DNA from: Antonospora locustae
Taxonomy: Eukaryota > Microsporidia
Direction: 5' to 3'
Assembly (NCBI GenBank): GCA_007674295.1
Contig: CM017448.1
Span: 62,001 to 126,000 of the forward strand
DNA length: 64,000 nt
The translations under genes and the position numbers were made by a program. The notes below the pieces were generated by a model, which was given only the letters and a program-made list of their open reading frames with translations, made no database searches and was not told the origin of the DNA. How positions within the stretch are numbered: the stretch's first letter is position 1; each line of letters opens with the position of its first letter. This document shows, in pieces, positions 1 to 64,000 of this stretch.

Positions 1-3000
1 AGGTTTTTAACAATTATGTTTAAAATAACATTATATTATTGTTTGTATTATGCCACTCTATCACACACTTCTTTTAATATTTATTATGAACATAACTTTA
101 TGAACACAAACTAGTGTTATTTTAAATGGAAACATTAAATTAAATAAAAAGTTGATAATTAAATTCATTTGAAATCCAGAAAAGATAAAATTAGTTAAGT
201 ATGTTTGCATATTTAGGTAATAGTATGAAATGAATCTATAGTGAATTCGCTCATAAAATTACTGTCTGCTTTAAACATAATATATAAATGTAATAAATTT
301 TATTTTCGTTGTATATTATAATTAACTTATTAATAATTACGAAATTTAGCAAATATATAATCTCATGATTGCACTTTAGAGCATAGGCTAGATAGGGAAG
401 AATGCTAACGCCATTAGGCTGCTGTAGGAAAAAGTTAAGCACAAAAGCGCGAGATTTATTGTGTATGGTTCTGGAAACTGTCTCTATATGCTTTTTACAT
501 TAACCATAAGTCTAACAAGAATTCCATAATCATATTATTAATATATAAAATCAATGTATTAAATATTAATCATAACATTAGGATAGCATTTACATTTTAC
601 AAACACAAAAACGTTTAGATTAAGTTATCAAATAATAACAAGTAATATTTTAATGAGATTTAGATTATTGAATAATGTATTAATAAAAAAGTGATATAGT
701 CGTCATTTTAACTATTTTAACTATTTTATTTATCAAATAAGTTATACTTTCTAGTATTTCTATATAATTAATATCAAAAGTAATAGTTATAGTTTTTGAT
801 TATAATAATAATTTAAGTACGTTGTATTGTTTGTGAAGATTATCGTTATTCCTTTAAAATATGTTTTACATAAATTTTTATAATTTATACATAAACTAGT
901 ATAAGTTCTGTATTAAAGATTAAAAAACTAATTGATTAACAAAACTAGTAAACAAAAATATATTCTATTAATAATTTAATTAAATAAATAAAAATAAAAT
1001 TAATTTATTTACTTTAACTACTTTATATAACTTAACAATTTATAAATTGATTATACTTTACTATAATTTTGTTAAATAGATGTATAACTAGCTATATAAG
1101 CAAATAAAATTGTTAAATGAATATAAAATAAACTTATAATCATATTAAAATTTATATGATAAGTTTACATTATAAATTTTTATTTAATATAAATAATTAT
1201 ACAAAATGAAAATAAGTAGTTTTACATGATAAGTTTTACAAATATAAAGTTTATGAATACATCACATTATTAATAATTTTTCATATTAATTTAATTTATT
1301 TATTTAGTTGAAATTAAACAATTTTCTGTAATTTTAATTAAATTAAGTGGGTTGTTTGTTAATTTTACTGTTTGCATTTAGTTTTGTTATTACAGTATAA
1401 CTTTTTTTATTTCTTTTTATTGTTTGTTTTTAGCTAAAATTACTAAATTAATAAAAATATTTTCGTATGCATATACATAGGTCATAAAAAGAATTAAGAT
1501 TCTCTTTTTTATTATTTGTGATTTATGTAAATGTTTAGAAATGAAAAGCAAAAAAATATACGATAATACTTACTCAGTTATTTACATACACATATATAAC
1601 TTGATTACATTAATTTAGAAACCTATACATTATAACTTATAATGTAGAAGGGTCATAAAATTAATTATAAAATTTAAATTTACTTCTATAAATATTTAAA
1701 ATTTTAATCAATATTGGATTATAATATAAATACATATAACAATATTGATCTGAGTTGAACCATGTCTTGTAATGAAAACTATTTATAATTATATGCCTAA
1801 TTTTATTACCTAAAAATCATTATTTGTGAAAATCCATAATTTTAATTTAAATATTTTAATAATCATCATTTATTTGATAGTAAACTTCATATATTTTATT
1901 TAAAACGAAATCATTAATACCAAATTATTTATTATTTAAAAATCACAAAATAATACGCTTTAAATTTATCTTAGGTTAAAATATAAAAAGTTTAAGTTTT
2001 CTTTATTTTATAATGTTTTTAATTAAAGTTATTTTAACCTTAAGTATTATAAATATAGTATAAGTTATATTGTGATTAGAAAAAGTTCATTTATAAACCA
2101 AAAACATGATGGTAATAACTATTGAAATATATTTTTTTACCTAGAATTATTTACTATATTAATTTTTTAAATAAAGCCAATACTAAAAAAGCTCTTATAT
2201 TAAAGCTTTTGCAGTAAAAAATCCATCAGAGTTTTCTAATTTTATTTGTGTGTTTGATATGCATATTAATAAAACAGAAAATTTCTTTTTTATAGTATAG
2301 ATACGTTAACATTTTAGTAAGTGCTAATACCTATTTATAGAAAAGAAAACTACTTAATAAAAATTATAGCTTCAAATTGAGTAAATATATGTTGTAAATA
2401 ATCATAGTTTTATGCATATTTTGAAGAACCTAAGTCTAAGTATTTATTGTTTTGTATTAAAAGCAAGATTGAGGTTATTAAAAATATTTTTATTTAAGCA
2501 TATAATTATAAACTTATATTATTTTAAGTTTCGTTCGTCATGAGCCTATTGTATACATTTTTTTAGCACTTGTCAAAATAATAACGAATTTTATAATTTA
2601 CATATTCTTGAGCGGCCTTATTCTATCTCATCTTTTATTTGTAAAACTGTCATCTAAAAAAAGTATGTTTTTTTTTAATTTTATTGTCTAGTTAAATGGG
2701 AATATTATATTTCCAGAACAGAATATTGCTTTCAACTTTCGGAGTTTTGAAGCATTTTATAGCAAATTCGTATTTATAAATTTTTATAAATTGAATTATA
2801 AATATGAGCCACCTTACCTCTATACATGTTTTATTTCCAAATAAAGTATTATCTTAAAAAATTATTAATTTTGATAATTATTATAAAAATCATAAGCAAT
2901 ATATAATAAATTTTATATTTAACTTTGCATCACTCATTTTACAAAGAATATTTCTAGTACAAAACAAATAATATTTATCAAAGACAGAGCTAATGTTTCT

Positions 3001-4780
3001 TTAAAAAAGTAAGTACTTTTTAATGTATATGGGACTATTTTTATTTTTTTTGTAAACCTGAATAAAGTGAACAAATAATTTGTTTCCAGTTACAAGGCAA
3101 AAGTACGAATTAATTAAAAATTTACTTAATCCATATTTTTTTCTTAGAAAATATTGTCAACTATAGTATTTTATCTACTAAATTGATATTATTTGTATTA
3201 TTTTTTTCCTATATTTATGGATTAAATGCTATCTTAATGAATTCTTAATTTAATCTTCTTTTTATGTGTTTTTAAATCTTATTTTATTCATATATTCGTG
3301 ATTTTCATTGATATTATTAGTAAAAATAAAAAGCTTTTTTCACATACAACAACTTTATTCATATTTACATTCGGGAAACCATCCTAAAGCTCACATAACT
3401 ATGGTCCATCACGTACTTTGTACTCAATTTCGTTTGTTTTCTCATATTTTTTCTGATTACTTTCTACTATATATAATTAAAACATGTTTATTATATTTTC
3501 CAAAGAATCTTCTGTATAGGAAAAAGATATTTTTGAATGCTAAAATAAGTCTGCGTACCCAGTAAAGGATGATAGCATCCGCAACCCCACTGATTCTAAA
3601 AAGCTATTTATTAAATATGAGTTTGTTAAACTATTTTCTAATATTTTTGCAATAAATTAAACAGTGAAAATAGTGACCGGAAATATTAATGAAACATTAT
3701 TAATAAAGACTTCGCATAAAAATTATATCAGCGTAAAAAGTTTTTTCTTTAAGAAAGGTTTATGTTTGTTTTTTATTCAAAATACCATTGGTCTTTACAT
3801 CAAAATGTTATTGTAAAACAGTCTATTAGAGACAGATCATTTCCAGCTCTTCACTCAATAAACATTCCCATCTTCGTTTCGTATTCAGCAATGAATGTTA
3901 GTATTGTATTATTATATTTAAAAAACAAAAACTATTTAACTAAAAGCTCTGCGATTTTGAAATAGCAGATGAATAACCAATGACTCCTTAATATTTTATG
4001 TAATGCATGATTAGTAAGTAAAGTTATGTAATAAAAGTCATATATAATAATTTTTGCACAGGAAAGTATTAATTTCTTGTCAATTATTTAAATAAAAAAA
4101 AGCAAAAACAACTAAGATTCCCTAAATACTTTGTTACCATATTAGTAAAAAAAACCATTGGGGTATTCAGGTCTGTTGTACTTTATTATTATAAATATTA
4201 TAATCATAGTAATTTTCAGACGTAAAGGTTTTTGTGAAAAATATTCCTACAAAAAGATGATCTGTTTGTGATCAATTTTATTAAATACATCAAAATGAAA
4301 AAGTCACTTTTAAAAATTAGTTTAAAATAGAAACTTGCATAAAATAAACATAAAATTATTTTTTTAAACATTCATATTTAAATGAATTCAGCAGTGATAT
4401 ATGAAAATAAATATTTGATTGTCGTTCATAAAATTAGCTTCAATGAAATAAACTTATAACTTCCTGATGATCACATATTCGCAAAATATTGAATTTCGTA
4501 GTAAAATATAATTTTGTTGTCTTCTATATCTTTTATCAGAATGGTAACGAATGAAAAATATTTAATTTTGGTATTCAAGATGTATTTTATATTTCATCTT
4601 GTATCCATATGAATTTCTTCGTCCTTTATCGTTCTATTTTTTAACTGTTTGTATAAACATGCATAAAAGCCACACTAGCATATTCAAATTTTATTTATTT
4701 TCAGCAAGGCAACACTTTTATATGATTACAAACATGTTGTACAATACTAAGTATTTTAAATAACTATTTATAACAACTCT
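1..4780. other. Extremely AT-rich gene-free block
   Basis: About 4.8 kb with GC near 15 percent by eye; some 60-base lines hold only three G or C. The only open frames are short (up to about 85 codons), begin at weak or non-ATG codons, and their low-complexity translations rich in I, Y, N, L and F match nothing I know. I see no tandem array, telomeric repeat, rRNA or tRNA. A slightly less AT-rich island lies around 3340-3600. Composition changes sharply near 4.8 kb, just beyond the 3' end of the SMC5 gene. It may be a regional centromere, subtelomeric DNA or a decayed region; the sequence alone does not decide. Confidence 0.75.
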
Positions 4781-4875
4781 ACAGCATTACGTTTTAGCAT
4801 TCTTTTATTGTGAGGAACTTCAGAAAAAATAAATGAATCACAGTTTAATTTGCTTATCACCCGGCTAAAGGATGT

Positions 4876-7800
4876 TTATTTAGTTGCATTATATTTATAG
4901 TTATTGTAGGCCTTCTGTAATACGTTGAAATTACCTGCAAAGATAATGTGAACCTTCATGTTCTCTCCAAAAGTTATTCCTTGGACAATCTTTGGAGTGA
5001 TAATGAAAAACTGTGGAAAATCGGGAGTGCTTAGTGATACCAAAATATCATGTACAAGTTTTTCGTTGTATCTGTCCATTCCCTGATTGATTTCATCTAC
5101 CAGTCTGAAAGGCGCAGGACTTATGCTTTGTAAGGCAAGCAAAAACAAAATCGTCGAGACGGACTTTTCACCACCGCTTTGCTTGGTACTCGTAAGAACT
5201 TCTAAATTCGCATCTTCCCTGAATTTTACAAGAATATTGAGTTTCCATTTATTTGATAAGAGCCCCTCTTCAACAAACAAGATTTTTCCTTCGCATCGGA
5301 GCTTCTTGAAGAAATTTGAAAACTGCTCGTTAAGAAGGTCAACAAACTTATAAATTCCAGTTGTACATTCGTTTCTCAAACTTTTCATTTTTTCGTTCAG
5401 AATTTCCGATTTTGTGTCTAGCGAAGAGAGCTTTAAATGAATCTTATTCAGCTCCTCCTCCTTGATAGAAAAGTCTTTTTCTAATTCTGGATCACAGTTA
5501 TAAAAAGGAAGCTTCGCACTTTCAAGAGCTATCGCCGTTTCGAGATCTTCTATTGTGTTTGGAAAAGTGCTGAATTCCAACTTTTCCTCGTCTTTGAGTG
5601 GATTCTCTTGTAGGGTTTCTTTACAGCTATCCATTTCGTTTTTCTTGACGTTTTTTTCCTTTTCCAGCTTCACTAAAGATGCACACAGAACACTTCGCTC
5701 ATCCTCATAGACGGTTTTTATTGCCATTTCCTTTTCAATAGAAGAGTTCTGCTCAAAAATCTCCTTTTCGAACTTTTTTAGAATCTTAACCCTTTCGTAA
5801 AATTCTTTGTCTCGTAGCATGCTTTCAAGTTTTTTTATTTTCATTATGGTTTGTTCGCTTTCTTCTCCAATTCTCTCATCAATAATCTTCTCTTCCTCTT
5901 CCAAACAGCTAAAATCTTTCAATGCATCTATCTGCTCCTTGGTTCTCTTGATAACTATTTCTAACTGCTCCTTTTGTGCTTTTTGTCTCTGTGCACCGCT
6001 CATTTTTTCAACATATTCGTTTCTTACTTTGTATAGTTTATTAAGCTTATCTTCTATCTCTTCCATTTTCTGCATTATTTCTTTATATTTTTCCTGGTTG
6101 CAACATCTTCTTGAGTTCAGCTCCTTCATAGCAATTTCAATCTGGTCGTTCTGGTTCTGAGAAAACTGAGAAAAAATCCCAATAGAATTAAGTCTCGATT
6201 CTGAAATAACAAAATCATTCCTGTTGTACTGGCTTCTCTTAATTTCAACAAACTTGTTCCTTGTTGCCATTCGTTTTATTTCGTATTTATCAAATATTTC
6301 AGACTCGTTGACATTCGCTTTAGTAATCGGAATGGCGTAAAAATGTGCTACGCTATTGAAAAAATCCTTTATCTCTTCTCTCGCATCTATCATATCAATT
6401 AGCATGCCTTCAAACCCAATTTTTCGTAGTTCTGCATCTTCTAAAACGTTTTTTCTTTTTTCATCGATCTTTTCAATAGCATTGATTGCCAGTTTTTTTT
6501 CATCCTTTAAAATCCGTAGAAGCAGCTCAAAATCATCCGAGTTTTTACAAATAAACGACGATAAAAGTTGAAAGTTCAGAAATGTTTCCACTTCTTGAGT
6601 GAATTTAGGCGTTTTCAGCTTTATGCTAAGTACAGATGGCTCAATTATCTCATCTTTGAATAACTTTTTGTTTTCTCTGAGCCATATTACACCGTCATAT
6701 GTGTCACAGTGATACTTCTTCAGAAATTCTAATCTTCGATATTCTTCTTTGCATATTTCGTGGAGTTTTTTTTGTAGTTCTTCCATTTTTGTTTGGATAC
6801 TCTGTGAATCACTTGCAATTTTGCTTTTTCGCATTTTCATATCGAATAAAGTTTCTTCTAATCTGTCGATCTCTTTCGAATCTACTTTACAAAGCTCTGG
6901 TTCTTCAATCTTCAGGGTCTCAAACCTTTTCATATAGACTTCTAGATTTTTTTCTTGTGCCTCAATATCATGAGCTCGAGTTTCTCGCTTTTTTGCCACA
7001 GACTTCTTATCAACCTCCAACATGTCAATTTGCTTATATTGCTGTTTTATATCAATAAGAACATTTTCCAATTCTATGTTAAGCTGTTTAATTTTCTGCT
7101 TTCCTTCGCCAAGCTTTTTTATCTCTTTCGAATTCTTTAACTCAGCTATCTTCTTCTCACAATCTTCTATAAGCTGCTCTTTGGTTAAAATTTCTTTTTT
7201 GAATGCCGTAATGTCGCTTTTTATCTTATTAAATTCCTTCTTAAGTAACTCATACATTAGCCACTTTCTCTTCAACTTCATAAGATGTATCTTTACCTCC
7301 TTTTGACCTTTTTCTTTCAGTTTTTCTACATCTTTACTAAGATTCTGAATAATTCTCTCTATACCTTCTTTTTTTCTTTTTAGGTCTTCAATAGAGATTT
7401 GAAGATCACTTTCGCTTTCTTCTAAAACTTTGAGTTCATCTTTCATCTTGATAATTGTTCTGTCGCCTTGAGAATCTAAAGCATGGATTAATAATTCTTC
7501 TGGACTAAGCGAAGAAAATTCTGAAACTTTTTCTTGTGGAAGAAACTGACACAGGTTATCAACGTTTATATTCAATTTTTCTATAAATAACATGTATTCT
7601 GTCTGCTTCTTGTGCACATTGTTGATATACCATATAGATTTTTTATTAATTTTGTTGAAAATTCGCTTCAAATTACAAGTACCTTCTTTGTATTTTATAC
7701 ATGCTTCGACTGATGCCTCCCCTGCATTGAAATTCACGTATTCTGCAATATCCTTGGTTTTTCCAATCGTGCTCGGAGTGCCACAGAAAATAAAAGCTAT

Positions 7801-7947
7801 TGCATTTGCAATTGAGCTTTTGCCTGAACCGTTGGGTCCTGCTATAAAGTTAAGTTGTGGATGAAAATTGAAATCAGCGTTCAAATATGTTTGGAAGTTT
7901 CTTAAATGGAGAGATATGATGCTTCCTTCTCGGTATGCGTCATACAT
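4876..7947 (-). CDS. SMC5: SMC5, subunit of the SMC5/6 complex
   Basis: 1023-residue SMC ATPase that pairs with SMC6 in the nucleus for recombinational repair and resolution of DNA junctions. The N-terminal ATPase half has the Walker A motif GPNGSGKSS near residues 37-45. The block NLCQFLPQEKV that follows is typical of SMC5 rather than SMC1-4. Long coiled coils flank a central hinge. The C-terminal half carries the signature QSGGEKS and the Walker B block FRLVDEINQGMD, also SMC5-like. Length is close to the family norm. The frame opens ten codons earlier at a TTG, but the first ATG is preceded by CCCCT, so I place the start there. The gene is AT-richer than those to its right and ends about 100 bp from the AT-rich block. 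Confidence 0.93.
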   Translation of the reverse strand: MYDAYREGSIISLHLRNFQTYLNADFNFHPQLNFIAGPNGSGKSSIANAIAFIFCGTPSTIGKTKDIAEYVNFNAGEASVEACIKYKEGTCNLKRIFNKINKKSIWYINNVHKKQTEYMLFIEKLNINVDNLCQFLPQEKVSEFSSLSPEELLIHALDSQGDRTIIKMKDELKVLEESESDLQISIEDLKRKKEGIERIIQNLSKDVEKLKEKGQKEVKIHLMKLKRKWLMYELLKKEFNKIKSDITAFKKEILTKEQLIEDCEKKIAELKNSKEIKKLGEGKQKIKQLNIELENVLIDIKQQYKQIDMLEVDKKSVAKKRETRAHDIEAQEKNLEVYMKRFETLKIEEPELCKVDSKEIDRLEETLFDMKMRKSKIASDSQSIQTKMEELQKKLHEICKEEYRRLEFLKKYHCDTYDGVIWLRENKKLFKDEIIEPSVLSIKLKTPKFTQEVETFLNFQLLSSFICKNSDDFELLLRILKDEKKLAINAIEKIDEKRKNVLEDAELRKIGFEGMLIDMIDAREEIKDFFNSVAHFYAIPITKANVNESEIFDKYEIKRMATRNKFVEIKRSQYNRNDFVISESRLNSIGIFSQFSQNQNDQIEIAMKELNSRRCCNQEKYKEIMQKMEEIEDKLNKLYKVRNEYVEKMSGAQRQKAQKEQLEIVIKRTKEQIDALKDFSCLEEEEKIIDERIGEESEQTIMKIKKLESMLRDKEFYERVKILKKFEKEIFEQNSSIEKEMAIKTVYEDERSVLCASLVKLEKEKNVKKNEMDSCKETLQENPLKDEEKLEFSTFPNTIEDLETAIALESAKLPFYNCDPELEKDFSIKEEELNKIHLKLSSLDTKSEILNEKMKSLRNECTTGIYKFVDLLNEQFSNFFKKLRCEGKILFVEEGLLSNKWKLNILVKFREDANLEVLTSTKQSGGEKSVSTILFLLALQSISPAPFRLVDEINQGMDRYNEKLVHDILVSLSTPDFPQFFIITPKIVQGITFGENMKVHIIFAGNFNVLQKAYNNYKYNATK

Positions 7948-8457
7948 AGGGGCTTTAAAATTACTTATGTCAAGCAAAGTACAAAATCACGTTTTATTTC
8001 TTTCTGGTTAATCTTTATTAAGTGAAAAGACCCCATAGATGTATTCCATAATAATAAATCATTTTTCGCGCCAGCAGCCAGCAATATGTCATTGATGTAT
8101 TTTTTTATTCGTTATCCTGTTTTATGTAAAAAACCCCTTTTGTTGATGAACATTCAGTGTACTTCTAGATTGTTTTTATTATATTAACAACTCTTTGTAA
8201 AAGGTAATTTGTTAAATAGAAAGCCCTGTCTAGTTCATTTCAACTATTTACGATTTAAGCTGAGGATAGTTAAATAAGAAACTAAAGCCTATACATGAAT
8301 TAAAAAAGTCATTCTCGTTTTAGTTTTAATAAACTTTTGATTTATATATAATGTCTCCATTTTTGCTAGCCCTGAATAAAATAGCACTTTATTTCTTAAT
8401 TCGAAACCGCTTTTCAATTATTATCCTGGTTGATACGCTCTGCCATTCGAGAGCCCC
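7948..8457. other. Divergent intergenic region, SMC5/phosphatase
   Basis: About 510 AT-rich bases between two divergently transcribed genes. No open frame or RNA gene is recognisable. Each end carries a CCCC run next to the start codon of the adjoining gene: at 7949-7952 for SMC5 (as GGGG on the plus strand) and at 8454-8457 for the phosphatase. It presumably holds both promoters. Confidence 0.5.
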
Positions 8458-9312
8458 ATGGACAAGCTGTTAGAAAAGATAAAAGAGCTTGAGATGTTAT
8501 CTGTAACAGATATTGAGAAAATTGTAAACACTGTGTCTCCAATTCTGATGTTAGAGCCAGCTGTACTCAACATTTCCTCGCCTGTCCATGTAGTAGGTGA
8601 TATACACGGGCAATTTTTTGATCTACTAAAAATATTTGATACACTAGATTATCCACCAGGCACACAGTATTTAATGCTTGGAGATTATGTTGATCGGGGA
8701 ACGCACTCCCTTGAGACGATTCTTTTATTATTTGTACTCAAATGCACATATCCATCGCGCCTGTTTTTAATACGTGGAAATCACGAATCCAGGGAGCTCA
8801 CAAAAATCTACGGCTTTTACGACGAGATACTCCAGAAATATGGAGACGCTCGTGTCTGGAGGTATATTCAAATTGCATTTGATGTACTTCCAATAGGCGC
8901 AATTGTTGACGGACGATATCTCTGCACGCATGGAGGTATCAGCCCGTTAACGCTGAGTATCAACAACATCAAAAAGCAAAAGACCGGTGCAATTTCAAAG
9001 GATATCATTTGGAGCGACCCAGGAACTACAGGTTGGATCAAATCACAGCGCGGTATCGGATACTTGTACGGCTCTGATGTAACATCTAGTTTTCTCGAGG
9101 TTAACGGATTGAAAGGCCTGATCAGATCGCACCAGCTTGTTCATGATGGCTTTCGCTTCCACTTCGATGAAAAAAATGTCCTCACTGTATGGTCGGCACC
9201 CGATTATTGCGGACGATGTTCAAATAAAGGGGCTGTGCTGTGTCTCGATGAAAACCATCAGGTCTGTGAAAACAGCTTCACAGTATTTCCTTCAAAACAC
9301 AACCAATCGTAA
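8458..9312 (+). CDS. PPP-family Ser/Thr phosphatase catalytic subunit (PP2A/PP4/PP6 group)
   Basis: Metal-dependent serine/threonine protein phosphatase of 284 residues. All PPP signature motifs are intact: GDIHGQ, GDYVDRG, RGNHES, the HGG block and WSDP, so it should be active with two metal ions. The segment RSHQLVHDGFRFHFDE and the block VWSAPDYCGRC place it in the PP2A/PP4/PP6 group rather than PP1 or calcineurin. It lacks the C-terminal DYFL-type tail that PP2A-group enzymes methylate, and is about 20 residues shorter than usual. CCCC directly abuts the ATG. The next gene on the same strand starts 40 bp after its stop and encodes a SEP-UBX protein. I cannot choose between Sit4/PP6, PP4 and PP2A. 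Confidence 0.88.
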   Translation: MDKLLEKIKELEMLSVTDIEKIVNTVSPILMLEPAVLNISSPVHVVGDIHGQFFDLLKIFDTLDYPPGTQYLMLGDYVDRGTHSLETILLLFVLKCTYPSRLFLIRGNHESRELTKIYGFYDEILQKYGDARVWRYIQIAFDVLPIGAIVDGRYLCTHGGISPLTLSINNIKKQKTGAISKDIIWSDPGTTGWIKSQRGIGYLYGSDVTSSFLEVNGLKGLIRSHQLVHDGFRFHFDEKNVLTVWSAPDYCGRCSNKGAVLCLDENHQVCENSFTVFPSKHNQS

Positions 9313-9352
9313 CTTGAAACCGATACTAAAATTGGCAGTGACACATCCCTTG

Positions 9353-9853
9353 ATGAGGAGTCCTCGCAAAGAGGATCGAACGCGGACACTCGTTCTGTAC
9401 AAAAACGGCATTCTGATTGAAAATAAATTTGTGAGTTACGCAACAAGAAGAGGCGAGAAGCTCAGAGAGATGCTCAGATATCACAAAATATATGCAGATC
9501 TTGTAGAGGAAAACGGAGAATACGTCGACGTAGTTATCACAGAGAGAAACGAAGAATACAAGGCAAAGTGCAGAGAAGTGCCGAAAATTGTTGGCCAAAG
9601 CATTATTCAAACAAAGTTGCCTGATGAAATTATCGTTGACGAGCACGGTGACATTTTTAAAATACTCGTAGGTGGCAAGCGAGTGACAGTTAAAATGAAC
9701 GGTAAAAGAAAGATGGGCGACCTTTCGTCGATTCTGAAAGGTTTCGTTGGGAAAGACGTTGCTTTATTTTCAGGATATGAAGCGATTAGCGACGAAGATA
9801 TTGTAGAAAAAGTGAAGCAGTCTCTCGTGAAAGTCCTGTTTAAGCAACGATAA
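9353..9853 (+). CDS. SEP-UBX protein, Shp1/p47-like Cdc48 cofactor
   Basis: 166-residue protein. The first half resembles a SEP domain: an LYKNGILIEN start, a charged helix, then GEYVDVVITERNEEY, the usual SEP end. The second half has the beta-grasp pattern of a UBX domain, with ILVGGKRVTVKMNGKRKMGD followed by a C-terminal KVLFK strand. Shp1/p47 proteins recruit Cdc48/p97 to ubiquitylated or membrane-fusion substrates; the UBA domain of p47 is missing here. The frame is open further upstream inside the phosphatase gene, but the ATG used has CCC just before it and avoids overlap. In yeast Shp1 is also a regulator of the phosphatase Glc7, so the phosphatase neighbour is suggestive. The assignment is by eye. 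Confidence 0.6.
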   Translation: MRSPRKEDRTRTLVLYKNGILIENKFVSYATRRGEKLREMLRYHKIYADLVEENGEYVDVVITERNEEYKAKCREVPKIVGQSIIQTKLPDEIIVDEHGDIFKILVGGKRVTVKMNGKRKMGDLSSILKGFVGKDVALFSGYEAISDEDIVEKVKQSLVKVLFKQR

Positions 9854-10141
9854 GCTGTTTTGTGCGTTCTGTTGTAGTTGAAATACGAAACCCGAAAAGA
9901 AAAACCCTAAACTCGACAGAGTTTTTGCTGTTATTATTTCTTTACGATAAACGGCTTCTTGCAGCTTTGATGGCCATTAGATCTGCTTTGAAATTCTTCA
10001 CTTGAAAAAAGGCACAGTAGCACGTGCTCATGCATCAGTTGTGCGGAAAGGACATGCCGAAGGATAGAAGACGGTTTATTGTGTTTGCGTGCACGACTAT
10101 TGAAACGATGGCACGATATGCTGCTATGTAGAACTTCACAA

Positions 10142-10783
10142 TCATCCAACCAGAATTCTCACATCTCGAATGACATCTCCGATATTTGTTTTTCGAAGAA
10201 CTACCTGCAGAAGTGCCCGGTCAAGCGGCTTCATCTCGCCGATTTCTTTTTTTATTTTGTCGACGACTCTCCAGTCGGCTTTAACTACACCATGAAAGAG
10301 ATATGGAGGAAGGTCAAGTGCGGCTACAGCCATCTCGTTGACTCCAGCAGCATGATCGAGAAGAAGCGCCTTTTCCATGTTTCTGATGCTCTGAGACCAC
10401 AAGAAATGCAAGTCAACTCTGACTGGTGCGTGTTCCTTGCCTGATTCTGCTTGTATGTTATCTCCCACACATTCTACGATCGCCCTTTCCTGAAGAATAA
10501 TCACCAAACCATACATTCGCAGGTAGGGAGATGGCTGGTGAAAGTCGTAGTTCAGCGCTTCCGCTAGCTCCATATCGCACACGCCAATCTCGATGCTTTT
10601 ATCGTTTGCCTTGCACGCTAGCGAGATCGCTACGTTGATGTTATTCTGTGGAAATCGTGACCAGAAGGCAATAGCCGTGCTCTGTATGAAAAGTGGAAGC
10701 TTCAGGGTCTTGCATCGCTCTATGATTTTTTCTTTGACATATCGCTGATATACCTGCTTCTCTGTAGACGACAGCTTCTCCAT
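10142..10783 (-). CDS. CCL1: Cyclin H-like protein (TFIIH kinase cyclin)
   Basis: 213-residue cyclin-fold protein. YVKEKIIERC, then a helix with AIAFWSRF and SLACKANDKSIEI, matches the first cyclin box of cyclin H/Ccl1 (YYEKRLLEFC, MYFKRFYL, FLACKVDE). The segment ELAEALNYDFHQPSPYLRMYG mirrors the cyclin H stretch before its second repeat. Cyclin H activates Kin28/CDK7 in TFIIH and so RNA polymerase II tail phosphorylation. The frame extends 88 codons upstream with little homology; I chose the ATG preceded directly by CCC. Another TFIIH subunit, Tfb4, lies 3 kb away. Cyclin C or K is a weaker alternative. Confidence 0.6.
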   Translation of the reverse strand: MEKLSSTEKQVYQRYVKEKIIERCKTLKLPLFIQSTAIAFWSRFPQNNINVAISLACKANDKSIEIGVCDMELAEALNYDFHQPSPYLRMYGLVIILQERAIVECVGDNIQAESGKEHAPVRVDLHFLWSQSIRNMEKALLLDHAAGVNEMAVAALDLPPYLFHGVVKADWRVVDKIKKEIGEMKPLDRALLQVVLRKTNIGDVIRDVRILVG

Positions 10784-11179
10784 GGGAAGACTCCTCGGTG
10801 TCTTTTTTATCATTTTCGTTTTAAAATATAAAAACACTTCTGTCTGAGGCATGGCTCTGATGCTTTGTGTTATCAATGATTGGCTGTTCTTACGTCTCGC
10901 TGCTTTTCCCTCGCTCGTACTTCTTTCTTGTAGATCGCATTCGCGTGTAACTTGTATGAAAATAACATGAACATATTGATTCTGTTGTTCTGTCCGATAC
11001 ACAAATAGCGCCACCCGTGCCTTTTCACTTTCATTAGTCTTAAGCACAATTGCCCCATTTCAATTGGATCCGTATCATTTTTACTTTCCATCTACCTTCG
11101 CTCTCTTTGAAGGCCAATGAAACATCGTAAAACAAAGCAAATTAAAAATCCCTTTTGAAAGCATCCATCAAAACACGCA
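10784..11179. other. Divergent intergenic region, cyclin H/V-ATPase a
   Basis: About 400 bases between two divergent genes. Both strands contain extensions of short open frames, but nothing conserved is recognisable and no RNA gene is visible. It probably contains both promoters; the V-ATPase start lacks a nearby CCC run. Confidence 0.4.
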
Positions 11180-13387
11180 ATGCTGAGAAGCGAGGATATG
11201 GATTACTACAACATCTACATCAGTAAGGACAATGCACGTAACACGGTAGCGGAACTTGGACGTACCGAATTTGTACACTTCGTAAATCTCAACGAAAATA
11301 AGTCTCCTGCAAACAATTCCCTTTTTAAGAAGGAAGTTCGCTACCTGGAGAAGCTCAAGCTCAAGCTTGACACGATAATCAAAGAAATCGAGATAAGGTC
11401 CATGTGTCTCGGCGAGATTACGGACATCGCGATTGACATTAACGATGTAGAAGTACAACTAGAAAAGACATATCAACGATTGCAGAGTCTTAAAGAAATA
11501 GAAGCGGAAACAAACGAGTATCTGGAGAGGCTGAAGGAAGACCTCTTCATGTTAAAGGAATGCGAAATCTTTTTTGGCGAAGAGTCTGAGGAGAACAAGG
11601 ACTGCGTCGTGCACTTGGGATATCTCGTTGGGATTATTTGCAAGGAGAAGGCGCAGCTGTTCGACTCAGTCATCAGAAATTCACTGAAAAGGAATTTTAT
11701 GATACACAAGAACGATGTCTTCCTGCATTCTGGAAACAAAACATGTTATATCGTCCTGACACACGGATCTGAGTCTCTTGCAAAGGCGATGAAGATTTTC
11801 TCGTCGCTTGGCGGAAGGATGCACAACATGGAGGACGATAAATACCGAGAAAGAACAAAGAGTGTCCTCACCGTCACGTCGCTAATATCTCAGATTTCTC
11901 GAATCGCACAAAGTAACAGGGAGACGCTGCGCGCTTTCCTTGAAACCACATCAAAACAAGTCAGAAACTGGCGGTTTGTAATTTCAAAGGAAACTGAAAT
12001 ATTCAGGACGCTCAATTATTTTCAAAGCAACTACCAACCTGAGATTTTTCAGGACGGAAAAAACGTAGATGTCGCTCTTCAGAGTGGAAGCTCTGCCACA
12101 ACGCACCACGAGAAGAACATAATCGGTGAGGCGTGGGTTCCGAGGCGTTTCAAGTCTCGCTTTGAGGAATGTGCAAGGTTCGTTAACGAGAATCACGGCT
12201 CAATGTCATACGAAATGACATCAGGTGTGGGTATCCCTCCTACGCTGATTATAACAAATGAGTACACACGCGTCTATCAAGAACTCAACAATATGTTCGA
12301 TATTCCGTTTTACAAGGAAATTAATCCTGGAATATTTGTCCTTTTCACGTTTCCGGCACTCTTTGGCCTGATGTTCTCTGATGCGTTTCATGGTCTTTTA
12401 ATTGTGCTTCTAAGTCTTTTTCTAATATTCCGTGGAGAGCACGTAAAACCAGCCTTCCTGAAGAAGGCTCTCGCCTACCGCTACTTGCTGCTTTCTCTTG
12501 GAATTTCGGCTGTCTATTTTGGACTGCTTTTCAATGACTTCGGGTCGGTGCACATTCCCCTCTTCAAGTCAAGAATACGTGGTCAGGCGAGCTTCTACCC
12601 ATTCGGAATCGATTGGGGCTGGCACGATAACAAAAACAAGTCAGAATTCTACAACAGCCTTAAAATGAAAATGTCGGTTATCGTTGGATCGATTCACATG
12701 GGATTTGGAATGGTTCTGTCGTACTTAAACACACTTGAGGAGACTAATTACGTGAAACTTTACACCGAAATAATCCCGCAGTCGGTGTTATTTTCCGCAT
12801 TCAACGGATATCTTGTTTTTCTTATTTTCTACAAGTGGATCGTCAGAGATGTTCGCGTTTCGTTGATAGAAGTGCTCATTGACATGTACACAGATCCCTT
12901 CAAGGACATAGCGCTATATCGAGGACAGACATACGTACAAAGACTGCTGCTTTCTATGATGGTCACTTCTGCCACTTGGCTGCTCTTTTCCAAACCTGTT
13001 TACGTTTTCTTCTTCAGAAGAAAGGCGGAAAGCGTGGACTGGACGGGATTCATAATTGGACATTTCATACATGTTATGGAGTTTGGTGTCGGACTCATTT
13101 CAAACACCGCATCGTACCTTCGACTTTGGGCGGTCTCCCTTGCGCACTCGACGCTTACTGAGATCCTGCACGAGGAAACGTTCGGAAAGTCACTGGTCCG
13201 AGGAATCATCGCCTCTCCTATCTATTTCGTCCTGCTCATCGCAATCCTCTGCGGCATGGAAGGCGTGAGTGCCGCTCTTCACGCGCTGAGGTTGAACTGG
13301 ATCGAGTTCAACTCAAAGTTCATAAGCGGAAAAGGAATTGCATTCTCACCACTCGTCTTCAGAGAGTGGTACGATAAAGATAATTAA
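11180..13387 (+). CDS. VPH1: V-type ATPase V0 subunit a
   Basis: 735-residue subunit a of the proton-pumping V-ATPase, which forms the proton half-channels and links V0 to V1. It opens with MLRSEDMDYYNIYIS, typical of this family. A soluble coiled-coil N-terminal half of about 360 residues is followed by a membrane half of multiple helices. The essential arginine lies in ASYLRLWAVSLAHS near residue 655, where the family has SYLRLWALSLAHA. NPGIFVLFTFPALFGLMFSD is another conserved block. Length is slightly below yeast Vph1 (about 840). It probably acts on vacuole-like or spore compartments. No CCC run abuts this start. Confidence 0.95.
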   Translation: MLRSEDMDYYNIYISKDNARNTVAELGRTEFVHFVNLNENKSPANNSLFKKEVRYLEKLKLKLDTIIKEIEIRSMCLGEITDIAIDINDVEVQLEKTYQRLQSLKEIEAETNEYLERLKEDLFMLKECEIFFGEESEENKDCVVHLGYLVGIICKEKAQLFDSVIRNSLKRNFMIHKNDVFLHSGNKTCYIVLTHGSESLAKAMKIFSSLGGRMHNMEDDKYRERTKSVLTVTSLISQISRIAQSNRETLRAFLETTSKQVRNWRFVISKETEIFRTLNYFQSNYQPEIFQDGKNVDVALQSGSSATTHHEKNIIGEAWVPRRFKSRFEECARFVNENHGSMSYEMTSGVGIPPTLIITNEYTRVYQELNNMFDIPFYKEINPGIFVLFTFPALFGLMFSDAFHGLLIVLLSLFLIFRGEHVKPAFLKKALAYRYLLLSLGISAVYFGLLFNDFGSVHIPLFKSRIRGQASFYPFGIDWGWHDNKNKSEFYNSLKMKMSVIVGSIHMGFGMVLSYLNTLEETNYVKLYTEIIPQSVLFSAFNGYLVFLIFYKWIVRDVRVSLIEVLIDMYTDPFKDIALYRGQTYVQRLLLSMMVTSATWLLFSKPVYVFFFRRKAESVDWTGFIIGHFIHVMEFGVGLISNTASYLRLWAVSLAHSTLTEILHEETFGKSLVRGIIASPIYFVLLIAILCGMEGVSAALHALRLNWIEFNSKFISGKGIAFSPLVFREWYDKDN

Positions 13388-13513
13388 ACAATTTTATATT
13401 TTTATATCCTGATTTTTTGTATCAATTTTGCAATAGATCGTAAAACGGTTTTATTTGAAAGCTTGCAATTGGTGTCTGCTGCTTGAACAAGCGGAGATAC
13501 ACGTTAATGGATG

Positions 13514-13861
13514 CTAATACAGTTTGTAGTCTCTAATAAAGCACAAAAGGTTGCTGCAGTCCTTTTTTTCGTATGGTCTCAGTGCAATGCACGTGACTTC
13601 GCTTTCAGGCTGCTCGATCCATGCGTAGTATTCGTAACAGTTTTCGGTCAGAAAGTGCGTGAGGCTACTGCACTGTGCCCCATTCACTTTCAGCACTACC
13701 TTTGTCATCTCTGATAAGTTCTGCAGATACCGTTGTGTGTCGGGAACGTTCCTGAATACGAAGATGGCTGCAACGCATGCATGGCATGCCTGAGCAACCT
13801 GTCCGCCCCTGCTGATTGTAGAGATGTCTGTCCTGAGAAACACGTACTGTACAAGGGCCAT
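13514..13861 (-). CDS. PTRHD1-like protein (peptidyl-tRNA hydrolase 2 fold)
   Basis: 115-residue protein. It contains VQYVFLRTDI, GGQVAQACHAC, WIEQPE and TCIALRPYEKKD. This combination matches PTRHD1 (VQYLVLRKDL, VAQACHA, LEQPENIATCIALRPY) rather than canonical Pth2, whose start is a lysine-rich KMVLVVR strand. Whether PTRHD1 hydrolyses peptidyl-tRNA is uncertain. The frame begins earlier at a GTG, but the ATG at 13861 is directly preceded by CCC and matches the family start. Its start lies 40 bp downstream of the stop of TFB4 on the same strand. Confidence 0.8.
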   Translation of the reverse strand: MALVQYVFLRTDISTISRGGQVAQACHACVAAIFVFRNVPDTQRYLQNLSEMTKVVLKVNGAQCSSLTHFLTENCYEYYAWIEQPESEVTCIALRPYEKKDCSNLLCFIRDYKLY

Positions 13862-13901
13862 GGGCACCTTCACAAAGCTTTTATCACATTCTGGAAGATG
13901 T

Positions 13902-14525
13902 TCATCGAAACTCAAACTTGATTTTGCACTTTCTGCAGATGGGGACGACACCGCAATAAATCGCTAAACATATCGGACACACGAGTCCGAGAGAAATTGC
14001 TCTGTTGTGGCAGGTACAGCTTGCCTGAAAGCTGATTGGTTGGCTTTCGCAGCGAGTGCCAAGAATCCACATGAAAAACCTGCTCAGCGGTTCGCCCTTC
14101 CAGTACATTCCTCCAGTCATCAAGGCAGCCTGCTTGGCAACTTCGTTCTCGTCGAAGTTCAACGAGTCGATGCGGACTCCAAGCTTCTGTGCGCCAAAGG
14201 CGCAGCGCAGCAGGTCTTTGTCTGCTCTGAACGAGACGATCAGGACTCGCGACGCACATCCGTAGATGTTCGCAAGACACAGCGCGTATCCAAGATCAGT
14301 ACTGAGAGGTGCGTCCTCCTCATGTCGGAGGTCCTTGACAAAGCTTTCCAAACTCGCTATGCTTGAGTCAAAAATGATTTTTCGAGAGACAACGATGATT
14401 CGGTTGTCGACATGTAATTTCAGAAATGTGTTGAAGAAGACGATGATTGACGATAATGTCTTCGAAGGATCAGAAATCTCCTGCCATCGTGCACGGCTTC
14501 TTTGCAGAACCACAAACAACATCAT
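13902..14525 (-). CDS. TFB4: TFIIH subunit Tfb4 (p34/GTF2H3)
   Basis: 207-residue core TFIIH subunit used in transcription initiation and nucleotide excision repair. A von Willebrand A-like domain starts at MMLFVVLQRS. RVLIVSF and the FGAQKLGVRIDSLNFDE segment follow, then GGMYWK and a short linker. The C-terminal C4 zinc module is C-x-C at ASCTCHN, then CPICLAIYCG, then CRKC, the hallmark of Tfb4. Human p34 is about 308 residues, so loops are trimmed. The start is the first of two ATGs, with ACCC about 10 nt upstream. The frame runs 60 codons further but would overlap the divergent DCP1 gene. Confidence 0.9.
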   Translation of the reverse strand: MMLFVVLQRSRARWQEISDPSKTLSSIIVFFNTFLKLHVDNRIIVVSRKIIFDSSIASLESFVKDLRHEEDAPLSTDLGYALCLANIYGCASRVLIVSFRADKDLLRCAFGAQKLGVRIDSLNFDENEVAKQAALMTGGMYWKGEPLSRFFMWILGTRCESQPISFQASCTCHNRAISLGLVCPICLAIYCGVVPICRKCKIKFEFR

Positions 14526-14654
14526 CACGTCTGGGTATTTTTTCCCTTCTGCTAAGTGAATCGCTTCTGTGGCTTTGCATGTGACCATCACATGTTTTAT
14601 GTTCAGCACTGCGTTGCTGTTCTTCCTGCTATCGAGAACGCCGTCAACACCCCA

Positions 14655-15038
14655 ATGATGCTCGAAAGAGTGCTGTTGAAAAAGGATCACTTCTTTACAA
14701 ATCACATTCTTTCAGTCAGCAAAGTAAAGCTTTTTGTGTTCAAGACAAGATGGACTGAAACAAACATCGAGGGACCGATGTTTCTTTACCAGCGCAGCAA
14801 GGAACCGTTGAGGCGTTTCATAATATTCAACACAAAAAGGCCTCGTGATTTTGTGTTTGACTTCGACCTGAATCTTAGCTACGCACTTGAAAATCAGTTT
14901 CTAATGCTCAAGCGTAACTTCGTATATGGCGTCTGGTTTTACAGCCGAGACGAGTTCATCAGAATGCGGAAAGTGCTTGAGGATCTCCAGGAGTCAGTTG
15001 TCAAAACACGATCTACGTTCTTTGCATCGGAGAAGTAG
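14655..15038 (+). CDS. DCP1: mRNA decapping activator DCP1 (EVH1 domain)
   Basis: 127-residue EVH1-fold protein that activates the decapping enzyme Dcp2 in 5'-to-3' mRNA decay. The order of motifs is diagnostic: VKLFVFKTRW, NIEGPMFLYQRS, RFIIFNT, DFDLNLSYALENQFLMLK and YGVWFYSRDE, matching DCP1's VEGTLFVY, FTIMNR and IYGIWFY. It is almost only the EVH1 domain. Two adjacent ATGs follow CCCCA; the open frame upstream of them overlaps TFB4 and is not used. It diverges from TFB4 with 129 bp between start codons and converges on the RING gene with a 21-bp gap. Confidence 0.88.
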   Translation: MMLERVLLKKDHFFTNHILSVSKVKLFVFKTRWTETNIEGPMFLYQRSKEPLRRFIIFNTKRPRDFVFDFDLNLSYALENQFLMLKRNFVYGVWFYSRDEFIRMRKVLEDLQESVVKTRSTFFASEK

Positions 15039-15059
15039 CAACAGCCTGGAAACACATCG

Positions 15060-15602
15060 CTAGCGGTACACAGCGACCCAGTAGTACAAAAACAGGCATC
15101 CAAAGAGTCCCCACCCGACACCGATCTGCACGTTTTGGAGCTTTGTGATACTGAGAAAGTAGCGAATTCCCCTGCAGCTTTTTTTCATGAGGTCACCCAT
15201 AACGCCTTCATAGCTGCTAAAAGTCTCTTTGTATGCACTGTCCTCAAGGAGACACTTGTTTCCGTAGTTTATCTTCACTCCGCGCGGGTGAATCGGAATC
15301 AGATCGTTTTCCTCGTTGTGCCCACGGCAGACAGGACAGACACTGGGTTTCTCCTTCAGGCTGTACCACTTTTTCACGCACAGCCAGCAGTACACATGGC
15401 CGCATAGCGTTATCACAGGGACTTTGGGGTTGTCTCGACAGATGTTGCACAGAAACATCGTGCTCACTACAGCAACGTCAAATTCATCTGTGTAGTACGG
15501 TACCTCGTAGTACTTCTCCGCAAGAAGAATGCGCACTTGCGCTATCACTCGCTGCAACATTCGTGCTGCTAGTAGGATGACTTTCGACAGCAACGGCGGC
15601 AT
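15060..15602 (-). CDS. RING-finger E3 with C-terminal membrane anchor (RNF5/RNF185-like)
   Basis: 180-residue probable ubiquitin ligase. A C3HC4 RING near residues 48-90 reads CNIC, then CGHVYCWLC and CPVC, followed by IPIHPRG, which resembles the RNF5/RNF185/RMA1 family. The C-terminal end is a hydrophobic helix (GVGWGLFGCLFLYYW), so the protein should sit in the ER membrane with its RING facing the cytosol and serve ER-associated degradation. The N-terminal helix LLSKVILLAARMLQRVIA may also be membrane-associated. I chose the ATG directly preceded by CCC; the open frame extends about 68 codons further. Confidence 0.8.
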   Translation of the reverse strand: MPPLLSKVILLAARMLQRVIAQVRILLAEKYYEVPYYTDEFDVAVVSTMFLCNICRDNPKVPVITLCGHVYCWLCVKKWYSLKEKPSVCPVCRGHNEENDLIPIHPRGVKINYGNKCLLEDSAYKETFSSYEGVMGDLMKKSCRGIRYFLSITKLQNVQIGVGWGLFGCLFLYYWVAVYR

Positions 15603-16652
15603 GGGCTGCCGCCCCGCAGGGTTGAAGCAAAACGAAGTCCATATAACAGAAAGGTTTTGTGCTTGCAAAGGGAGAAAAAAGCATCTTGAAAGGCACTTCT
15701 CAAAGGGAAAGACGCATGTAGTCTCGTTTAAAACGAGAAGAGCATTAAGCTTGCCAATGCACTGCAAGACAACAAATTCTGAAGATGCAGTATACTGATT
15801 GTGCAATCATCACAAGAAAGTTACGATGCAATAAAAAATGACAAAGCCTGCGCAGAATAACGAGAAGGAAAGAGAGCCTCGCACAGAGACGGTAGAAAAA
15901 GACCATAATAAAACCTACGACAGATGATGCAAAAAGCCTCGTATTGTACAGTTTTGAATCTGTTTTAAAGACACGAAGCTTACGCTGTGGAAAAGTGTTT
16001 CTGTAAAGCTTTGAAGAGGAGAATTTGTGCTATTCACGAACGTTGGAGTTTGCAGATATGCTGTTTCTTAGTGAATCGTTTGGAAACAAATGCTTGAATA
16101 TGCTGCTTATTCTGTGAGCAACAGCATTAAACAATGTTTTTGCTTGCTGCCTCGCAATTTGAGCATCTTTCGCCTGCGAACCTGGTGGAAAAGAGCCAAA
16201 ACACACACAAATAACCGGTTTAAAGGAAAATGCAGGCAGTTGAAGCGATAATCACGCCCATGGCAATTCGTAAAGCATCTAACGCGAACACATAAGAGTT
16301 GCAGGGAAACTTGCAAAGAACTTTCATAATCCGGAAGAACCCAAACAGAGAAGCTACATGAATTTCGCGGATGCTATGGCAGGCCATTCACGTCTCCCTG
16401 AAAAAGCGAACACAGGTCTGTGGCGGGTTGAATGGTTTTGTCAAAAAATGCACGCCGTGGGAAGCAAAGAAAAGAAAGCGCTGTTCTGGAAATCGAGTCT
16501 AAGAAGCTCAAAAAAGCTGCGATTTACTCGGTGCAAATCGCAAGACCAGCTTGAAGCCCAGCAATGGAAACATAAGCATTCACGCTCTGATCAAGCATGA
16601 GGAAAGTGTGACGAAGCGCCAAATTCTGTTTTTGAGTTTTATTTTGGCATCA
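15603..16652. other. Long intergenic region without a recognisable gene
   Basis: At about 1.05 kb this is the longest gap in the gene-dense part. Two short frames (16107-16316 minus, 69 codons; 16358-16600 plus, 80 codons) have no recognisable motif. I looked for U2, U4, U5, U6, RNase P, SRP and tRNA signatures and found none that holds. It may contain an unrecognised structural RNA, a decayed gene or only regulatory DNA. Confidence 0.4.
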
Positions 16653-17213
16653 TCACTTCACCTCTTTGCTCACTGAGCTGCTTGACAGCCCGTCAGTCTT
16701 TTTGTCCATCAGCCAATCAGGTGCTTCTCTTCCGTTTCTCCACCTTGCAAATCTCATCTTCTCGTTCAGATAATATTGTCTGTACGCCTCTATGGGGTTG
16801 CTGCACTTGTATTTGTCGGGCATTGCTTGTGCGAAGACCTGCAGGTCCTCGGACTGAAAGACAAGCAGGTCCTTGTTGTTGTCGCACCAATCTATGACGT
16901 CCTCTGACTTGTGCCTTCGCTTGTATCTCCACGTGTATTCTGCACACAGTTCCCTTCCGTACACTATCAGCCAGCAAAAGTTTCCCCTCGACTGCCTGGC
17001 CCATAGCGAGCAGGGGTGGTTCTTGTGGCTGAGCTTGTACGGCACTTCAACGCTTTTGTCAGTGATGTTTACAAACGGGTTTGGCATCTTCAGCGCCACC
17101 GAAAAGACGCTGCTAAGCAGCTGAGCCGTTTCAAGTGGCATCTTCACGATGTGCTTGTCACACAGCATCTTTGCTGCAACCGCCGGGTCTTCGTCCAGCA
17201 CAAAGATGTTCAT
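16653..17213 (-). CDS. Phage/giant-virus-type conserved protein of unknown function
   Basis: 186-residue protein. Three blocks are characteristic of a small family I know from tailed phages (including cyanophages), some bacteria and large DNA viruses: MNIFVLDEDP followed by CDKHIVKMPLETAQLL; KLSHKNHPCSLWARQS, then WL and EYTWRYKRRHKS; and FAQAMPDKYK, AYRQYYLNEKMRFARW, PDWL. Conserved D, H, K, W, R and Y residues suggest an enzyme, but I know of no assigned function. It has the local CCCC signal three bases before its ATG and local-type codon use, so it looks resident rather than freshly arrived. It sits between two long gaps. Horizontal acquisition is an inference. Confidence 0.75.
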   Translation of the reverse strand: MNIFVLDEDPAVAAKMLCDKHIVKMPLETAQLLSSVFSVALKMPNPFVNITDKSVEVPYKLSHKNHPCSLWARQSRGNFCWLIVYGRELCAEYTWRYKRRHKSEDVIDWCDNNKDLLVFQSEDLQVFAQAMPDKYKCSNPIEAYRQYYLNEKMRFARWRNGREAPDWLMDKKTDGLSSSSVSKEVK

Positions 17214-17722
17214 TCAGGGGTTGAAGAGAGATGCTGCATCATAGCTTCTGCTCTGGCAAAACTAAAAGTGCGAAGAGCCGTGGCAGAATATGTCCTGTTT
17301 GTGCATTCTGCAAGTTTGCCTTCTGTTGCCCTTTATTTTTGCTGTCAATCCGTTTTCAGTATGCAAATTGCCTTTTTGAGCAATCAGTTGTAATTAGATT
17401 CTGTATATTGTAGTACTCATTCTGCTAATTGAGTTATTCTTTACACGTAGCACATAATTCCGTTTCTCTATCGCGTTTGAAACTCTTGCTTTGAGAAGTG
17501 CAGATTAACAGGTCTGATCGCTGTTTTAATGTTTCGCCGGTGTCTCTTTGAATATGTGCATTGGCCCACACTTAGACACGTCAGAAAGCTGTTCGCTTCT
17601 GACATGGTGGTAACAGAAGTTTTATTGGTATCGTGATAACAGCAGCAAAGACAATTTCTCCACTATTTGGCAACAGTTAGAAATAGAACGAAGCGGAATT
17701 TCCATTTGCAAGAGCCCCCGCA
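17214..17722. other. Divergent intergenic region with one hairpin
   Basis: About 510 bases between the phage-type gene and the reductase. No coding frame is convincing, and no flavodoxin-like coding sequence that could have belonged to the reductase is visible. It includes the inverted repeat at 17580-17603. Confidence 0.4.
17580..17603. repeat. Short inverted repeat (possible hairpin)
   Basis: GTCAGAA and TTCTGAC flank ten bases; allowing one bulged base the stem extends to about nine pairs. It lies about 120 bp upstream of the reductase start. It could be a regulatory or RNA hairpin, or chance. Confidence 0.3.
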
Positions 17723-18823
17723 ATGTTCAACGAAGTCCGGATACACTTCAGAGACTTCACGCCTCGAAGCTTTGTGCTGAGCACTGCAACGTGTCTTACA
17801 CACTCTGAGAGGGCGGAAAGGAGTTTTGTTGGTGAGATTCCGTACTGTGCAGTGGAGATAAAAAGCGTTTCAAGAAAACGCTGCTTGTGGAGGGAGGTTC
17901 ACTCGCTATCACTTGGAATGAAGACTGCGTTCTGTCCCGGAGACACAGTTGGACTGCTTGTGCCCAACGACGCGCAGATTGTGGACAGGCTCTTTGAAAT
18001 CTGCTTGCTGAGTGACACACGCGTCTCGATTTTGCGCAAAGGCAGACACGGATTCTCGTACTCAGGGTCGCTCTACGACTTCTTTTTGCATTATGTCGAC
18101 TTCCACACGCTGCCCAAAAAGTCGTTTCTCCACGCTCTGTCAAAGACGAGTCCTCAGGGCCAAATGCTTGAGTATCTCTGCTCGAAAGAGGGCACGCAGG
18201 ACTATTTTGGAATGCTGGGCAGAAACAACATCGTGGACATTATCGAAACATTCAAGTGCAGGCCCACGGCATCCATGCTCGTTGAGCATTGCGAGATAAT
18301 CAGACCGCGATTCTTCAGCCTGACAAACCATCGGGACAGCCACGCAGAGATTCTCGTCGGTGCCATCAGCAACGGACACGTGTCGCGATTTGTTGCAAGA
18401 TGCAGCGCGGGTGAGCTTGTCTGGTGCTACGTGAGAGAAAATAAGCTGATGCGGATGACATCTGCAGCGATCTTGCTGTGTATCTGCACGGGGACAGGAA
18501 TTGCGCCGTTCATTGCGTTTGCAAGAAACAAGGCGGAAGAGCAGATGCTATGGATCGTTTTTGGATGCCGAAACACAGAAGACGACCTTTCTGTGGACAT
18601 CGCAGCTGCAGATGGTGTGGAGATCAGCAGGGCGTTTTCCTCACGGGGCGAGTATGTGACTGACATTCTTGCGCGGAACGAGGGACGCGTTGAAGCATTT
18701 TTTTGCAAAGGCGACGTCTTCGTGTGTGGAGGTCCTGAGATGCAGAGAAGCGTGATGTGTTTTATTGAGTCCCGCTTTGGCAGGAATGCTGCGGAAAAGG
18801 TGCTCCGTGATGACTGGAGATGA
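17723..18823 (+). CDS. FAD/NADPH reductase of the diflavin family, flavodoxin domain absent
   Basis: 366 residues matching the C-terminal two thirds of diflavin reductases (Tah18/NDOR1, methionine synthase reductase, P450 reductase). The FAD domain has CPGDTVGLLVPND and RPRFFSLTN. The NADPH domain has CICTGTGIAPF, FGCRN and FVCGGPEMQ. In Tah18 these domains pass electrons from NADPH through FAD to an N-terminal FMN flavodoxin and on to Dre2 for cytosolic Fe-S assembly. Here the flavodoxin module of roughly 150 residues is missing, and the ATG preceded by CCCCC leaves no room for it in frame. Either it is encoded elsewhere, or this protein reduces its partner directly. Tah18 is the likeliest ancestor because that pathway is essential. 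Confidence 0.75.
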   Translation: MFNEVRIHFRDFTPRSFVLSTATCLTHSERAERSFVGEIPYCAVEIKSVSRKRCLWREVHSLSLGMKTAFCPGDTVGLLVPNDAQIVDRLFEICLLSDTRVSILRKGRHGFSYSGSLYDFFLHYVDFHTLPKKSFLHALSKTSPQGQMLEYLCSKEGTQDYFGMLGRNNIVDIIETFKCRPTASMLVEHCEIIRPRFFSLTNHRDSHAEILVGAISNGHVSRFVARCSAGELVWCYVRENKLMRMTSAAILLCICTGTGIAPFIAFARNKAEEQMLWIVFGCRNTEDDLSVDIAAADGVEISRAFSSRGEYVTDILARNEGRVEAFFCKGDVFVCGGPEMQRSVMCFIESRFGRNAAEKVLRDDWR

Positions 18824-18853
18824 CGTAAGTGAGAGCATCGTACTCGAGCCCCA

Positions 18854-19396
18854 ATGTTGCCGGTCGATGTTCTGAGCAGCATGCTCGAGAAGATGCATGA
18901 GTATCCGCACAAGGCGAGGCACTACAACAGAATTCTTTTGCGAAGCATCGAAACGTACAGGCGGAAGTACCGGCGGGCGCTCAGAGACCTGCTGCGGGGT
19001 GCCGCTGAAACTGCACCACTGAATAGAAAGCATAAGTACGAGACAAAGATATCTGAGGCACTCGACGCGAAGGTCGCAGCATCCAGAAAGATGCTCGAGC
19101 TTACATCTGCAATGGTAGACGAGATGGAGCAGCTGCTGAAGGCAAGCGACGCAGCAGTCAGCATGGACATTCCCTCCGTGCAGAACACACCAAACGTCGT
19201 CCACGTGGGCGACGTGACAGAAGGAACGTTCTGCAAGTGCAGACAGCCCGCTTATAGTGACATGATCTGCTGCGACTCTCTGCGATGCAGAACGAAGTGG
19301 TTCCACTTCAGATGCGTTGGGCTCACGAGTGTCCCAAAGGGCAGCTGGCACTGTCCGGAGTGCAGAAAGGACTGGCGGCTCTGCAGAGTGGGGTAG
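18854..19396 (+). CDS. ING-family PHD finger protein
   Basis: 180-residue nuclear subunit of histone acetyltransferase or deacetylase complexes (compare Yng1, Yng2 and Pho23). An N-terminal helical ING domain fills residues 1-100. The C-terminal C4HC3 PHD finger has CKC, MICCDSLRCRTKWFHFRCVG and WHCPEC, matching ING fingers ([20 protein letters not shown]) that bind histone H3 trimethylated at lysine 4. The aromatic cage residue before FHF is present. CCCC precedes the ATG. The start lies 30 bp after the reductase stop, and the gene converges on the WD40 gene with an 8-bp gap. Confidence 0.9.
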   Translation: MLPVDVLSSMLEKMHEYPHKARHYNRILLRSIETYRRKYRRALRDLLRGAAETAPLNRKHKYETKISEALDAKVAASRKMLELTSAMVDEMEQLLKASDAAVSMDIPSVQNTPNVVHVGDVTEGTFCKCRQPAYSDMICCDSLRCRTKWFHFRCVGLTSVPKGSWHCPECRKDWRLCRVG

Positions 19397-19404
19397 TGCG
19401 GGTC

Positions 19405-20388
19405 TCAGAAAAACTCACCGTAGCACGACATCCGCCTCATATTTGTGTTGATTGTGTATCCGAGAATGTTCTCGCCTGTGGACACGTAGATCGTGTCGCT
19501 CTCCTCGTTTATTGCAAGCCCTGTGATGCTCCGCTCGTACGCTGCCTCGTTGACCGTTATCAGCTGCCGCTTGTTGAAGTTCCTCGTGTCCAGAATGGAG
19601 AAGTACGAGTAGTGCTCAGTAAACACAAGCATGTCTATAAAGTTCTTCTTCGTGAACTGCAGGTTTCTGATTGCACCGCTCGCGTAAGGGTGCTGATGGC
19701 TCTTGATTGCAGCAATCTTCTCTTCCGCACGAATATCCCACACACATGCGTAGCCATCCTGTGTCCCCACTGCAAACATGGAGTCGTTTCCGTTCCAGGA
19801 CACGCCAAAGCCACCGTCATTCACACTTTCAAACTTCTGCACAAGCTTCAGGTTGCCGTTGCAGCAGGAGAACATCAGAACATCCTTTGTGTCTCCGCAA
19901 GCAATCAGATAATCGCCCTTCTGACTCACCTCGCAGTTGTTCACCTGCGATGTGTGCGTGTAGACGTTAGCAACAACCCCTCGAAAGAGATTCACAACCG
20001 ATATTGTCCGTTCGTTGCTGCACACATACAAGCAGTTGTTTCGTATTTTTACGGAGTTTATTATTGTATATCCAGTCTCCAGCTCAAAGCGCCTCTTTGT
20101 GTATCTGTCGTATATTGTTATCTCGCCCTTCGAGCTTCCACATGCAATAAAGCGCCTGCAGACATCAAACGTCGTCGGGTAGTACATCAGGTTCTCCACG
20201 AGAGTCTCCTGTGTCTTTGTTTTAGTGTCAAGGGCAATCATCTTGTCAATGTTGTTGTATACGATTTTTCCATCCAGGACTTTGATCATATCGCGCAGTT
20301 GCCAGTGCCGATATGGAACCGGTATCGGATACGCTACTGAAAGACCCTTTGCAAAGCGCTCTGTGTATCTTGCTTCCTGGACGCTCAT
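19405..20388 (-). CDS. WD40-repeat protein of the DUF2415 type
   Basis: 327-residue beta-propeller. Recognisable blades include FGVSWNGNDSMFAVGTQDG followed by CVWDIR, and SGAIRNLQF followed by LLVFTEH-like MLVFTEHYSYFSILDTRNF. That last block is typical of fungal DUF2415 WD proteins (LVFTEH, then VDTRTF). Function in fungi is poorly known; a nuclear or signalling scaffold is possible. The frame opens at a TTG 15 codons earlier; the first ATG is used, without a nearby CCC run. The long open frame on the opposite strand here is a shadow. Confidence 0.7.
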   Translation of the reverse strand: MSVQEARYTERFAKGLSVAYPIPVPYRHWQLRDMIKVLDGKIVYNNIDKMIALDTKTKTQETLVENLMYYPTTFDVCRRFIACGSSKGEITIYDRYTKRRFELETGYTIINSVKIRNNCLYVCSNERTISVVNLFRGVVANVYTHTSQVNNCEVSQKGDYLIACGDTKDVLMFSCCNGNLKLVQKFESVNDGGFGVSWNGNDSMFAVGTQDGYACVWDIRAEEKIAAIKSHQHPYASGAIRNLQFTKKNFIDMLVFTEHYSYFSILDTRNFNKRQLITVNEAAYERSITGLAINEESDTIYVSTGENILGYTINTNMRRMSCYGEFF

Positions 20389-20555
20389 TGTTATTGTTTC
20401 TCCTGAGATTTTTAGTTTCGGTTCTGAATCCAAAACTGTTTATAATTTGGGCGTGCGTCTCCGATTGATTGCCAGCAAGATCCCTGGCACCTTATACGTC
20501 TCTGCACTGTGCTTCTATTCGTGCTTTTTCGGTGCTTCTAAAGACGAGTTAAAAT

Positions 20556-21113
20556 CTAATTGTCAATAAAAACGGTAAGTAGCGCGAAAACGTCTTTTTT
20601 CTTCGTGGCAATGGCCCTGAAGTCGTCAAAGGTCAGAAACCCGCTCCTGTTCTCCAGTTCGCGAAAAACCATGTCCACAGAAGTTTCTGCATCAAGCTCC
20701 AAGTCAAATGTGGTTCCAACCATGTCAAAGAGGGCCTTTGTGGCGTGCATCATCTCACTCCTGGAAACAACGCCGTCGTTGTCGCAGTCGTAGAATCTGA
20801 AGATCCAGCGGAGCTTCTCAAAATTGCTTCCCTTTGTCAGAATTGAAAACGCAATGAGCATCTCATGGAAGTCAATCGTATCGGTTCCACTGATGTTGAT
20901 TGTCCTGAACAGAATTTTAGAGAACTGCCTGGAATCTCCAAAAGGAAAGAAGCATTTGAGCTGTCTTTCCAGGTCCTGTACCTTCATAGATCCGTTTGGA
21001 AATGCTTTGTAGAACGAATCCGACCAGCTTTTTATGTCCTTTGGCGGAAAGTGTGAGAACTTCTCTGTGTCGCTTCTCTGCCTTCTTTCAGCGTTGCTGT
21101 ACGCGCCACCCAT
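20556..21113 (-). CDS. FRQ1: Neuronal calcium sensor-like EF-hand protein (frequenin/NCS-1)
   Basis: 185 residues with the NCS-1/Frq1 plan: an N-terminal MGGAYS myristoylation signal, four EF-hand regions, and the block KCFFPFGDSRQFSKILFRT matching frequenin's QFFPFGDPTKFA. Frq1 activates phosphatidylinositol 4-kinase Pik1 at the Golgi. Only the third loop, DCDNDGVVSRSE, is fully canonical; the second and fourth loops lack the first acidic ligand, so calcium binding may be limited to one site. It is divergent from the next gene, with 23 bp between the outermost start codons. Confidence 0.85.
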   Translation of the reverse strand: MGGAYSNAERRQRSDTEKFSHFPPKDIKSWSDSFYKAFPNGSMKVQDLERQLKCFFPFGDSRQFSKILFRTINISGTDTIDFHEMLIAFSILTKGSNFEKLRWIFRFYDCDNDGVVSRSEMMHATKALFDMVGTTFDLELDAETSVDMVFRELENRSGFLTFDDFRAIATKKKDVFALLTVFIDN

Positions 21114-21136
21114 GAATGTTTACATTTCTCTCTTAA

Positions 21137-21733
21137 ATGTTTCGGTCAGTCCAAATTGCAAGAGCAATTACAACGATGGCCTTTCGTCGTCTTGAATTGG
21201 AGACCATGCAGAGAAAGCAGACGTTAGGTGGAAAGAAAAAATATCTGTTTGAGCCGAAGATTCCGCAACGCGAGGCAACTGTACCAGAGTCCATATTCGA
21301 CGAGTCTGCAAATGGAAGCAATAGCGCAGAGGTGCCTTCAGATGCATCAGCAATTCTGAAGATGCCTGCAAAACCAAGCTGCAAAAAGACTCTCACCATT
21401 GCAAATGCGGTGGCATCCTGCAGCAACACTTCTGTACCAGATGTCGCAAAAGATGCGCAGGACATGGTTTTTGGACGCGAAAACGATCCAAAGTGCATAG
21501 CACCTGTAGAGTACAAGACACTTTCTTTCTACGAGGATACTTGCTTCATAATGGAGCTTCCAAGTCTTGAAAAAGGAGAACTTGTTGTGACTGACGGCTA
21601 CACATGTGCACTGACAAACGGCATAGAGACAGTTACAATGCATCCTCTAGCAGGCGCCTCCCAGCTCGTTATTGAGATGGATGGAGAGCGCATCACAGAA
21701 GTGGGGACAGTGTCACAAACGTACATTGAGTAA
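21137..21733 (+). CDS. RPC53: Possible RNA polymerase III subunit RPC4 (Rpc53)
   Basis: 198 residues, or 185 if the ATG at 21176 is used. A basic, low-complexity N-terminal part is followed by a C-terminal beta-rich region. CFIMELPSL resembles the RPC4 motif LFQFP-LP. GELVVTDGYTCALTNGIE, QLVIEMD and ITEVGTVSQTYIE follow the RPC4 end pattern of a GK-VYKSGK strand, an FxQxxVAI strand and an LGxVxxK-VVTP strand. RPC4 pairs with RPC5/Rpc37 in termination and reinitiation by polymerase III. The match is a pattern match over about 70 residues, so the name is tentative. Confidence 0.5.
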   Translation: MFRSVQIARAITTMAFRRLELETMQRKQTLGGKKKYLFEPKIPQREATVPESIFDESANGSNSAEVPSDASAILKMPAKPSCKKTLTIANAVASCSNTSVPDVAKDAQDMVFGRENDPKCIAPVEYKTLSFYEDTCFIMELPSLEKGELVVTDGYTCALTNGIETVTMHPLAGASQLVIEMDGERITEVGTVSQTYIE

Positions 21734-21868
21734 GTAGCACGTCACTTTGAGAGCGCACTGTGTCAACGTGCAAGACTCAAAGCCAAAGCAAACGTCCTGC
21801 TTAAGTTAAAATGCAAGTTTCACACAGTGTTTCAAGTGTGCAAATAAATATTATACAACACATCATTC

Positions 21869-22846
21869 ATGGAGATCAGGTTTTCACCGTTTTTGTATGT
21901 AGTATCTCTTACATTTTCTGTGTTGCAAGCAGCATACACTTTGTACGTACTGTTTCCGGATAGAAAGAGGAGGATGTATGCGGATGGTAGTTCTCTGCGC
22001 CGGACTGTTATCTTTGGCCTGCTTCTGGGGCTCTTTGTCTTCAACATACTCAACATATGTGGAACCACTCTAGGATACACACAGGGATATGTACTCTACA
22101 GGTCTCCGTGGCCTAGCTTCCATGAAAGAATTTTGCAGGCCCTCGATGTCCTTTTTGACTCTGTGCAGCGAAGCACACTTTTTATGTCTGCAACACTCTT
22201 CATACCCACTCTCTGCGACATATGTCGTCGCTTTGGAGACAACAGACCCCCGAGGTCCTTCACAAGATTCATCGTGACCTTTGCAGTTCTGAGGCTGCTC
22301 ATGTACCCTTTGATTTACACAGCGTTGAGGCCGAGCATCAACGCAGCACTATACTTTGTCGACATCTTCAGTATTGCGGAGTCTTGCCTTCTTGTTTATA
22401 TATTCCTGGGCATTCGTGCCATGTACAGAGATGCTCTGAGCAAAGACCACACTCTGCACCGCTTCAGAAAAATGGTGTTCGAGACAAAGATACAGGGCTT
22501 TGTTACCATTCTCTGGGCACTTTCGGCACAGCTCTTCGTTGACTCGTTCTTTAAGACTTCTGTCATAGTTGCAAGTTTCTCAGAGAAGAGCCTGCTCAGC
22601 CACCTGATTTTGGATTATGCATACCTTCTCCGCCTTCTTTCGCTCTCTGTGCAGCTCTACTGCACGCTGAGGGTGTGTTCAGAAAAGGATGTGCAGGGCC
22701 TGGGTGACGATCTCAGTAGAATGAGGAGCACAAAAGCAGTTTTAGAGAGCAAGCATGCACAGAACGACCAGATAGAGCCCAAGAACTGCCACTACTTCAC
22801 GCAGCCAAACGGGGATGTAGGTGAAAAGAGATTCACACTTTTTTGA
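21869..22846 (+). CDS. Orphan protein with seven predicted membrane helices
   Basis: 325 residues that I do not recognise. By eye there are seven hydrophobic segments, near residues 7-29, 45-68, 92-118, 132-152, 160-184, 210-236 and 247-270. A hydrophilic tail of about 55 residues follows, ending in FTLF. There is a short N-terminal segment before the first helix and no obvious signal peptide. The count resembles a receptor-type topology, but no GPCR motif such as DRY or NPxxY is present. It could equally be a transporter, lipid enzyme or microsporidian-specific membrane protein. It lies between a possible RPC4 gene and YIF1 on the same strand and lacks the CCC signal. Confidence 0.7.
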   Translation: MEIRFSPFLYVVSLTFSVLQAAYTLYVLFPDRKRRMYADGSSLRRTVIFGLLLGLFVFNILNICGTTLGYTQGYVLYRSPWPSFHERILQALDVLFDSVQRSTLFMSATLFIPTLCDICRRFGDNRPPRSFTRFIVTFAVLRLLMYPLIYTALRPSINAALYFVDIFSIAESCLLVYIFLGIRAMYRDALSKDHTLHRFRKMVFETKIQGFVTILWALSAQLFVDSFFKTSVIVASFSEKSLLSHLILDYAYLLRLLSLSVQLYCTLRVCSEKDVQGLGDDLSRMRSTKAVLESKHAQNDQIEPKNCHYFTQPNGDVGEKRFTLF

Positions 22847-22948
22847 GACCTGACTTCTGTGCACTTTGCGCACATCTGCAGGCCACGCCGCATCGGATTT
22901 AAAATGGCTATCTACACGCATCATTGTTTCTAAAACAGACCCCTTAGA

Positions 22949-23593
22949 ATGGACATAGCACTTGGAAAGGAAGTAGTTAACGTTGGCCGAGAGTATGTAA
23001 ACAAAAACATAGACAAAATAAACTTCCAAAAACTCCACCGGTACTTCAACATCAGTAATGCTTATGTGCTCCGAAAGCTGCTGTTAATTGTTGTGCCTTT
23101 CAAGAACAGAGACTGGCATGTTGTGCTGCAGAGAACAGGCAACATTGCCCACCCAGACCTCTACATTCCCATCATGAGCTTTGCCACATACATTTTATTC
23201 AAGGGTCTTGCACTTGGCATGAAAAACATGTTCAAGCCAGAGAGACTAGGCTTAATTGCCACGCGCTCGCTGTTTCTTGAGTTTCTTTTTGTATCTATTG
23301 CAAAGCTGGCCGCATATCTCATAGACATATCAGAGTTAAGCATGCTGGACATGCTGGCATTCTCTGGATACAAGTACTTTGTTATTGTGCTTATGTTTCT
23401 TCTGCGAATACGCATTTTTTCGTTTTTCCTGAAAACATATCTCTGTCTTGCGTTTTTCTTCTTTCTGAGCAGAAGCATGAAGGGACTTGTTTTTGGAAGC
23501 AGCTTTGGAAACAAGAGACGGAAGGTTTACTTTTTATTTGTTGCAGTCTTTATGCAGATTCTGATTGTGACACTTCATTGCTATTTCTTCTGA
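22949..23593 (+). CDS. YIF1: YIF1 family protein (ER-Golgi vesicle transport)
   Basis: 214 residues. The family blocks are clear: YFNISNAYVLRKLLLIVVPF, the DWHV segment, PDLYIPIMSFATYILFKGLALG and AFSGYKYFVIVL, matching YIF1 ([31 protein letters not shown]). Five hydrophobic segments form the Yip-type membrane domain. YIF1 forms a complex with YIP1 and supports Rab-dependent budding or fusion between ER and Golgi. The usual N-terminal cytosolic domain is short. CCCC lies about five bases before the ATG. Confidence 0.9.
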   Translation: MDIALGKEVVNVGREYVNKNIDKINFQKLHRYFNISNAYVLRKLLLIVVPFKNRDWHVVLQRTGNIAHPDLYIPIMSFATYILFKGLALGMKNMFKPERLGLIATRSLFLEFLFVSIAKLAAYLIDISELSMLDMLAFSGYKYFVIVLMFLLRIRIFSFFLKTYLCLAFFFFLSRSMKGLVFGSSFGNKRRKVYFLFVAVFMQILIVTLHCYFF

Positions 23594-23715
23594 ACAGTGG
23601 CTTTCCAGTACACGAACACTATGAATAAAAACCCACGCAATTCATACTGCATCACATCCAGGCCACTCCTGTGCGGTGCCTGAGCAGTCACAAGTGCAGG
23701 GCGCGGGGGTCCCTC

Positions 23716-24882
23716 ATGGGAAACAAAAACTCGGTGCCGGACACCAGTGACCCGTACAAGATACTTGGTGTGAAAAGAGGCGCGTCGCAGCAGGAAGTAC
23801 GCAGACGATACACAGATATGCTTCTTGCATACCATCCCACACGAAATAAGGCGTCCAGCGACCAGAAGGTCATTCAGATAAGGGAGGCTTACCAGGCAAT
23901 TGTGGAAGGCCGCGCTGCTGCCGCGCCAGTGCCAGTGCATATCAACCTTGAGGGCTACACAAACGAGTATTTCGGAAACCTTGGAAGCGAGTTCTACAGC
24001 ACAGTGGAAACTCTGTTTGAGCTGCTGTGCCAGGGCGAGCCCCATGCCAACTACCCAAAGTTTGGAGGACGAGACGCAAAAAATTTCGAAGTGTTCTACA
24101 GTTTCTTTAGCAAGTTCAGAACACAGAGGACATTCTCGCAGAACAAGGCAGAAAACAAGGTTCTCCAGAAGAGTTTCAACCAGAAAGTCAGAAAGATTCT
24201 GAACACAATTGCACAGCACGACGAGAGGCTGAAAGTATTCGTCTTGGAAAAGCCAGCTGCAGAAACGTACCATGTAAAGGAAAAAAGAAGAAAAAACAAG
24301 AGGACGCACACAGAGTTTGAGTGTACGAGGTGCAAGAAGGGCTTTCGCAGCAGAAATCAGCTTATATCGCATCTAAGGAGCAAAAAGCACATGGAAAGTG
24401 TCATGTGCACTGTGGAAGACTACAAAGAATATATAGAAAGAGAGATACAAGATGCGATGGAAGCAGCAGAAAAGAGAGACGCGGCAGTTTCATTCGACAG
24501 CACCAAGACGTCAGAAAGCTCAGAGACAGAGACCATTCGAGAGAGGGAGAAAACCATCGAGGAGCTTTACAGAAGAATGGAAAGTGCCACTCTGCATGAC
24601 CACAAAGACTCGCCAAAGGAAGGTGAATATGAAAAAGACAACATAGCTGCAGAGAACATGGAGACTGAGAAGAGAGCAAAAGAAATTGAAAGGCGTCCGG
24701 GCAGAAAAAAGGAAAAGAGACAAGGAGCAAGGAAGAACGCAGAAAAGAAGTACAAAAATGCAGGGGCATTTATTTCTGGCGAGTCAGTGCACTTTCTGAC
24801 ATGTGCTATTTGTAGGGCAACGTTTGAGTCCCGCAACAAGCTTTTTGTGCATCTGCGTGAGCACCATGCGTTCAAAAAGTGA
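23716..24882 (+). CDS. JJJ1: JJJ1/DNAJC21-like J-protein with altered HPD motif
   Basis: 388 residues. A J-domain spans about residues 11-70 (DPYKILGVKRGASQQEVRRRY). A charged middle follows, then one C2H2 zinc finger near residues 203-225 (CTRCKKGF, then HLRSKKH) and a second near 361-385 (CAICRATF, then HLREHH). This is the layout of Jjj1/DNAJC21, which works with Hsp70 and Rei1 in late cytoplasmic 60S maturation. The Hsp70-stimulating HPD is HPT here (23833-23841). The chosen ATG follows CCCT and gives MGNKNS, a possible myristoylation signal; the open frame begins 15 codons earlier. It converges on APC10 with a 9-bp gap. Confidence 0.8.
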   Translation: MGNKNSVPDTSDPYKILGVKRGASQQEVRRRYTDMLLAYHPTRNKASSDQKVIQIREAYQAIVEGRAAAAPVPVHINLEGYTNEYFGNLGSEFYSTVETLFELLCQGEPHANYPKFGGRDAKNFEVFYSFFSKFRTQRTFSQNKAENKVLQKSFNQKVRKILNTIAQHDERLKVFVLEKPAAETYHVKEKRRKNKRTHTEFECTRCKKGFRSRNQLISHLRSKKHMESVMCTVEDYKEYIEREIQDAMEAAEKRDAAVSFDSTKTSESSETETIREREKTIEELYRRMESATLHDHKDSPKEGEYEKDNIAAENMETEKRAKEIERRPGRKKEKRQGARKNAEKKYKNAGAFISGESVHFLTCAICRATFESRNKLFVHLREHHAFKK

Positions 24883-24891
24883 TATGGCGTC

Positions 24892-25320
24892 TCACCAGCC
24901 TGCACAGTAAGAAGTTCTTACTGGTACCCTCCTGCTTTCGTCGTCGAGCACACACATGTTTCTTATGTGAGTGTCTCTGCCTTCCTGGTGGTTTGATAGA
25001 ATGACTATCTGTACAAAGAAGCATTTTCTGTTGACACGCAATGTGACAAGGCCCTCTGGCTCCACCAGGGTTGTCTTCAGTGCAGGCTGCATGCTTTCAC
25101 GAACAAGGCCACAGCGCACCTCAATGGTTGCTGGTGTATAGCTGTCGTCCAGCGAGTACATGAGGACCATCTGAATGGCAGAAACATGCACAAGCTTGCT
25201 GAACACAATTTCAATGTAATGCGGAAGGTTGTCGTCTGTGTGCCAGAACTCGCCTGTGTCCTCGCTCAGCAGCTCCTTCAGCCCGTGGTCGCGCTTGAAC
25301 GAACTGAGCCTGATATCCAT
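24892..25320 (-). CDS. DOC1: Anaphase-promoting complex subunit APC10/DOC1
   Basis: 142 residues forming a single DOC (galactose-binding-like) domain. FWHTDDNLPHYIEIVF, DDSYTPATIEVR, LVEPEG, and ILSNHQEGRDTHIRNM match APC10 (YWQSDGSQPHLVNIQF, DESYTPSKISVR, LANHQNGRDTHMRQ). APC10 forms part of the degron receptor with Cdh1/Cdc20 and increases processivity of ubiquitylation in mitosis. The frame opens earlier with a GTG; the ATG chosen has CCC upstream. The N-terminal and IR tails are trimmed. Another APC/C subunit, APC3, is encoded 16 kb away. Confidence 0.92.
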   Translation of the reverse strand: MDIRLSSFKRDHGLKELLSEDTGEFWHTDDNLPHYIEIVFSKLVHVSAIQMVLMYSLDDSYTPATIEVRCGLVRESMQPALKTTLVEPEGLVTLRVNRKCFFVQIVILSNHQEGRDTHIRNMCVLDDESRRVPVRTSYCAGW

Positions 25321-25415
25321 GGCAAGGGTGCCTACTTCATAAATAAAAGTACTTGCCAAACTAACAGACACGTTTCTGCTTTGAGAGTGCCCTGCGTGTC
25401 ATTTTACAATACACA

Positions 25416-27059
25416 CTATTCTGCTGAAAACATCTTGAAAGAGGAATCTGATATGGGGAGAACTCTGCTTGCTATGCGCTTTTCTATCTCGTCCTTCATT
25501 CCCAGCTCTCTTTCTGTAAGCATAGTCACCACCCATTCAATTTTGCCAATCTTCACTAGTCTGTTGAAATACTGGTCAGGAAATGAGGGTGAGTCAAGGT
25601 TGATCACGCCCTTGACGTCGCGAAACTCGCAGTTCGACGGATATATGTCGTTGCACACTATGTACCTGATGCCAGGGTCCAAATTTTCTGTAAGGCTGTT
25701 CTTGGTCTGTATAGACATTCCTGAATGTAGCGCAGCTGCTCTGAGTCCCAGCTTTGCACACACTGTCTTGACTGTTCTTATTGAGTTGCAGTATATCATA
25801 AGACGCCCTGTCTTAATTCTGCCTATGATCGCCTGAAGACAGTAGAACTTGTACCTTGTATCTACTATCGCATAGAAGTGCCTTATCTTCGGTGTCTCAT
25901 AAAGCAGATTGTAGAACTTGTACTTGTTTATCTTTTGCTCTGCAAACGTTCTCAGGCTTGTATTGAACTTGAAAGAAAAGATGAGGACCTGCTTATTATC
26001 TACAGAGTCAAAGATTCGTGTCAGAATCCCGTACTTCTCGATGTGAATCAGAATGTCTGCCTCGTCCAACACAAGATGACAATGCTCTGAAAACCGAATG
26101 GGATACCTGCTGATGATGTCCAGAAACCTCCCCGGTGTGGTGATCAGAACATGCAGGCCCTCTTTGATCTCCACAATGTCCTCATATATGTTGGTTCCGC
26201 CGCACGATGCTATGATTTTTATGTCTGTGCCATCTGCAAGCTTCAGCGCCTTATCCATAATGCTCAACGCAGCCTGCTTATTCTGAAGCAAAATTATTGC
26301 CTGAAGTGTTTCTTCGTGCTCGTTGATCTTATTCAGAATGGGTATCAGGTACAGATACGACTTCTCGTATCCGTTTTTTGTTTTGACACATATACTGTCG
26401 CCACTGAGGATGTTTCTGATAAGCGACTCCTCAGTTGGAGTGAAGCCATTTTTCAGTGTCTCTCTGGTTGTTTCATTTTCTATTCTGAAGCACGACTGAA
26501 TCTTCAGCTTTTTGCCAATCAAAAAGCCAAGGTGCTCTGCTTCTTTAGCGGCGCTTCTTTCCTGTGCATGATCGTCAAGTGTGTCAGCTGCTTGATGGTG
26601 TGGCCTGGCGATTTTTTGTGCATCTATACCCCGCTCATCATTAGCATGCGAATGGTGATTCTCTATGTATCTCTCGACATCCACACAGCCTGTGCTTCTT
26701 CTTTCTACGTGTGTTGTAATTTCTTCCTGTATCTGATGAAGCCTTGCTATCTCTTTATTGGAGTCCATGCCTTTTTCGCTTTCAATTTTGTATCTTTCCC
26801 TTGAGTCATCTGGTCTGTCACCGTGCACATCATCACGTGCTGGACTCTGCCTGCTGTCTACTTGCTTTTCCTTTTGTATGGTACTACCTCTTTTCCATTC
26901 GCTACCTCCGTTTCTTGCTGAACGCATGCTCTTATCTCTATTGTCCTGAATATAATATGCGTCTTCCCAACTATCATCGTCTACATCACTTTTCTGCATC
27001 ATTCTTCGCGTGCCTGTACACGTTTTTGCTGGGTTTATTGGGTCACTCTTGACTGGCAT
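25416..27059 (-). CDS. Dhh1/DDX6-like DEAD-box protein with degenerate ATPase motifs
   Basis: 547 residues: a charged N-terminal extension of about 180 residues, then a helicase core. Dhh1 affinity shows in CGGTNIYEDI, ITTPGRFLD, FYAIVDTRYKFYCL, MIYCNSIRTVKTV and the end ISDSSFKMFSAE (Dhh1: TTGGTNLRDDI, FCNSTNRVELL, DKSLYVAE). The motif II DEAD is intact. However, motif I AKNGTGKT has become TKNGYEKS, motif III SAT reads SFK, motif V is replaced by NDIYPSNCEF, and motif VI HRIGRSGR is NRLVKIGK, losing its arginines. ATP-driven remodelling seems unlikely; an RNA- or protein-binding scaffold is possible. The start at 27059 has CCC upstream; an ATG at 27125 is the alternative. Confidence 0.8.
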   Translation of the reverse strand: MPVKSDPINPAKTCTGTRRMMQKSDVDDDSWEDAYYIQDNRDKSMRSARNGGSEWKRGSTIQKEKQVDSRQSPARDDVHGDRPDDSRERYKIESEKGMDSNKEIARLHQIQEEITTHVERRSTGCVDVERYIENHHSHANDERGIDAQKIARPHHQAADTLDDHAQERSAAKEAEHLGFLIGKKLKIQSCFRIENETTRETLKNGFTPTEESLIRNILSGDSICVKTKNGYEKSYLYLIPILNKINEHEETLQAIILLQNKQAALSIMDKALKLADGTDIKIIASCGGTNIYEDIVEIKEGLHVLITTPGRFLDIISRYPIRFSEHCHLVLDEADILIHIEKYGILTRIFDSVDNKQVLIFSFKFNTSLRTFAEQKINKYKFYNLLYETPKIRHFYAIVDTRYKFYCLQAIIGRIKTGRLMIYCNSIRTVKTVCAKLGLRAAALHSGMSIQTKNSLTENLDPGIRYIVCNDIYPSNCEFRDVKGVINLDSPSFPDQYFNRLVKIGKIEWVVTMLTERELGMKDEIEKRIASRVLPISDSSFKMFSAE

Positions 27060-27309
27060 CAAAGGGCTCGCAAATTTTTTTATTTTGGCTTGGCAGTCCG
27101 GCCTGGCATGCTGCCTTTCTGCCATAGAAGCCTCAGTTTTCAGACTGATGCTGTTCTATGAACAGCGACAACAATCATGCTTCTTATTACAAGCTTTCTT
27201 TGCCAGCACGTACAATGCAGAAGTGATGACATTGTCTCCACTGCTGCATGTGCGGCAACATCTGCGTGCTGTGAGAAAAGGCCCCATACAACCGAAATGC
27301 ATCAGATGC

Positions 27310-28581
27310 CTATTGTGCACACTGCTTGAGGTTTTCCTCAGATGGTGGTGGCTCCACGTAGTATGGAATCTTTCCTCGTATCCAGTCGTGCAGTAGAATC
27401 TTGGATGCAACGTCGATGTTGAAAACACCACCCTTTGATAACTTGCCAAACTTCATGCAATACTTTTCCAAAAAGTCTAGGGCCTCCTTCGACGAGATTC
27501 CATAGACCTTCTCCATTGCACTCTTTGCTCTTTCGTAGATCTTTGTGAAATAGTATTCCGGGTCCTCAATATTTTCAACACGCATGGCTCCTCTTAACAC
27601 AGCCTCTTCTAGTGTACTTGTGGGAACAACACCGGGAGAATCAATCAGATATATCTTTTTTGTAAGAGTGATGTACTGGTATACTTTTGTCTGTCCAGGC
27701 ACAGGTGCAACGCTGCATACAACTCTTCTTCTGAGGGTGTTGATTATGCTGCTTTTGCCCACATTTGGATACCCCACAAATCCAACTGATATCTGTCTTT
27801 TCTTTAGCTGGCTGTATTGCCTTAGAAGACCAATGAGGTTCTCCTGCCCATAGAAGTTTGTCAACGAATTGGAATGGTACGCGAGAACAGGGTGTTTCTT
27901 GCTGAACGTGTTGAGCCACCGCGCAGTCACTCCTGTAGGCACCAAGTCCACCTTGTTGATTAGATAAACCAGGTACTTGAAGGGTGCATGCTCGTCAAGG
28001 TACTTCTCCACACTTGCGCATCTCGTGCCAGGCGGGTCTCGTGCATCAAGCACATGCACAACAACATCACTGCAGTCGATGACGTTATACAGTTCGTTCC
28101 ATATTCTTCTACTCTGTCCACGAACAGTGTCACCGCTGCGCTCTTCTTTGGGGCTATCTTCATCGGGGTGCATTGTCTTTTCTCTCTTACTTTCTACCTT
28201 GCTTTTGAGTTCTTCCAGAGTCCCGACATCAATAGTTGGCTTTTTTCTTGTGGATCTCTTTCCAAACACCTTCTGAAAGTCCACACGTTGTCTTTTTGTC
28301 TTCGTGTCAGTGGTTGGACAAAACGGAACTTTGCCCTTTTTCAGGAGAACCTCGTAGGGCGAGAGGGAAACGTCCTTGAACTTATCAAGCTCGCTCTGCA
28401 GAACCAATCTCGTTGACGAAAACCACTTTCTGTCTGCGTGAATCTTTCCAACAGGTGCCACTGTGTTCTGAAAGTCAGCGGGCTTCACTATCTCACCGTC
28501 CTTGTTTCGGATTGGCCGGCCTCCTCGTATCATCGCCCTGTATCTGATCTTGGACTTCGTGTTGTAGAAGTTCACTTTCAT
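27310..28581 (-). CDS. NOG2: Nucleolar GTPase NOG2
   Basis: 423-residue circularly permuted GTPase that docks on the pre-60S ribosome and is exchanged for the export adaptor Nmd3. N-terminal NFYNTKSKIRY, IRNKDGEIVKPADFQ and DRKWFSSTR match the NGP1NT region. The G motifs run in permuted order: NKVDL (G4), then GYPNVGKSSIINTLR (G1) and DSPGVVP (G3). SKRIWNELYNVID-type SRRIWNELYNVIDCSDVV and DARDPPGTRC are also diagnostic. The C-terminal tail beyond KIPYYVEPP is cut short. The ATG follows CCCC; the frame upstream of it has no homology. Confidence 0.95.
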   Translation of the reverse strand: MKVNFYNTKSKIRYRAMIRGGRPIRNKDGEIVKPADFQNTVAPVGKIHADRKWFSSTRLVLQSELDKFKDVSLSPYEVLLKKGKVPFCPTTDTKTKRQRVDFQKVFGKRSTRKKPTIDVGTLEELKSKVESKREKTMHPDEDSPKEERSGDTVRGQSRRIWNELYNVIDCSDVVVHVLDARDPPGTRCASVEKYLDEHAPFKYLVYLINKVDLVPTGVTARWLNTFSKKHPVLAYHSNSLTNFYGQENLIGLLRQYSQLKKRQISVGFVGYPNVGKSSIINTLRRRVVCSVAPVPGQTKVYQYITLTKKIYLIDSPGVVPTSTLEEAVLRGAMRVENIEDPEYYFTKIYERAKSAMEKVYGISSKEALDFLEKYCMKFGKLSKGGVFNIDVASKILLHDWIRGKIPYYVEPPPSEENLKQCAQ

Positions 28582-28728
28582 TTCTGGGGATGTTTCGAGC
28601 AAAATAGCACACCACTGCAGTGTATTGTAGTGCAGGGTCATAAAGAGCACAAATATGCAGCAGACAGGGTGCACTTACAGTCATGCTGATCGTGTCTGCA
28701 GTGAAGTACCATTCGCAAACCCCAGCCC

Positions 28729-30012
28729 ATGGAGTTTCTGCTTTTTGAGCACATCAGCGGGTATGCTCTTTTCGAGCTCAGAGAGTACGAGGACATCGTT
28801 GCAAGCAGAACAAGCCATCTTTATTCAGACCTTTCACGGCTGTCTCAGATACTACAGCTTGTGTCGTTTTTCAAGTTCGACACTCAGGACATAGCCTTTG
28901 AGCACTTGGACCTTGTGTCTCAGAACACCGTGCACGATGATTTGAAAAATTTTCTGCTGCTGAACCAGGTTGTGGTTGTGCACTGCGACCGCTCCATACA
29001 GCAGGCTTTGCACAGCATGGGGTTCCAGACAAAGCTGAGCGACACCATACAACGTGCAATCAGAATGAACCAGAACAAGCTGTTGGGCATCGGCGAGACA
29101 GAGCAGAGGCGTCTTGTGCTTTCTGCATCGCACAACTTCTCGCGAAAGAAGATCGAGTATAACATCAAGCGAGAGGACAACCTTATCATCCAATCCATTC
29201 TAATGGCTGAGCAGCTTGAGAAGGATATTGATTCATACTCCAAAAAGCTCTTAAATGCATATGACTTCTACTTTCCTGAACTGAAGGTCATTTTCAGAGA
29301 CATCAAGGAGTTTGTGGAGGCCGTGGAAATATTGGGCGACATCAGACACGATTTGAATGCAAAGCTGCAAGGAATCGAGAAGAAATTTGGCAAAGAAAAA
29401 CGAAGCCAAGTTGCATATTCCGTAGAAACAACGATAGGAAACCCCGCAGATGCGAATGATATCAAGAACATGGGGCAGATTGTAGGTATCATCGGCGAGA
29501 AACTGGGAATTCTGGATGGGCTTGGAACCTACCTGGAAAAGAAGCTTGCTACTGTGGCCCCCAACCTTGCTGCTCTTGTAGGATGCACAATGGCTGCTAA
29601 GCTGATCGCACATGCAGGTGGTCTTCTGAACCTTGCAAAGTGCCCTTCGTCCACAGTGCAGGTGTTGGGAGCAGAGTCTGCGCTTTTTAGAGCGCTCAAA
29701 ACAAAGTCTGCGACACCAAAGTACGGTATTCTGTTTCACAGCAGGGCGCTAGCGAAAACGGATGCATCAAACAAGGGACGAGTTGCCCGTTTTCTGGCAG
29801 CCAAGATCTCTCTTGCAAGTAGAATTGACTACTTTGGTGAGGAAAGAACAGACAAATATGGAAAGGAGCTGAAGCGCCTAGTCGACAGGAAGGTAAGAAG
29901 CCTGCGGACAAACGACAAGGTGGAGAGGACAGATGCAGTTCTTGAAAGAGTTGCGCAAAAGCTGGCAAGTGTGGCAAGTAAAGGAGTCTCTTCAGACACA
30001 TGCCTCTCTTAG
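28729..30012 (+). CDS. NOP56: Box C/D snoRNP core protein NOP56
   Basis: 427 residues. The N-terminal domain opens LLFEHISGYALFEL, as in Nop56 (VLFEHAVGYALLAL). A coiled-coil region follows, then the Nop domain with APNLAALVGCTMAAKLIAHAGG, NLAKCPSSTVQVLGAESALF and GRVARFLAAKISLASRID. Nop56 holds fibrillarin and snoRNA together for 2'-O-methylation of pre-rRNA in the nucleolus. The lysine-rich C-terminal tail found in yeast and animals is missing. CCC directly precedes the ATG. A small same-strand gene starts 44 bp after its stop. Confidence 0.95.
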   Translation: MEFLLFEHISGYALFELREYEDIVASRTSHLYSDLSRLSQILQLVSFFKFDTQDIAFEHLDLVSQNTVHDDLKNFLLLNQVVVVHCDRSIQQALHSMGFQTKLSDTIQRAIRMNQNKLLGIGETEQRRLVLSASHNFSRKKIEYNIKREDNLIIQSILMAEQLEKDIDSYSKKLLNAYDFYFPELKVIFRDIKEFVEAVEILGDIRHDLNAKLQGIEKKFGKEKRSQVAYSVETTIGNPADANDIKNMGQIVGIIGEKLGILDGLGTYLEKKLATVAPNLAALVGCTMAAKLIAHAGGLLNLAKCPSSTVQVLGAESALFRALKTKSATPKYGILFHSRALAKTDASNKGRVARFLAAKISLASRIDYFGEERTDKYGKELKRLVDRKVRSLRTNDKVERTDAVLERVAQKLASVASKGVSSDTCLS

Positions 30013-30055
30013 AGGCGCCACTGCAGCAAGGCATCTATACACTCTGCAGCACCCC

Positions 30056-30442
30056 ATGGAAAAAAACGTTGTTCTCAGATTTCCATTTTCTGTAGAGGGT
30101 GCTGAGCAAGAGTGCTCCATTGCAGCAACTGCTGAGCGTAAGGAAAACATTGTCTCTATCTCTCTTCCCTTTGACTTATGTTTGTCAACCAGACTGGGGT
30201 CACTTAAGCTCAAGAAACAACACGGTACAAGCTTAATATATGTGTTTTCCTTTCCAGGCTTGAGCGAAGCAAAGGCATTTATAGAGGATCCCGTATTATG
30301 TGTTGAAGAAGAGCTTGAGGTGAATTGCAGCGCACTAGAGGAGGAGATGAACCAGTTTATGGAGGAGTACGAGAGATGCGAGCGAAAGATAGAAAAAAGA
30401 GTGAAGGTATACGACGAAGAGGGGTTTTACGAGTATATGTAA
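30056..30442 (+). CDS. Small protein, possibly RRP7-like
   Basis: 128 residues. I do not recognise the N-terminal half (VVLRFPFSVEGAEQ). The end, FMEEYERCERKIEKRVKVY then DEEGFYEYM, resembles the RRP7 pattern of a helix with MxxYD-xE followed by DEDGF or DEEGW. RRP7 is an SSU-processome protein; the yeast protein is about 300 residues, so this would be strongly reduced. Position directly after NOP56 fits a ribosome role but proves little. CCCC abuts the ATG; the open frame upstream overlaps NOP56 and is not used. Treat the name as a hypothesis. Confidence 0.35.
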   Translation: MEKNVVLRFPFSVEGAEQECSIAATAERKENIVSISLPFDLCLSTRLGSLKLKKQHGTSLIYVFSFPGLSEAKAFIEDPVLCVEEELEVNCSALEEEMNQFMEEYERCERKIEKRVKVYDEEGFYEYM

Positions 30443-30468
30443 CCATAGCCGAGTGGCAGAGCTCTTGA

Positions 30469-31743
30469 TCACAGCTCGTCCTTTGTTGTTTTTTCTGAAG
30501 CTTGCGCCCTAAGATCGACATTGTTACTTCCGTGCACACGCAGGAACTCAACTAACCTTTCCATCGATCTGTCACCACCTTCAAATAAAACAGACTCGTT
30601 AGTCTTTGCCTTAATTAGATATATGGTCGGATATCCGTTTACATCAAACTCGGGAATATCGTTTTCTGTCATGTCAAACATTCCTACCATCACCTTGTCG
30701 CTCGCATACTTCTGAACATGCTCGCCAAGTTTCTGAATGACAGGTTTCAGCTCCTTGCAAAACTTGCACCACGGTGCGTGAAAAACAACGAGCTTGTCCC
30801 TTGTTCTGTCTTCAAGCCACCTTTCCCTGCCGTTGTGCACAATAACCTTAACAGCATTCTTTTCGTTGCCCTCAGGCTCCACTCCAGAAAGGGCAAAAGG
30901 CTTCAGTGTACCGTTCAGAAATCCAGTCACAAATGCATCTAAGCTCTCAGAAGTGATCTTGGGTTCTCTGTACTTCACTCCCTCTCTGATTATCAGAACC
31001 GCGGGGAGATCCTCCTCGCTCAGACCCATGCGTCCGATGTTCGTTCTGCTCCTGTCATATGCCATAAGACACAGCTTTGCTCTGTTTCTCAGTCTCTTTG
31101 CAACGTCTCGAAACTTGCTCTTTAGGCTCTCGTGCATTTCGGGCTTTTCTAGAATGTAGAAGGTTGGATTCTCTGCCGTTTCGTAGATGTCTACATTGTC
31201 TCCTGTTATCAGACCGAGAAGTGGCGTTGCTACTGTGTTGCTTGCGCGGAGATAGTCGTCACGTACCTCAAGCATGTAACTGACCTTGTCTTCTACGTTG
31301 TAGCCATATATTCCTGGATACGGTGCACCAAGTCTTTCCGCAAGCTCTGAATCTGTCGACAGAAATATCTTCAGCATCGACTTTCCATCCCTCAGCTTTG
31401 CGACATTTTCCTCATTCACAAAGAAGATCGCAAAGGACCGACCACCTCTCTTGATTTCGTCATACTCACTCTCGCACTCAAGTCTTTCGAGCCTTTCAAC
31501 TATCTCAGGCATGTCATGATAGGTTGCATCAAATTTGTTAAAAAGCCCAAGAAGACCTAGTATCTTGTTGCTATCCTTGTCTTCGAAGGAAAAACGTCTG
31601 CCCTTGTGTTCCATGCCAACACCTTTTCCTGCATTTGTGAAAAAGAAGCGGACATCGCGTGCCTTCTCCTGAAAATGTTTAGCATCTATTCCTCCATCGC
31701 CAGTCTTCCCTAGAAGTGCACCTAAAAGAAGAAACATAATCAT
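30469..31743 (-). CDS. Protein disulfide isomerase, ER-retained
   Basis: 424 residues. A signal peptide (MIMFLLLGALLG) leads into PDI-type thioredoxin-fold domains, and the protein ends in KDEL for ER retrieval. Only the last domain has a cysteine pair, in VVFHAPWCKFCKELKPV, so the active site is CKFC rather than CGHC. It retains the conserved FDMTENDIPEFDVNGYPTIY segment. The upstream domains appear redox-inactive and may bind substrate. The loss of the CGHC histidine would be expected to weaken oxidase activity. CCCC precedes the chosen ATG; the frame starts 10 codons earlier. It converges on the preceding small gene with a 26-bp gap. Confidence 0.9.
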   Translation of the reverse strand: MIMFLLLGALLGKTGDGGIDAKHFQEKARDVRFFFTNAGKGVGMEHKGRRFSFEDKDSNKILGLLGLFNKFDATYHDMPEIVERLERLECESEYDEIKRGGRSFAIFFVNEENVAKLRDGKSMLKIFLSTDSELAERLGAPYPGIYGYNVEDKVSYMLEVRDDYLRASNTVATPLLGLITGDNVDIYETAENPTFYILEKPEMHESLKSKFRDVAKRLRNRAKLCLMAYDRSRTNIGRMGLSEEDLPAVLIIREGVKYREPKITSESLDAFVTGFLNGTLKPFALSGVEPEGNEKNAVKVIVHNGRERWLEDRTRDKLVVFHAPWCKFCKELKPVIQKLGEHVQKYASDKVMVGMFDMTENDIPEFDVNGYPTIYLIKAKTNESVLFEGGDRSMERLVEFLRVHGSNNVDLRAQASEKTTKDEL

Positions 31744-31865
31744 TTGGGGTTGTTTGTTTATTTTGTTTATCAAAGAAGGTTCTCACCTGATTTCCGAAAC
31801 AAGATACAGCATGCAGGCAAGTAGTCCTTGGGACGTATACCTGCACACATGGCTGTTGATGTGTA

Positions 31866-32936
31866 TTATACTGTCTCATACATCTCTATTCTCTCAAAAA
31901 CAGCAGAAGTCACAGTCAAGTCCTCCTGGAAGTCATTGATGTTTTTTTTCTTGACTCTTGTGTCGTCAAACAGGTACCACACACCGTTTCTTTTTGCATA
32001 TGACATGTAGTGCCCACCACTTTTTCTAGTACGGTCATTTCTAACGTTTCCTCTAAACAAGATCATGGCTACAAGTGCAAAGCAAAATTCGCCCACTTGG
32101 ACCTCCCCGTTGCCTATCCACTTAACGCTTTTCATTGAAAACCCTTCCGGCCCAAAGTTTAAGATAAGGTATTTTGATATGGATCGGTTGTGCACAACCA
32201 TGCGCGTAGGGATGTAGTCGATGTCTCCGTGAAGAATGGTATTGAACGTGTGTTGCATGCTCTCACATGCCCTTGTTCGTATGTACCATGCAATTTGCAG
32301 AGGTAGATCATTGTTGTCTGCACCAACAAGCCTGTGATCTGTTGAAAGCGTCAAAATCCCAAACAGCCTAATTGTGATCAAACGCTGACGAAATTCCTCG
32401 AAATCTCGAATCGATACACTTGATAAGTCATTCATGGAAATGTTGTTTGTATCTGCTTCCTCCTTAACAATTTTGTCAATTACCAGCTCCAGAAATTCGC
32501 TTGCACAGTTTTCCTGATTAGGAATTATGTCAGCACTTCCAATTGACTCAATAATTGTGTTGTAGTACACTGTGTTTTCTACAGCCCTTTTTCCGTTCCC
32601 AATATCTCTGAACAAGCTGCCTATCGCTCTGACTGTTGGCATTCTCTCGCTATTGCTGTTTTCCACAAAACTACGAAATTCCTCCAAAGAAAACAGCATT
32701 TGCATGCAGGCATTGAAAAAGCACGACAGATTTATGTTTGTGAGGCCAATGTATACTTGATGGTTTGTTTCCACGGGACCAGCGTATGCTTGATGGTTTG
32801 TGTTTTTGACAAGTATGTTGTGGTCTTCATCGTATTTTTTGCAGTTCATGTGTTTTGCAGAAAAAATCACAGTCGCCAGCATGAGAAGTAGCAGTATAGA
32901 AAGCATCATTACAATGTAAATGTTTATCATAGTCAT
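31866..32936 (-). CDS. Membrane-anchored USP-type deubiquitinase
   Basis: 356 residues. An N-terminal hydrophobic segment (residues 3-26) should act as a signal anchor, followed by a short linker with an imperfect repeat (TNHQAYAGP, TNHQVYIGL). The USP Cys box reads GLTNINLSCFFNACMQML, where the family has GLxNxGNTCYxNxxLQ. The His box reads SGGHYMSYAKRNGVWYLFDD. The catalytic Cys and His and the final acidic pair are present; GNT, which shapes the oxyanion hole, is NLS. N-terminal anchoring recalls USP30 on mitochondria or Ubp1 on the ER, so it may act at the ER or mitosome surface. The chosen ATG has CCC upstream; the earlier frame start is a TTG. Confidence 0.82.
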   Translation of the reverse strand: MTMINIYIVMMLSILLLLMLATVIFSAKHMNCKKYDEDHNILVKNTNHQAYAGPVETNHQVYIGLTNINLSCFFNACMQMLFSLEEFRSFVENSNSERMPTVRAIGSLFRDIGNGKRAVENTVYYNTIIESIGSADIIPNQENCASEFLELVIDKIVKEEADTNNISMNDLSSVSIRDFEEFRQRLITIRLFGILTLSTDHRLVGADNNDLPLQIAWYIRTRACESMQHTFNTILHGDIDYIPTRMVVHNRSISKYLILNFGPEGFSMKSVKWIGNGEVQVGEFCFALVAMILFRGNVRNDRTRKSGGHYMSYAKRNGVWYLFDDTRVKKKNINDFQEDLTVTSAVFERIEMYETV

Positions 32937-33078
32937 TATGGGTAGCTCCTCCTTTAAATTATGACATTCATATATGCATTTTTCCAAAATAGCGGCACTC
33001 TGAGCTGTCTAAAAAAACCAATGAGCATATATTCAGATTGCCAAGTATTTTGTGGTGAAGAGAGTGCTACTCTGTGTA

Positions 33079-35025
33079 TTATCTTATCTCACCTTCCTCC
33101 TGCGACGACTTCTGCAATTCGTGCTTTTCCGTTTTGTGGAGATCTTCGTTGTCGCTTTGTCTTGCGTTTGAAAATGTTTCATCCATACTTTGCGCATTTA
33201 CTTTGTATCTTTTGTTCCTTTGCATGTCCACTAGTATATTGGACAAACAGCATTCTCCAAGAAGTCTCAGGTCGTTTCTGCTAAGTTTTTTTGTTTCTCT
33301 GAGATACTCAACAAACCAGTCTATGTCCTGCACTGAGTTGTGCCGTGCATTCACAAGCAGAATAAAATTCCTTATTGTGAAGAACTCATGTGAAGAAACT
33401 TCTTTGTGCTGCATAGACGTGTTTATACTGCCAGTGCAGGATGTGCTAGCACGATAGGTGATTTTAAACTCGTCTGCAATCTTGTTTACATCTTCCTTAC
33501 TGATGCAGCGTGCAACCATCGCAATTTCGTGGGAAGTAAGGTACTTTAGGTTCTCTAAGCTTGTGTCAATAACAGTACATGATGTTTTACCACCAAGCAC
33601 CTCGTGCAGCTTTCTGTATCGCTCTGACAAATCCATCTTTAGCTCCAGCGGATAGTTTTCGTACAAAAACACATCGTTTACTGCACTTGTGACATGGAAT
33701 ATCAGTGTGTTGGGTATTTTTTTGGCATTGTTCTCTGTGTGTTTGTGAACAATCGACTCCAAAAGTGGAATGTGCGCATACCTCCTCAACTCAAAAAATT
33801 TCTCCAAAATCGTAAATGTAACATCAAGCTGCACAAGTGGCATAATTATTTTGAAAAGTGAACAAAGGTTTACATACCATTTCATGTATCTGCCCTCATT
33901 CACAAAGTCGTTCCGTGATATAAAGATTTTGAGAAGACAAAAGTACAAAATGTCAACGAATATTGTGGGAATTCGTACAAATATCTTCTCAATTACACAC
34001 AGGAGCATATCATGTGAACATATGGTCTCTATCATAGCCCTAAAGAATGAGACGGGAGATTCGCATATAAGATCTTCTATCTTTGTGTACATTTTCTCAA
34101 TGTTGCCCAGAGATAGCCTTTTCAGAAGTCTCCTTGTTTCCTCAAACACCTTCAGGCTCTCGTTCAGCAGTTCGTACTGCTGAAATCTCAAGAACGGTTT
34201 TTGGCACGATAGAACGTCCCAGTAACCCGTGAAGATCCTCCGGTCACTCAGCAGCAGCGAAAGTTCCTGTGCATCCAGAAGACGTATTTTCTTCAGGTTG
34301 CTAAGAAGCACTTCGGAGTCAAAGTACTCTTTATATGCCAGAAACTCACTGGCAGGGATATGCCTAAGAAAAATTCCAAGCAGGGCTTTGTTCTTGCAGA
34401 AGTTTTTTATGTGTCTCTTGCAGAAGTCTATGTCGACCTCTGCAAGTGCACTGAACTCTGCATGTCCGTAGTTGCATCTCCTAAGAACATGTCTGCTGAG
34501 AATGTCGTTTCTTTGTAAAAAAGCATTCTTCACAAACAGAAGCGGCATCCTCTGGTTGTGTGAAGATAGTACATAGAACAGCTCTATCATCTTCTTATGC
34601 TCAAATGGTAGTTTAGGCAGCAACACAAGCCTGGAAAGCATGTCTATTGCTTTCAGCGGATCAATAATGCGAAGCATATTTCTCAGAAGCCTCGATGTGC
34701 ATTGCTTGCTTGCAGCACTGAAGCGTACAAGCGTTGAGTAGAACATTCCGTACGAGCCTGCGTCCTGATCAATGAAGAAGACTCGTCTCTGGACGAAGTA
34801 TCGCCTTGTGTTTATTTTTGCAAGAGATTTTATCACATTTCCATCGATCAGATTTTGTTTCTTCAGAAAGTCAAAAGAAAGGAACTTGTACACAGGTGCC
34901 AGCGATTTTTTCTTTTCAAAGTAGATCTTCAGGTCACGTTCCGCCTTCTCTGGGTCTATTCTGTACAGAACAGCTATCTGCAGAGCCTGCGCCTCATCCG
35001 AATCTAGATGGGATGCGGTTTCCAT
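33079..35025 (-). CDS. Large helical protein, possibly THO2 (THO/TREX)
   Basis: 648 residues, almost entirely alpha-helical by composition, with a charged C-terminal tail ending EEGEIR. I do not recognise it with confidence. Two stretches recall THOC2/Tho2: FVDILYF followed about 13 residues later by NEGRYMKWYVNLC (THOC2: DIIYTV, then NEASRYGRFL), and FFTIRNFILLV, then NDLRLLGECC (THOC2: THIRNILIVL, then PDLYALAM). THO packages nascent mRNA for export. A GLE1-like export factor is encoded 1.3 kb away. Other HEAT-like or vacuolar-sorting proteins cannot be excluded. No CCC at this start. Confidence 0.4.
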   Translation of the reverse strand: METASHLDSDEAQALQIAVLYRIDPEKAERDLKIYFEKKKSLAPVYKFLSFDFLKKQNLIDGNVIKSLAKINTRRYFVQRRVFFIDQDAGSYGMFYSTLVRFSAASKQCTSRLLRNMLRIIDPLKAIDMLSRLVLLPKLPFEHKKMIELFYVLSSHNQRMPLLFVKNAFLQRNDILSRHVLRRCNYGHAEFSALAEVDIDFCKRHIKNFCKNKALLGIFLRHIPASEFLAYKEYFDSEVLLSNLKKIRLLDAQELSLLLSDRRIFTGYWDVLSCQKPFLRFQQYELLNESLKVFEETRRLLKRLSLGNIEKMYTKIEDLICESPVSFFRAMIETICSHDMLLCVIEKIFVRIPTIFVDILYFCLLKIFISRNDFVNEGRYMKWYVNLCSLFKIIMPLVQLDVTFTILEKFFELRRYAHIPLLESIVHKHTENNAKKIPNTLIFHVTSAVNDVFLYENYPLELKMDLSERYRKLHEVLGGKTSCTVIDTSLENLKYLTSHEIAMVARCISKEDVNKIADEFKITYRASTSCTGSINTSMQHKEVSSHEFFTIRNFILLVNARHNSVQDIDWFVEYLRETKKLSRNDLRLLGECCLSNILVDMQRNKRYKVNAQSMDETFSNARQSDNEDLHKTEKHELQKSSQEEGEIR

Positions 35026-35148
35026 GGTCTACGTTTCTAGACAAATTTGACCACAGCATCGAGGGATGGTTTGGGCATTTCGAATGCACGCCGCTGTATG
35101 TAAGCATGCATACACCCGAGGCAGCCTTGCTGAAAGGATGGATGTCCG

Positions 35149-36219
35149 TCATGCGGGAGGATAGTAGGCGCCAAACAATACTGCATACGCAACACCAAAC
35201 GTTAGATAAAACAAAAGCACATAGTGCATGCCATGAAGACTCCTCTCATTTATCATGTGTGCGAGTGACCAGTATATTAGCGGATTGAAAGAGGCAAACC
35301 TGAAGAAAATTTGCGAGTGTATGAAAAAAATCGCCATGAACGTCTGAATGCCTAGCAGAGCCATTAGTGCAACGGTATTTTTGCACCTTTTTCTGTAGCT
35401 GTATGCATATGAAAGAAGTAGATAAACGCTGAAGGAAATAAATGGAAACGCCACCATCGCATTTGGTATGTTCTTTGTATCCATATAGAACTTCAGAAAG
35501 CCCTGGTTCCAGTACACAGACTGGACATATGCGTATGGTATAAAAGCCTTAGGACACCCCATCAGGACAAGAACGTATGCCTGAAACATAACAAAAGGCA
35601 CAACGTGCATCAGAGCAAGGAGAAGCGCAAGTACGGGTCTAAAGACAAGCAGGGGAAAGAACGCAAACAGAATTCCATTGGATCGTGTCAGTGTGCAGAG
35701 AACAGAGAAAAGAACAAACTTTGCAGACCCAAGCTCAAGAAACAGGAAGGAAAGAAAGAAAAGAAGGGCAAAGAGAGCCTCTGCATAGAGAGTGCAATAT
35801 ACAATGCTTGCAGGGTTGAAACAAAATAGAAAAACTGATAGGATGCTTATGCACCTAGAGTATCTTCTTATAGATATGCAGTATAGCAGCAGCGCAGATA
35901 GACAGAAGCTCACGTTTGATATAATCACACCAGCTGGAAGAACACCAATACCAGTGAGCTGCTGCAGAAGCCTTATCGACATTGGATAGAGAGGAAAAAA
36001 TGCCGTAACATGTTCTGTTATGTACGATTTCGATGCAATGATGTAGAAGTTAATTGCATCCCACCTCAAAAGAAATGAAAGGAGAGATCTGTCAATCAGA
36101 AGCGTAGATTTGTCATAGGGCAGAAACACTCTTGATGAGACATATGCTACTAGAATATAGAACACACGAGATGCAGCAGCAGTTGCTAAAGTAATTCCCA
36201 GGTCGTACATCAGCCTCAT
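35149..36219 (-). CDS. GPI18: GPI mannosyltransferase 2 (PIG-V/Gpi18)
   Basis: 356-residue ER membrane enzyme adding the second mannose to the GPI anchor precursor from dolichol-phosphate mannose. Family motifs: RWDAINFYIIASKSYITEH, AFFPLYPMSIR, CFNPASIVYCTLYAEALFALL, TRSNG, YVQSVYWNQGFL, KNIPN and FRFASFNPLIYWSLAHM. About ten hydrophobic segments are visible. It is shorter than yeast Gpi18 (433) but complete at the motif level. The frame extends upstream from a GTG; the chosen ATG has CCC three bases before it. It shows the organism makes GPI-anchored surface proteins. Confidence 0.9.
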   Translation of the reverse strand: MRLMYDLGITLATAAASRVFYILVAYVSSRVFLPYDKSTLLIDRSLLSFLLRWDAINFYIIASKSYITEHVTAFFPLYPMSIRLLQQLTGIGVLPAGVIISNVSFCLSALLLYCISIRRYSRCISILSVFLFCFNPASIVYCTLYAEALFALLFFLSFLFLELGSAKFVLFSVLCTLTRSNGILFAFFPLLVFRPVLALLLALMHVVPFVMFQAYVLVLMGCPKAFIPYAYVQSVYWNQGFLKFYMDTKNIPNAMVAFPFISFSVYLLLSYAYSYRKRCKNTVALMALLGIQTFMAIFFIHSQIFFRFASFNPLIYWSLAHMINERSLHGMHYVLLFYLTFGVAYAVLFGAYYPPA

Positions 36220-36277
36220 AAGGGCACGATTTGGCAAAAATGAAGCATGCGTTCCCTTAGTGTATTCTGCAGCAAGC

Positions 36278-37270
36278 TCATCTACTTTTTGTTGAAACAC
36301 AACCAGGAAGTGTTCCTAGTAGAGACGACGTGGCGGACTTTATTCTTTCTGCGCATGCCCTGTTCTCTATGGCATATACTACATTGTGCTCTATCAACCT
36401 GCATATCTCCGTAAACTCTATTGGAGTCTTCATAGCCAGCATTTGGCCCAGTATTGTTAAAAACCACTCTACAACTTCCCCACTAAACTTGTTTGGACGC
36501 GCTCCAGTGACAGACGTTATGAAAGCACATGCCTCTTTGATGTTTTGCTTGAGCTTTAGGACTCCAAAGTACATGGAATACACGCCATGGAGAGGCTCTG
36601 CACTCAGGGTAAAGAGCTTCACGCGAAAGTAGTTCATCATTTCTCGCGAGTAGAACGTACAGAATATGTATGAGTACGCAATGTACGACTTGGGATGTTT
36701 TGTGACCTGCACTCTCCCCTGGTCCAAAATCTTGTGCACAAAAAGCTTTACAAAAAGAGAAGAACCACTATGTTTTTTGAGCATGATGTGTATCTTGTCA
36801 AGGTGTGTTTTTTCCGTGCTCACTTGGGACAGACGCTTATTAATCTCCATTGTTAGTTCTCTTTGTGTGGACAGTGGAATGCATCTCTCATCTTTGCTTA
36901 TTTTTTCAGTTATGCCACACTCATCAGCTGCTCTGAACACTTTTGAAATGAAAGAGCCCGAAAACGGTATGTTTGTGACAACCTCTACCTCCTGCTCCTC
37001 TAGCTTTATATCTTGAATCATGTATACTTCCGGCTTGATGACCTCAGCCTCTTTCCTTGCGTGCATAAGAACAACGGGCTTTCCGGTGGTTGGTGGCAAG
37101 ACTCTCTCAAAGACATTTCGTGCTACTGCTGTGTCCTCTTCAGCATCAAAACTGCGAGACAATGGGACTCTTTCTGCTTTTCTCCGTTTCAGAGCTTTTA
37201 GTTTTTCTGCATTTTTGACTCTTTCTACCTCTATTCTTATAAATTCTGAAATATCATCGAAGTTCGTCAT
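36278..37270 (-). CDS. GLE1: mRNA export factor GLE1
   Basis: 330 residues. A charged helical N-terminal part is followed by a HEAT-like C-terminal domain. FVHKILDQGRVQVTKHPKSY and the segment leading to FRVKLFTLS correspond to Gle1's KIVxQxExQVxxxPxxAxP and the LL..F...CP helix. YSMYFGVLKL matches the GMxxLYAAxx helix, and EWFLTILGQML follows. Gle1 at the cytoplasmic side of nuclear pores activates the helicase Dbp5 with inositol hexakisphosphate. The long coiled coil of yeast and human Gle1 is reduced. CCCC lies three bases before the ATG; an ATG 15 codons upstream lacks it. The GPI18 start lies 58 bp downstream of its stop. Confidence 0.65.
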   Translation of the reverse strand: MTNFDDISEFIRIEVERVKNAEKLKALKRRKAERVPLSRSFDAEEDTAVARNVFERVLPPTTGKPVVLMHARKEAEVIKPEVYMIQDIKLEEQEVEVVTNIPFSGSFISKVFRAADECGITEKISKDERCIPLSTQRELTMEINKRLSQVSTEKTHLDKIHIMLKKHSGSSLFVKLFVHKILDQGRVQVTKHPKSYIAYSYIFCTFYSREMMNYFRVKLFTLSAEPLHGVYSMYFGVLKLKQNIKEACAFITSVTGARPNKFSGEVVEWFLTILGQMLAMKTPIEFTEICRLIEHNVVYAIENRACAERIKSATSSLLGTLPGCVSTKSR

Positions 37271-37399
37271 CCAGGGGATGCATGCTTGCTGTGTTTTTGT
37301 GTGCTTTCCTCTCATGATGAGGACTGTAGAGCAATAGTAGACAGTAACATGAATGCTCCACAGATCTCGCTCTTTAGTGTTTCTTTTGTGACATTCAAT

Positions 37400-37909
37400 T
37401 TATAAACCCTCCGTGCTTTTTACGCTCAAAAACAGGCGCATAGTGATGTAGTTAGGCGATGCCTCCAACATGTCATCATGTACAAACCCGTACTTCGTGT
37501 AGAACGCCTCTGCATGCTTGTTTCTCTTGTGAACCTGAAGAGCTATGCTTTCAGCCATTTCTACAGCGTGCTCTTGAACACAGTCCATCATTTTAGTTCC
37601 AATTTTCCGAGAACGGTACCTGGGATCTACGTGAATTTCATAAACAAAGCATATCTTTCTTTCCAGTCTGAATGCACAAAAGCCTACAGGTGCACTGTCT
37701 TCAAACGCAAAGATAAATCTTGTTTTTTTGTTCTTTAGCGACCGACTTTTCACAAACTTCATACACCCGCTGGACACATATGGCCTTATGCTTTTCACTG
37801 TCAAGGCCACCGCCCAGTTAATCAGTTTCTTGGAGGGTATTGTCGCCATAATGTGCACTGCTTCATTATTAATGGTCTTTTCTGTAAAATTGCCTGTGCT
37901 CATCGGCAT
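37400..37909 (-). CDS. GNAT N-acetyltransferase, NatD/NAA40-like
   Basis: 169 residues with a GNAT fold. VGFCAFRLE and VYEIHVDPRYRSRKIGTKMMD (acetyl-CoA loop R-x-x-K-I-G in place of RxxGxG) are followed by ALQVHKRNKHAEAFYTKYGF and SPNYITM. The order and the YE-I start of the beta strand before the acetyl-CoA loop resemble NAA40/Nat4, which acetylates the N termini of histones H4 and H2A. Another GNAT subfamily is possible. The chosen ATG has GGGG just upstream, the mirror form of the CCC signal; a further ATG lies 16 codons upstream. Confidence 0.65.
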   Translation of the reverse strand: MPMSTGNFTEKTINNEAVHIMATIPSKKLINWAVALTVKSIRPYVSSGCMKFVKSRSLKNKKTRFIFAFEDSAPVGFCAFRLERKICFVYEIHVDPRYRSRKIGTKMMDCVQEHAVEMAESIALQVHKRNKHAEAFYTKYGFVHDDMLEASPNYITMRLFLSVKSTEGL

Positions 37910-38076
37910 ACCCCTGCACGACTTATTTAGCGTGTTAGAGCGCCCGCAAAATAGCATTTACTACGGCAAGATTCGCTGCGGGCGCCTGCATGAATGTTCT
38001 TTGCGGAGTCCATAATGCACACCGAGACCAAAACTGTGATTAACCTGACATCTTATTTTGTTTGTAATTCACCCCC

Positions 38077-39780
38077 ATGATCGAGAGCCCTGCTATCAAG
38101 AGGTTTATAGTTTTACACTTTTTGGAAAACCCTACAGACACTGTTTTTGATATGGTGAGAAGCATACACAGTCATCTGAAATCAAAGTTTGTAGCAGATG
38201 AGATTGTTTTTGTGAAGAGTAGGGGAATATATGCAAAGGTACAAGGCTCAGTAGGTGACACGTACATATTGAAGATTCTCGCGAAACACGAAATAGACTC
38301 TGTAGAGGTTTCCTCTGGCGATATTATGCGCAAAGACCATCTGACAAAGAGCTGCATTTTAAAGTTTCTGGAGAACATCACCAAGGACTCACCATTTGGG
38401 CGTGTGTTGAGAAAAAATGTACTACAAGATATGTCTGTGTTCACTAAACAAAGAGAAAATGGCACGAGAACGAGCAGGGGCAGGAGAAAGCAAAGCAAAG
38501 ACACCGTTTTTTCAAACCAGGATGCAGTGTGTTTGGGCGACAACTATGTTCAGCGCAGACCAAGTAAAAGCAGCAAAGCATATACAAACGACAACGTAGA
38601 AAGTTTTGAGTGTGACAGAAACAGCGACTCGGATACAAAGCTGGTATCGCATTCGGAGGAGATTACGACTGCAAAAAGGACCGGCTACGAAAAAGGAAAT
38701 CGAATGATGCAGAGAGAAGCAATGATTTCTTTAACAGAGAACGATGAAAGCTCCACCGCAGACTATACAAAGCCAGCAGAGCTGCACGTAAAGGACAGTT
38801 TCACATCGTTAGGAGATGTTATTGATTCTCTAAACTGTGTAACTGTTGAAATAAAAGGCATACGCGATATGGAGACGTTTATTGAAGTATGTTTACTTTT
38901 TAGCTACTTTAGGAAATACTTTAACATAGAACTTTCAAAAGAAGACTTTGCAGAGGCACTGCTTGACAGAAACTATACTTCTGAGATTGCGTTCAGATTA
39001 CACAAGGCCCTTCTTGACACTCTGTCCAGGGAGCTGAGGGCGGTTGGAAGAGAGCAATTTAAGCAGTTTGTTGAATGCGCAATTGACGTCTGCGTCCCTG
39101 AAGACGGAGTTTTTGACAGCAAGCCCTTGCAGGAAAAATATGACTGGTGTGATACAGGCATAAATGAACACAACTGGAAGGATGTCATGAGAAGCTTCTG
39201 CTCACAGATTTACCACGTATACGGACTGCATAGCATCGTATTCTACAAGGAATTTACAACAGGAATTGCAGACGATATCGTTGCAGATAGACTTGGTCTT
39301 CTAAAGTTCTTGATAGAGTGCATATACTGCACAGACACGTTTCGACAAGTTGTCGATACTAGGGTTGAAAAAATCCATCAGAACGACAGGAACAGACACG
39401 ACACAGTTTCCAAACGGAAAAAAGCCAGAGGAGGCATATCAGACTCAGAAAGCTTGGAGAGTGCAGCAGATGAAGGTGTTTCTAGTTCGAAAAAAGGCAC
39501 TGTCTTTGCAGGGCAAATGATGATAGGCAAAAGATACAGAGCAGACATAGCAAACATAGATGGAATGCAATTTGTGTTCTTTGAGGAAAATGTCTGCTTC
39601 TGGAAAGACAGAGAGTTTTATATGATGAGTGCCGAGCAGTTGAATCTTCTAAAGGTGTATGTGTCCCAATGCAGACAATACAGCCCATTCTCTGCATTGC
39701 TCAAAAACTACTTCTTTTCTTTTCCACGAAACGCACCCAACACAAGTAAAATGTATCTATCAGATAGAGAAAGCATGTGA
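38077..39780 (+). CDS. ISWI-complex subunit, ITC1/ACF1-like (WAC-DDT-WHIM)
   Basis: 567 residues. The N-terminal part (VFDMVRSIHSHLKSKFVADEI) resembles the end of the WAC region in Acf1/Itc1. A low-complexity charged linker covers about residues 130-260. Then comes a DDT domain (MrDMETFIEVCLLFSYFRKYF with a following FAEALL) and WHIM elements, including VADRLGLLKFLIECIYCTDTFR and a C-terminal WHIM3-like stretch, DGMQFVFFEENVCFWKD. Itc1/Acf1 partners the ISWI ATPase and sets nucleosome spacing. CCCCC abuts the ATG. It converges with the CAF-1 gene, so two chromatin-assembly genes are tail to tail. Finger and bromodomain modules are absent. Confidence 0.65.
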   Translation: MIESPAIKRFIVLHFLENPTDTVFDMVRSIHSHLKSKFVADEIVFVKSRGIYAKVQGSVGDTYILKILAKHEIDSVEVSSGDIMRKDHLTKSCILKFLENITKDSPFGRVLRKNVLQDMSVFTKQRENGTRTSRGRRKQSKDTVFSNQDAVCLGDNYVQRRPSKSSKAYTNDNVESFECDRNSDSDTKLVSHSEEITTAKRTGYEKGNRMMQREAMISLTENDESSTADYTKPAELHVKDSFTSLGDVIDSLNCVTVEIKGIRDMETFIEVCLLFSYFRKYFNIELSKEDFAEALLDRNYTSEIAFRLHKALLDTLSRELRAVGREQFKQFVECAIDVCVPEDGVFDSKPLQEKYDWCDTGINEHNWKDVMRSFCSQIYHVYGLHSIVFYKEFTTGIADDIVADRLGLLKFLIECIYCTDTFRQVVDTRVEKIHQNDRNRHDTVSKRKKARGGISDSESLESAADEGVSSSKKGTVFAGQMMIGKRYRADIANIDGMQFVFFEENVCFWKDREFYMMSAEQLNLLKVYVSQCRQYSPFSALLKNYFFSFPRNAPNTSKMYLSDRESM

Positions 39781-39842
39781 GCCTCTAACGCGTCTCAATA
39801 GCAGCTACCTTTACATAAAATGACAACACACATAGTTCTTCT

Positions 39843-41123
39843 TCATGATGCAATGGTTGGAAACATCTCCTGTACTTTTTTTTTAACGGCCCTGAGCTTT
39901 ATGTTGTGCTTGCTAGCAAATGCTGCAGAGAAGGCCTTGATGTCGCAGCATTCCTTAACACCATTTTCCAGCTTGTGCAGAAGAAAGTCGGGAACAATTT
40001 CATATCTCAGAAGCGGTGCATTCAAGTTTGATTTGTAGTCGTAGAATATTGTCACATTCAACTCAGGAAAGCTGATTTCCAGAGGACGAAACTTCCTGTC
40101 CAAAGAGGTTTCGCTTTCTGTGTCTACAAAGTCTATGTCATCTCCTTCATCAGCCTCCTCGTCTGCGTCTTCAGAATCACTAGTAGACTCCATATCTTCT
40201 GCATCATCGCAATTTTCCCATTCAATATCAGAGTCATATTCATAGTCCAATACGTTAGGAATTTTTCTGAGCGAATTCCGCACAAACAGCTTATCCTTCT
40301 TCATAGCATATGTCGACGGTTTGATTCGCTCAAAGAACTTGATATACGTGACTCTCCTAGGGTTCACTAGGTCCTCTCGTTTTCTCACCGTAACCTGCGG
40401 TTTAAACGCCTCTGGTGAGAACACCGGCAAAAACCTGTCATTCGTTTGGTACTGTCTCTCCTTCTTCTGGACCTGTGTTAGAAATTTCAGCATCGTAGCA
40501 TTCCGTGTTTTTGCTTCGTGAGACTTTTTTCGACTGCCTTGCTGAGTGCCAGCCTCTTCATAACAGAATGCCTGCTTTTCATTTGATGCATCACTTGCTG
40601 CGTCTAAAGCTGGAAGTCTCGTTGAGTGCACATCGTGTTTGTCACTTATTTTGCACTGGTTGTCTGATGATATGTATTTACTATTGCTATGAAGCGTTGT
40701 GCAAGAAGAAATGCTAACACCTTTCTGCAGAGCTCTGTACTTCTTTCTTATTTTTCTTATGGTTCTTTTTCTTCTTTTTTTGATGCAGTCGATCACACTT
40801 GCATCCATACCTTCGCAACTCTTTATCTCCAGCAGCCACGTGCCTTCACCTGCATCTTCTTTTGTACCTATATTCTTCTTCTCAAACCCGTGGTACTTCC
40901 ATGTAAACAGCTCCTTTACAGTTTGTTTTACAACTTCTAATCTCTTTCCTCTGTTAGTGCTCGTTTTTTTGCCCTCAAAAAGGATCCTTTCCACAATTTC
41001 TTGGTCATAATTGCGCTGGCCATCCAACAGAAGCGCCAGTAGAGCCTTTCCTGGAACCAGTTCATCCGAAACCTTAAACTTAAGAAGCTCCCCTAGCACT
41101 TCTGGTGCATAGCAATGTATCAT
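39843..41123 (-). CDS. RLF2: CAF-1 large subunit (p150/Cac1)
   Basis: 426 residues. A basic KER-like stretch near residues 110-130 (KKRRKRTIRKIRKKYRA) is followed by FLPVFSPEAF, then KDKLFVRNSLRKIPN. The diagnostic acidic region begins DYEYDSDIEWEN and continues with a long run of D and E, matching p150's LDYEVDSDEEWE. The C-terminal segment resembles a winged-helix end. CAF-1 deposits H3-H4 behind replication forks together with PCNA. At roughly half the length of human p150 it is strongly reduced. CCCC lies 7 bases upstream of the ATG. Confidence 0.85.
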   Translation of the reverse strand: MIHCYAPEVLGELLKFKVSDELVPGKALLALLLDGQRNYDQEIVERILFEGKKTSTNRGKRLEVVKQTVKELFTWKYHGFEKKNIGTKEDAGEGTWLLEIKSCEGMDASVIDCIKKRRKRTIRKIRKKYRALQKGVSISSCTTLHSNSKYISSDNQCKISDKHDVHSTRLPALDAASDASNEKQAFCYEEAGTQQGSRKKSHEAKTRNATMLKFLTQVQKKERQYQTNDRFLPVFSPEAFKPQVTVRKREDLVNPRRVTYIKFFERIKPSTYAMKKDKLFVRNSLRKIPNVLDYEYDSDIEWENCDDAEDMESTSDSEDADEEADEGDDIDFVDTESETSLDRKFRPLEISFPELNVTIFYDYKSNLNAPLLRYEIVPDFLLHKLENGVKECCDIKAFSAAFASKHNIKLRAVKKKVQEMFPTIAS

Positions 41124-41229
41124 AGGCGCAGGGGCTTCTTATTATTTATAGCTGTGCTTTCGCTCTGCATCCCGAACCATTTATAAAATCAAACGACTAT
41201 ACATACATATCATTTATGATAAAACATGT

Positions 41230-42951
41230 TTATTCGCTCTTGCCTATGCTAGAAAGTATCAAGTTCTTGATCTTGTAGTAGACAAGAGGGCGGCTCTCAA
41301 CAATTTTAATGAGCTCTTCTGCTTTTTCAGGCTGCTTCAGTTCTACAAGCATAATTGCAAATTCCATAAGCATCATCTCCTCAATTTCGCTGAAATGCAC
41401 CTTTTGCTTGACCAGGAAGTTGTAAAGACCAGAGGCTCTTTTTTCCATGCAGATGTCTGTGGCCTTGAACTTAAAAACATCCTCCATGGCACTAAGCACC
41501 TCGTTATAGTTTTCTGCCCTCAACGCGTACTTAATCAGAATGTACCTGATCATAAGGTTCTTAGGGCTTGCCTGTATTGCTCTGTGAATAAAAAAAACGG
41601 CATTTCCAGGCTGGTTCAGGCTGAAATATGTCAGTCCCAGCCCAACCAGTGCATTGTAGTTTCTTGAGCATAACAGAAGACTCAAGTTGAAATACGACTG
41701 TGCAAGCTCAAGATCTTTTTTGTGGTAGTACTCGTGGCCTATCAATGCTGCTGTGTAGTAGTTCATTGATATATCCAAACTCTTTCGCAGACAGAGAATG
41801 CTCCTTGTGTTGTCACCCATCAAGCTGTAGTAGTTTCCTAACACTGACCACGTTACGCTTGAGTTGTAGTTGTACTTGAGAAGGTCTCTGCACAGTAGCG
41901 CCAACCTGTCTCGCTCTCCTCTTCTGTACAATATTGTTGAGTAGACGTCTATGTTGTGTACAAATCCTCTTTCCCTTTTCCGCACAAACTCAAATAAGCT
42001 CAGAGACTCGCTTATTCTCTCTTCCTCCGAAAAGGCCACTGCCAGCTCTGCTAAAAAGTATGCTCCAACACCGGGGCACATATGCTTATACTTCTCTATG
42101 TGTGCCTCTGGATTCTTGATGTCGCTGTAGAAAGAGACAACCACGTCGTCCACAGCCTCGTAAAAGTCACGAGTTCCTGGCGTTTTTGGACCCCGTTCAG
42201 TTGCTTTTGAACCCAGAGCACCATCTCTGTGCACATCCTCCAGCAGTCTTCTTTTGAAGACCTCCTCGGGCTCATATCTGCAGCTTTCTTTTTCTGCAAG
42301 GCGAAAGTGTTCGTTTTCCTTAAAATCACCGCTTACAAAGGGGCCATCAATCATCTTCTCAAGTTCGGAGTCCACAACTGCATCAAATGCGCCGTTCTTC
42401 ATCTTCCCGACTCTTGCTCTCTGTGCCTTTATTCTCTCGCCTGCTAGCGTAACTTTGTCTTCCGGGATCTTGTGCCTATGGCTATCACCCTTCTCCATAA
42501 AAAGCTGCATAAACGACCGATAGCTGTTTTTGTTCAGCGAAAAGGATTTCCTGTAGAACTTCAGAGACTGCTCTTTCTCCCCAAGATTCTGGTAGATGTC
42601 GCCTAGAAGTTCACATACAATATCCTCTCGCCTCTCGAGAACAAATACATCTAACAGACTGTGAAACATCTCCTCTGTCGGCGACTCTTCGTCAAGTATG
42701 CTGTGAAGAACTGCTGCAGCCTTTCCATATTCTTTCATGTCTCTGTATGCAAGTGCTTCGTAGTACCTCGATGTGTACGTGTGCGACACAAACTGCAGCG
42801 ATCTAGCGTAGTTTCCGGCTTCATACTCTATCACTTGCATCACAAGACTGTACTTTTTGTTCTGAAGAATTGTAATCGAGAGCAGAAACCTTAAATCCTC
42901 GTAGCACTTGTGTCTATATAGGGCTATCATCTCATTCTCTGTTCTGGACAT
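41230..42951 (-). CDS. CDC27: Anaphase-promoting complex TPR subunit APC3/CDC27
   Basis: 573 residues of TPR repeats in two clusters separated by a charged linker near residues 165-270. The C-terminal cluster reads like Cdc27: NIDVYSTILYRRGE, WSVLGNYYSLMGD, LIGHEYYHKKDLELA, NYNALVGLGLTYFSLNQPG (Cdc27: EIYSTTLWHL, WCAAGNCFSLQ, LLGHEFVLTEELDKA, YNAWYGLGMIYY). In the APC/C, Cdc27 binds the C-terminal IR tail of coactivators and APC10. Cdc16 and Cdc23 are similar, but the EIYST-type helix favours Cdc27. CCC lies close upstream of the ATG. Confidence 0.8.
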   Translation of the reverse strand: MSRTENEMIALYRHKCYEDLRFLLSITILQNKKYSLVMQVIEYEAGNYARSLQFVSHTYTSRYYEALAYRDMKEYGKAAAVLHSILDEESPTEEMFHSLLDVFVLERREDIVCELLGDIYQNLGEKEQSLKFYRKSFSLNKNSYRSFMQLFMEKGDSHRHKIPEDKVTLAGERIKAQRARVGKMKNGAFDAVVDSELEKMIDGPFVSGDFKENEHFRLAEKESCRYEPEEVFKRRLLEDVHRDGALGSKATERGPKTPGTRDFYEAVDDVVVSFYSDIKNPEAHIEKYKHMCPGVGAYFLAELAVAFSEEERISESLSLFEFVRKRERGFVHNIDVYSTILYRRGERDRLALLCRDLLKYNYNSSVTWSVLGNYYSLMGDNTRSILCLRKSLDISMNYYTAALIGHEYYHKKDLELAQSYFNLSLLLCSRNYNALVGLGLTYFSLNQPGNAVFFIHRAIQASPKNLMIRYILIKYALRAENYNEVLSAMEDVFKFKATDICMEKRASGLYNFLVKQKVHFSEIEEMMLMEFAIMLVELKQPEKAEELIKIVESRPLVYYKIKNLILSSIGKSE

Positions 42952-43051
42952 GAAGGGTGGTGGCTATGTTGTTTTTAGTGTGCTGTTTTTTGTTTTTAAA
43001 CACAGAGAGCTGCAGATGATGTGTATCTTGCACACAAGCCCTGTGCAGTCC

Positions 43052-43534
43052 TCAGTTCTTGTGCTCCATCATTGTCTTTATGTCTGTGTGTGTGAAAAGC
43101 AGAGTTGCAAAGAAATAGTATAGCAGGAAAACATATGCACATATAATTCCTGTTCTTGTGTTGACTCTACACGATGGGCAGTTTTTTCTACCTTGCTGCA
43201 TTACAAAGACATTGGATATGATTATAAAAAGCCCAACCACCTGCAAAATCCGAGATAGTACATACAGTGAATTTAGTGCTTTGTTGATTGCACTGCTCCT
43301 GTACTTTTTGACCATCAGAAGCAATGAAACAGGCAACACACCTGATATTACTATCAGCGCAATGTAGTGGTATATGAATAGTGGCGCAAGAATGGATATA
43401 AAGATTTCTGTGGTTATGGCGATGATGACTTGCACGATGTACGTTCTTCTCATGTAAACAAATTGGGGCTGCTCAGTATGAAGAGGATCTGCGCATTTTG
43501 GTATTATTGCAATGTTATATTCCTGGAAAGCCAT
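43052..43534 (-). CDS. Small orphan protein with about four membrane helices
   Basis: 160 residues, unrecognised. Hydrophobic segments lie near residues 29-50, 51-72, 88-112 and 129-150. Before the last helix is a CPSC pair (GRKNCPSCRVNTRTG) that could bind metal or form a disulfide. The segment YMRRTYIVQVIIAITTE faintly recalls the start of lifeguard/Bax-inhibitor proteins, but there are too few helices. The start chosen has GGG just upstream, within the six-base gap shared with the divergent gene at 43541. The open frame further upstream would overlap that gene. Confidence 0.55.
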   Translation of the reverse strand: MAFQEYNIAIIPKCADPLHTEQPQFVYMRRTYIVQVIIAITTEIFISILAPLFIYHYIALIVISGVLPVSLLLMVKKYRSSAINKALNSLYVLSRILQVVGLFIIISNVFVMQQGRKNCPSCRVNTRTGIICAYVFLLYYFFATLLFTHTDIKTMMEHKN

Positions 43535-43543
43535 GCCCAGATG
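43532..43543. promoter_or_regulatory. Shared CCC/GGG signal between two start codons
   Basis: The bases read CAT, GCCCAG, ATG: two divergent start codons six bases apart with one CCC run between them. For the plus-strand gene it is a CCC three bases upstream; for the minus-strand gene it is a GGG two bases upstream. If both starts are right, a single element could serve both genes. Confidence 0.45.
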
Positions 43544-44917
43544 GATCAGGACATTCGTCTGATTGCAATGGCTATCAGTGGCGTAATGGCGAGCACGCAG
43601 CCAATCAGCCACAACTTCCTGCCAACATGCTTCTACTACGTGTACGATGTGTTTGAGACGTTTGTCCAACGCACCAGCTCCAAGCTGACACTTGCACAGT
43701 TTTTTCACATTTTGAAAAAGGTGGATTGTGTTGTTGTTCTTGAAGGCAGCAATGCAGGGATGAGCATCGTATGTCATCGGCTTCACTTCAGCAGAGACAT
43801 GGGTCTACAGATTTTGAGAAGCGACACCAAGCCCGGTGGCGATTTGCACACATACGCTGCTGGAGACATCTATGACGGCGTGTCTGAAGACAGCGACAGC
43901 GTGGTGATTCAAGCTGTGGGTGGCAAAAACATCTCTCCAAAAAAAACCTGCCTAGTGGAAGAAGCATGTGAAAGAAAAAAACATAGAAGAGGGGAGCCCG
44001 GCAAGTCAAAGATCATATCGAAGAAACACAATGAGCAAAACGCAAAAACATATGAGGAGACGCGAGATCACCTGCTAGCTGCATTCAGAGACGGCATTAT
44101 AATCCCCATGTCTATTCTACACTCGGTGTTCATACGTGTCCATGGATTTGCATTTGAATACAAAGGACTTCCGTGCAAGATCGGATGCCATGCACACAAC
44201 ACACTCTCCAAGTACATCATGTGCTGCAAGGATGCGTTCGAAATCATAAATTTCGGAGACCTCTACATCAAGCGTGTGGACTATGATGCAAAGATCCTGG
44301 TCGAAAGAAGAAAGAACATGCACATCTCAATGCTTTCTACACCAGCATACAAACGCCACCTTGAGCTTCTTTTAGTTGACATGTTTCCAACAAAGGTGTC
44401 TGTTGAGTACAGTGACCTAATCAGCATTTTCAAGGAAATTTACAACGTAAGCTTGAATAACCTCTGCAGCGGAGATCCAAAAGAAGTAATAACAAATATA
44501 GGCTCTCCAAACATATACTTTACACATAGCAAAAAAACAATGGTCACGCTTGTTCCATCATGGACGAGCATCTATAAGATTTTTGGTGACTTAAAAAAGG
44601 CATTGTATGCAACTACAGTCGATACAAGAATAATTACAAAAAAAAGCGCAACACAAGAGGAAAACAAAGAGCCAGAGATACAAGCAAGTATGTACAAAAA
44701 CAACCATTACATCGAAGATGTTTTAGGTGGAAGTGGTTATCTGCTAGACGTTGCAGGGTCAAACGTTCCACGATGTCTACAAACACAACATGCCGATGTC
44801 GACACACTGTCGCTGTTCAAGGTTTGTGATGTAGATGGTGGGTTATGTCTTCAATGGGGATTTGTAAACCAGAGCGTGAAGCTGAACAGCAAGAACACAT
44901 TTTTTGACATCAACTAA
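43541..44917 (+). CDS. Orphan protein with possible LOTUS-like winged-helix units
   Basis: 458 residues that I do not recognise as a named protein. Three segments share a pattern of two helices, a hydrophobic turn and a closing strand. They lie at about residues 25-75 (FETFVQRTSSKLTLAQFFHI to VVVLEG), 170-245 (DHLLAAFRDGIIIPMSILHS to LYIKR) and 265-335 (HLELLLVDMFPTKVSVEYSD to VTLVPSW). The pattern resembles OST-HTH/LOTUS domains of RNA-regulating proteins. The linker is basic (KKHRRGEPGKSK). The last 100 residues look disordered. The start follows CCC and lies six bases from the divergent gene; ATGs at 43568 and 43586 are alternatives. Confidence 0.55.
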   Translation: MDQDIRLIAMAISGVMASTQPISHNFLPTCFYYVYDVFETFVQRTSSKLTLAQFFHILKKVDCVVVLEGSNAGMSIVCHRLHFSRDMGLQILRSDTKPGGDLHTYAAGDIYDGVSEDSDSVVIQAVGGKNISPKKTCLVEEACERKKHRRGEPGKSKIISKKHNEQNAKTYEETRDHLLAAFRDGIIIPMSILHSVFIRVHGFAFEYKGLPCKIGCHAHNTLSKYIMCCKDAFEIINFGDLYIKRVDYDAKILVERRKNMHISMLSTPAYKRHLELLLVDMFPTKVSVEYSDLISIFKEIYNVSLNNLCSGDPKEVITNIGSPNIYFTHSKKTMVTLVPSWTSIYKIFGDLKKALYATTVDTRIITKKSATQEENKEPEIQASMYKNNHYIEDVLGGSGYLLDVAGSNVPRCLQTQHADVDTLSLFKVCDVDGGLCLQWGFVNQSVKLNSKNTFFDIN

Positions 44918-45095
44918 TGTTGTTATGGACTTTGAGCATGCGTATCCATCGCCGTGCGACTTAGTAGTCTGCTATTTTGAAAGAATAGAGTCCAGTGTCA
45001 AACACACAATAAGGCAGACGAATACTTGAATATGAGATGTTTGGTACTGTGGTTATACTCTACACACACTTTCTGCATTTTGATAGTATTAAACA

Positions 45096-47459
45096 ATGCA
45101 GAATGTAGCTCTCCAGATCGCCGAAGATGTGCTGTGGCAGTATATAATAGTTGTGTATAGAAACATGTTGAGCAGTGAGGAAAGAGCCCCCATGAAAATG
45201 GCAATACACAAACTGCTCAGCAAGATTCCGTTTACCAGCAAGCCGGGACTAGAGGAAATGCTAACTAACGACGACTTTACCAAGTATACGCAGGATGATC
45301 TTGATCGTTTTGAAGAGGTACTTATACAGAACAGTGAAGATAAGTGCAAGGACATGATTCGCAGCTACTTCAAAGTTCTTTCGAGCCTTGCAAAAAGAGG
45401 TGGTGGAAGTGGGTTCTTTGGGCGAGTCGCTAGTGCGTTTAGGAGAATTCTTCATAACAAGTCGGACGCTACTCAGAAGTACGAAGAAAGTATTACTGCC
45501 TTATCTAAAAAGAGAAAAAGAAGGTCCAGTGCAGGAGTATCCAAACGCATAAAGAGAGATGATCCAACATCATGCAAAACAGATGTTGCAGTGGAAAACA
45601 CTACTTGGGTAAATGGCATGAACATACGCGCAAATCGCACAATTCAAGAGGGCACTGAAAACGGTTTTGAACATGCACATCCTGTGCCTGATTCTGGCAC
45701 ACGAAGGCAAAGACGTAAAATAAGCTATGGGTACTGTCCAGAAGATCTTGTTGGAAAGCCCATAAGCCCTGATCTATTTACTCGTGCGCTTAATCCCGAG
45801 TACAACTTTCTTCCTGGTTTGCCAAAGCTTGTGCTTGGAGATATTCCTACCGATGAAGAGGATGAGTATTTCAGAAAAAAAGAGTACATGAACAGCTTTA
45901 GTGATGAGTACGGCGAGAAATGCAACTTCAACGATGGAAAGCCGTACAACTGCAGAAGGTGCGTGGAAAAGGAGTACATCGATAAGATGGAGGGTCTTGG
46001 ACTTCTTGGATGCGATGCTGGCCTACTAGACGTTGTTATAGACCGAGGACATGTGCGCAATGACGACAGGAAAGGAGACGACGCCCATTCGTTACAGGAG
46101 AAAAGAAGAAAAATAGAAGGAAAGTACTATGTGGACTGGGTTATAAAAGCAGATACGCCCTCTGCAGAACATTCTTTGAGATGCAAAAGCAGTATGGAAG
46201 CACAAGGAACTAATAGTAAAGAAAACGCAGCACATGGTGAATTGGACAAAGCAAATGCTGTCATGTCTGAGCGCTCTTCAACAGGCGATTCTGTAGAAGG
46301 GGTAGACGGAGACAATAAAGGCACAGTAATAAGTGGTGACTTGGACAAAGCGAAAGCTGCTATAGCAAAAAGCCCTTTCACAGGCCACCTTTTAGACAGA
46401 ACATGCGAAGAAACCAAAAACGTGGCATTGGATGCTGTAGTATCGACAGAAAATATTCAACACAGTTCTAAAAGTACTGAAGAGGAAAATACTCGAGTTT
46501 TCGGCTCTTCTGAGGGTTATACATCTAAAACAACTGAAGTGGTCTTAGAAAGCAATGGAGATCATAAGAATCACAGAGTAGATGCATCATTGGCGACAAG
46601 AACATTGCATGCCTCGCAATCAGATGTATTGTATTCTTCCAATAGATACATCGAAACAACTTTAGACTCAGAGTTTTCAAAGAAGCAAGTTGAACAAGAA
46701 GTATCTTCACTTTCATCATCTGCAGATGCATCCAAGACAGAAACAGGAGTGCCTCACATGCTCATACCAGAATCACCCTCGGAATCCTCAAAAGGCACAC
46801 TTTTCACAAAAGAAAATGCAATTTCTGGCGATACTTCTGCAAATTCCGCAGATAAAAACATGATACAGAACGTGGATGTGCAACAAGTACGTGTTGGGCT
46901 GCCCCAAGATTTACAGAGTACAATAGAAACACATACGGTCAAGAAACTTCCTTCAATCCCTATGCCCTACTGCTGGAGTTCAGCAACAGCAACATACAAA
47001 GTGAATACAGAAGAGCAATTCCCAGCCAAAAAGAGAGACCTCCAGACCATGCAAAGTCGCAGCAACACTGTGGGCTCTTCGATATTTGCTTCGCAAAAAG
47101 ACCACCAGACACCAGTTCCATTTAGTTACACGGATAAAAGTGCAATGCCAAAGGTATCTTCTTTCTTGAGCAACACAGGCACTGTGAAAACTCTCTCTAG
47201 TCCTAGTGGCAACATGAACACAGAACCCGAAAGCACACACAGTGCACATTTTCCTGAAAGATCACATGATGCTATAGATACTGGGCTTCAGAAAGCTTCC
47301 ATTTTTGCAAACTTATTTGAAGCTAACACGCCAAGTGCCGCAAACAACCAGCCTCTCATGCCTCAAGGAAACCTGTTTGGTAGTCCCAGTGGTGAGTCCA
47401 GCAGGCTCAACAGAGAGGGCCAAGATGTAGCAAGCAGATTTAACAGGAGAAAACGTTAG
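45096..47459 (+). CDS. Probable nuclear-basket nucleoporin (Nup1/Nup60/Nup153-like)
   Basis: 787 residues, largely disordered. An amphipathic helix with glycine-rich lead (GGGSGFFGRVASAFRRIL) and basic clusters (KKRKRR, SKRIKR) recall the membrane-binding N termini of Nup1 and Nup60. The middle is rich in S, T, D and E and contains a two-copy repeat. The C-terminal 100 residues carry FxxLF and LFG motifs (SIFANLFEANT, GNLFGSPSG) and end in RFNRRKR. A conserved-looking segment, SYGYCPEDLVGKPI then NPEYNFLPGLPKL, lies near residues 208-250. FG repeats are few, so the call is an inference from layout. The predicted location is the inner face of nuclear pores. Confidence 0.45.
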   Translation: MQNVALQIAEDVLWQYIIVVYRNMLSSEERAPMKMAIHKLLSKIPFTSKPGLEEMLTNDDFTKYTQDDLDRFEEVLIQNSEDKCKDMIRSYFKVLSSLAKRGGGSGFFGRVASAFRRILHNKSDATQKYEESITALSKKRKRRSSAGVSKRIKRDDPTSCKTDVAVENTTWVNGMNIRANRTIQEGTENGFEHAHPVPDSGTRRQRRKISYGYCPEDLVGKPISPDLFTRALNPEYNFLPGLPKLVLGDIPTDEEDEYFRKKEYMNSFSDEYGEKCNFNDGKPYNCRRCVEKEYIDKMEGLGLLGCDAGLLDVVIDRGHVRNDDRKGDDAHSLQEKRRKIEGKYYVDWVIKADTPSAEHSLRCKSSMEAQGTNSKENAAHGELDKANAVMSERSSTGDSVEGVDGDNKGTVISGDLDKAKAAIAKSPFTGHLLDRTCEETKNVALDAVVSTENIQHSSKSTEEENTRVFGSSEGYTSKTTEVVLESNGDHKNHRVDASLATRTLHASQSDVLYSSNRYIETTLDSEFSKKQVEQEVSSLSSSADASKTETGVPHMLIPESPSESSKGTLFTKENAISGDTSANSADKNMIQNVDVQQVRVGLPQDLQSTIETHTVKKLPSIPMPYCWSSATATYKVNTEEQFPAKKRDLQTMQSRSNTVGSSIFASQKDHQTPVPFSYTDKSAMPKVSSFLSNTGTVKTLSSPSGNMNTEPESTHSAHFPERSHDAIDTGLQKASIFANLFEANTPSAANNQPLMPQGNLFGSPSGESSRLNREGQDVASRFNRRKR
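46236..46397 (+). repeat. Two-copy in-frame repeat inside the nucleoporin-like gene
   Basis: Two imperfect copies of about 63 bases begin at 46236 and 46335, a spacing of 33 codons. They encode GELDKANAVMSERSSTGDSV and GDLDKAKAAIAKSPFTGHLL. Divergence between copies shows it is an old duplication. Confidence 0.6.
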
Positions 47460-47662
47460 GTTAACTGCGCTAGTCTTTGTAAATGCTGTAGCAGTGTGCT
47501 TTCAGCTGCATGCAGATTGGCCTGTGTATTATTGCACAAGCACTTAACTATGATTCTAATAAACAGCACTTTAGCAATTCTATCACAGCAGCCACATAGT
47601 AGTCTGTATGCTATTTAGTGCTACAAACCCCAGACACATACGGACCCCTAGGCAGTTGACTC

Positions 47663-48658
47663 ATGAAAAATCAGTGCTCTGGAAAAAACACATGTTCCGA
47701 GGAGATGTTGACGGCCACAGCGCTGCCAAATGCGAAGGCAATTTCAGAGACTGCTCGCCACCGGAATGAAATTGAAAAAATGAAGAGGGAGAACATGAAG
47801 CTAGAAGGCGAAATAGCCATACTTAGGTCAAACATGCTTGTTCTTGAGCGCGAGAACTACTCCCTCAAGACAGAAAAAAGTAAAAACCTAGTGAGCGAGC
47901 TCAACAAGCTCGACCAAGTAAAAAAGGAGATGAAAATGCTGATGACTGAGAATCGAATCAAGGACAACCAGCTGAAAGCCTTCAAGAAGACAAAGACCGT
48001 CGGACATAGCTTTGAAATGGACACAAGATGGGCATTAGAGATGCTTGACTCGGACTACCAGCTCACACTGTACCCTTTTGAATACGAGCGCCTGAAAAAG
48101 CTTCATGATCTTTTCTATGAAGACTTCAAGACAATGCTTGCTGCTGACACGGTTATAAAGGAAGTCCGAAGAATCAGAGGCAACTTTGGTGAGTTTATCA
48201 AGTGTTTTCTGATATTTTGCTGCAAAAAAGAGGTCTTTGATCACTTCATTGTCGATCTTTTCTGTGAATACGGCTTTCAGGACAATTCAAGGCACACCAA
48301 ACAGATGTTCAAGATACTGAAATATGCGCCCATAGAGTGGGTCTCTGCGTTTTTCACCAACGGAAGGTTCGTGCAAGCTCTGTGTGAGTTTTTGGAGGAA
48401 AACGCAGAAAACACAGACACTGTGCTTTTCTATATGAGAGTCGCTGAGAACAGGCCCTTTCTGCTCTCGTTTGTCCTTGGAAACAAGTTGTTTATGTCCA
48501 TACTGCGCCGAAAAGACGAGTATTCACAGGCTCTCATAAGGTTGATGGCAGAAAAAGGCCTTTCCTCGTTCATAGACTACCAGAACATTAATCTTGTTAC
48601 CAGAGAGAGTCTGAAGGTGTTTTTCAAGAGGGAATATGTGGAGATAGACCAGATTTAG
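47663..48658 (+). CDS. Coiled-coil/helical protein, possibly ATRIP/Ddc2-like
   Basis: 331 residues: a coiled coil at about residues 28-115, then a helical domain with no named match. Inside the coil, LEGEIAILRSNMLVLERENY, LKTEK and LVSELNKLDQVKKEM resemble the checkpoint partner ATRIP/Rad26/Ddc2 (DGEIKILRDSL, LEQEKTQ, KKLQSLQSEL). ATRIP carries ATR/Mec1 to RPA-coated DNA. The helical second half would correspond to its HEAT region, but is much shorter than in yeast or human. The N-terminal acidic RPA-binding motif is not evident. CCCC is about 17 bases upstream. Generic coiled-coil similarity is the main caution. Confidence 0.4.
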   Translation: MKNQCSGKNTCSEEMLTATALPNAKAISETARHRNEIEKMKRENMKLEGEIAILRSNMLVLERENYSLKTEKSKNLVSELNKLDQVKKEMKMLMTENRIKDNQLKAFKKTKTVGHSFEMDTRWALEMLDSDYQLTLYPFEYERLKKLHDLFYEDFKTMLAADTVIKEVRRIRGNFGEFIKCFLIFCCKKEVFDHFIVDLFCEYGFQDNSRHTKQMFKILKYAPIEWVSAFFTNGRFVQALCEFLEENAENTDTVLFYMRVAENRPFLLSFVLGNKLFMSILRRKDEYSQALIRLMAEKGLSSFIDYQNINLVTRESLKVFFKREYVEIDQI

Positions 48659-48767
48659 TTGTAAAGATGTAGAAGTGCTGTATGTATTACGGGTCTCAGT
48701 GCATGTAGTACTGTGAACACATATCACACAGATTCAGAAGAGTCTGAAAAGGCATTTTTTTTACCCC

Positions 48768-49415
48768 ATGGGCAACATTGTATTCTCTAGACGCCCATCG
48801 CTGCGCGAAGAGCTACTGTCGCTTGAGGAGAAGATACATAAGGTAGAGCTGTATCTTGAAGTAGCACATGCGCGCAAGTCGAGCATAAGCTTCTGGATCA
48901 ATGTTGTGCTGCTGCTCACACCGCCTGCAGCTGCTGTACTTGTATCACTGGCGGGAAAAAAGCCGATTGCATATGGTTCTCTGCTTTTTGTTGCGACTTT
49001 TCTGCTGAAGAAACTGACAAGCATCTTCTATCTGTCCAGAATCAGAAACAGAGAAAAACTGCTTGCCGCGTACAGGGAAACACAGAAGCTCCGTGTAGAG
49101 GAGCTTAAGAGAGAAGTTATGTACACAGAGACAAAAAAGATAATAGAGAAATACGAAATAGCAAGCGACAAGACATCATCCAGAACAAAAAGCAGCAGAC
49201 AGAAGAAAGGAATTGTAGAAAAGATTACAGATGTTGTTCTAGGAAGCGATCCTAGTACAATGTATGCACTCATATGTGCAAGGTGTTTTTCTCACAACGG
49301 CCTGGTTTCTCCAATGGAGTACAGGGATGTCAAGTTTAGGTGCTATAGCTGTGACCATTTCAACGACAAAACAGTTGCTGGCAGCAGCCACGAAGACGTT
49401 CAGGAGGACAGCTAG
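48768..49415 (+). CDS. LNP1: Lunapark (LNP1), ER three-way junction protein
   Basis: 215 residues. The start MGNIVFSRRPS fits N-myristoylation. A coiled coil is followed by two hydrophobic segments (WINVVLLLTPPAAAVLVSLA and GSLLFVATFLLKKL), then a second coiled coil. The C-terminal lunapark zinc motif is YALICARCFSHNGL with FRCYSCDHFN, matching the family's YALICxxCxxHNG and FRCxYC. Lunapark stabilises ER tubule junctions and counterbalances Sey1/atlastin. CCCC abuts the ATG. Confidence 0.92.
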   Translation: MGNIVFSRRPSLREELLSLEEKIHKVELYLEVAHARKSSISFWINVVLLLTPPAAAVLVSLAGKKPIAYGSLLFVATFLLKKLTSIFYLSRIRNREKLLAAYRETQKLRVEELKREVMYTETKKIIEKYEIASDKTSSRTKSSRQKKGIVEKITDVVLGSDPSTMYALICARCFSHNGLVSPMEYRDVKFRCYSCDHFNDKTVAGSSHEDVQEDS

Positions 49416-49616
49416 CCTGCGCTTTGAAATGCAGCAAGTTCTTGAGTATTGTGTGAAGATTGCAAGGTGCCATGGAGCACACAGTGTCTTCTCTAGCACG
49501 TTTCAACATTTTGTGAATATTGTAAAATAAGAAAGTTCAACATTTTCAAAGGTATCTTCTCCGTCATTTGTGGCAACTGATATACATACATATAATCCGA
49601 AAACAAACAATTACCC

Positions 49617-50093
49617 ATGATAAAAGAGACTGTTGTCAAGCTTAGAGTTTATGATCTGTCGCAAGGAATGGCAAAGCAGATAGCACCTTCATTGGGTCTT
49701 GACATCGAGGGTATTTGGCACACATCTGTTGAGGTATTTGGCAACGAGTACTACTTTCAAAGAGGTGTTGTATTTGCTGAACCAGGAAAAACACACTATG
49801 GAAAGCCGCATAAAATACTGGATATTGGAACTACAAGACTCACAATGGAAATATTCCATGAGTATATAGAAAGCATGCAACACAAGTACAACGAGTCGTC
49901 ATATAACCTGATGATGAACAACTGCAATCACTTTTCAAATGACGCAACGCTGTTTTTGTGTTCAAAGGCCATTCCTGACTACATTCTTCTCCTGCCTGAG
50001 ATTGCTATGCGGTCTCCTTTCTACTATGCTTTGATGAGCAGCATCGGTAGAAATACAAACGAGGAGAACAGAGGAGGAAACAGTGAGATTTAG
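49617..50093 (+). CDS. DeSI-1-type PPPDE peptidase
   Basis: 158 residues. VKLRVYDLSQGMAKQIAPSL, LDIEGIWHTSVEVFG, MEIFHEYIESM and YNLMMNNCNHFSNDATLFL match DeSI-1 (VKLYVYDLSKGLAR, EGIWHTSIVV, YNLFEHNCNTFSNE). The catalytic histidine in WHTS and cysteine in NNCNHFS are both present. DeSI proteases remove SUMO from some substrates, and related enzymes act on ubiquitin or palmitoyl groups, so the natural substrate here is open. CCC directly precedes the ATG. Length matches the family. Confidence 0.92.
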   Translation: MIKETVVKLRVYDLSQGMAKQIAPSLGLDIEGIWHTSVEVFGNEYYFQRGVVFAEPGKTHYGKPHKILDIGTTRLTMEIFHEYIESMQHKYNESSYNLMMNNCNHFSNDATLFLCSKAIPDYILLLPEIAMRSPFYYALMSSIGRNTNEENRGGNSEI

Positions 50094-50147
50094 AGCACAG
50101 AAAGTCTTAGTGCAAGTGTCTTGTTGCATGCATAAAACAAATAAAGC

Positions 50148-51071
50148 TTATGTTTTATTGGCCTTTTTGGACGTACCGATGTTTATTGTGCTTACATATG
50201 CACTTACATCTTCATTCGACATTTTGCATATTCTTATCTTTGTGTCCCCCTTTTCAAACACCTTTTCGTTGTCCTCGTGTACTTCCTTGAACCTTATGAC
50301 ATGCTTTTTTATGTCCACAAAGGCACATCCCGGAACTATCTTCTTGACTTCCTTTATCGATAGCGGTGTTTCAGTCTCGTACTTAAATATCTTTCCGAAA
50401 AAGGTGTTCAAAATTTTCTCTCTATCATTCTTCACCTTGCTTAAGTTTAAAAGCTCGGCTTTTGTCATTATCTCCAGACATGCGGAGGGTCTCTTTACCC
50501 GCTTTGCCTTCTCTGTGTCTATTCTCTCGTCTTTCCTATCTGCGTCGCACATGTTTACAGAGTCATCTGGACTCACCTCCTCGGCATCCACATATATCTT
50601 AATTTCAAGTGCCTGCTTTGCCTCGTCCACAGATCCCAACTCAACTAGTACGCATCCAGTAAACATTCTCTTTTTGTCTCTTCTCATTCGAATCAACTTT
50701 GGATTCATGTGTTTGCGCAGCAATTCCTCAATTTCCTCTAGCGTCATGTCTCGTCTCAGACCCTTTATGCCGATAACTCGGTCATCTATGCTGTCCTCGG
50801 CAATGTACTTTTTGTACTCGTCTGTAACCACTTTTCGTATCTGATTGTTATCGTTTACCTCCACAACTTTGCTTTCCTTAAGTGCCTCCCGGACAGCCTC
50901 TGCAGTTGCATTCATGCTGGAAAGTCTCTTGAACTTTAGAAGCACAGATACAGGAAACCACCCATCATTTTTGGCGCATTCTGACCTCAAAAACGTGTCT
51001 ATGCGGTAGTTGGAGTCGCTAAAGTAGAACTCAACCTGTTTTCTGATTCTTTCCATATCCAGCTCGGTCAT
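50148..51071 (-). CDS. LHP1: La protein (LHP1)
   Basis: 307 residues. The N-terminal La motif reads RIRKQVEFYFSDSNYRIDTFLR, with PVSVLLKFKRL and IRKV further on; it binds the UUU-OH end of new polymerase III transcripts. An RRM-like domain follows at about residues 97-170 (DRVIGIKGLRRDM to GCVLVELGSVDEAKQA). A second RRM-like region spans about residues 212-290 (PGCAFVDI, VIRFKE). The protein protects and folds pre-tRNAs and U6 RNA. The frame opens with a TTG one codon earlier; the ATG has CCC upstream. Confidence 0.92.
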   Translation of the reverse strand: MTELDMERIRKQVEFYFSDSNYRIDTFLRSECAKNDGWFPVSVLLKFKRLSSMNATAEAVREALKESKVVEVNDNNQIRKVVTDEYKKYIAEDSIDDRVIGIKGLRRDMTLEEIEELLRKHMNPKLIRMRRDKKRMFTGCVLVELGSVDEAKQALEIKIYVDAEEVSPDDSVNMCDADRKDERIDTEKAKRVKRPSACLEIMTKAELLNLSKVKNDREKILNTFFGKIFKYETETPLSIKEVKKIVPGCAFVDIKKHVIRFKEVHEDNEKVFEKGDTKIRICKMSNEDVSAYVSTINIGTSKKANKT

Positions 51072-51243
51072 CAAGGGCTAAAAATTTCCGGCTCTCTGTG
51101 CATGAATGCACATGCCAGTGCGCTTTTGTACGACAGCAATAAAAGTCCAGATGCATCTCTATGTACCATCGTAGGTATCTCTATTATAGGCTGCATGCCG
51201 AGATGCCATATTTTCTAGTCCATAGAAGCTGCAAGATGCCCCG

Positions 51244-52329
51244 ATGAGGAGAATAGATTTCTACAAGAAGTGTGGATCTCTTCTGAAAAACGTTGTGCAT
51301 AAACGAGCCACCATTGCAAGCGTGTGCTTTGAGATGAAAAACCCAAAGCCGTACTATGCGATTCTGCACGGAGTCGTCCGAAACTATATCTACTTGGAGA
51401 AAATGTTAAGGGGAAGGCCGTTGAACGGACACAGCATATATACTTGCATGTGCTGGATCTACGGCAGTGTTCAAAAAGAAAGCACAAAAAGCTGTACCAT
51501 ATTGTCAGAAGCAGAGTTTAATGATGTAAGATGCAACATGCTCGTAAAGAAGGAGGCTCGAAGGATGTTCATTAGAGTTAATACTCTGAAGTGCACACAC
51601 AATCTACCCCTGAGCATCACTCCAACAGCAATTCCCAGTGTCTTTGAGCTCAGAGAGAAGTTTCGCCACAAATGCCTACTCTATAGAGAAGGAAAATACT
51701 TTGTACAAAACTTATCCAGCTGCATTCCAGCATTTGTCCTCGACCCTCCACAGAACTCAGTAGTTATAGACACATGTGCAGCGCCTGGAAACAAAACAAC
51801 ACATCTTTCGGCGATCATGAGAAACACAGGAAAGGTGTATGCTGTGGAGAAAGACTGCAAGCGGTTTGAAACTCTGCGAGAAGTGACGAGAAAAAGTGGT
51901 GCGACCAATGTTGTTCTTATCAATAGCGACTTCATGGAGCTGCACCCTGAAGACTTTGAGGAAGTGGAGTATGCGCTGGTTGACCCGTCGTGCTCTGGAT
52001 CCGGCATACATTGCATGTATGAAAAGAATTTAACGCGGCTTCAAAATCTCCAAAATGTACAGGTCAAAATCATTACAAGACTAGCGCAATTTAGAAATCT
52101 CAAAAGGTTTGTGTATTCAACATGTTCTGTGCACACTGAAGAGAATGAGGATGTGGTGGAAAAAGTGCTAGAAACATGCAAAAACTTCAAATTGGAGGAC
52201 ATTGGGGATTTCTGGAGCACAAGGGGCGACATCAGATACCATTTTTATAGAAGCGTCATAAGGGCATACCCAGACACTAATTTAGGAACAATTGGATTCT
52301 TCGCTGCCTTGTTCGTAAGACAACAGTAA
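51244..52329 (+). CDS. RCM1: rRNA (cytosine-C5) methyltransferase NSUN5/Rcm1
   Basis: 361-residue NOP2/Sun-family enzyme using S-adenosylmethionine. VIDTCAAPGNKTTHLSAIM forms the SAM loop. The two catalytic cysteines lie in VDPSCSGSGIHC and FVYSTCSVHTEENEDVVE. SCSGSG with YSTCS and the short N-terminal region point to NSUN5/Rcm1, which methylates one cytosine in large-subunit rRNA, rather than Nop2 (PCSGTG). All catalytic residues are present. CCCC is one base before the ATG. Confidence 0.88.
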   Translation: MRRIDFYKKCGSLLKNVVHKRATIASVCFEMKNPKPYYAILHGVVRNYIYLEKMLRGRPLNGHSIYTCMCWIYGSVQKESTKSCTILSEAEFNDVRCNMLVKKEARRMFIRVNTLKCTHNLPLSITPTAIPSVFELREKFRHKCLLYREGKYFVQNLSSCIPAFVLDPPQNSVVIDTCAAPGNKTTHLSAIMRNTGKVYAVEKDCKRFETLREVTRKSGATNVVLINSDFMELHPEDFEEVEYALVDPSCSGSGIHCMYEKNLTRLQNLQNVQVKIITRLAQFRNLKRFVYSTCSVHTEENEDVVEKVLETCKNFKLEDIGDFWSTRGDIRYHFYRSVIRAYPDTNLGTIGFFAALFVRQQ

Positions 52330-52414
52330 AATGTACATCCTGTGAGCAAAACAACCTGGCTGATACTAGTTCTCCAAGTACATTATATAGCGAAAGAACA
52401 CGTTCTCTGCATTA

Positions 52415-53323
52415 CTATGGACAATCAAGTGTTTTGCGGCACATTTCAAGTGCTCCTGCAAGAGTCCGGCAACACCCCAGAAACCCCGATGCATGCACAA
52501 ATAGTGCATCCTTAATACTCGACACTTCTGCAAGTAAGTCACCGTCTAGGCCTCTCCACTCCTCCTTGAGAGGTAATTTGCAGCGAAAGCTTTTTCTAGT
52601 GATGGGCACTGCATACACTCTTGCCTCCTCTTTTTTGCTGACTACAATAAACTGAATGTCTTTTCCAAAGTCACTCTCCACTTCAAGTACCATTGCAGGC
52701 GGAATGTACTCTTCGCTTATAATTATCTTTCCCTCGCAATTCTCAACGCCTGCCCTTGCCAGTTTGTACTTAGGAAGCCAGAAGTACAATCGATGTTCCA
52801 TGAAGTTGTCAAGGTCAATCTGCACAATTTTCATACATTCCATAAACCGCTTTTCCTGAGCTGTGCTGTCGTTGTCTTCTAGCATGTTGAAAGAACTCAC
52901 TAGGTCGCACAGCCCACGAACTCTGTATGCACCCTCAAAATCATAGCCGTTGTCCACGCCATCGATTCCCAAAAAATAGTCTCTGTATATTCCATCGATA
53001 AGAACATCAAGCATGTCGTCACTAGTGTCAAAGTTGTATGCCCTCAAAAACTCGCTACAGAAGTACTTAAATATAAGCCCGGCGCTGCTCATCTTAACAT
53101 GGTACTTATTGCTGAAGGTTTCGACAAAGCTGCGCTGGTGATGGTCAAATCTCATGTGCGCGGGATCAAAAACACGTCCCACATCGTAGACAATATCTCC
53201 AGTCTCTATTTCTCGAACGTCTCTTGTTCTTATCACCTCTGCGTGTGGATATATTTTGAGGAGAATGGCTGTTGCTGTAACCTCGTCCTGGTGGAATCTT
53301 CCATTATGTGTCACAAGCTTCAT
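52415..53323 (-). CDS. MYG1: MYG1 family exonuclease
   Basis: 302-residue DHH-superfamily protein. VTHNGRFHQDEVTATAIL, YDVGRVFDP, RFDHHQRSFVETFS and GVDNGYDF are the MYG1 metal-binding motifs. Human MYG1 is a 3'-5' RNA exonuclease acting in both nucleolus and mitochondria. No targeting presequence is visible here, fitting mitosome-only biology and a nuclear or cytosolic role. Length is slightly below the family norm. No CCC abuts this start. Confidence 0.93.
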   Translation of the reverse strand: MKLVTHNGRFHQDEVTATAILLKIYPHAEVIRTRDVREIETGDIVYDVGRVFDPAHMRFDHHQRSFVETFSNKYHVKMSSAGLIFKYFCSEFLRAYNFDTSDDMLDVLIDGIYRDYFLGIDGVDNGYDFEGAYRVRGLCDLVSSFNMLEDNDSTAQEKRFMECMKIVQIDLDNFMEHRLYFWLPKYKLARAGVENCEGKIIISEEYIPPAMVLEVESDFGKDIQFIVVSKKEEARVYAVPITRKSFRCKLPLKEEWRGLDGDLLAEVSSIKDALFVHASGFLGCCRTLAGALEMCRKTLDCP

Positions 53324-53436
53324 TAGGATTGCAATTTTCTGCAGAGGCCATCTAAGGCTTCAAGACACACTTGCAGGAGGCCTTGTGATTGTACACCCTG
53401 TTACTAAATTGATATACAAAAATCAGCCCTAGATAA

Positions 53437-55296
53437 ATGGGCGTACCATCGCTATTTCGATACATAACAGATAAGTACCCGGACACAATACGGCCTGTAA
53501 CATCGGAAGATAAAACAGATATGCTGTATATCGATTTCAATGCAATAGTGCACAGGTGTTGCAAACATCCGATGGCACCGCCACCAAAGGACGAAAATGA
53601 GATTTTTCTGAATGTGCAGGCGTATCTTTGCAACATAGTCGAGCTGGTGGAGCCTAGGATTTTGGTTTACATTGCAACAGATGGTGTTGCCCCACGTGCA
53701 AAGCTAAATCAGCAAAGAGCACGTCGGTACCACTCTTCTGTTGAGGCAGCACTTGAGAGGAGCTTTGTAACGAAGCCAGCGCTGGAGACAGATGCACAGG
53801 AGGAGCTTGAAGTTTCCAAAGAAGAAGCTGCGTTCGAGTCAAACGCAATAACACCTGGCACAGATTTCATGAAGAGACTGGACGACTTCATAAACGACTT
53901 TATAAAGTACCAGGTTACATACGAATGGAAACATCTTTCTGTTATATACTCGTCTTCAAACGTATCTGGAGAGGGAGAGCAGAAGATTCTTGAGTTCATC
54001 AGGTCTCAAAAGAATTTCGCCGAGTTTTCGCACACAATCTACAGTCCTGATGCAGATATAATTTTCCTGGGGCTGTCCCTGCACAAGTTGAAAGTGAGGC
54101 TCATGAGAAACGACCAGAACCTGGAATCTCGGCAGAAAAAGGAGTTCTGTAAGACATGTCAGAAAAAGGGGCATTCTGCATATTACTGTGGAAACATAAA
54201 GACATGGAGGTATTTGTATTTTGACATTGAAATTCTGAAAAGACATCTGTACTCCATGTTTAAGTCGCATATAAAACGAAAATTTAGTTTTCACAGAATC
54301 GTAGATGACTGGGTCTTTCTGTGTTTCCTTGCTGGAAACGACTTCATTCCAAACCTGCAATGTCTCGACATTCGATTTGGTGCACTTGAGCACATTTTCT
54401 TCATTCTGACATACAACTTCAACAGCACAGGTCTGCACATAACAGAAAACGGAAACATAAATGCCAGTGCTTTCAAAAACGCCATGGCACTCCTTGCAAA
54501 GCATGAAAACACCTTCTACTACAAGAAGCTGGAGTCTCTTAGAGAGGCACGGAGAAAGTTTTTCAACAAGGTACCTGTCGAGGAGATATGGCTTCACACT
54601 GCTGCAGGAAAGAGCAAGTACTACGAGGAAAAGCTGGGTGCTACAACAGAAGAAGATGTCAAGATTGTGTGTAGAGACTATCTAGAGTGTCTTTCGTGGA
54701 TATTATCGTACTACTACACAGGCATCAAGAGCTGGGACTTCTATTATCCGCACCACTACTCTCCGTTTGCCAAGGACCTAATAAAAGTCTCGAACCTTGA
54801 CTTTAGTTTTGTGCTAGGAAAGCCTCTGCGTCCGCTCGAGCAGCTAATGGCTGTTATGCCGCCACTGAGCAAGGAGCTGATTCCAGCACCAATGCAGGTT
54901 CTTTTCAAGGAGTTTCAGAAGTTCTATCCAGAAGATGTTCAAATAGACATGTTTGACAGATTGCTAGCATGGCAGGGCGTTGCACTGCTTCCATTTCTTG
55001 ATATTAAAACAATGCTGCCCAGAATCAGGGAGACTGTGGAAAGCATGGAGCTGTGCGATATGTACAAAAACATCAAGGGACAGACTCTGCTCTATCTATC
55101 AGAAAGCAATCGTTCTTTTAGCACGCTTTACACACTCTATATAGACGCTAGAAACAGTGTAGTATTTGACAACAAGAGTTTTTCAGGACGCATTTATCAA
55201 TACTATGGGGCAATCTTTCCCGGAAACAAGTCTGTGTTTTTTAGAGAGGAGTATGAAAACAAGACAATCTCTGTTATTTTTGAAAATGTCAAGTAA
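53437..55296 (+). CDS. RAT1: 5'-3' exoribonuclease RAT1/XRN2
   Basis: 619 residues. The start MGVPSLFRYITDKYP, YIDFNAIVHRC, SGEGEQKI, SPDADIIFLGL and LAGNDFIPNL form the acidic XRN active site. A CCHC finger between the conserved regions (CKTCQKKGHSAYYC) is the mark of Rat1/Xrn2 rather than Xrn1. Rat1 terminates RNA polymerase II transcription and trims pre-rRNA in the nucleus. The second conserved region ends with WQGVALLPFLD; the long C-terminal tail is missing (yeast Rat1 is about 1000 residues). CCC lies about eight bases before the ATG. Confidence 0.92.
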   Translation: MGVPSLFRYITDKYPDTIRPVTSEDKTDMLYIDFNAIVHRCCKHPMAPPPKDENEIFLNVQAYLCNIVELVEPRILVYIATDGVAPRAKLNQQRARRYHSSVEAALERSFVTKPALETDAQEELEVSKEEAAFESNAITPGTDFMKRLDDFINDFIKYQVTYEWKHLSVIYSSSNVSGEGEQKILEFIRSQKNFAEFSHTIYSPDADIIFLGLSLHKLKVRLMRNDQNLESRQKKEFCKTCQKKGHSAYYCGNIKTWRYLYFDIEILKRHLYSMFKSHIKRKFSFHRIVDDWVFLCFLAGNDFIPNLQCLDIRFGALEHIFFILTYNFNSTGLHITENGNINASAFKNAMALLAKHENTFYYKKLESLREARRKFFNKVPVEEIWLHTAAGKSKYYEEKLGATTEEDVKIVCRDYLECLSWILSYYYTGIKSWDFYYPHHYSPFAKDLIKVSNLDFSFVLGKPLRPLEQLMAVMPPLSKELIPAPMQVLFKEFQKFYPEDVQIDMFDRLLAWQGVALLPFLDIKTMLPRIRETVESMELCDMYKNIKGQTLLYLSESNRSFSTLYTLYIDARNSVVFDNKSFSGRIYQYYGAIFPGNKSVFFREEYENKTISVIFENVK

Positions 55297-55440
55297 ATCT
55301 ATAGTTTCCGCTCTTTACTTACTGTCAAAACGTATTCTTGTTCTAGAAGTGCTTCAAAGAAATATGTAAACAAGGCCAGATGTTCGGAATTTTATAACTG
55401 CTAAGTCCAAAATCCTGTCTCAGCAGACATCCTTGTCTTT

Positions 55441-56118
55441 ATGCGTTTCACTGGCTTCTATAATGCTAGAATAGAGTTTGTTCGTCTTAACAAAAAGCTG
55501 ACGCGACCCATGGAGAAGCTCTACACCAACAATTTTCAACATATTGTATGTGAAATTCTCGCCAAGTATTCAAGCAAGCGCCTACGACTAATGATTTCAG
55601 GCGGAAGTGTGCTGGCGCTTTTTGACTTGAAAGCAATGATGGAAATGGACACTTCTCTATGGACCATCTACTATGCTGACGAAAGAATTGACAGTAGCGA
55701 TCTCAACTATACCTCGTCCATTCCTTTTCTGCGCTCCATGCAGGCAAAGGCATTTCCTATAGTACCCGGCCCAACTCCAGCGCAGGCAGCCTCTGCATAC
55801 GCAGATACATGCACATACGTTGACGTGGCCTTCCTTGGTGTAGGAGAGGACGGTCACATTGCCTCGTTATTTCCTGACTCTGCAGCTTTAGACAGCACTG
55901 AGTACTTTGTTTATGTGGACAACTCCCCAAAGACACCTACAAGGAGAATCACAGTAACAATCAGGTTTCTGAATGAGTGTGTGGATAGGCTGTTTTTTTT
56001 TATTCCACCGAAGAACGGACAGCTCAAAGACGTCCTGGAGCCACACAAAAGCATAGTCAGCAGACTTAATCGCAGCTATGTTGTGTACTTAGACCAGAGA
56101 AAGAGGTGCAGTGACTAG
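55441..56118 (+). CDS. SOL3: 6-phosphogluconolactonase
   Basis: 225-residue enzyme of the oxidative pentose phosphate pathway, hydrolysing 6-phosphogluconolactone in the cytosol and so supporting NADPH supply. MISGGSVLALF, YYADERIDSSDLNY and FLGVGEDGHIASLFPDS are the standard motifs (SGGS, DER, GxGxDGHxASLFP), all present. Length is near the family norm. NADPH from this pathway could feed the reductase encoded at 17723. No CCC signal lies at the start. Confidence 0.92.
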   Translation: MRFTGFYNARIEFVRLNKKLTRPMEKLYTNNFQHIVCEILAKYSSKRLRLMISGGSVLALFDLKAMMEMDTSLWTIYYADERIDSSDLNYTSSIPFLRSMQAKAFPIVPGPTPAQAASAYADTCTYVDVAFLGVGEDGHIASLFPDSAALDSTEYFVYVDNSPKTPTRRITVTIRFLNECVDRLFFFIPPKNGQLKDVLEPHKSIVSRLNRSYVVYLDQRKRCSD

Positions 56119-56214
56119 GAAAAAGACTGGCAGCAGCAAGCGTTGTATGTTTTGCTCGCCGCTTGGCTTTCAGCTTCTTGATGGAGTTTCAATAAACTAT
56201 TAACAACAAAGCCC

Positions 56215-57378
56215 ATGGATAAAAGCCTGGTGGCGGAAAGTCTGAGAAGCTCTGAACTTGACGCAGAACAGAAAGAAAAGATTATAATGGAGACAGCATC
56301 AAGTATGGCTGAAGAGCACGACTTTAAGGGAATACTTGCTCTGGTTATGGATATGCAGTCTCTTTGGAAAGACGTAACAACGGTTCGCATAACAAAGATA
56401 GTCAAAAAAATTCTGAGGATTCTGCCAGGCGACCAAGTTCAGGAAGTTCTGAGTCTTGTAGACGACTTGATTGTCTGGGCTGACCGCGAGAGCAAAAAGA
56501 TTCTGAAGCTTGATCTGGAGTGCAAAAGAATCAACGCATTGCTCAACATTGGAAAGCACACAGAATGTCTGGATTCGATTCGGAGAGTGCTAAAGGTCTT
56601 GAAGAGGTTTGATGATAAAGAAAACCAGATCAGGCTCTACATTTGTGAGAGCAGGGCGTTCTATGACTTGCATGATACTGCAAGGTCTAGAAGCTCGCTA
56701 ACATCTGCAAGAATACTGGCAGTAAGCTCCTATTGCCCGTATGAGCTGCAGGCACAAATTGATCTATTGTGTGGCATGCTCATCTGTGACGAAAAGCAAT
56801 ACTCTACGGCATATTCGTACTTTCTGGAGGCCATTGACAGCTTTAGGCTTGCAAAAGAGCCCGAAGGAGCGCTGCTTTCGGGACGCTACCTGCTTCTATC
56901 CAAGATCATCGATAAAAGATGGCAGGACATATCAAACTTAATGAAGAGCAAGATTTTTATTCCGTTTCTAAACGATACGGTTATACAACTGCTGCTAAAG
57001 ATTGAAGTGAGTTGCAGAAATAGAGACCTGAGGGAATACCACGTTCTTCTGGACAACAACAAGGACACCATTAATACAGACATGTTCATCAAGTCTCATC
57101 TGTACTTTCTCTATGGAATGTTGTTTGAGTCAAACATCATGAAAATCATTGAGCCGTATTCCAACATTAAAATGTCCACAATTTCAGGCATTCTTGGCTT
57201 TTCGCAACACGATGTGGAGGAGAAGATAAGAAAAATGATTTTGGATAGAAAAATCAATGGAACTATCGATAATGTGAATGGGTGCATCTTTATATTTGAC
57301 AAGAGAAACGGTGAGGACAAATATGCCGAACATCTTGAGCAAGTTAATGTTTTGAAAGAATTTGTTGCTTCTCTATAA
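56215..57378 (+). CDS. RPN6: 26S proteasome lid subunit RPN6
   Basis: 387 residues. Helical repeats are followed by a PCI domain. LYGMLFESNIMKIIEPYSNIKMST, then VEEKIRKMILDRKINGTIDNVNG, are close to RPN6/PSMD11 ([35 protein letters not shown]). RPN6 clamps the lid to the 20S core and base ATPases. It is only slightly shorter than the human subunit (422). CCC directly precedes the ATG. Confidence 0.93.
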   Translation: MDKSLVAESLRSSELDAEQKEKIIMETASSMAEEHDFKGILALVMDMQSLWKDVTTVRITKIVKKILRILPGDQVQEVLSLVDDLIVWADRESKKILKLDLECKRINALLNIGKHTECLDSIRRVLKVLKRFDDKENQIRLYICESRAFYDLHDTARSRSSLTSARILAVSSYCPYELQAQIDLLCGMLICDEKQYSTAYSYFLEAIDSFRLAKEPEGALLSGRYLLLSKIIDKRWQDISNLMKSKIFIPFLNDTVIQLLLKIEVSCRNRDLREYHVLLDNNKDTINTDMFIKSHLYFLYGMLFESNIMKIIEPYSNIKMSTISGILGFSQHDVEEKIRKMILDRKINGTIDNVNGCIFIFDKRNGEDKYAEHLEQVNVLKEFVASL

Positions 57379-57477
57379 ATAAAAAGGCATTGTTTCATTA
57401 ACCTCCGTGCGCCGTACTTTGTATGCATGGTTAGCTTAGTGCAACAGCTGGTATTGTGCAGATTTCTGAAGCCCTTA

Positions 57478-58446
57478 ATGTTGGATAAAACACGCATCCT
57501 GAAGTTTGTCCAAAAAGCGATTTCTGAAAGGAACTTTTTGTATCATTGCACAGAATACATGAGGCTTTCAACAATGTACTGGTCAGCGAGCATTCTAAGA
57601 ATGCTAGGCTTTCTTGAAGAGCTGCACAAGATAAAGTTTCCTTTTCTGGATTTCATTGTGCAATGCAGAAACGAAGATGGTGGGTATGGTATGTCCAAAG
57701 GTTTTCCGTCTACTGTTCTTTCCACATTTAACGCACTGCAGGTTTTGTATATTTTTCACGAGATGGTTTACGACGAACGTGTAGAGGACTATGTTCTAGG
57801 TCTTTTCAGCAGTCAGGGGTTTTTTTATGGAGACATCTACAAAGAGGAGGACACGCGCTTTGTTTGCTGTGCAATCCTCTCCCTAAAACTGCTATCTCTT
57901 GCAAAAGAAGACACACAATACGACAGAAAACGTCTTGCCGAGTGCATTTCCGAGACATACATTACACACATAACCTCAAAGGGGTTTTCCAGAGACAAGG
58001 TAATTGAGTACATACTGAAATGCTACAACTTTGACGGAGGGTTTGGCTCTGCACCAAAAAACGAGTCGCACACTGCGCAGATATTTTGTTGCCTTGGCGC
58101 ATTGAGAGCCTTGGGTGCTCTAAATTCCTTTGACCACTGCAGAACAACACAGTTTCTGGTATTTCGACAAAACAGCAGCGGAGGCTTTGGGGGGCGGCCC
58201 AACAAGAAGGAAGACGTGTGCTACACCTTTTGGAACATTGCATCGCTCTCTATGCTGGATAGTGTGCATCTTATTGACACTAGGAGATTATGGGGTTTTG
58301 TGTTGTCCTGCCAGGACTCTTATGGAGGGTTTTCCGATTTTCCTGAAAATGAATCTGATGTTTATCATACAATGTTTGCATTAGCAGGTCTTTCTCTAAC
58401 GGGATTTCCTGGAATTGGCACTGTTGATGCAGGACTCTGTATGTAG
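57478..58446 (+). CDS. BET2: Rab geranylgeranyltransferase beta subunit (BET2)
   Basis: 322-residue alpha-alpha toroid. CTEYMRLSTMYW matches RabGGTase beta (MSEYLRMSGIYW). GQ-rich repeats follow: CYNFDGGFGSAPKNESHTAQ, SSGGFGGRPNKKEDVCYTFW and CQDSYGGFSDFPENESDVYH. Zinc ligands D and C lie in DVCYTFW and the histidine in DVYHTMF. With the alpha subunit and REP it prenylates Rab GTPases. The open frame starts 17 codons earlier, but the ATG at 57478 has CCC three bases upstream and fits the family start. Confidence 0.9.
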   Translation: MLDKTRILKFVQKAISERNFLYHCTEYMRLSTMYWSASILRMLGFLEELHKIKFPFLDFIVQCRNEDGGYGMSKGFPSTVLSTFNALQVLYIFHEMVYDERVEDYVLGLFSSQGFFYGDIYKEEDTRFVCCAILSLKLLSLAKEDTQYDRKRLAECISETYITHITSKGFSRDKVIEYILKCYNFDGGFGSAPKNESHTAQIFCCLGALRALGALNSFDHCRTTQFLVFRQNSSGGFGGRPNKKEDVCYTFWNIASLSMLDSVHLIDTRRLWGFVLSCQDSYGGFSDFPENESDVYHTMFALAGLSLTGFPGIGTVDAGLCM

Positions 58447-58489
58447 AATCCAAGCCAGAGGCTCAGGCTGCATGATGTCAATTACATTG

Positions 58490-59692
58490 TCAGCCCTCAA
58501 ACTGCACGAGCTCGTACTTCGATGTCAGTGTGTCAAACAGCATCACAGTGCCCGATCTTTCGAAGTTTGGAACTGCGACTAGACATGTGCCTCCATCTAT
58601 TTTTCTTGTACCTGCATCTGGGGCGTTTCCGCAAAAAAACACATTACAGTGATCTTCAAGAATAAAGGGATCTTCGACACCAATAGGTTCGCTTTTCAAC
58701 GTGTCTGGACTTGTAGGGCACATATATCTGCAGTGCATGATCGTCTCCATTGCGTCTAGAAAACGCTCAACGCTGTGTATTATTGGCTCTCCAGCTGCCT
58801 CTTCTGTGCATGTTTTGGAGTACAACATCTGCTCAAACTTGTATGGAAAATACTTCAGAAGATCCATAACATTTTCGCCGCTTGATAACATGTATCTGCA
58901 GCTCTCAGAAGAAAGCAGAGATGGGTTAGGTAGAAGAATCGGCTCTAAAGCAAACAGCCTTTTGTGCAAGGGCCTCTGGGGTAGGATCTTTGATGTAGGA
59001 TCGCCTAGACTCGGAATAAGCACAAGCTTCTGCTTGACTATTTTGCAGAGTGCATTTATTTTCTCTAAAGCCAGGCCCTCTTCCTCTATTTCCTTAGGAA
59101 AAAAGCCACCCATCAGAATAAACTCGTCTATATCCTCTGTGCATAAGTAATGCAAGATTATGCGCATCTTCTCAAAATTGAAGTTTCTGCCCCCGATTCC
59201 AAGGCAGCTTGCAAGACAAACTCGGCGCCCAACATTCAAATTGTTGTCTGCATGTATGTTTCCTGGAAAGCACAGGTCAGTCACACAAAATATGCTTTTA
59301 TCACGCTGAAATCCCAGAAGTCCTATGGCCATTCCGGTAGATATGACTTTGTACTTCTCATAAATTTCATCTCTGTTTTCAAATTGGATTTCAACTCTTC
59401 CGCCCTCATCCTCTACAAAGTATGTGACATCGTCAGAATAATATGTTCTGGCCTCTCTTTTTGCCCGTTTGTCGTTTATTTCTTCGAAGATAGATGGCTT
59501 TAGACGGCTGGACACATAGATCAAGCCCTGAATAGCCAATAGCCCAGTTGTTTCATTAATCTCAAATAGACTTGATAGAGGTGTAATTCCCCACTTTGCT
59601 TCAACAGCCCTCTTCACAATCGGCTTGAAGTGTTTTAGCCTTGTCTGATATGTTGCATTGTATTGGTAGCTGAACTTCGAATTTTTCTTCAT
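58490..59692 (-). CDS. POL31: DNA polymerase delta small subunit (POLD2/Pol31)
   Basis: 400-residue B-subunit with OB fold and inactive calcineurin-like phosphatase fold. Family matches include TRLKHFKPIVKRAVEAKWG, LQPSI-like LKPSIFEEI, LIPSLGDPTSKILPQRPLHK, LSSGENVMDLL, HISPTAPDTL-like MCPTSPDTL and FFCGNAPD. It links the catalytic subunit to the rest of the complex in lagging-strand synthesis. The open frame runs from a GTG past the next gene's start; the ATG chosen directly follows CCCC and removes the overlap. It converges on BET2 with a 43-bp gap. Confidence 0.92.
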   Translation of the reverse strand: MKKNSKFSYQYNATYQTRLKHFKPIVKRAVEAKWGITPLSSLFEINETTGLLAIQGLIYVSSRLKPSIFEEINDKRAKREARTYYSDDVTYFVEDEGGRVEIQFENRDEIYEKYKVISTGMAIGLLGFQRDKSIFCVTDLCFPGNIHADNNLNVGRRVCLASCLGIGGRNFNFEKMRIILHYLCTEDIDEFILMGGFFPKEIEEEGLALEKINALCKIVKQKLVLIPSLGDPTSKILPQRPLHKRLFALEPILLPNPSLLSSESCRYMLSSGENVMDLLKYFPYKFEQMLYSKTCTEEAAGEPIIHSVERFLDAMETIMHCRYMCPTSPDTLKSEPIGVEDPFILEDHCNVFFCGNAPDAGTRKIDGGTCLVAVPNFERSGTVMLFDTLTSKYELVQFEG

Positions 59693-59880
59693 GGGGACAA
59701 AGTTTTCAGCCATTAAAAGTATCTCATGTAATATTGAGATTGCAAAACAACACTCTGCTCCCATACTTGCACGATAACTAGCATATAGTATACATGTCAC
59801 ATCGCCCACATGAGTTGCAAGTGTAGTATGCCTTGGAATTTCATTGTAGTTTAAGAAAAAATAACGGCCCGTCCTGCTGA

Positions 59881-62013
59881 ATGCCAAAAACACGTAGAGG
59901 AGCTAGATTGCGTCTCAAACGAGCGGACAGGAAAGAATCTGCAGCAGACAATGTCAAGAAGCGTGCAAAACGGAGAGCAGCGTCAGAACCGAGGGAGGTT
60001 GAGCACGCACCTCTTCCAAACGTAAAATTTAAAGATAATGCACCTCTCCTTGTCACAATCTTGGGAAACGATGAACTGGTGCAACAGCTTTCTGGCACAA
60101 AATCGCAGGGCCTGACATTTAGGCTCAGAAACCGGGCTGTCTCCTTAAGAGTGGCAACAGACTTCACTTCTTACATAGATTTTTCTAAGATCAGCGATCT
60201 TGTAATATTCAACAACTTGGAGATGGACACATTCGAGTTTCTGAGCCTAATGAACGCACACGGGTTCACCAAGTTTTGCTTCTTCACGCAACTCAGTCCG
60301 TCTGATGTGAAAAAGAGAATCTGGAAAGAGGTCAGTGTAAGTGCACACGTTTTCAAGGACATTGCGCAGCTCATAAGATACATATGCCGAATAAAGGTGA
60401 GACCTCTTGAATTAAAGTCAAAGAACCCATTCTTGTTCGTAGAGCGAATAGAAGGGAGCAGCCTATGCGGCTATGTACGAGGAGGCCCGATGGATAGAAA
60501 GCCGGTGTATATTCCGGGAATTGGGAGCTGCAAAATCCTTGAAATAAAAAAATCTGCCGATCCACTGTGCACGAGAGAGGCTCTTGTACCCGAAGTGGTA
60601 GATGTGCCATCGGATGATGAAGTTTTTGCCGATGGTGAGAATCTCCATTGCTATGAAAACGTTTCTGCAGAAGGCATCGACGAGCGCAGTGAATTTTACC
60701 GCTCAGAGCGCAGCAGTACTTTGGAGAGCTGCTCACATGCAGAGGAAAAAGAACAGGGTCTCACAAGAGAAGATCTTGAAAGGAAGTATGAAAGAAAAAA
60801 AAGAAAGACACTTGATACCATAAAGATGCAGCGCCTTATGTTTGAAAGAGAAGCAGAGAACTGTATGTCAGAGTTTATACCTGGAGCCTATGTAAAAGTC
60901 CGAGTAAGCCATGCTATTGGTGAGCTAAGATCCGAGTTCATGGATAGGGGGTACCTGATTGTCGGAACTGCTGCAGAAGGAGAGAGAGTGCATGTACGAG
61001 GAAAGGTTAAGATACACAAGTGGGCAGAATGCACAATAAAGTCTCTCGTTCCCGTAACAATATCGCTAGGATGGTACAGATTTCAGTGTGTTCCTGTTTT
61101 GAGCATCAACGATGGCAGAAGAAATAGGTACCTGAAAAAGAATTTGGATGGGTACTGTGACATGACTTTTTTCGGTCCGCCTGAATGTAGCGGCCGTTTC
61201 TGTCTGGTGAAGAATGAGGGCTTTCGCATAGTGGCTCTTGGCAGCATAGAGGGACAAAGCGAGCAAATTGTAAAGAAATGCAAGTTGATAGGGGTTTCTT
61301 TTAGGGTATTTCAAAATTCAGTGTTTATAAGACACATGTTCAATACCAGAGAGGAGGTTCTCAGGTTCGTAGGCGGAAGACTAAAGAGTGTGAGCGGGCT
61401 GCGAGGAATCATTAAAAGACCACTAGGATATAGCGGTGACTTCAGGGCGAGTTTTGAGGGGAGTCTGAACAAGAACGATATTGTTTTTTTGAAGTGTTAC
61501 TTTCCAACTGATGTTCCCGAAGTTTATTCTGATTACAGCAACAAGAAAGGAGACATAGAGTACACAACAAACACGATAGATGGTGAAATGCAAAAGTGCA
61601 GCAAACATGCGCTATCGCTGGTGTTAAATTCTGCAGAAACAGAGAAACTCTGTGAAGAAGGCGAAAATGCCATGTATAAGAGTGAAACTGGAGAAAAGAA
61701 AAACGCTAAAAAGCAGAAGAGATTTGCTCTTCCTGTATGGATTGAGTCCAAGCTTCCGCTGGACATGAGAGAAATCGTAGAAAAAGATATACATATACCA
61801 GTTTCTCCGGAGGAAAGTGAGTTCATAAAGCTAAAAAATCAAGTATCACAGTTTAGAGAAAGCCAGGCTCTTGCTGAGGATCAGAAAAGGGCAAGCGAAG
61901 CTCTGAAAAAGGAAGAAGCCAGAAAGCGGAAAGAAGCGGGAAGACACAAAAGCATAATCAAAACTGTTGTTGACATGAAGAAGAAACACAAGAGAAAGAA
62001 GACTCGAACCTAG
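59881..62013 (+). CDS. BMS1: BMS1-like ribosome biogenesis factor lacking the P-loop
   Basis: 710 residues. BMS1 affinity: ISDLVIF then MDTFEFLSLMNAHGFTK, IKVRPLELKSKNPFLFVER, LCGYVRGGPMDRKPVYIPGIG, PGAYVKVRV, ISLGWYRFQCVPV, GFRIVALG, SGLRGIIKR, FRASFEGSLNKNDIVFLK, and a basic C-terminal helix. Bms1 is a GTPase of the SSU processome that brings in the Rcl1 endonuclease. Where Bms1 has the P-loop GPPGVGKST, this protein reads LLVTILGNDELVQQLS (about 60044-60090), so G1 is gone. The relative TSR1 also lacks GTPase activity, but the EMETFEFL-type block and RPL-type segment favour BMS1. Length is about 60 percent of yeast Bms1. Confidence 0.8.
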   Translation: MPKTRRGARLRLKRADRKESAADNVKKRAKRRAASEPREVEHAPLPNVKFKDNAPLLVTILGNDELVQQLSGTKSQGLTFRLRNRAVSLRVATDFTSYIDFSKISDLVIFNNLEMDTFEFLSLMNAHGFTKFCFFTQLSPSDVKKRIWKEVSVSAHVFKDIAQLIRYICRIKVRPLELKSKNPFLFVERIEGSSLCGYVRGGPMDRKPVYIPGIGSCKILEIKKSADPLCTREALVPEVVDVPSDDEVFADGENLHCYENVSAEGIDERSEFYRSERSSTLESCSHAEEKEQGLTREDLERKYERKKRKTLDTIKMQRLMFEREAENCMSEFIPGAYVKVRVSHAIGELRSEFMDRGYLIVGTAAEGERVHVRGKVKIHKWAECTIKSLVPVTISLGWYRFQCVPVLSINDGRRNRYLKKNLDGYCDMTFFGPPECSGRFCLVKNEGFRIVALGSIEGQSEQIVKKCKLIGVSFRVFQNSVFIRHMFNTREEVLRFVGGRLKSVSGLRGIIKRPLGYSGDFRASFEGSLNKNDIVFLKCYFPTDVPEVYSDYSNKKGDIEYTTNTIDGEMQKCSKHALSLVLNSAETEKLCEEGENAMYKSETGEKKNAKKQKRFALPVWIESKLPLDMREIVEKDIHIPVSPEESEFIKLKNQVSQFRESQALAEDQKRASEALKKEEARKRKEAGRHKSIIKTVVDMKKKHKRKKTRT

Positions 62014-62095
62014 TAGCCATAGCTGCTGAAACTCATTGATGTTTTATGGGTTTGCCTTGTGAAGGCCATATGAATAAAGTGAGGTTTGAAGGTTG

Positions 62096-62665
62096 TCATC
62101 TAGAAAACCGACCAAGACTGTCAACTAGCCGCTGAAACCTTTGCTCTTGAAGTTCGCTCTTTTTCTTGAGTTCTTCGAGCTCCTGTGTCAGGGCCTCATT
62201 CTGCGCACGCACATTGTTTTTTCTTTCTCTTGCGCACAGCGCAGCCTCCTCTAGCCTACTGCACAGTTCTATTTTGTTTCCAACTATGTGAGACTCGTAT
62301 ACCTCCTGTATGTAGTCCTTTGACCTGAAGTCCCTTAAGTTGACTCGATTTTCTCTAATCATGCGGTCTAACCCCTCTAGCTTCTCAACAACCCTGTTTT
62401 CTGTAAGAGCTGATCTGAACGCATCGTATGCATTCTGCTTCAGTTCCTCAAAGAGATTCTCAAAAACTATGTTGTTATGATCCGTATAATCTTCGGTATC
62501 GGCTTCCTGGATTTCCTGTGCAAGCAAAGATAGATCTTCATCTGGTGCATCTTTGGAAAGTAGGATTTTTTTTATTGCATCCTTGTCTTTAAATGCCTCA
62601 CTTATTGCCTTTTTAAATGCAAGCTTGAGTTTTTTTACACGCTGGCATTGGCCTTCTTTATCCAT
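62096..62665 (-). CDS. NNF1: Kinetochore MIND subunit NNF1/PMF1-like
   Basis: 189 residues, all helical. The pattern follows PMF1/Nnf1: an N-terminal helix RVKKLKLAFKKAISEAF, a middle helix FENLFEELKQNAYDAFRSAL, then VVEKLEGLDRMIRENRV (PMF1: LNALDKIVEEGKV), and a C-terminal coiled coil from about residue 130. Nnf1 is part of the Mis12/MIND complex that bridges centromeric chromatin and the Ndc80 complex. CCC lies about six bases before the ATG. Generic coiled-coil similarity is the main doubt. Confidence 0.55.
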   Translation of the reverse strand: MDKEGQCQRVKKLKLAFKKAISEAFKDKDAIKKILLSKDAPDEDLSLLAQEIQEADTEDYTDHNNIVFENLFEELKQNAYDAFRSALTENRVVEKLEGLDRMIRENRVNLRDFRSKDYIQEVYESHIVGNKIELCSRLEEAALCARERKNNVRAQNEALTQELEELKKKSELQEQRFQRLVDSLGRFSR

Positions 62666-62790
62666 ATCGAAGGGTAGCGTCTACATATTCCTAGCTCCTA
62701 ACAAGCTGCAAAAAGCTCATGTCTTACTTCAACAGAGCAGTCCATGTATACTTAAAGTGGACCAATTTACTAGTTTTAATTGTTATTGTG

Positions 62791-63483
62791 CTACTTCTTC
62801 TTTTCTCTCAGAATCATGTCTGAAAGAGGTGCATGTTCGCTGTTCTTTAGTATTCTTCCATCTGCTGATAGTTGCTGTCTGCTTGTGGGAATGGAAAGTA
62901 GCCTGCAGATGGCAGCCTTAAGCTCACCAACTCTTGTTCCCTGCCTCACCCCGATGCTTATGCTCTGTTCAGAAACAGAGAAGCGGGAGAAGCTGCAAAC
63001 TTGGATTTGAACAGAATGTGTCTCTACCTTTTGCATTTCTTTTTCGTAATGAGTCTTAACATCCGAAAACATCTGTTTGCATAGCATGCACTTTTCTTCC
63101 ACGTCTCCTTGGACCTCAGCAATAGAGTACCTAAGATCATCTACATTTTCTATTGGACTGTAGAAGGTATCTCCATACGCCAACTCTATTATCTTGACAT
63201 TGCTGGTATTGATATCTCGCTTTCCTGTGGATACTTCAAGCTTATGTGCTTTTCTCTCAAAATCCAATTTGTTGGTCCTCGCCAGCATGGAAAACTGACG
63301 CTTATATGCATTGTACTTCTTGTGTCCATGGCCCCGCGGAAACAGAAATTGGTGTGATATCTTGTTTCTGCATGCTGTCTTGATCTTCTCCTCAAAAAAG
63401 CTGTGCATCGCTGAGTAGAGTGCCGTGATTCTTATCACTTGATCCTGCTCCCATCCAGTGTTTGCTTTTTCCAGCGCCTTCAT
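62791..63483 (-). CDS. Minimal SF3A1/Prp21-like splicing factor (SURP plus ubiquitin-like)
   Basis: 230 residues. DQVIRITALYSAMHSFFEEK with HQFLFPRGHGHKKYNAYKRQF resembles a SURP module (FVARNGPEFE, FNFLNPNDPYHAYYRHK). The C-terminal 55 residues, SIGVRQGTRVGELKAAICRL to LSDMILREKKK, look ubiquitin-like, as at the C terminus of human SF3A1. A CMLC pair lies between (EEKCMLCKQMFSDVKTHYEKEM). SF3A1 belongs to the U2 snRNP. Human SF3A1 is 793 residues with two SURP modules, so only essentials would remain. CCC lies one base before the ATG. Confidence 0.55.
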   Translation of the reverse strand: MKALEKANTGWEQDQVIRITALYSAMHSFFEEKIKTACRNKISHQFLFPRGHGHKKYNAYKRQFSMLARTNKLDFERKAHKLEVSTGKRDINTSNVKIIELAYGDTFYSPIENVDDLRYSIAEVQGDVEEKCMLCKQMFSDVKTHYEKEMQKVETHSVQIQVCSFSRFSVSEQSISIGVRQGTRVGELKAAICRLLSIPTSRQQLSADGRILKNSEHAPLSDMILREKKK

Positions 63484-63581
63484 AGGGAGAAGTTTACGTC
63501 TTTATCTGACACTGGAAGCAGTACAGCTGGAAATAGAAGTGTGGAGATGTCTAGGACACAGCCCCCTCTATTGCTGATTGC

Positions 63582-64000
63582 ATGGATTCCAGTATATATC
63601 ACAAGTACAAAGAAGCTAACAGAAGACAGAATTACCATACTCTCTTGAATATTGAAAAAGTGTGCCGTCGACTTCAAGCAAATCAGCAGGTGGTAGCAAC
63701 TGCAATGATGGTTGCACACAAGCACCTGTTTGTTGAAAATGCATCTGCAGACAGCGATGTGGTATGTGCAGTCTCAATTCTCCTTGCATTCAAAATAAAC
63801 GATATGCACCAATCTTTGGATAATATCATTGCAGAGATAGACTGCGAAGTCGGCTTTACGTCCTGCAGCAGGGAAAAAAAACACACAAAAACTGGACGCA
63901 GGAGCTTTTCAGAAGCACACAATGATGTGAAGGCACGTGTACTGGACCAAGAACTACTTTTTTGCATTTGTACCAACTTTGAGTTTTCATACATCAACTA
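63582..64000 (+). CDS. Cyclin-fold protein, 5' part only
   Basis: Open frame of at least 139 codons from the ATG at 63582, running off the right edge without a stop. KVCRRLQANQQVVATAMMVAH, DSDVVCAVSILLAFKINDMH, then DVKARVLDQELLFCICTNFEF, follow the first cyclin box of transcriptional cyclins of the K, L, T or C type (QVAVATAQVLFHRF, ACLFLASKVEE, ILxxExxLLxxLGF). These cyclins drive CDK9, CDK12, CDK11 or Mediator kinase. The second box lies outside. CCCCC is about 19 bases upstream. It is distinct from the cyclin H-like gene at 10142. Confidence 0.6.
   Translation, partial: MDSSIYHKYKEANRRQNYHTLLNIEKVCRRLQANQQVVATAMMVAHKHLFVENASADSDVVCAVSILLAFKINDMHQSLDNIIAEIDCEVGFTSCSREKKHTKTGRRSFSEAHNDVKARVLDQELLFCICTNFEFSYIN

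Follow-up and report, generated by a model that had tools for sequence, protein, structure and literature searches.

A Pyr_excise-family gene of probable Wolbachia-lineage origin in the microsporidian Antonospora locustae, a likely pyrimidine-dimer glycosylase/AP lyase

A 64,000-nucleotide stretch of the Antonospora locustae genome (assembly GCA_007674295.1, contig CM017448.1, positions 62,001 to 126,000; hereafter the window) contains a small gene whose presence raises two questions: from where did it reach a microsporidian, one of the tiny parasites related to fungi, and what could it do there? The initial annotation regarded it as a phage/giant-virus-type gene acquired horizontally and kept. 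Its frame was found unbroken (186 aa) and all the conserved blocks quoted in that annotation were present in the translation, i.e. MNIFVLDEDP, CDKHIVKM, HKNHPCSLWARQS, FAQAMPDKYK and YRQYYLNEKMRFARW. The gene is single copy in the 3.17 Mb genome (3,170,203 bases, 17 contigs). Since an in-frame TGA abuts the 5' side of the ATG, the N-terminus cannot extend in the same frame. CCCC stands right before this TGA, and the local start signal that had been proposed was confirmed: within a hand-picked set of 46 window genes, this one included, CCCC was located at most 14 nt upstream of 12 starts versus 7 of 394 internal in-frame ATGs (Fisher p 1.2e-8). Likewise, CCC occurred at -16..-3 of 25/45 ORF starts and 26/382 internal ATGs of the window. 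Scans of the window with Rfam and for tRNAs (the latter run with the bacterial code) gave no matches. Its first part (1-4000) displayed a G+C content of just 18-22%, versus 40-53% from base 10000 on. Features of the locus are collected in Table 1.

Table 1. Coordinates, within the window, of the Pyr_excise-family gene, its conserved positions and its surroundings
Feature	Position	Strand	Description
Pyr_excise-family gene, 186 codons + stop	16653..17213	-	predicted pyrimidine-dimer DNA glycosylase/AP lyase, probable Wolbachia-lineage origin
CCCC start signal	17217..17220	-	4-7 nt upstream of the ATG
N-terminal M-N-I-F	17202..17213	-	M 0.98, N 1.00, I 0.98, F 1.00 over 195 rows (114 of them picked for an MN start)
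His21 codon	17151..17153	-	0.99 over 195 rows; likely T4 His16 position
Glu28 codon	17130..17132	-	1.00 (rounded) over 195 rows; likely catalytic Glu, T4 Glu23 position
HPC block, His66-Pro67-Cys68	17010..17018	-	subfamily signature; H66 and P67 1.00, C68 0.92 over 195 rows
C-terminal tail, residues 168-186	16656..16712	-	like the P0001 tail, unlike the Wolbachia proteins viewed
Longest gap of the window, 1050 bases	15603..16652	.	single copy in genome
Fifth longest gap of the window, 509 bases	17214..17722	.	single copy in genome
Two ORFs within or overlapping the 15603..16652 gap	15529-15798 and 16358-16600		no Pfam match
Left neighbours	13902..15602		Tfb4 (-), DCP1 (+), RING protein (-); by Pfam
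Right neighbours	17723..20388		FAD/NAD reductase (+), PHD-type protein (+, Pfam score below curated cut-off), WD40 protein (-); by Pfam

The family had been described as uncharacterised. Yet, the protein matched the Pfam family Pyr_excise (PF03013) with 40.8 bits, above the curated cut-off of 23 (41.6 bits in the genome scan). Three of the four relatives scanned also exceeded the cut-off and P0030 was slightly under it (20.4 bits). An NCBIfam search with the protein gave no match. A search of 5.8 billion proteins yielded 740 proteins at E<=0.001 among 795 candidates, far beyond chance, and homologues were present in 590 phage records, in agreement with the wide occurrence in tailed phages initially suggested. 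Residues 1-173 matched PHROG 624, named 'DNA binding protein' (E 8.7e-60); the phage and viral-contig matches listed were about 34-51% identical, except phage WO (75%).

Conservation was followed in an alignment of 195 rows comprising the query, the 114 proteins starting with MN among the best 120 of the 740, and 80 of 80 viral loci. Asn2 (pre-set, like the initial Met, in the 114 database rows since these were picked for it), Phe4, Met25, Glu28, Gln31, His66, Pro67 and Trp71 reached a rounded 1.00, and Ile3, His21, Lys24, Arg96 and His101 0.98-0.99; Glu28 was also invariant across the 61 rows of alignment A2. The viral loci were not chosen by their start. Among them, 76 read MN and 80/80 have N2, and 73 meet an upstream stop without intervening ATG, an upstream ATG being present in the other 7. 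These starts and upstream stops suggest that the protein has to start at exactly this position.

The closest of the matches listed was P0001 (89%). It was followed by the nearest named Wolbachia proteins (73-78%), which are of similar length and display the same A2 invariant residues, with unnamed proteins interspersed among them (72-78%). Further down came Wolbachia of Folsomia (66-68%), Orientia (65%) and Wolbachia of Howardula (55%), and below the latter mostly unnamed proteins (about 43-57%). Most rows of the best 120 of 740 were nameless; all organism names that occurred there were bacterial (Wolbachia, a bacterium living inside insect cells, Orientia and one cyanobacterium), and vertical descent of the family in fungi or animals was not seen among them. 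Horizontal acquisition was upheld, the nearest relatives being Wolbachia/Rickettsiales proteins rather than those of generic phages or giant viruses. A generic phage donor was rejected because similarity to non-WO phage proteins is far below that to Wolbachia proteins, and a giant-virus donor because matches to large DNA viruses were weak and by fold (Catovirus, E 0.019).

The query and P0001 (100/100) joined ten Wolbachia-type rows (89/97) in a tree of 49 rows. These ten were labelled A/B-type from their tree position, and the Wolbachia-type label of rows without a source name (P0002, P0004 and P0010) was assigned in the same way. All belonged to a larger starred group (97/90) that, at 24 rows, also took in further Wolbachia and Orientia, away from phages. 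The same association was obtained in a 27-row tree (81/95), where the 24 rows were starred at 100/100 versus three distant ones; the trees omitted 7 of the first 28 proteins, which were fragments or rows lacking the N-terminus. A clade of the 15 Wolbachia-type rows without the query received a p-AU of 0.008. This value overstates nesting, since in the controls neither the same 15 rows plus the query as a clade (p-AU 0.205) nor a position of the query next to the full set of 20 Wolbachia/Orientia-type rows (p-AU 0.128) was rejected. Nor was a clade restricted to the ten A/B-type rows, with the query outside, rejected (p-AU 0.4). For row groups named after the first tree had been viewed, mean identity over residues 1-167 was 76.9% between the query pair and A/B-type rows, 72.8% between A/B-type and Folsomia/mite-type rows, 69.7% between the query pair and Folsomia/mite-type rows and 65.2% between the query pair and Orientia-type rows; with the same groups, split sites were 5:1:1, favouring the query with A/B-type rows. 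Taken together, trees and control tests make kinship with the Wolbachia/Orientia group of Rickettsiales firm at the sequence level, and nesting within Wolbachia proper favoured but not proven.

How the gene may travel bears on the donor. According to a 2024 survey in Genome Biol Evol (PMC11342252), Pyr_excise is PDDEXK_2 transposon cargo and a predicted effector. In the phage WO record MN180251.1 (L002:7194-7733), the homologue begins on the base after the end of a PDDEXK_2 transposase, in a stretch also holding WO tail, resolvase and phospholipase genes. This homologue is annotated as 'protein chain release factor A', at odds with its Pyr_excise relatives. Two Wolbachia proteins end in the C-terminal tail of the PDDEXK_2 transposase, P0003 with 57% over 49 positions (E 1e-12) and P0013 with 67% over 45 positions (E 2e-14). 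Among three Wolbachia loci with flanks (L002, L003 and L005), the transposase adjoins the gene in L002 alone; L003 is surrounded by the genes for ribosomal proteins L21 and L27 and MurJ, and L005 by those for LytB, IMPDH and other chromosomal genes. The Wolbachia copies of Howardula and Fragariocoptes sit among ordinary chromosomal genes. Within Wolbachia, the gene can move as PDDEXK_2 transposon cargo and in phage WO regions.

Such mobility, together with the spread of the family over phages, would suit separate donations to Wolbachia and to the microsporidian by a phage, a plasmid or a Rickettsiales relative not yet sampled. Orientia and unnamed sequences do intermix near the Wolbachia rows, and placement beside the whole Wolbachia/Orientia group was not rejected in the control test above. 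We nevertheless consider separate donation unlikely, given that the query and P0001 joined the A/B-type rows in both trees and that Folsomia/mite-type Wolbachia stand further from these rows than the query does. Acquisition by an ancestor of A. locustae, with Wolbachia or a Rickettsiales bacterium very close to it as donor, giving a now native gene for a likely CPD-repair enzyme, is our preferred and, on balance, probable reading. The transfer probably took place while donor and microsporidian shared one arthropod host. P0001 probably comes from a close relative of A. locustae, from which a transfer before their split may be inferred.

The gene physically belongs to the recipient genome. Its GC3 was 0.68, versus 0.17-0.33 in four Rickettsiales homologues, and in codon usage it was the most native-like among 41 genes. 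The GC3 value was also the highest among the 45 window ORFs listed, although the Rickettsiales relatives are AT-rich. Synonymous change to the four Rickettsiales homologues was saturated, and dN to the WO copy was 0.17. Differences from P0001 affected 13/167 core positions versus 7/19 tail positions, a pattern expected if the core is under selection, as it appears to be. The initial view that the gene was retained holds. Neighbours are eukaryotic on both sides, the wider left side also holding a V-ATPase subunit and PTH2 and the right side an EF-hand protein.

The long flanking gaps noted initially do exist: they rank first and fifth among 45 gaps (median 116) delimited by the same hand-picked gene set. 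That the gene looked as if inserted was not borne out, since no insertion scar was seen, both flanks are single copy and no direct word of more than 9 bases is shared between them. One 13-base inverted word between the flanks was taken as chance. No donor relics were seen in the flanks, where two ORFs lacked a Pfam match. Four Rickettsiales loci, compared with the window as 76 stop-to-stop frames, matched the gene and its antisense, with one further match at E 0.001 and weaker ones. The E 0.001 match, by a frame of the phage WO record, lies at 37029-37310 (29% over 94 residues), antisense to ORF 36278-37315 (-), and is probably due to chance. Transposase queries against the whole genome, run without a positive control, gave no match. 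A 351-aa open frame at 19285-20340 (+), antisense to the WD40 gene 19405-20388 (-), is probably fortuitous as well.

The next gene to the right, the reductase 17723-18823, had 15 listed relatives, two unnamed ones at 85% and 83% among them. Five were named: four microsporidia, and a louse record (74%) that carries a contamination flag. The latter also bears a homologue of the following PHD-type gene (149/180 identical). This record (P0243, Menopon gallinae) is a microsporidian-like fusion of homologues of the reductase and of PHD-type 18854-19396. The chicken louse thus seems to harbour, or live together with, a relative of A. locustae that shares this gene order.

That a related microsporidian sequence was flagged as contamination of a louse assembly recalls the converse possibility, a bacterial gene placed in this contig by contamination or chimeric assembly, the more so since Wolbachia and microsporidia both inhabit arthropods. 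This is extremely unlikely in view of the GC3, the native codon usage, the CCCC start signal, the eukaryotic neighbours on both sides and the separate relative at 89% with a similar tail; moreover, a Wolbachia LytB query, used without a positive control, was unmatched in the assembly. Common arthropod hosts would equally allow passage from the microsporidian to Wolbachia. This direction is very improbable, since the family as a whole belongs to bacteria and viruses, the gene is also present in Orientia and in other Wolbachia rows, and the best 120 of 740 matches include zero named eukaryotes. Under the preferred direction, from the Wolbachia lineage to the microsporidian, a bacterial, AT-rich and mobile gene, fused to a transposase tail in two viewed proteins and a predicted effector, contrasts with a copy that is alone, native and single. 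The latter stands without bacterial surroundings, with native codon usage and the CCCC start signal.

As to function, the best fold match of the model was T4 endonuclease V (denV, T4 pyrimidine dimer glycosylase, PDB 2END), model residues 1..169 being aligned with chain residues 2..138 (VIA-align range). The A. locustae protein is 48 residues longer, with 13% identity in the fold alignment, and starts with Met1-Asn2 where the mature T4 enzyme starts with Thr2. Model confidence was mostly low in the C-terminal tail (pLDDT blocks 53 and 63 for residues 171-186). The His-x6-Glu spacing of His21 and Glu28 is equal to that of the denV motif DQHLMAEYRE, taken from the T4 record. A direct sequence link to denV failed in hhalign, whose four runs gave a probability of about 1% at most, and in BLASTP (E 3.7). 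Searches of solved structures gave one weak and unrelated match by sequence (E 0.93) and none by profile. Family and fold nonetheless support the nucleic-acid-related activity first proposed, and a pyrimidine-dimer glycosylase/AP lyase activity is likely.

Methionine aminopeptidase cleaves Met before small residues such as Thr, and as a rule not before Asn. Since Asn2 follows the initiator Met in the A. locustae protein, this Met is expected to stay, and Met1 is proposed as the amine donor. The N-terminal threonine of T4 endonuclease V makes a Schiff base through its amine, with the participation of an active-site glutamate (PMC3285167). By analogy, the microsporidian protein would locate UV-made cyclobutane pyrimidine dimers, where its N-terminal alpha-amine, contributed by Met1 in place of the mature Thr2, would attack C1' of the 5' nucleotide of the dimer. 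Glu28 would assist this chemistry, and the Schiff base would permit strand cutting as AP lyase. The cut product would then pass to an AP endonuclease for base-excision repair.

Potential partners are encoded in the genome. It has an AP_endonuc_2-type protein, from a Pfam family of AP endonucleases and xylose-isomerase-like proteins, and two Exo_endo_phos matches. DNA photolyase matches occurred at two places (G000:C10:145748-146233 and G000:C2:18175-18660). Both displayed equal scores and equal 528-aa open frames, perhaps through a duplicated chromosome-end region. The one checked (L093) is class II (phr2, 656.6 bits); an adjoining 225-aa ORF (L093:2511-3188, -) is composed of near-identical repeats of about 22 residues. 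A UvdE search of the genome gave no match, three control genomes being positive. The Pyr_excise enzyme would work in the dark and so complement the class II photolyase, likewise a non-standard DNA-repair/stress gene, with a different enzyme and mechanism. Earlier papers reportedly presented the class II photolyase and a bacterial catalase of Antonospora (Nosema) locustae, probably the same parasite, as unusual microsporidian genes; to our knowledge they do not concern Wolbachia.

The same fold could also serve another DNA role than UV-dimer repair, for instance that of a nicking effector or a modified-base glycosylase. An invariant block around HPC and Trp71 sets the subfamily apart, profile comparison detects no denV relation, and its members are termed 'DNA binding protein' in PHROG 624 and a predicted effector of Wolbachia in PMC11342252. 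We give this possibility a minor place only, because Pyr_excise was matched over the cut-off, the N-terminal register and the conserved His and Glu fit the T4 mechanism, and the gene was kept in a photolyase-bearing genome, which fits UV repair.

Dimer repair by a gene from the Wolbachia lineage thus remains the favoured reading. A more detailed scenario, in which one intracellular symbiont captured a mobile gene of another with which it shared arthropod cells, so that a Wolbachia transposon cargo and predicted effector became a nuclear UV-repair enzyme of the microsporidian, using an unprocessed Met1 amine as a variant of the T4 mechanism across the PHROG 624 subfamily, is tentative and somewhat doubtful as a whole. 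The family was already known; the novelty resides in the combination of donor, recipient and retained (predicted) repair enzyme. Among the matches listed in a literature search, no report of a Wolbachia gene in a microsporidian was found by title or opening abstract. Our results point to a gene passed directly from one intracellular parasite of arthropods to another, the donor lineage being a likely one. If true, a reduced eukaryote would have obtained a second, light-independent route against UV dimers, the plausible gain being repair of sunlight damage in spores. The Met1-amine mechanism is a prediction that would reach across a large and mostly unnamed phage family.
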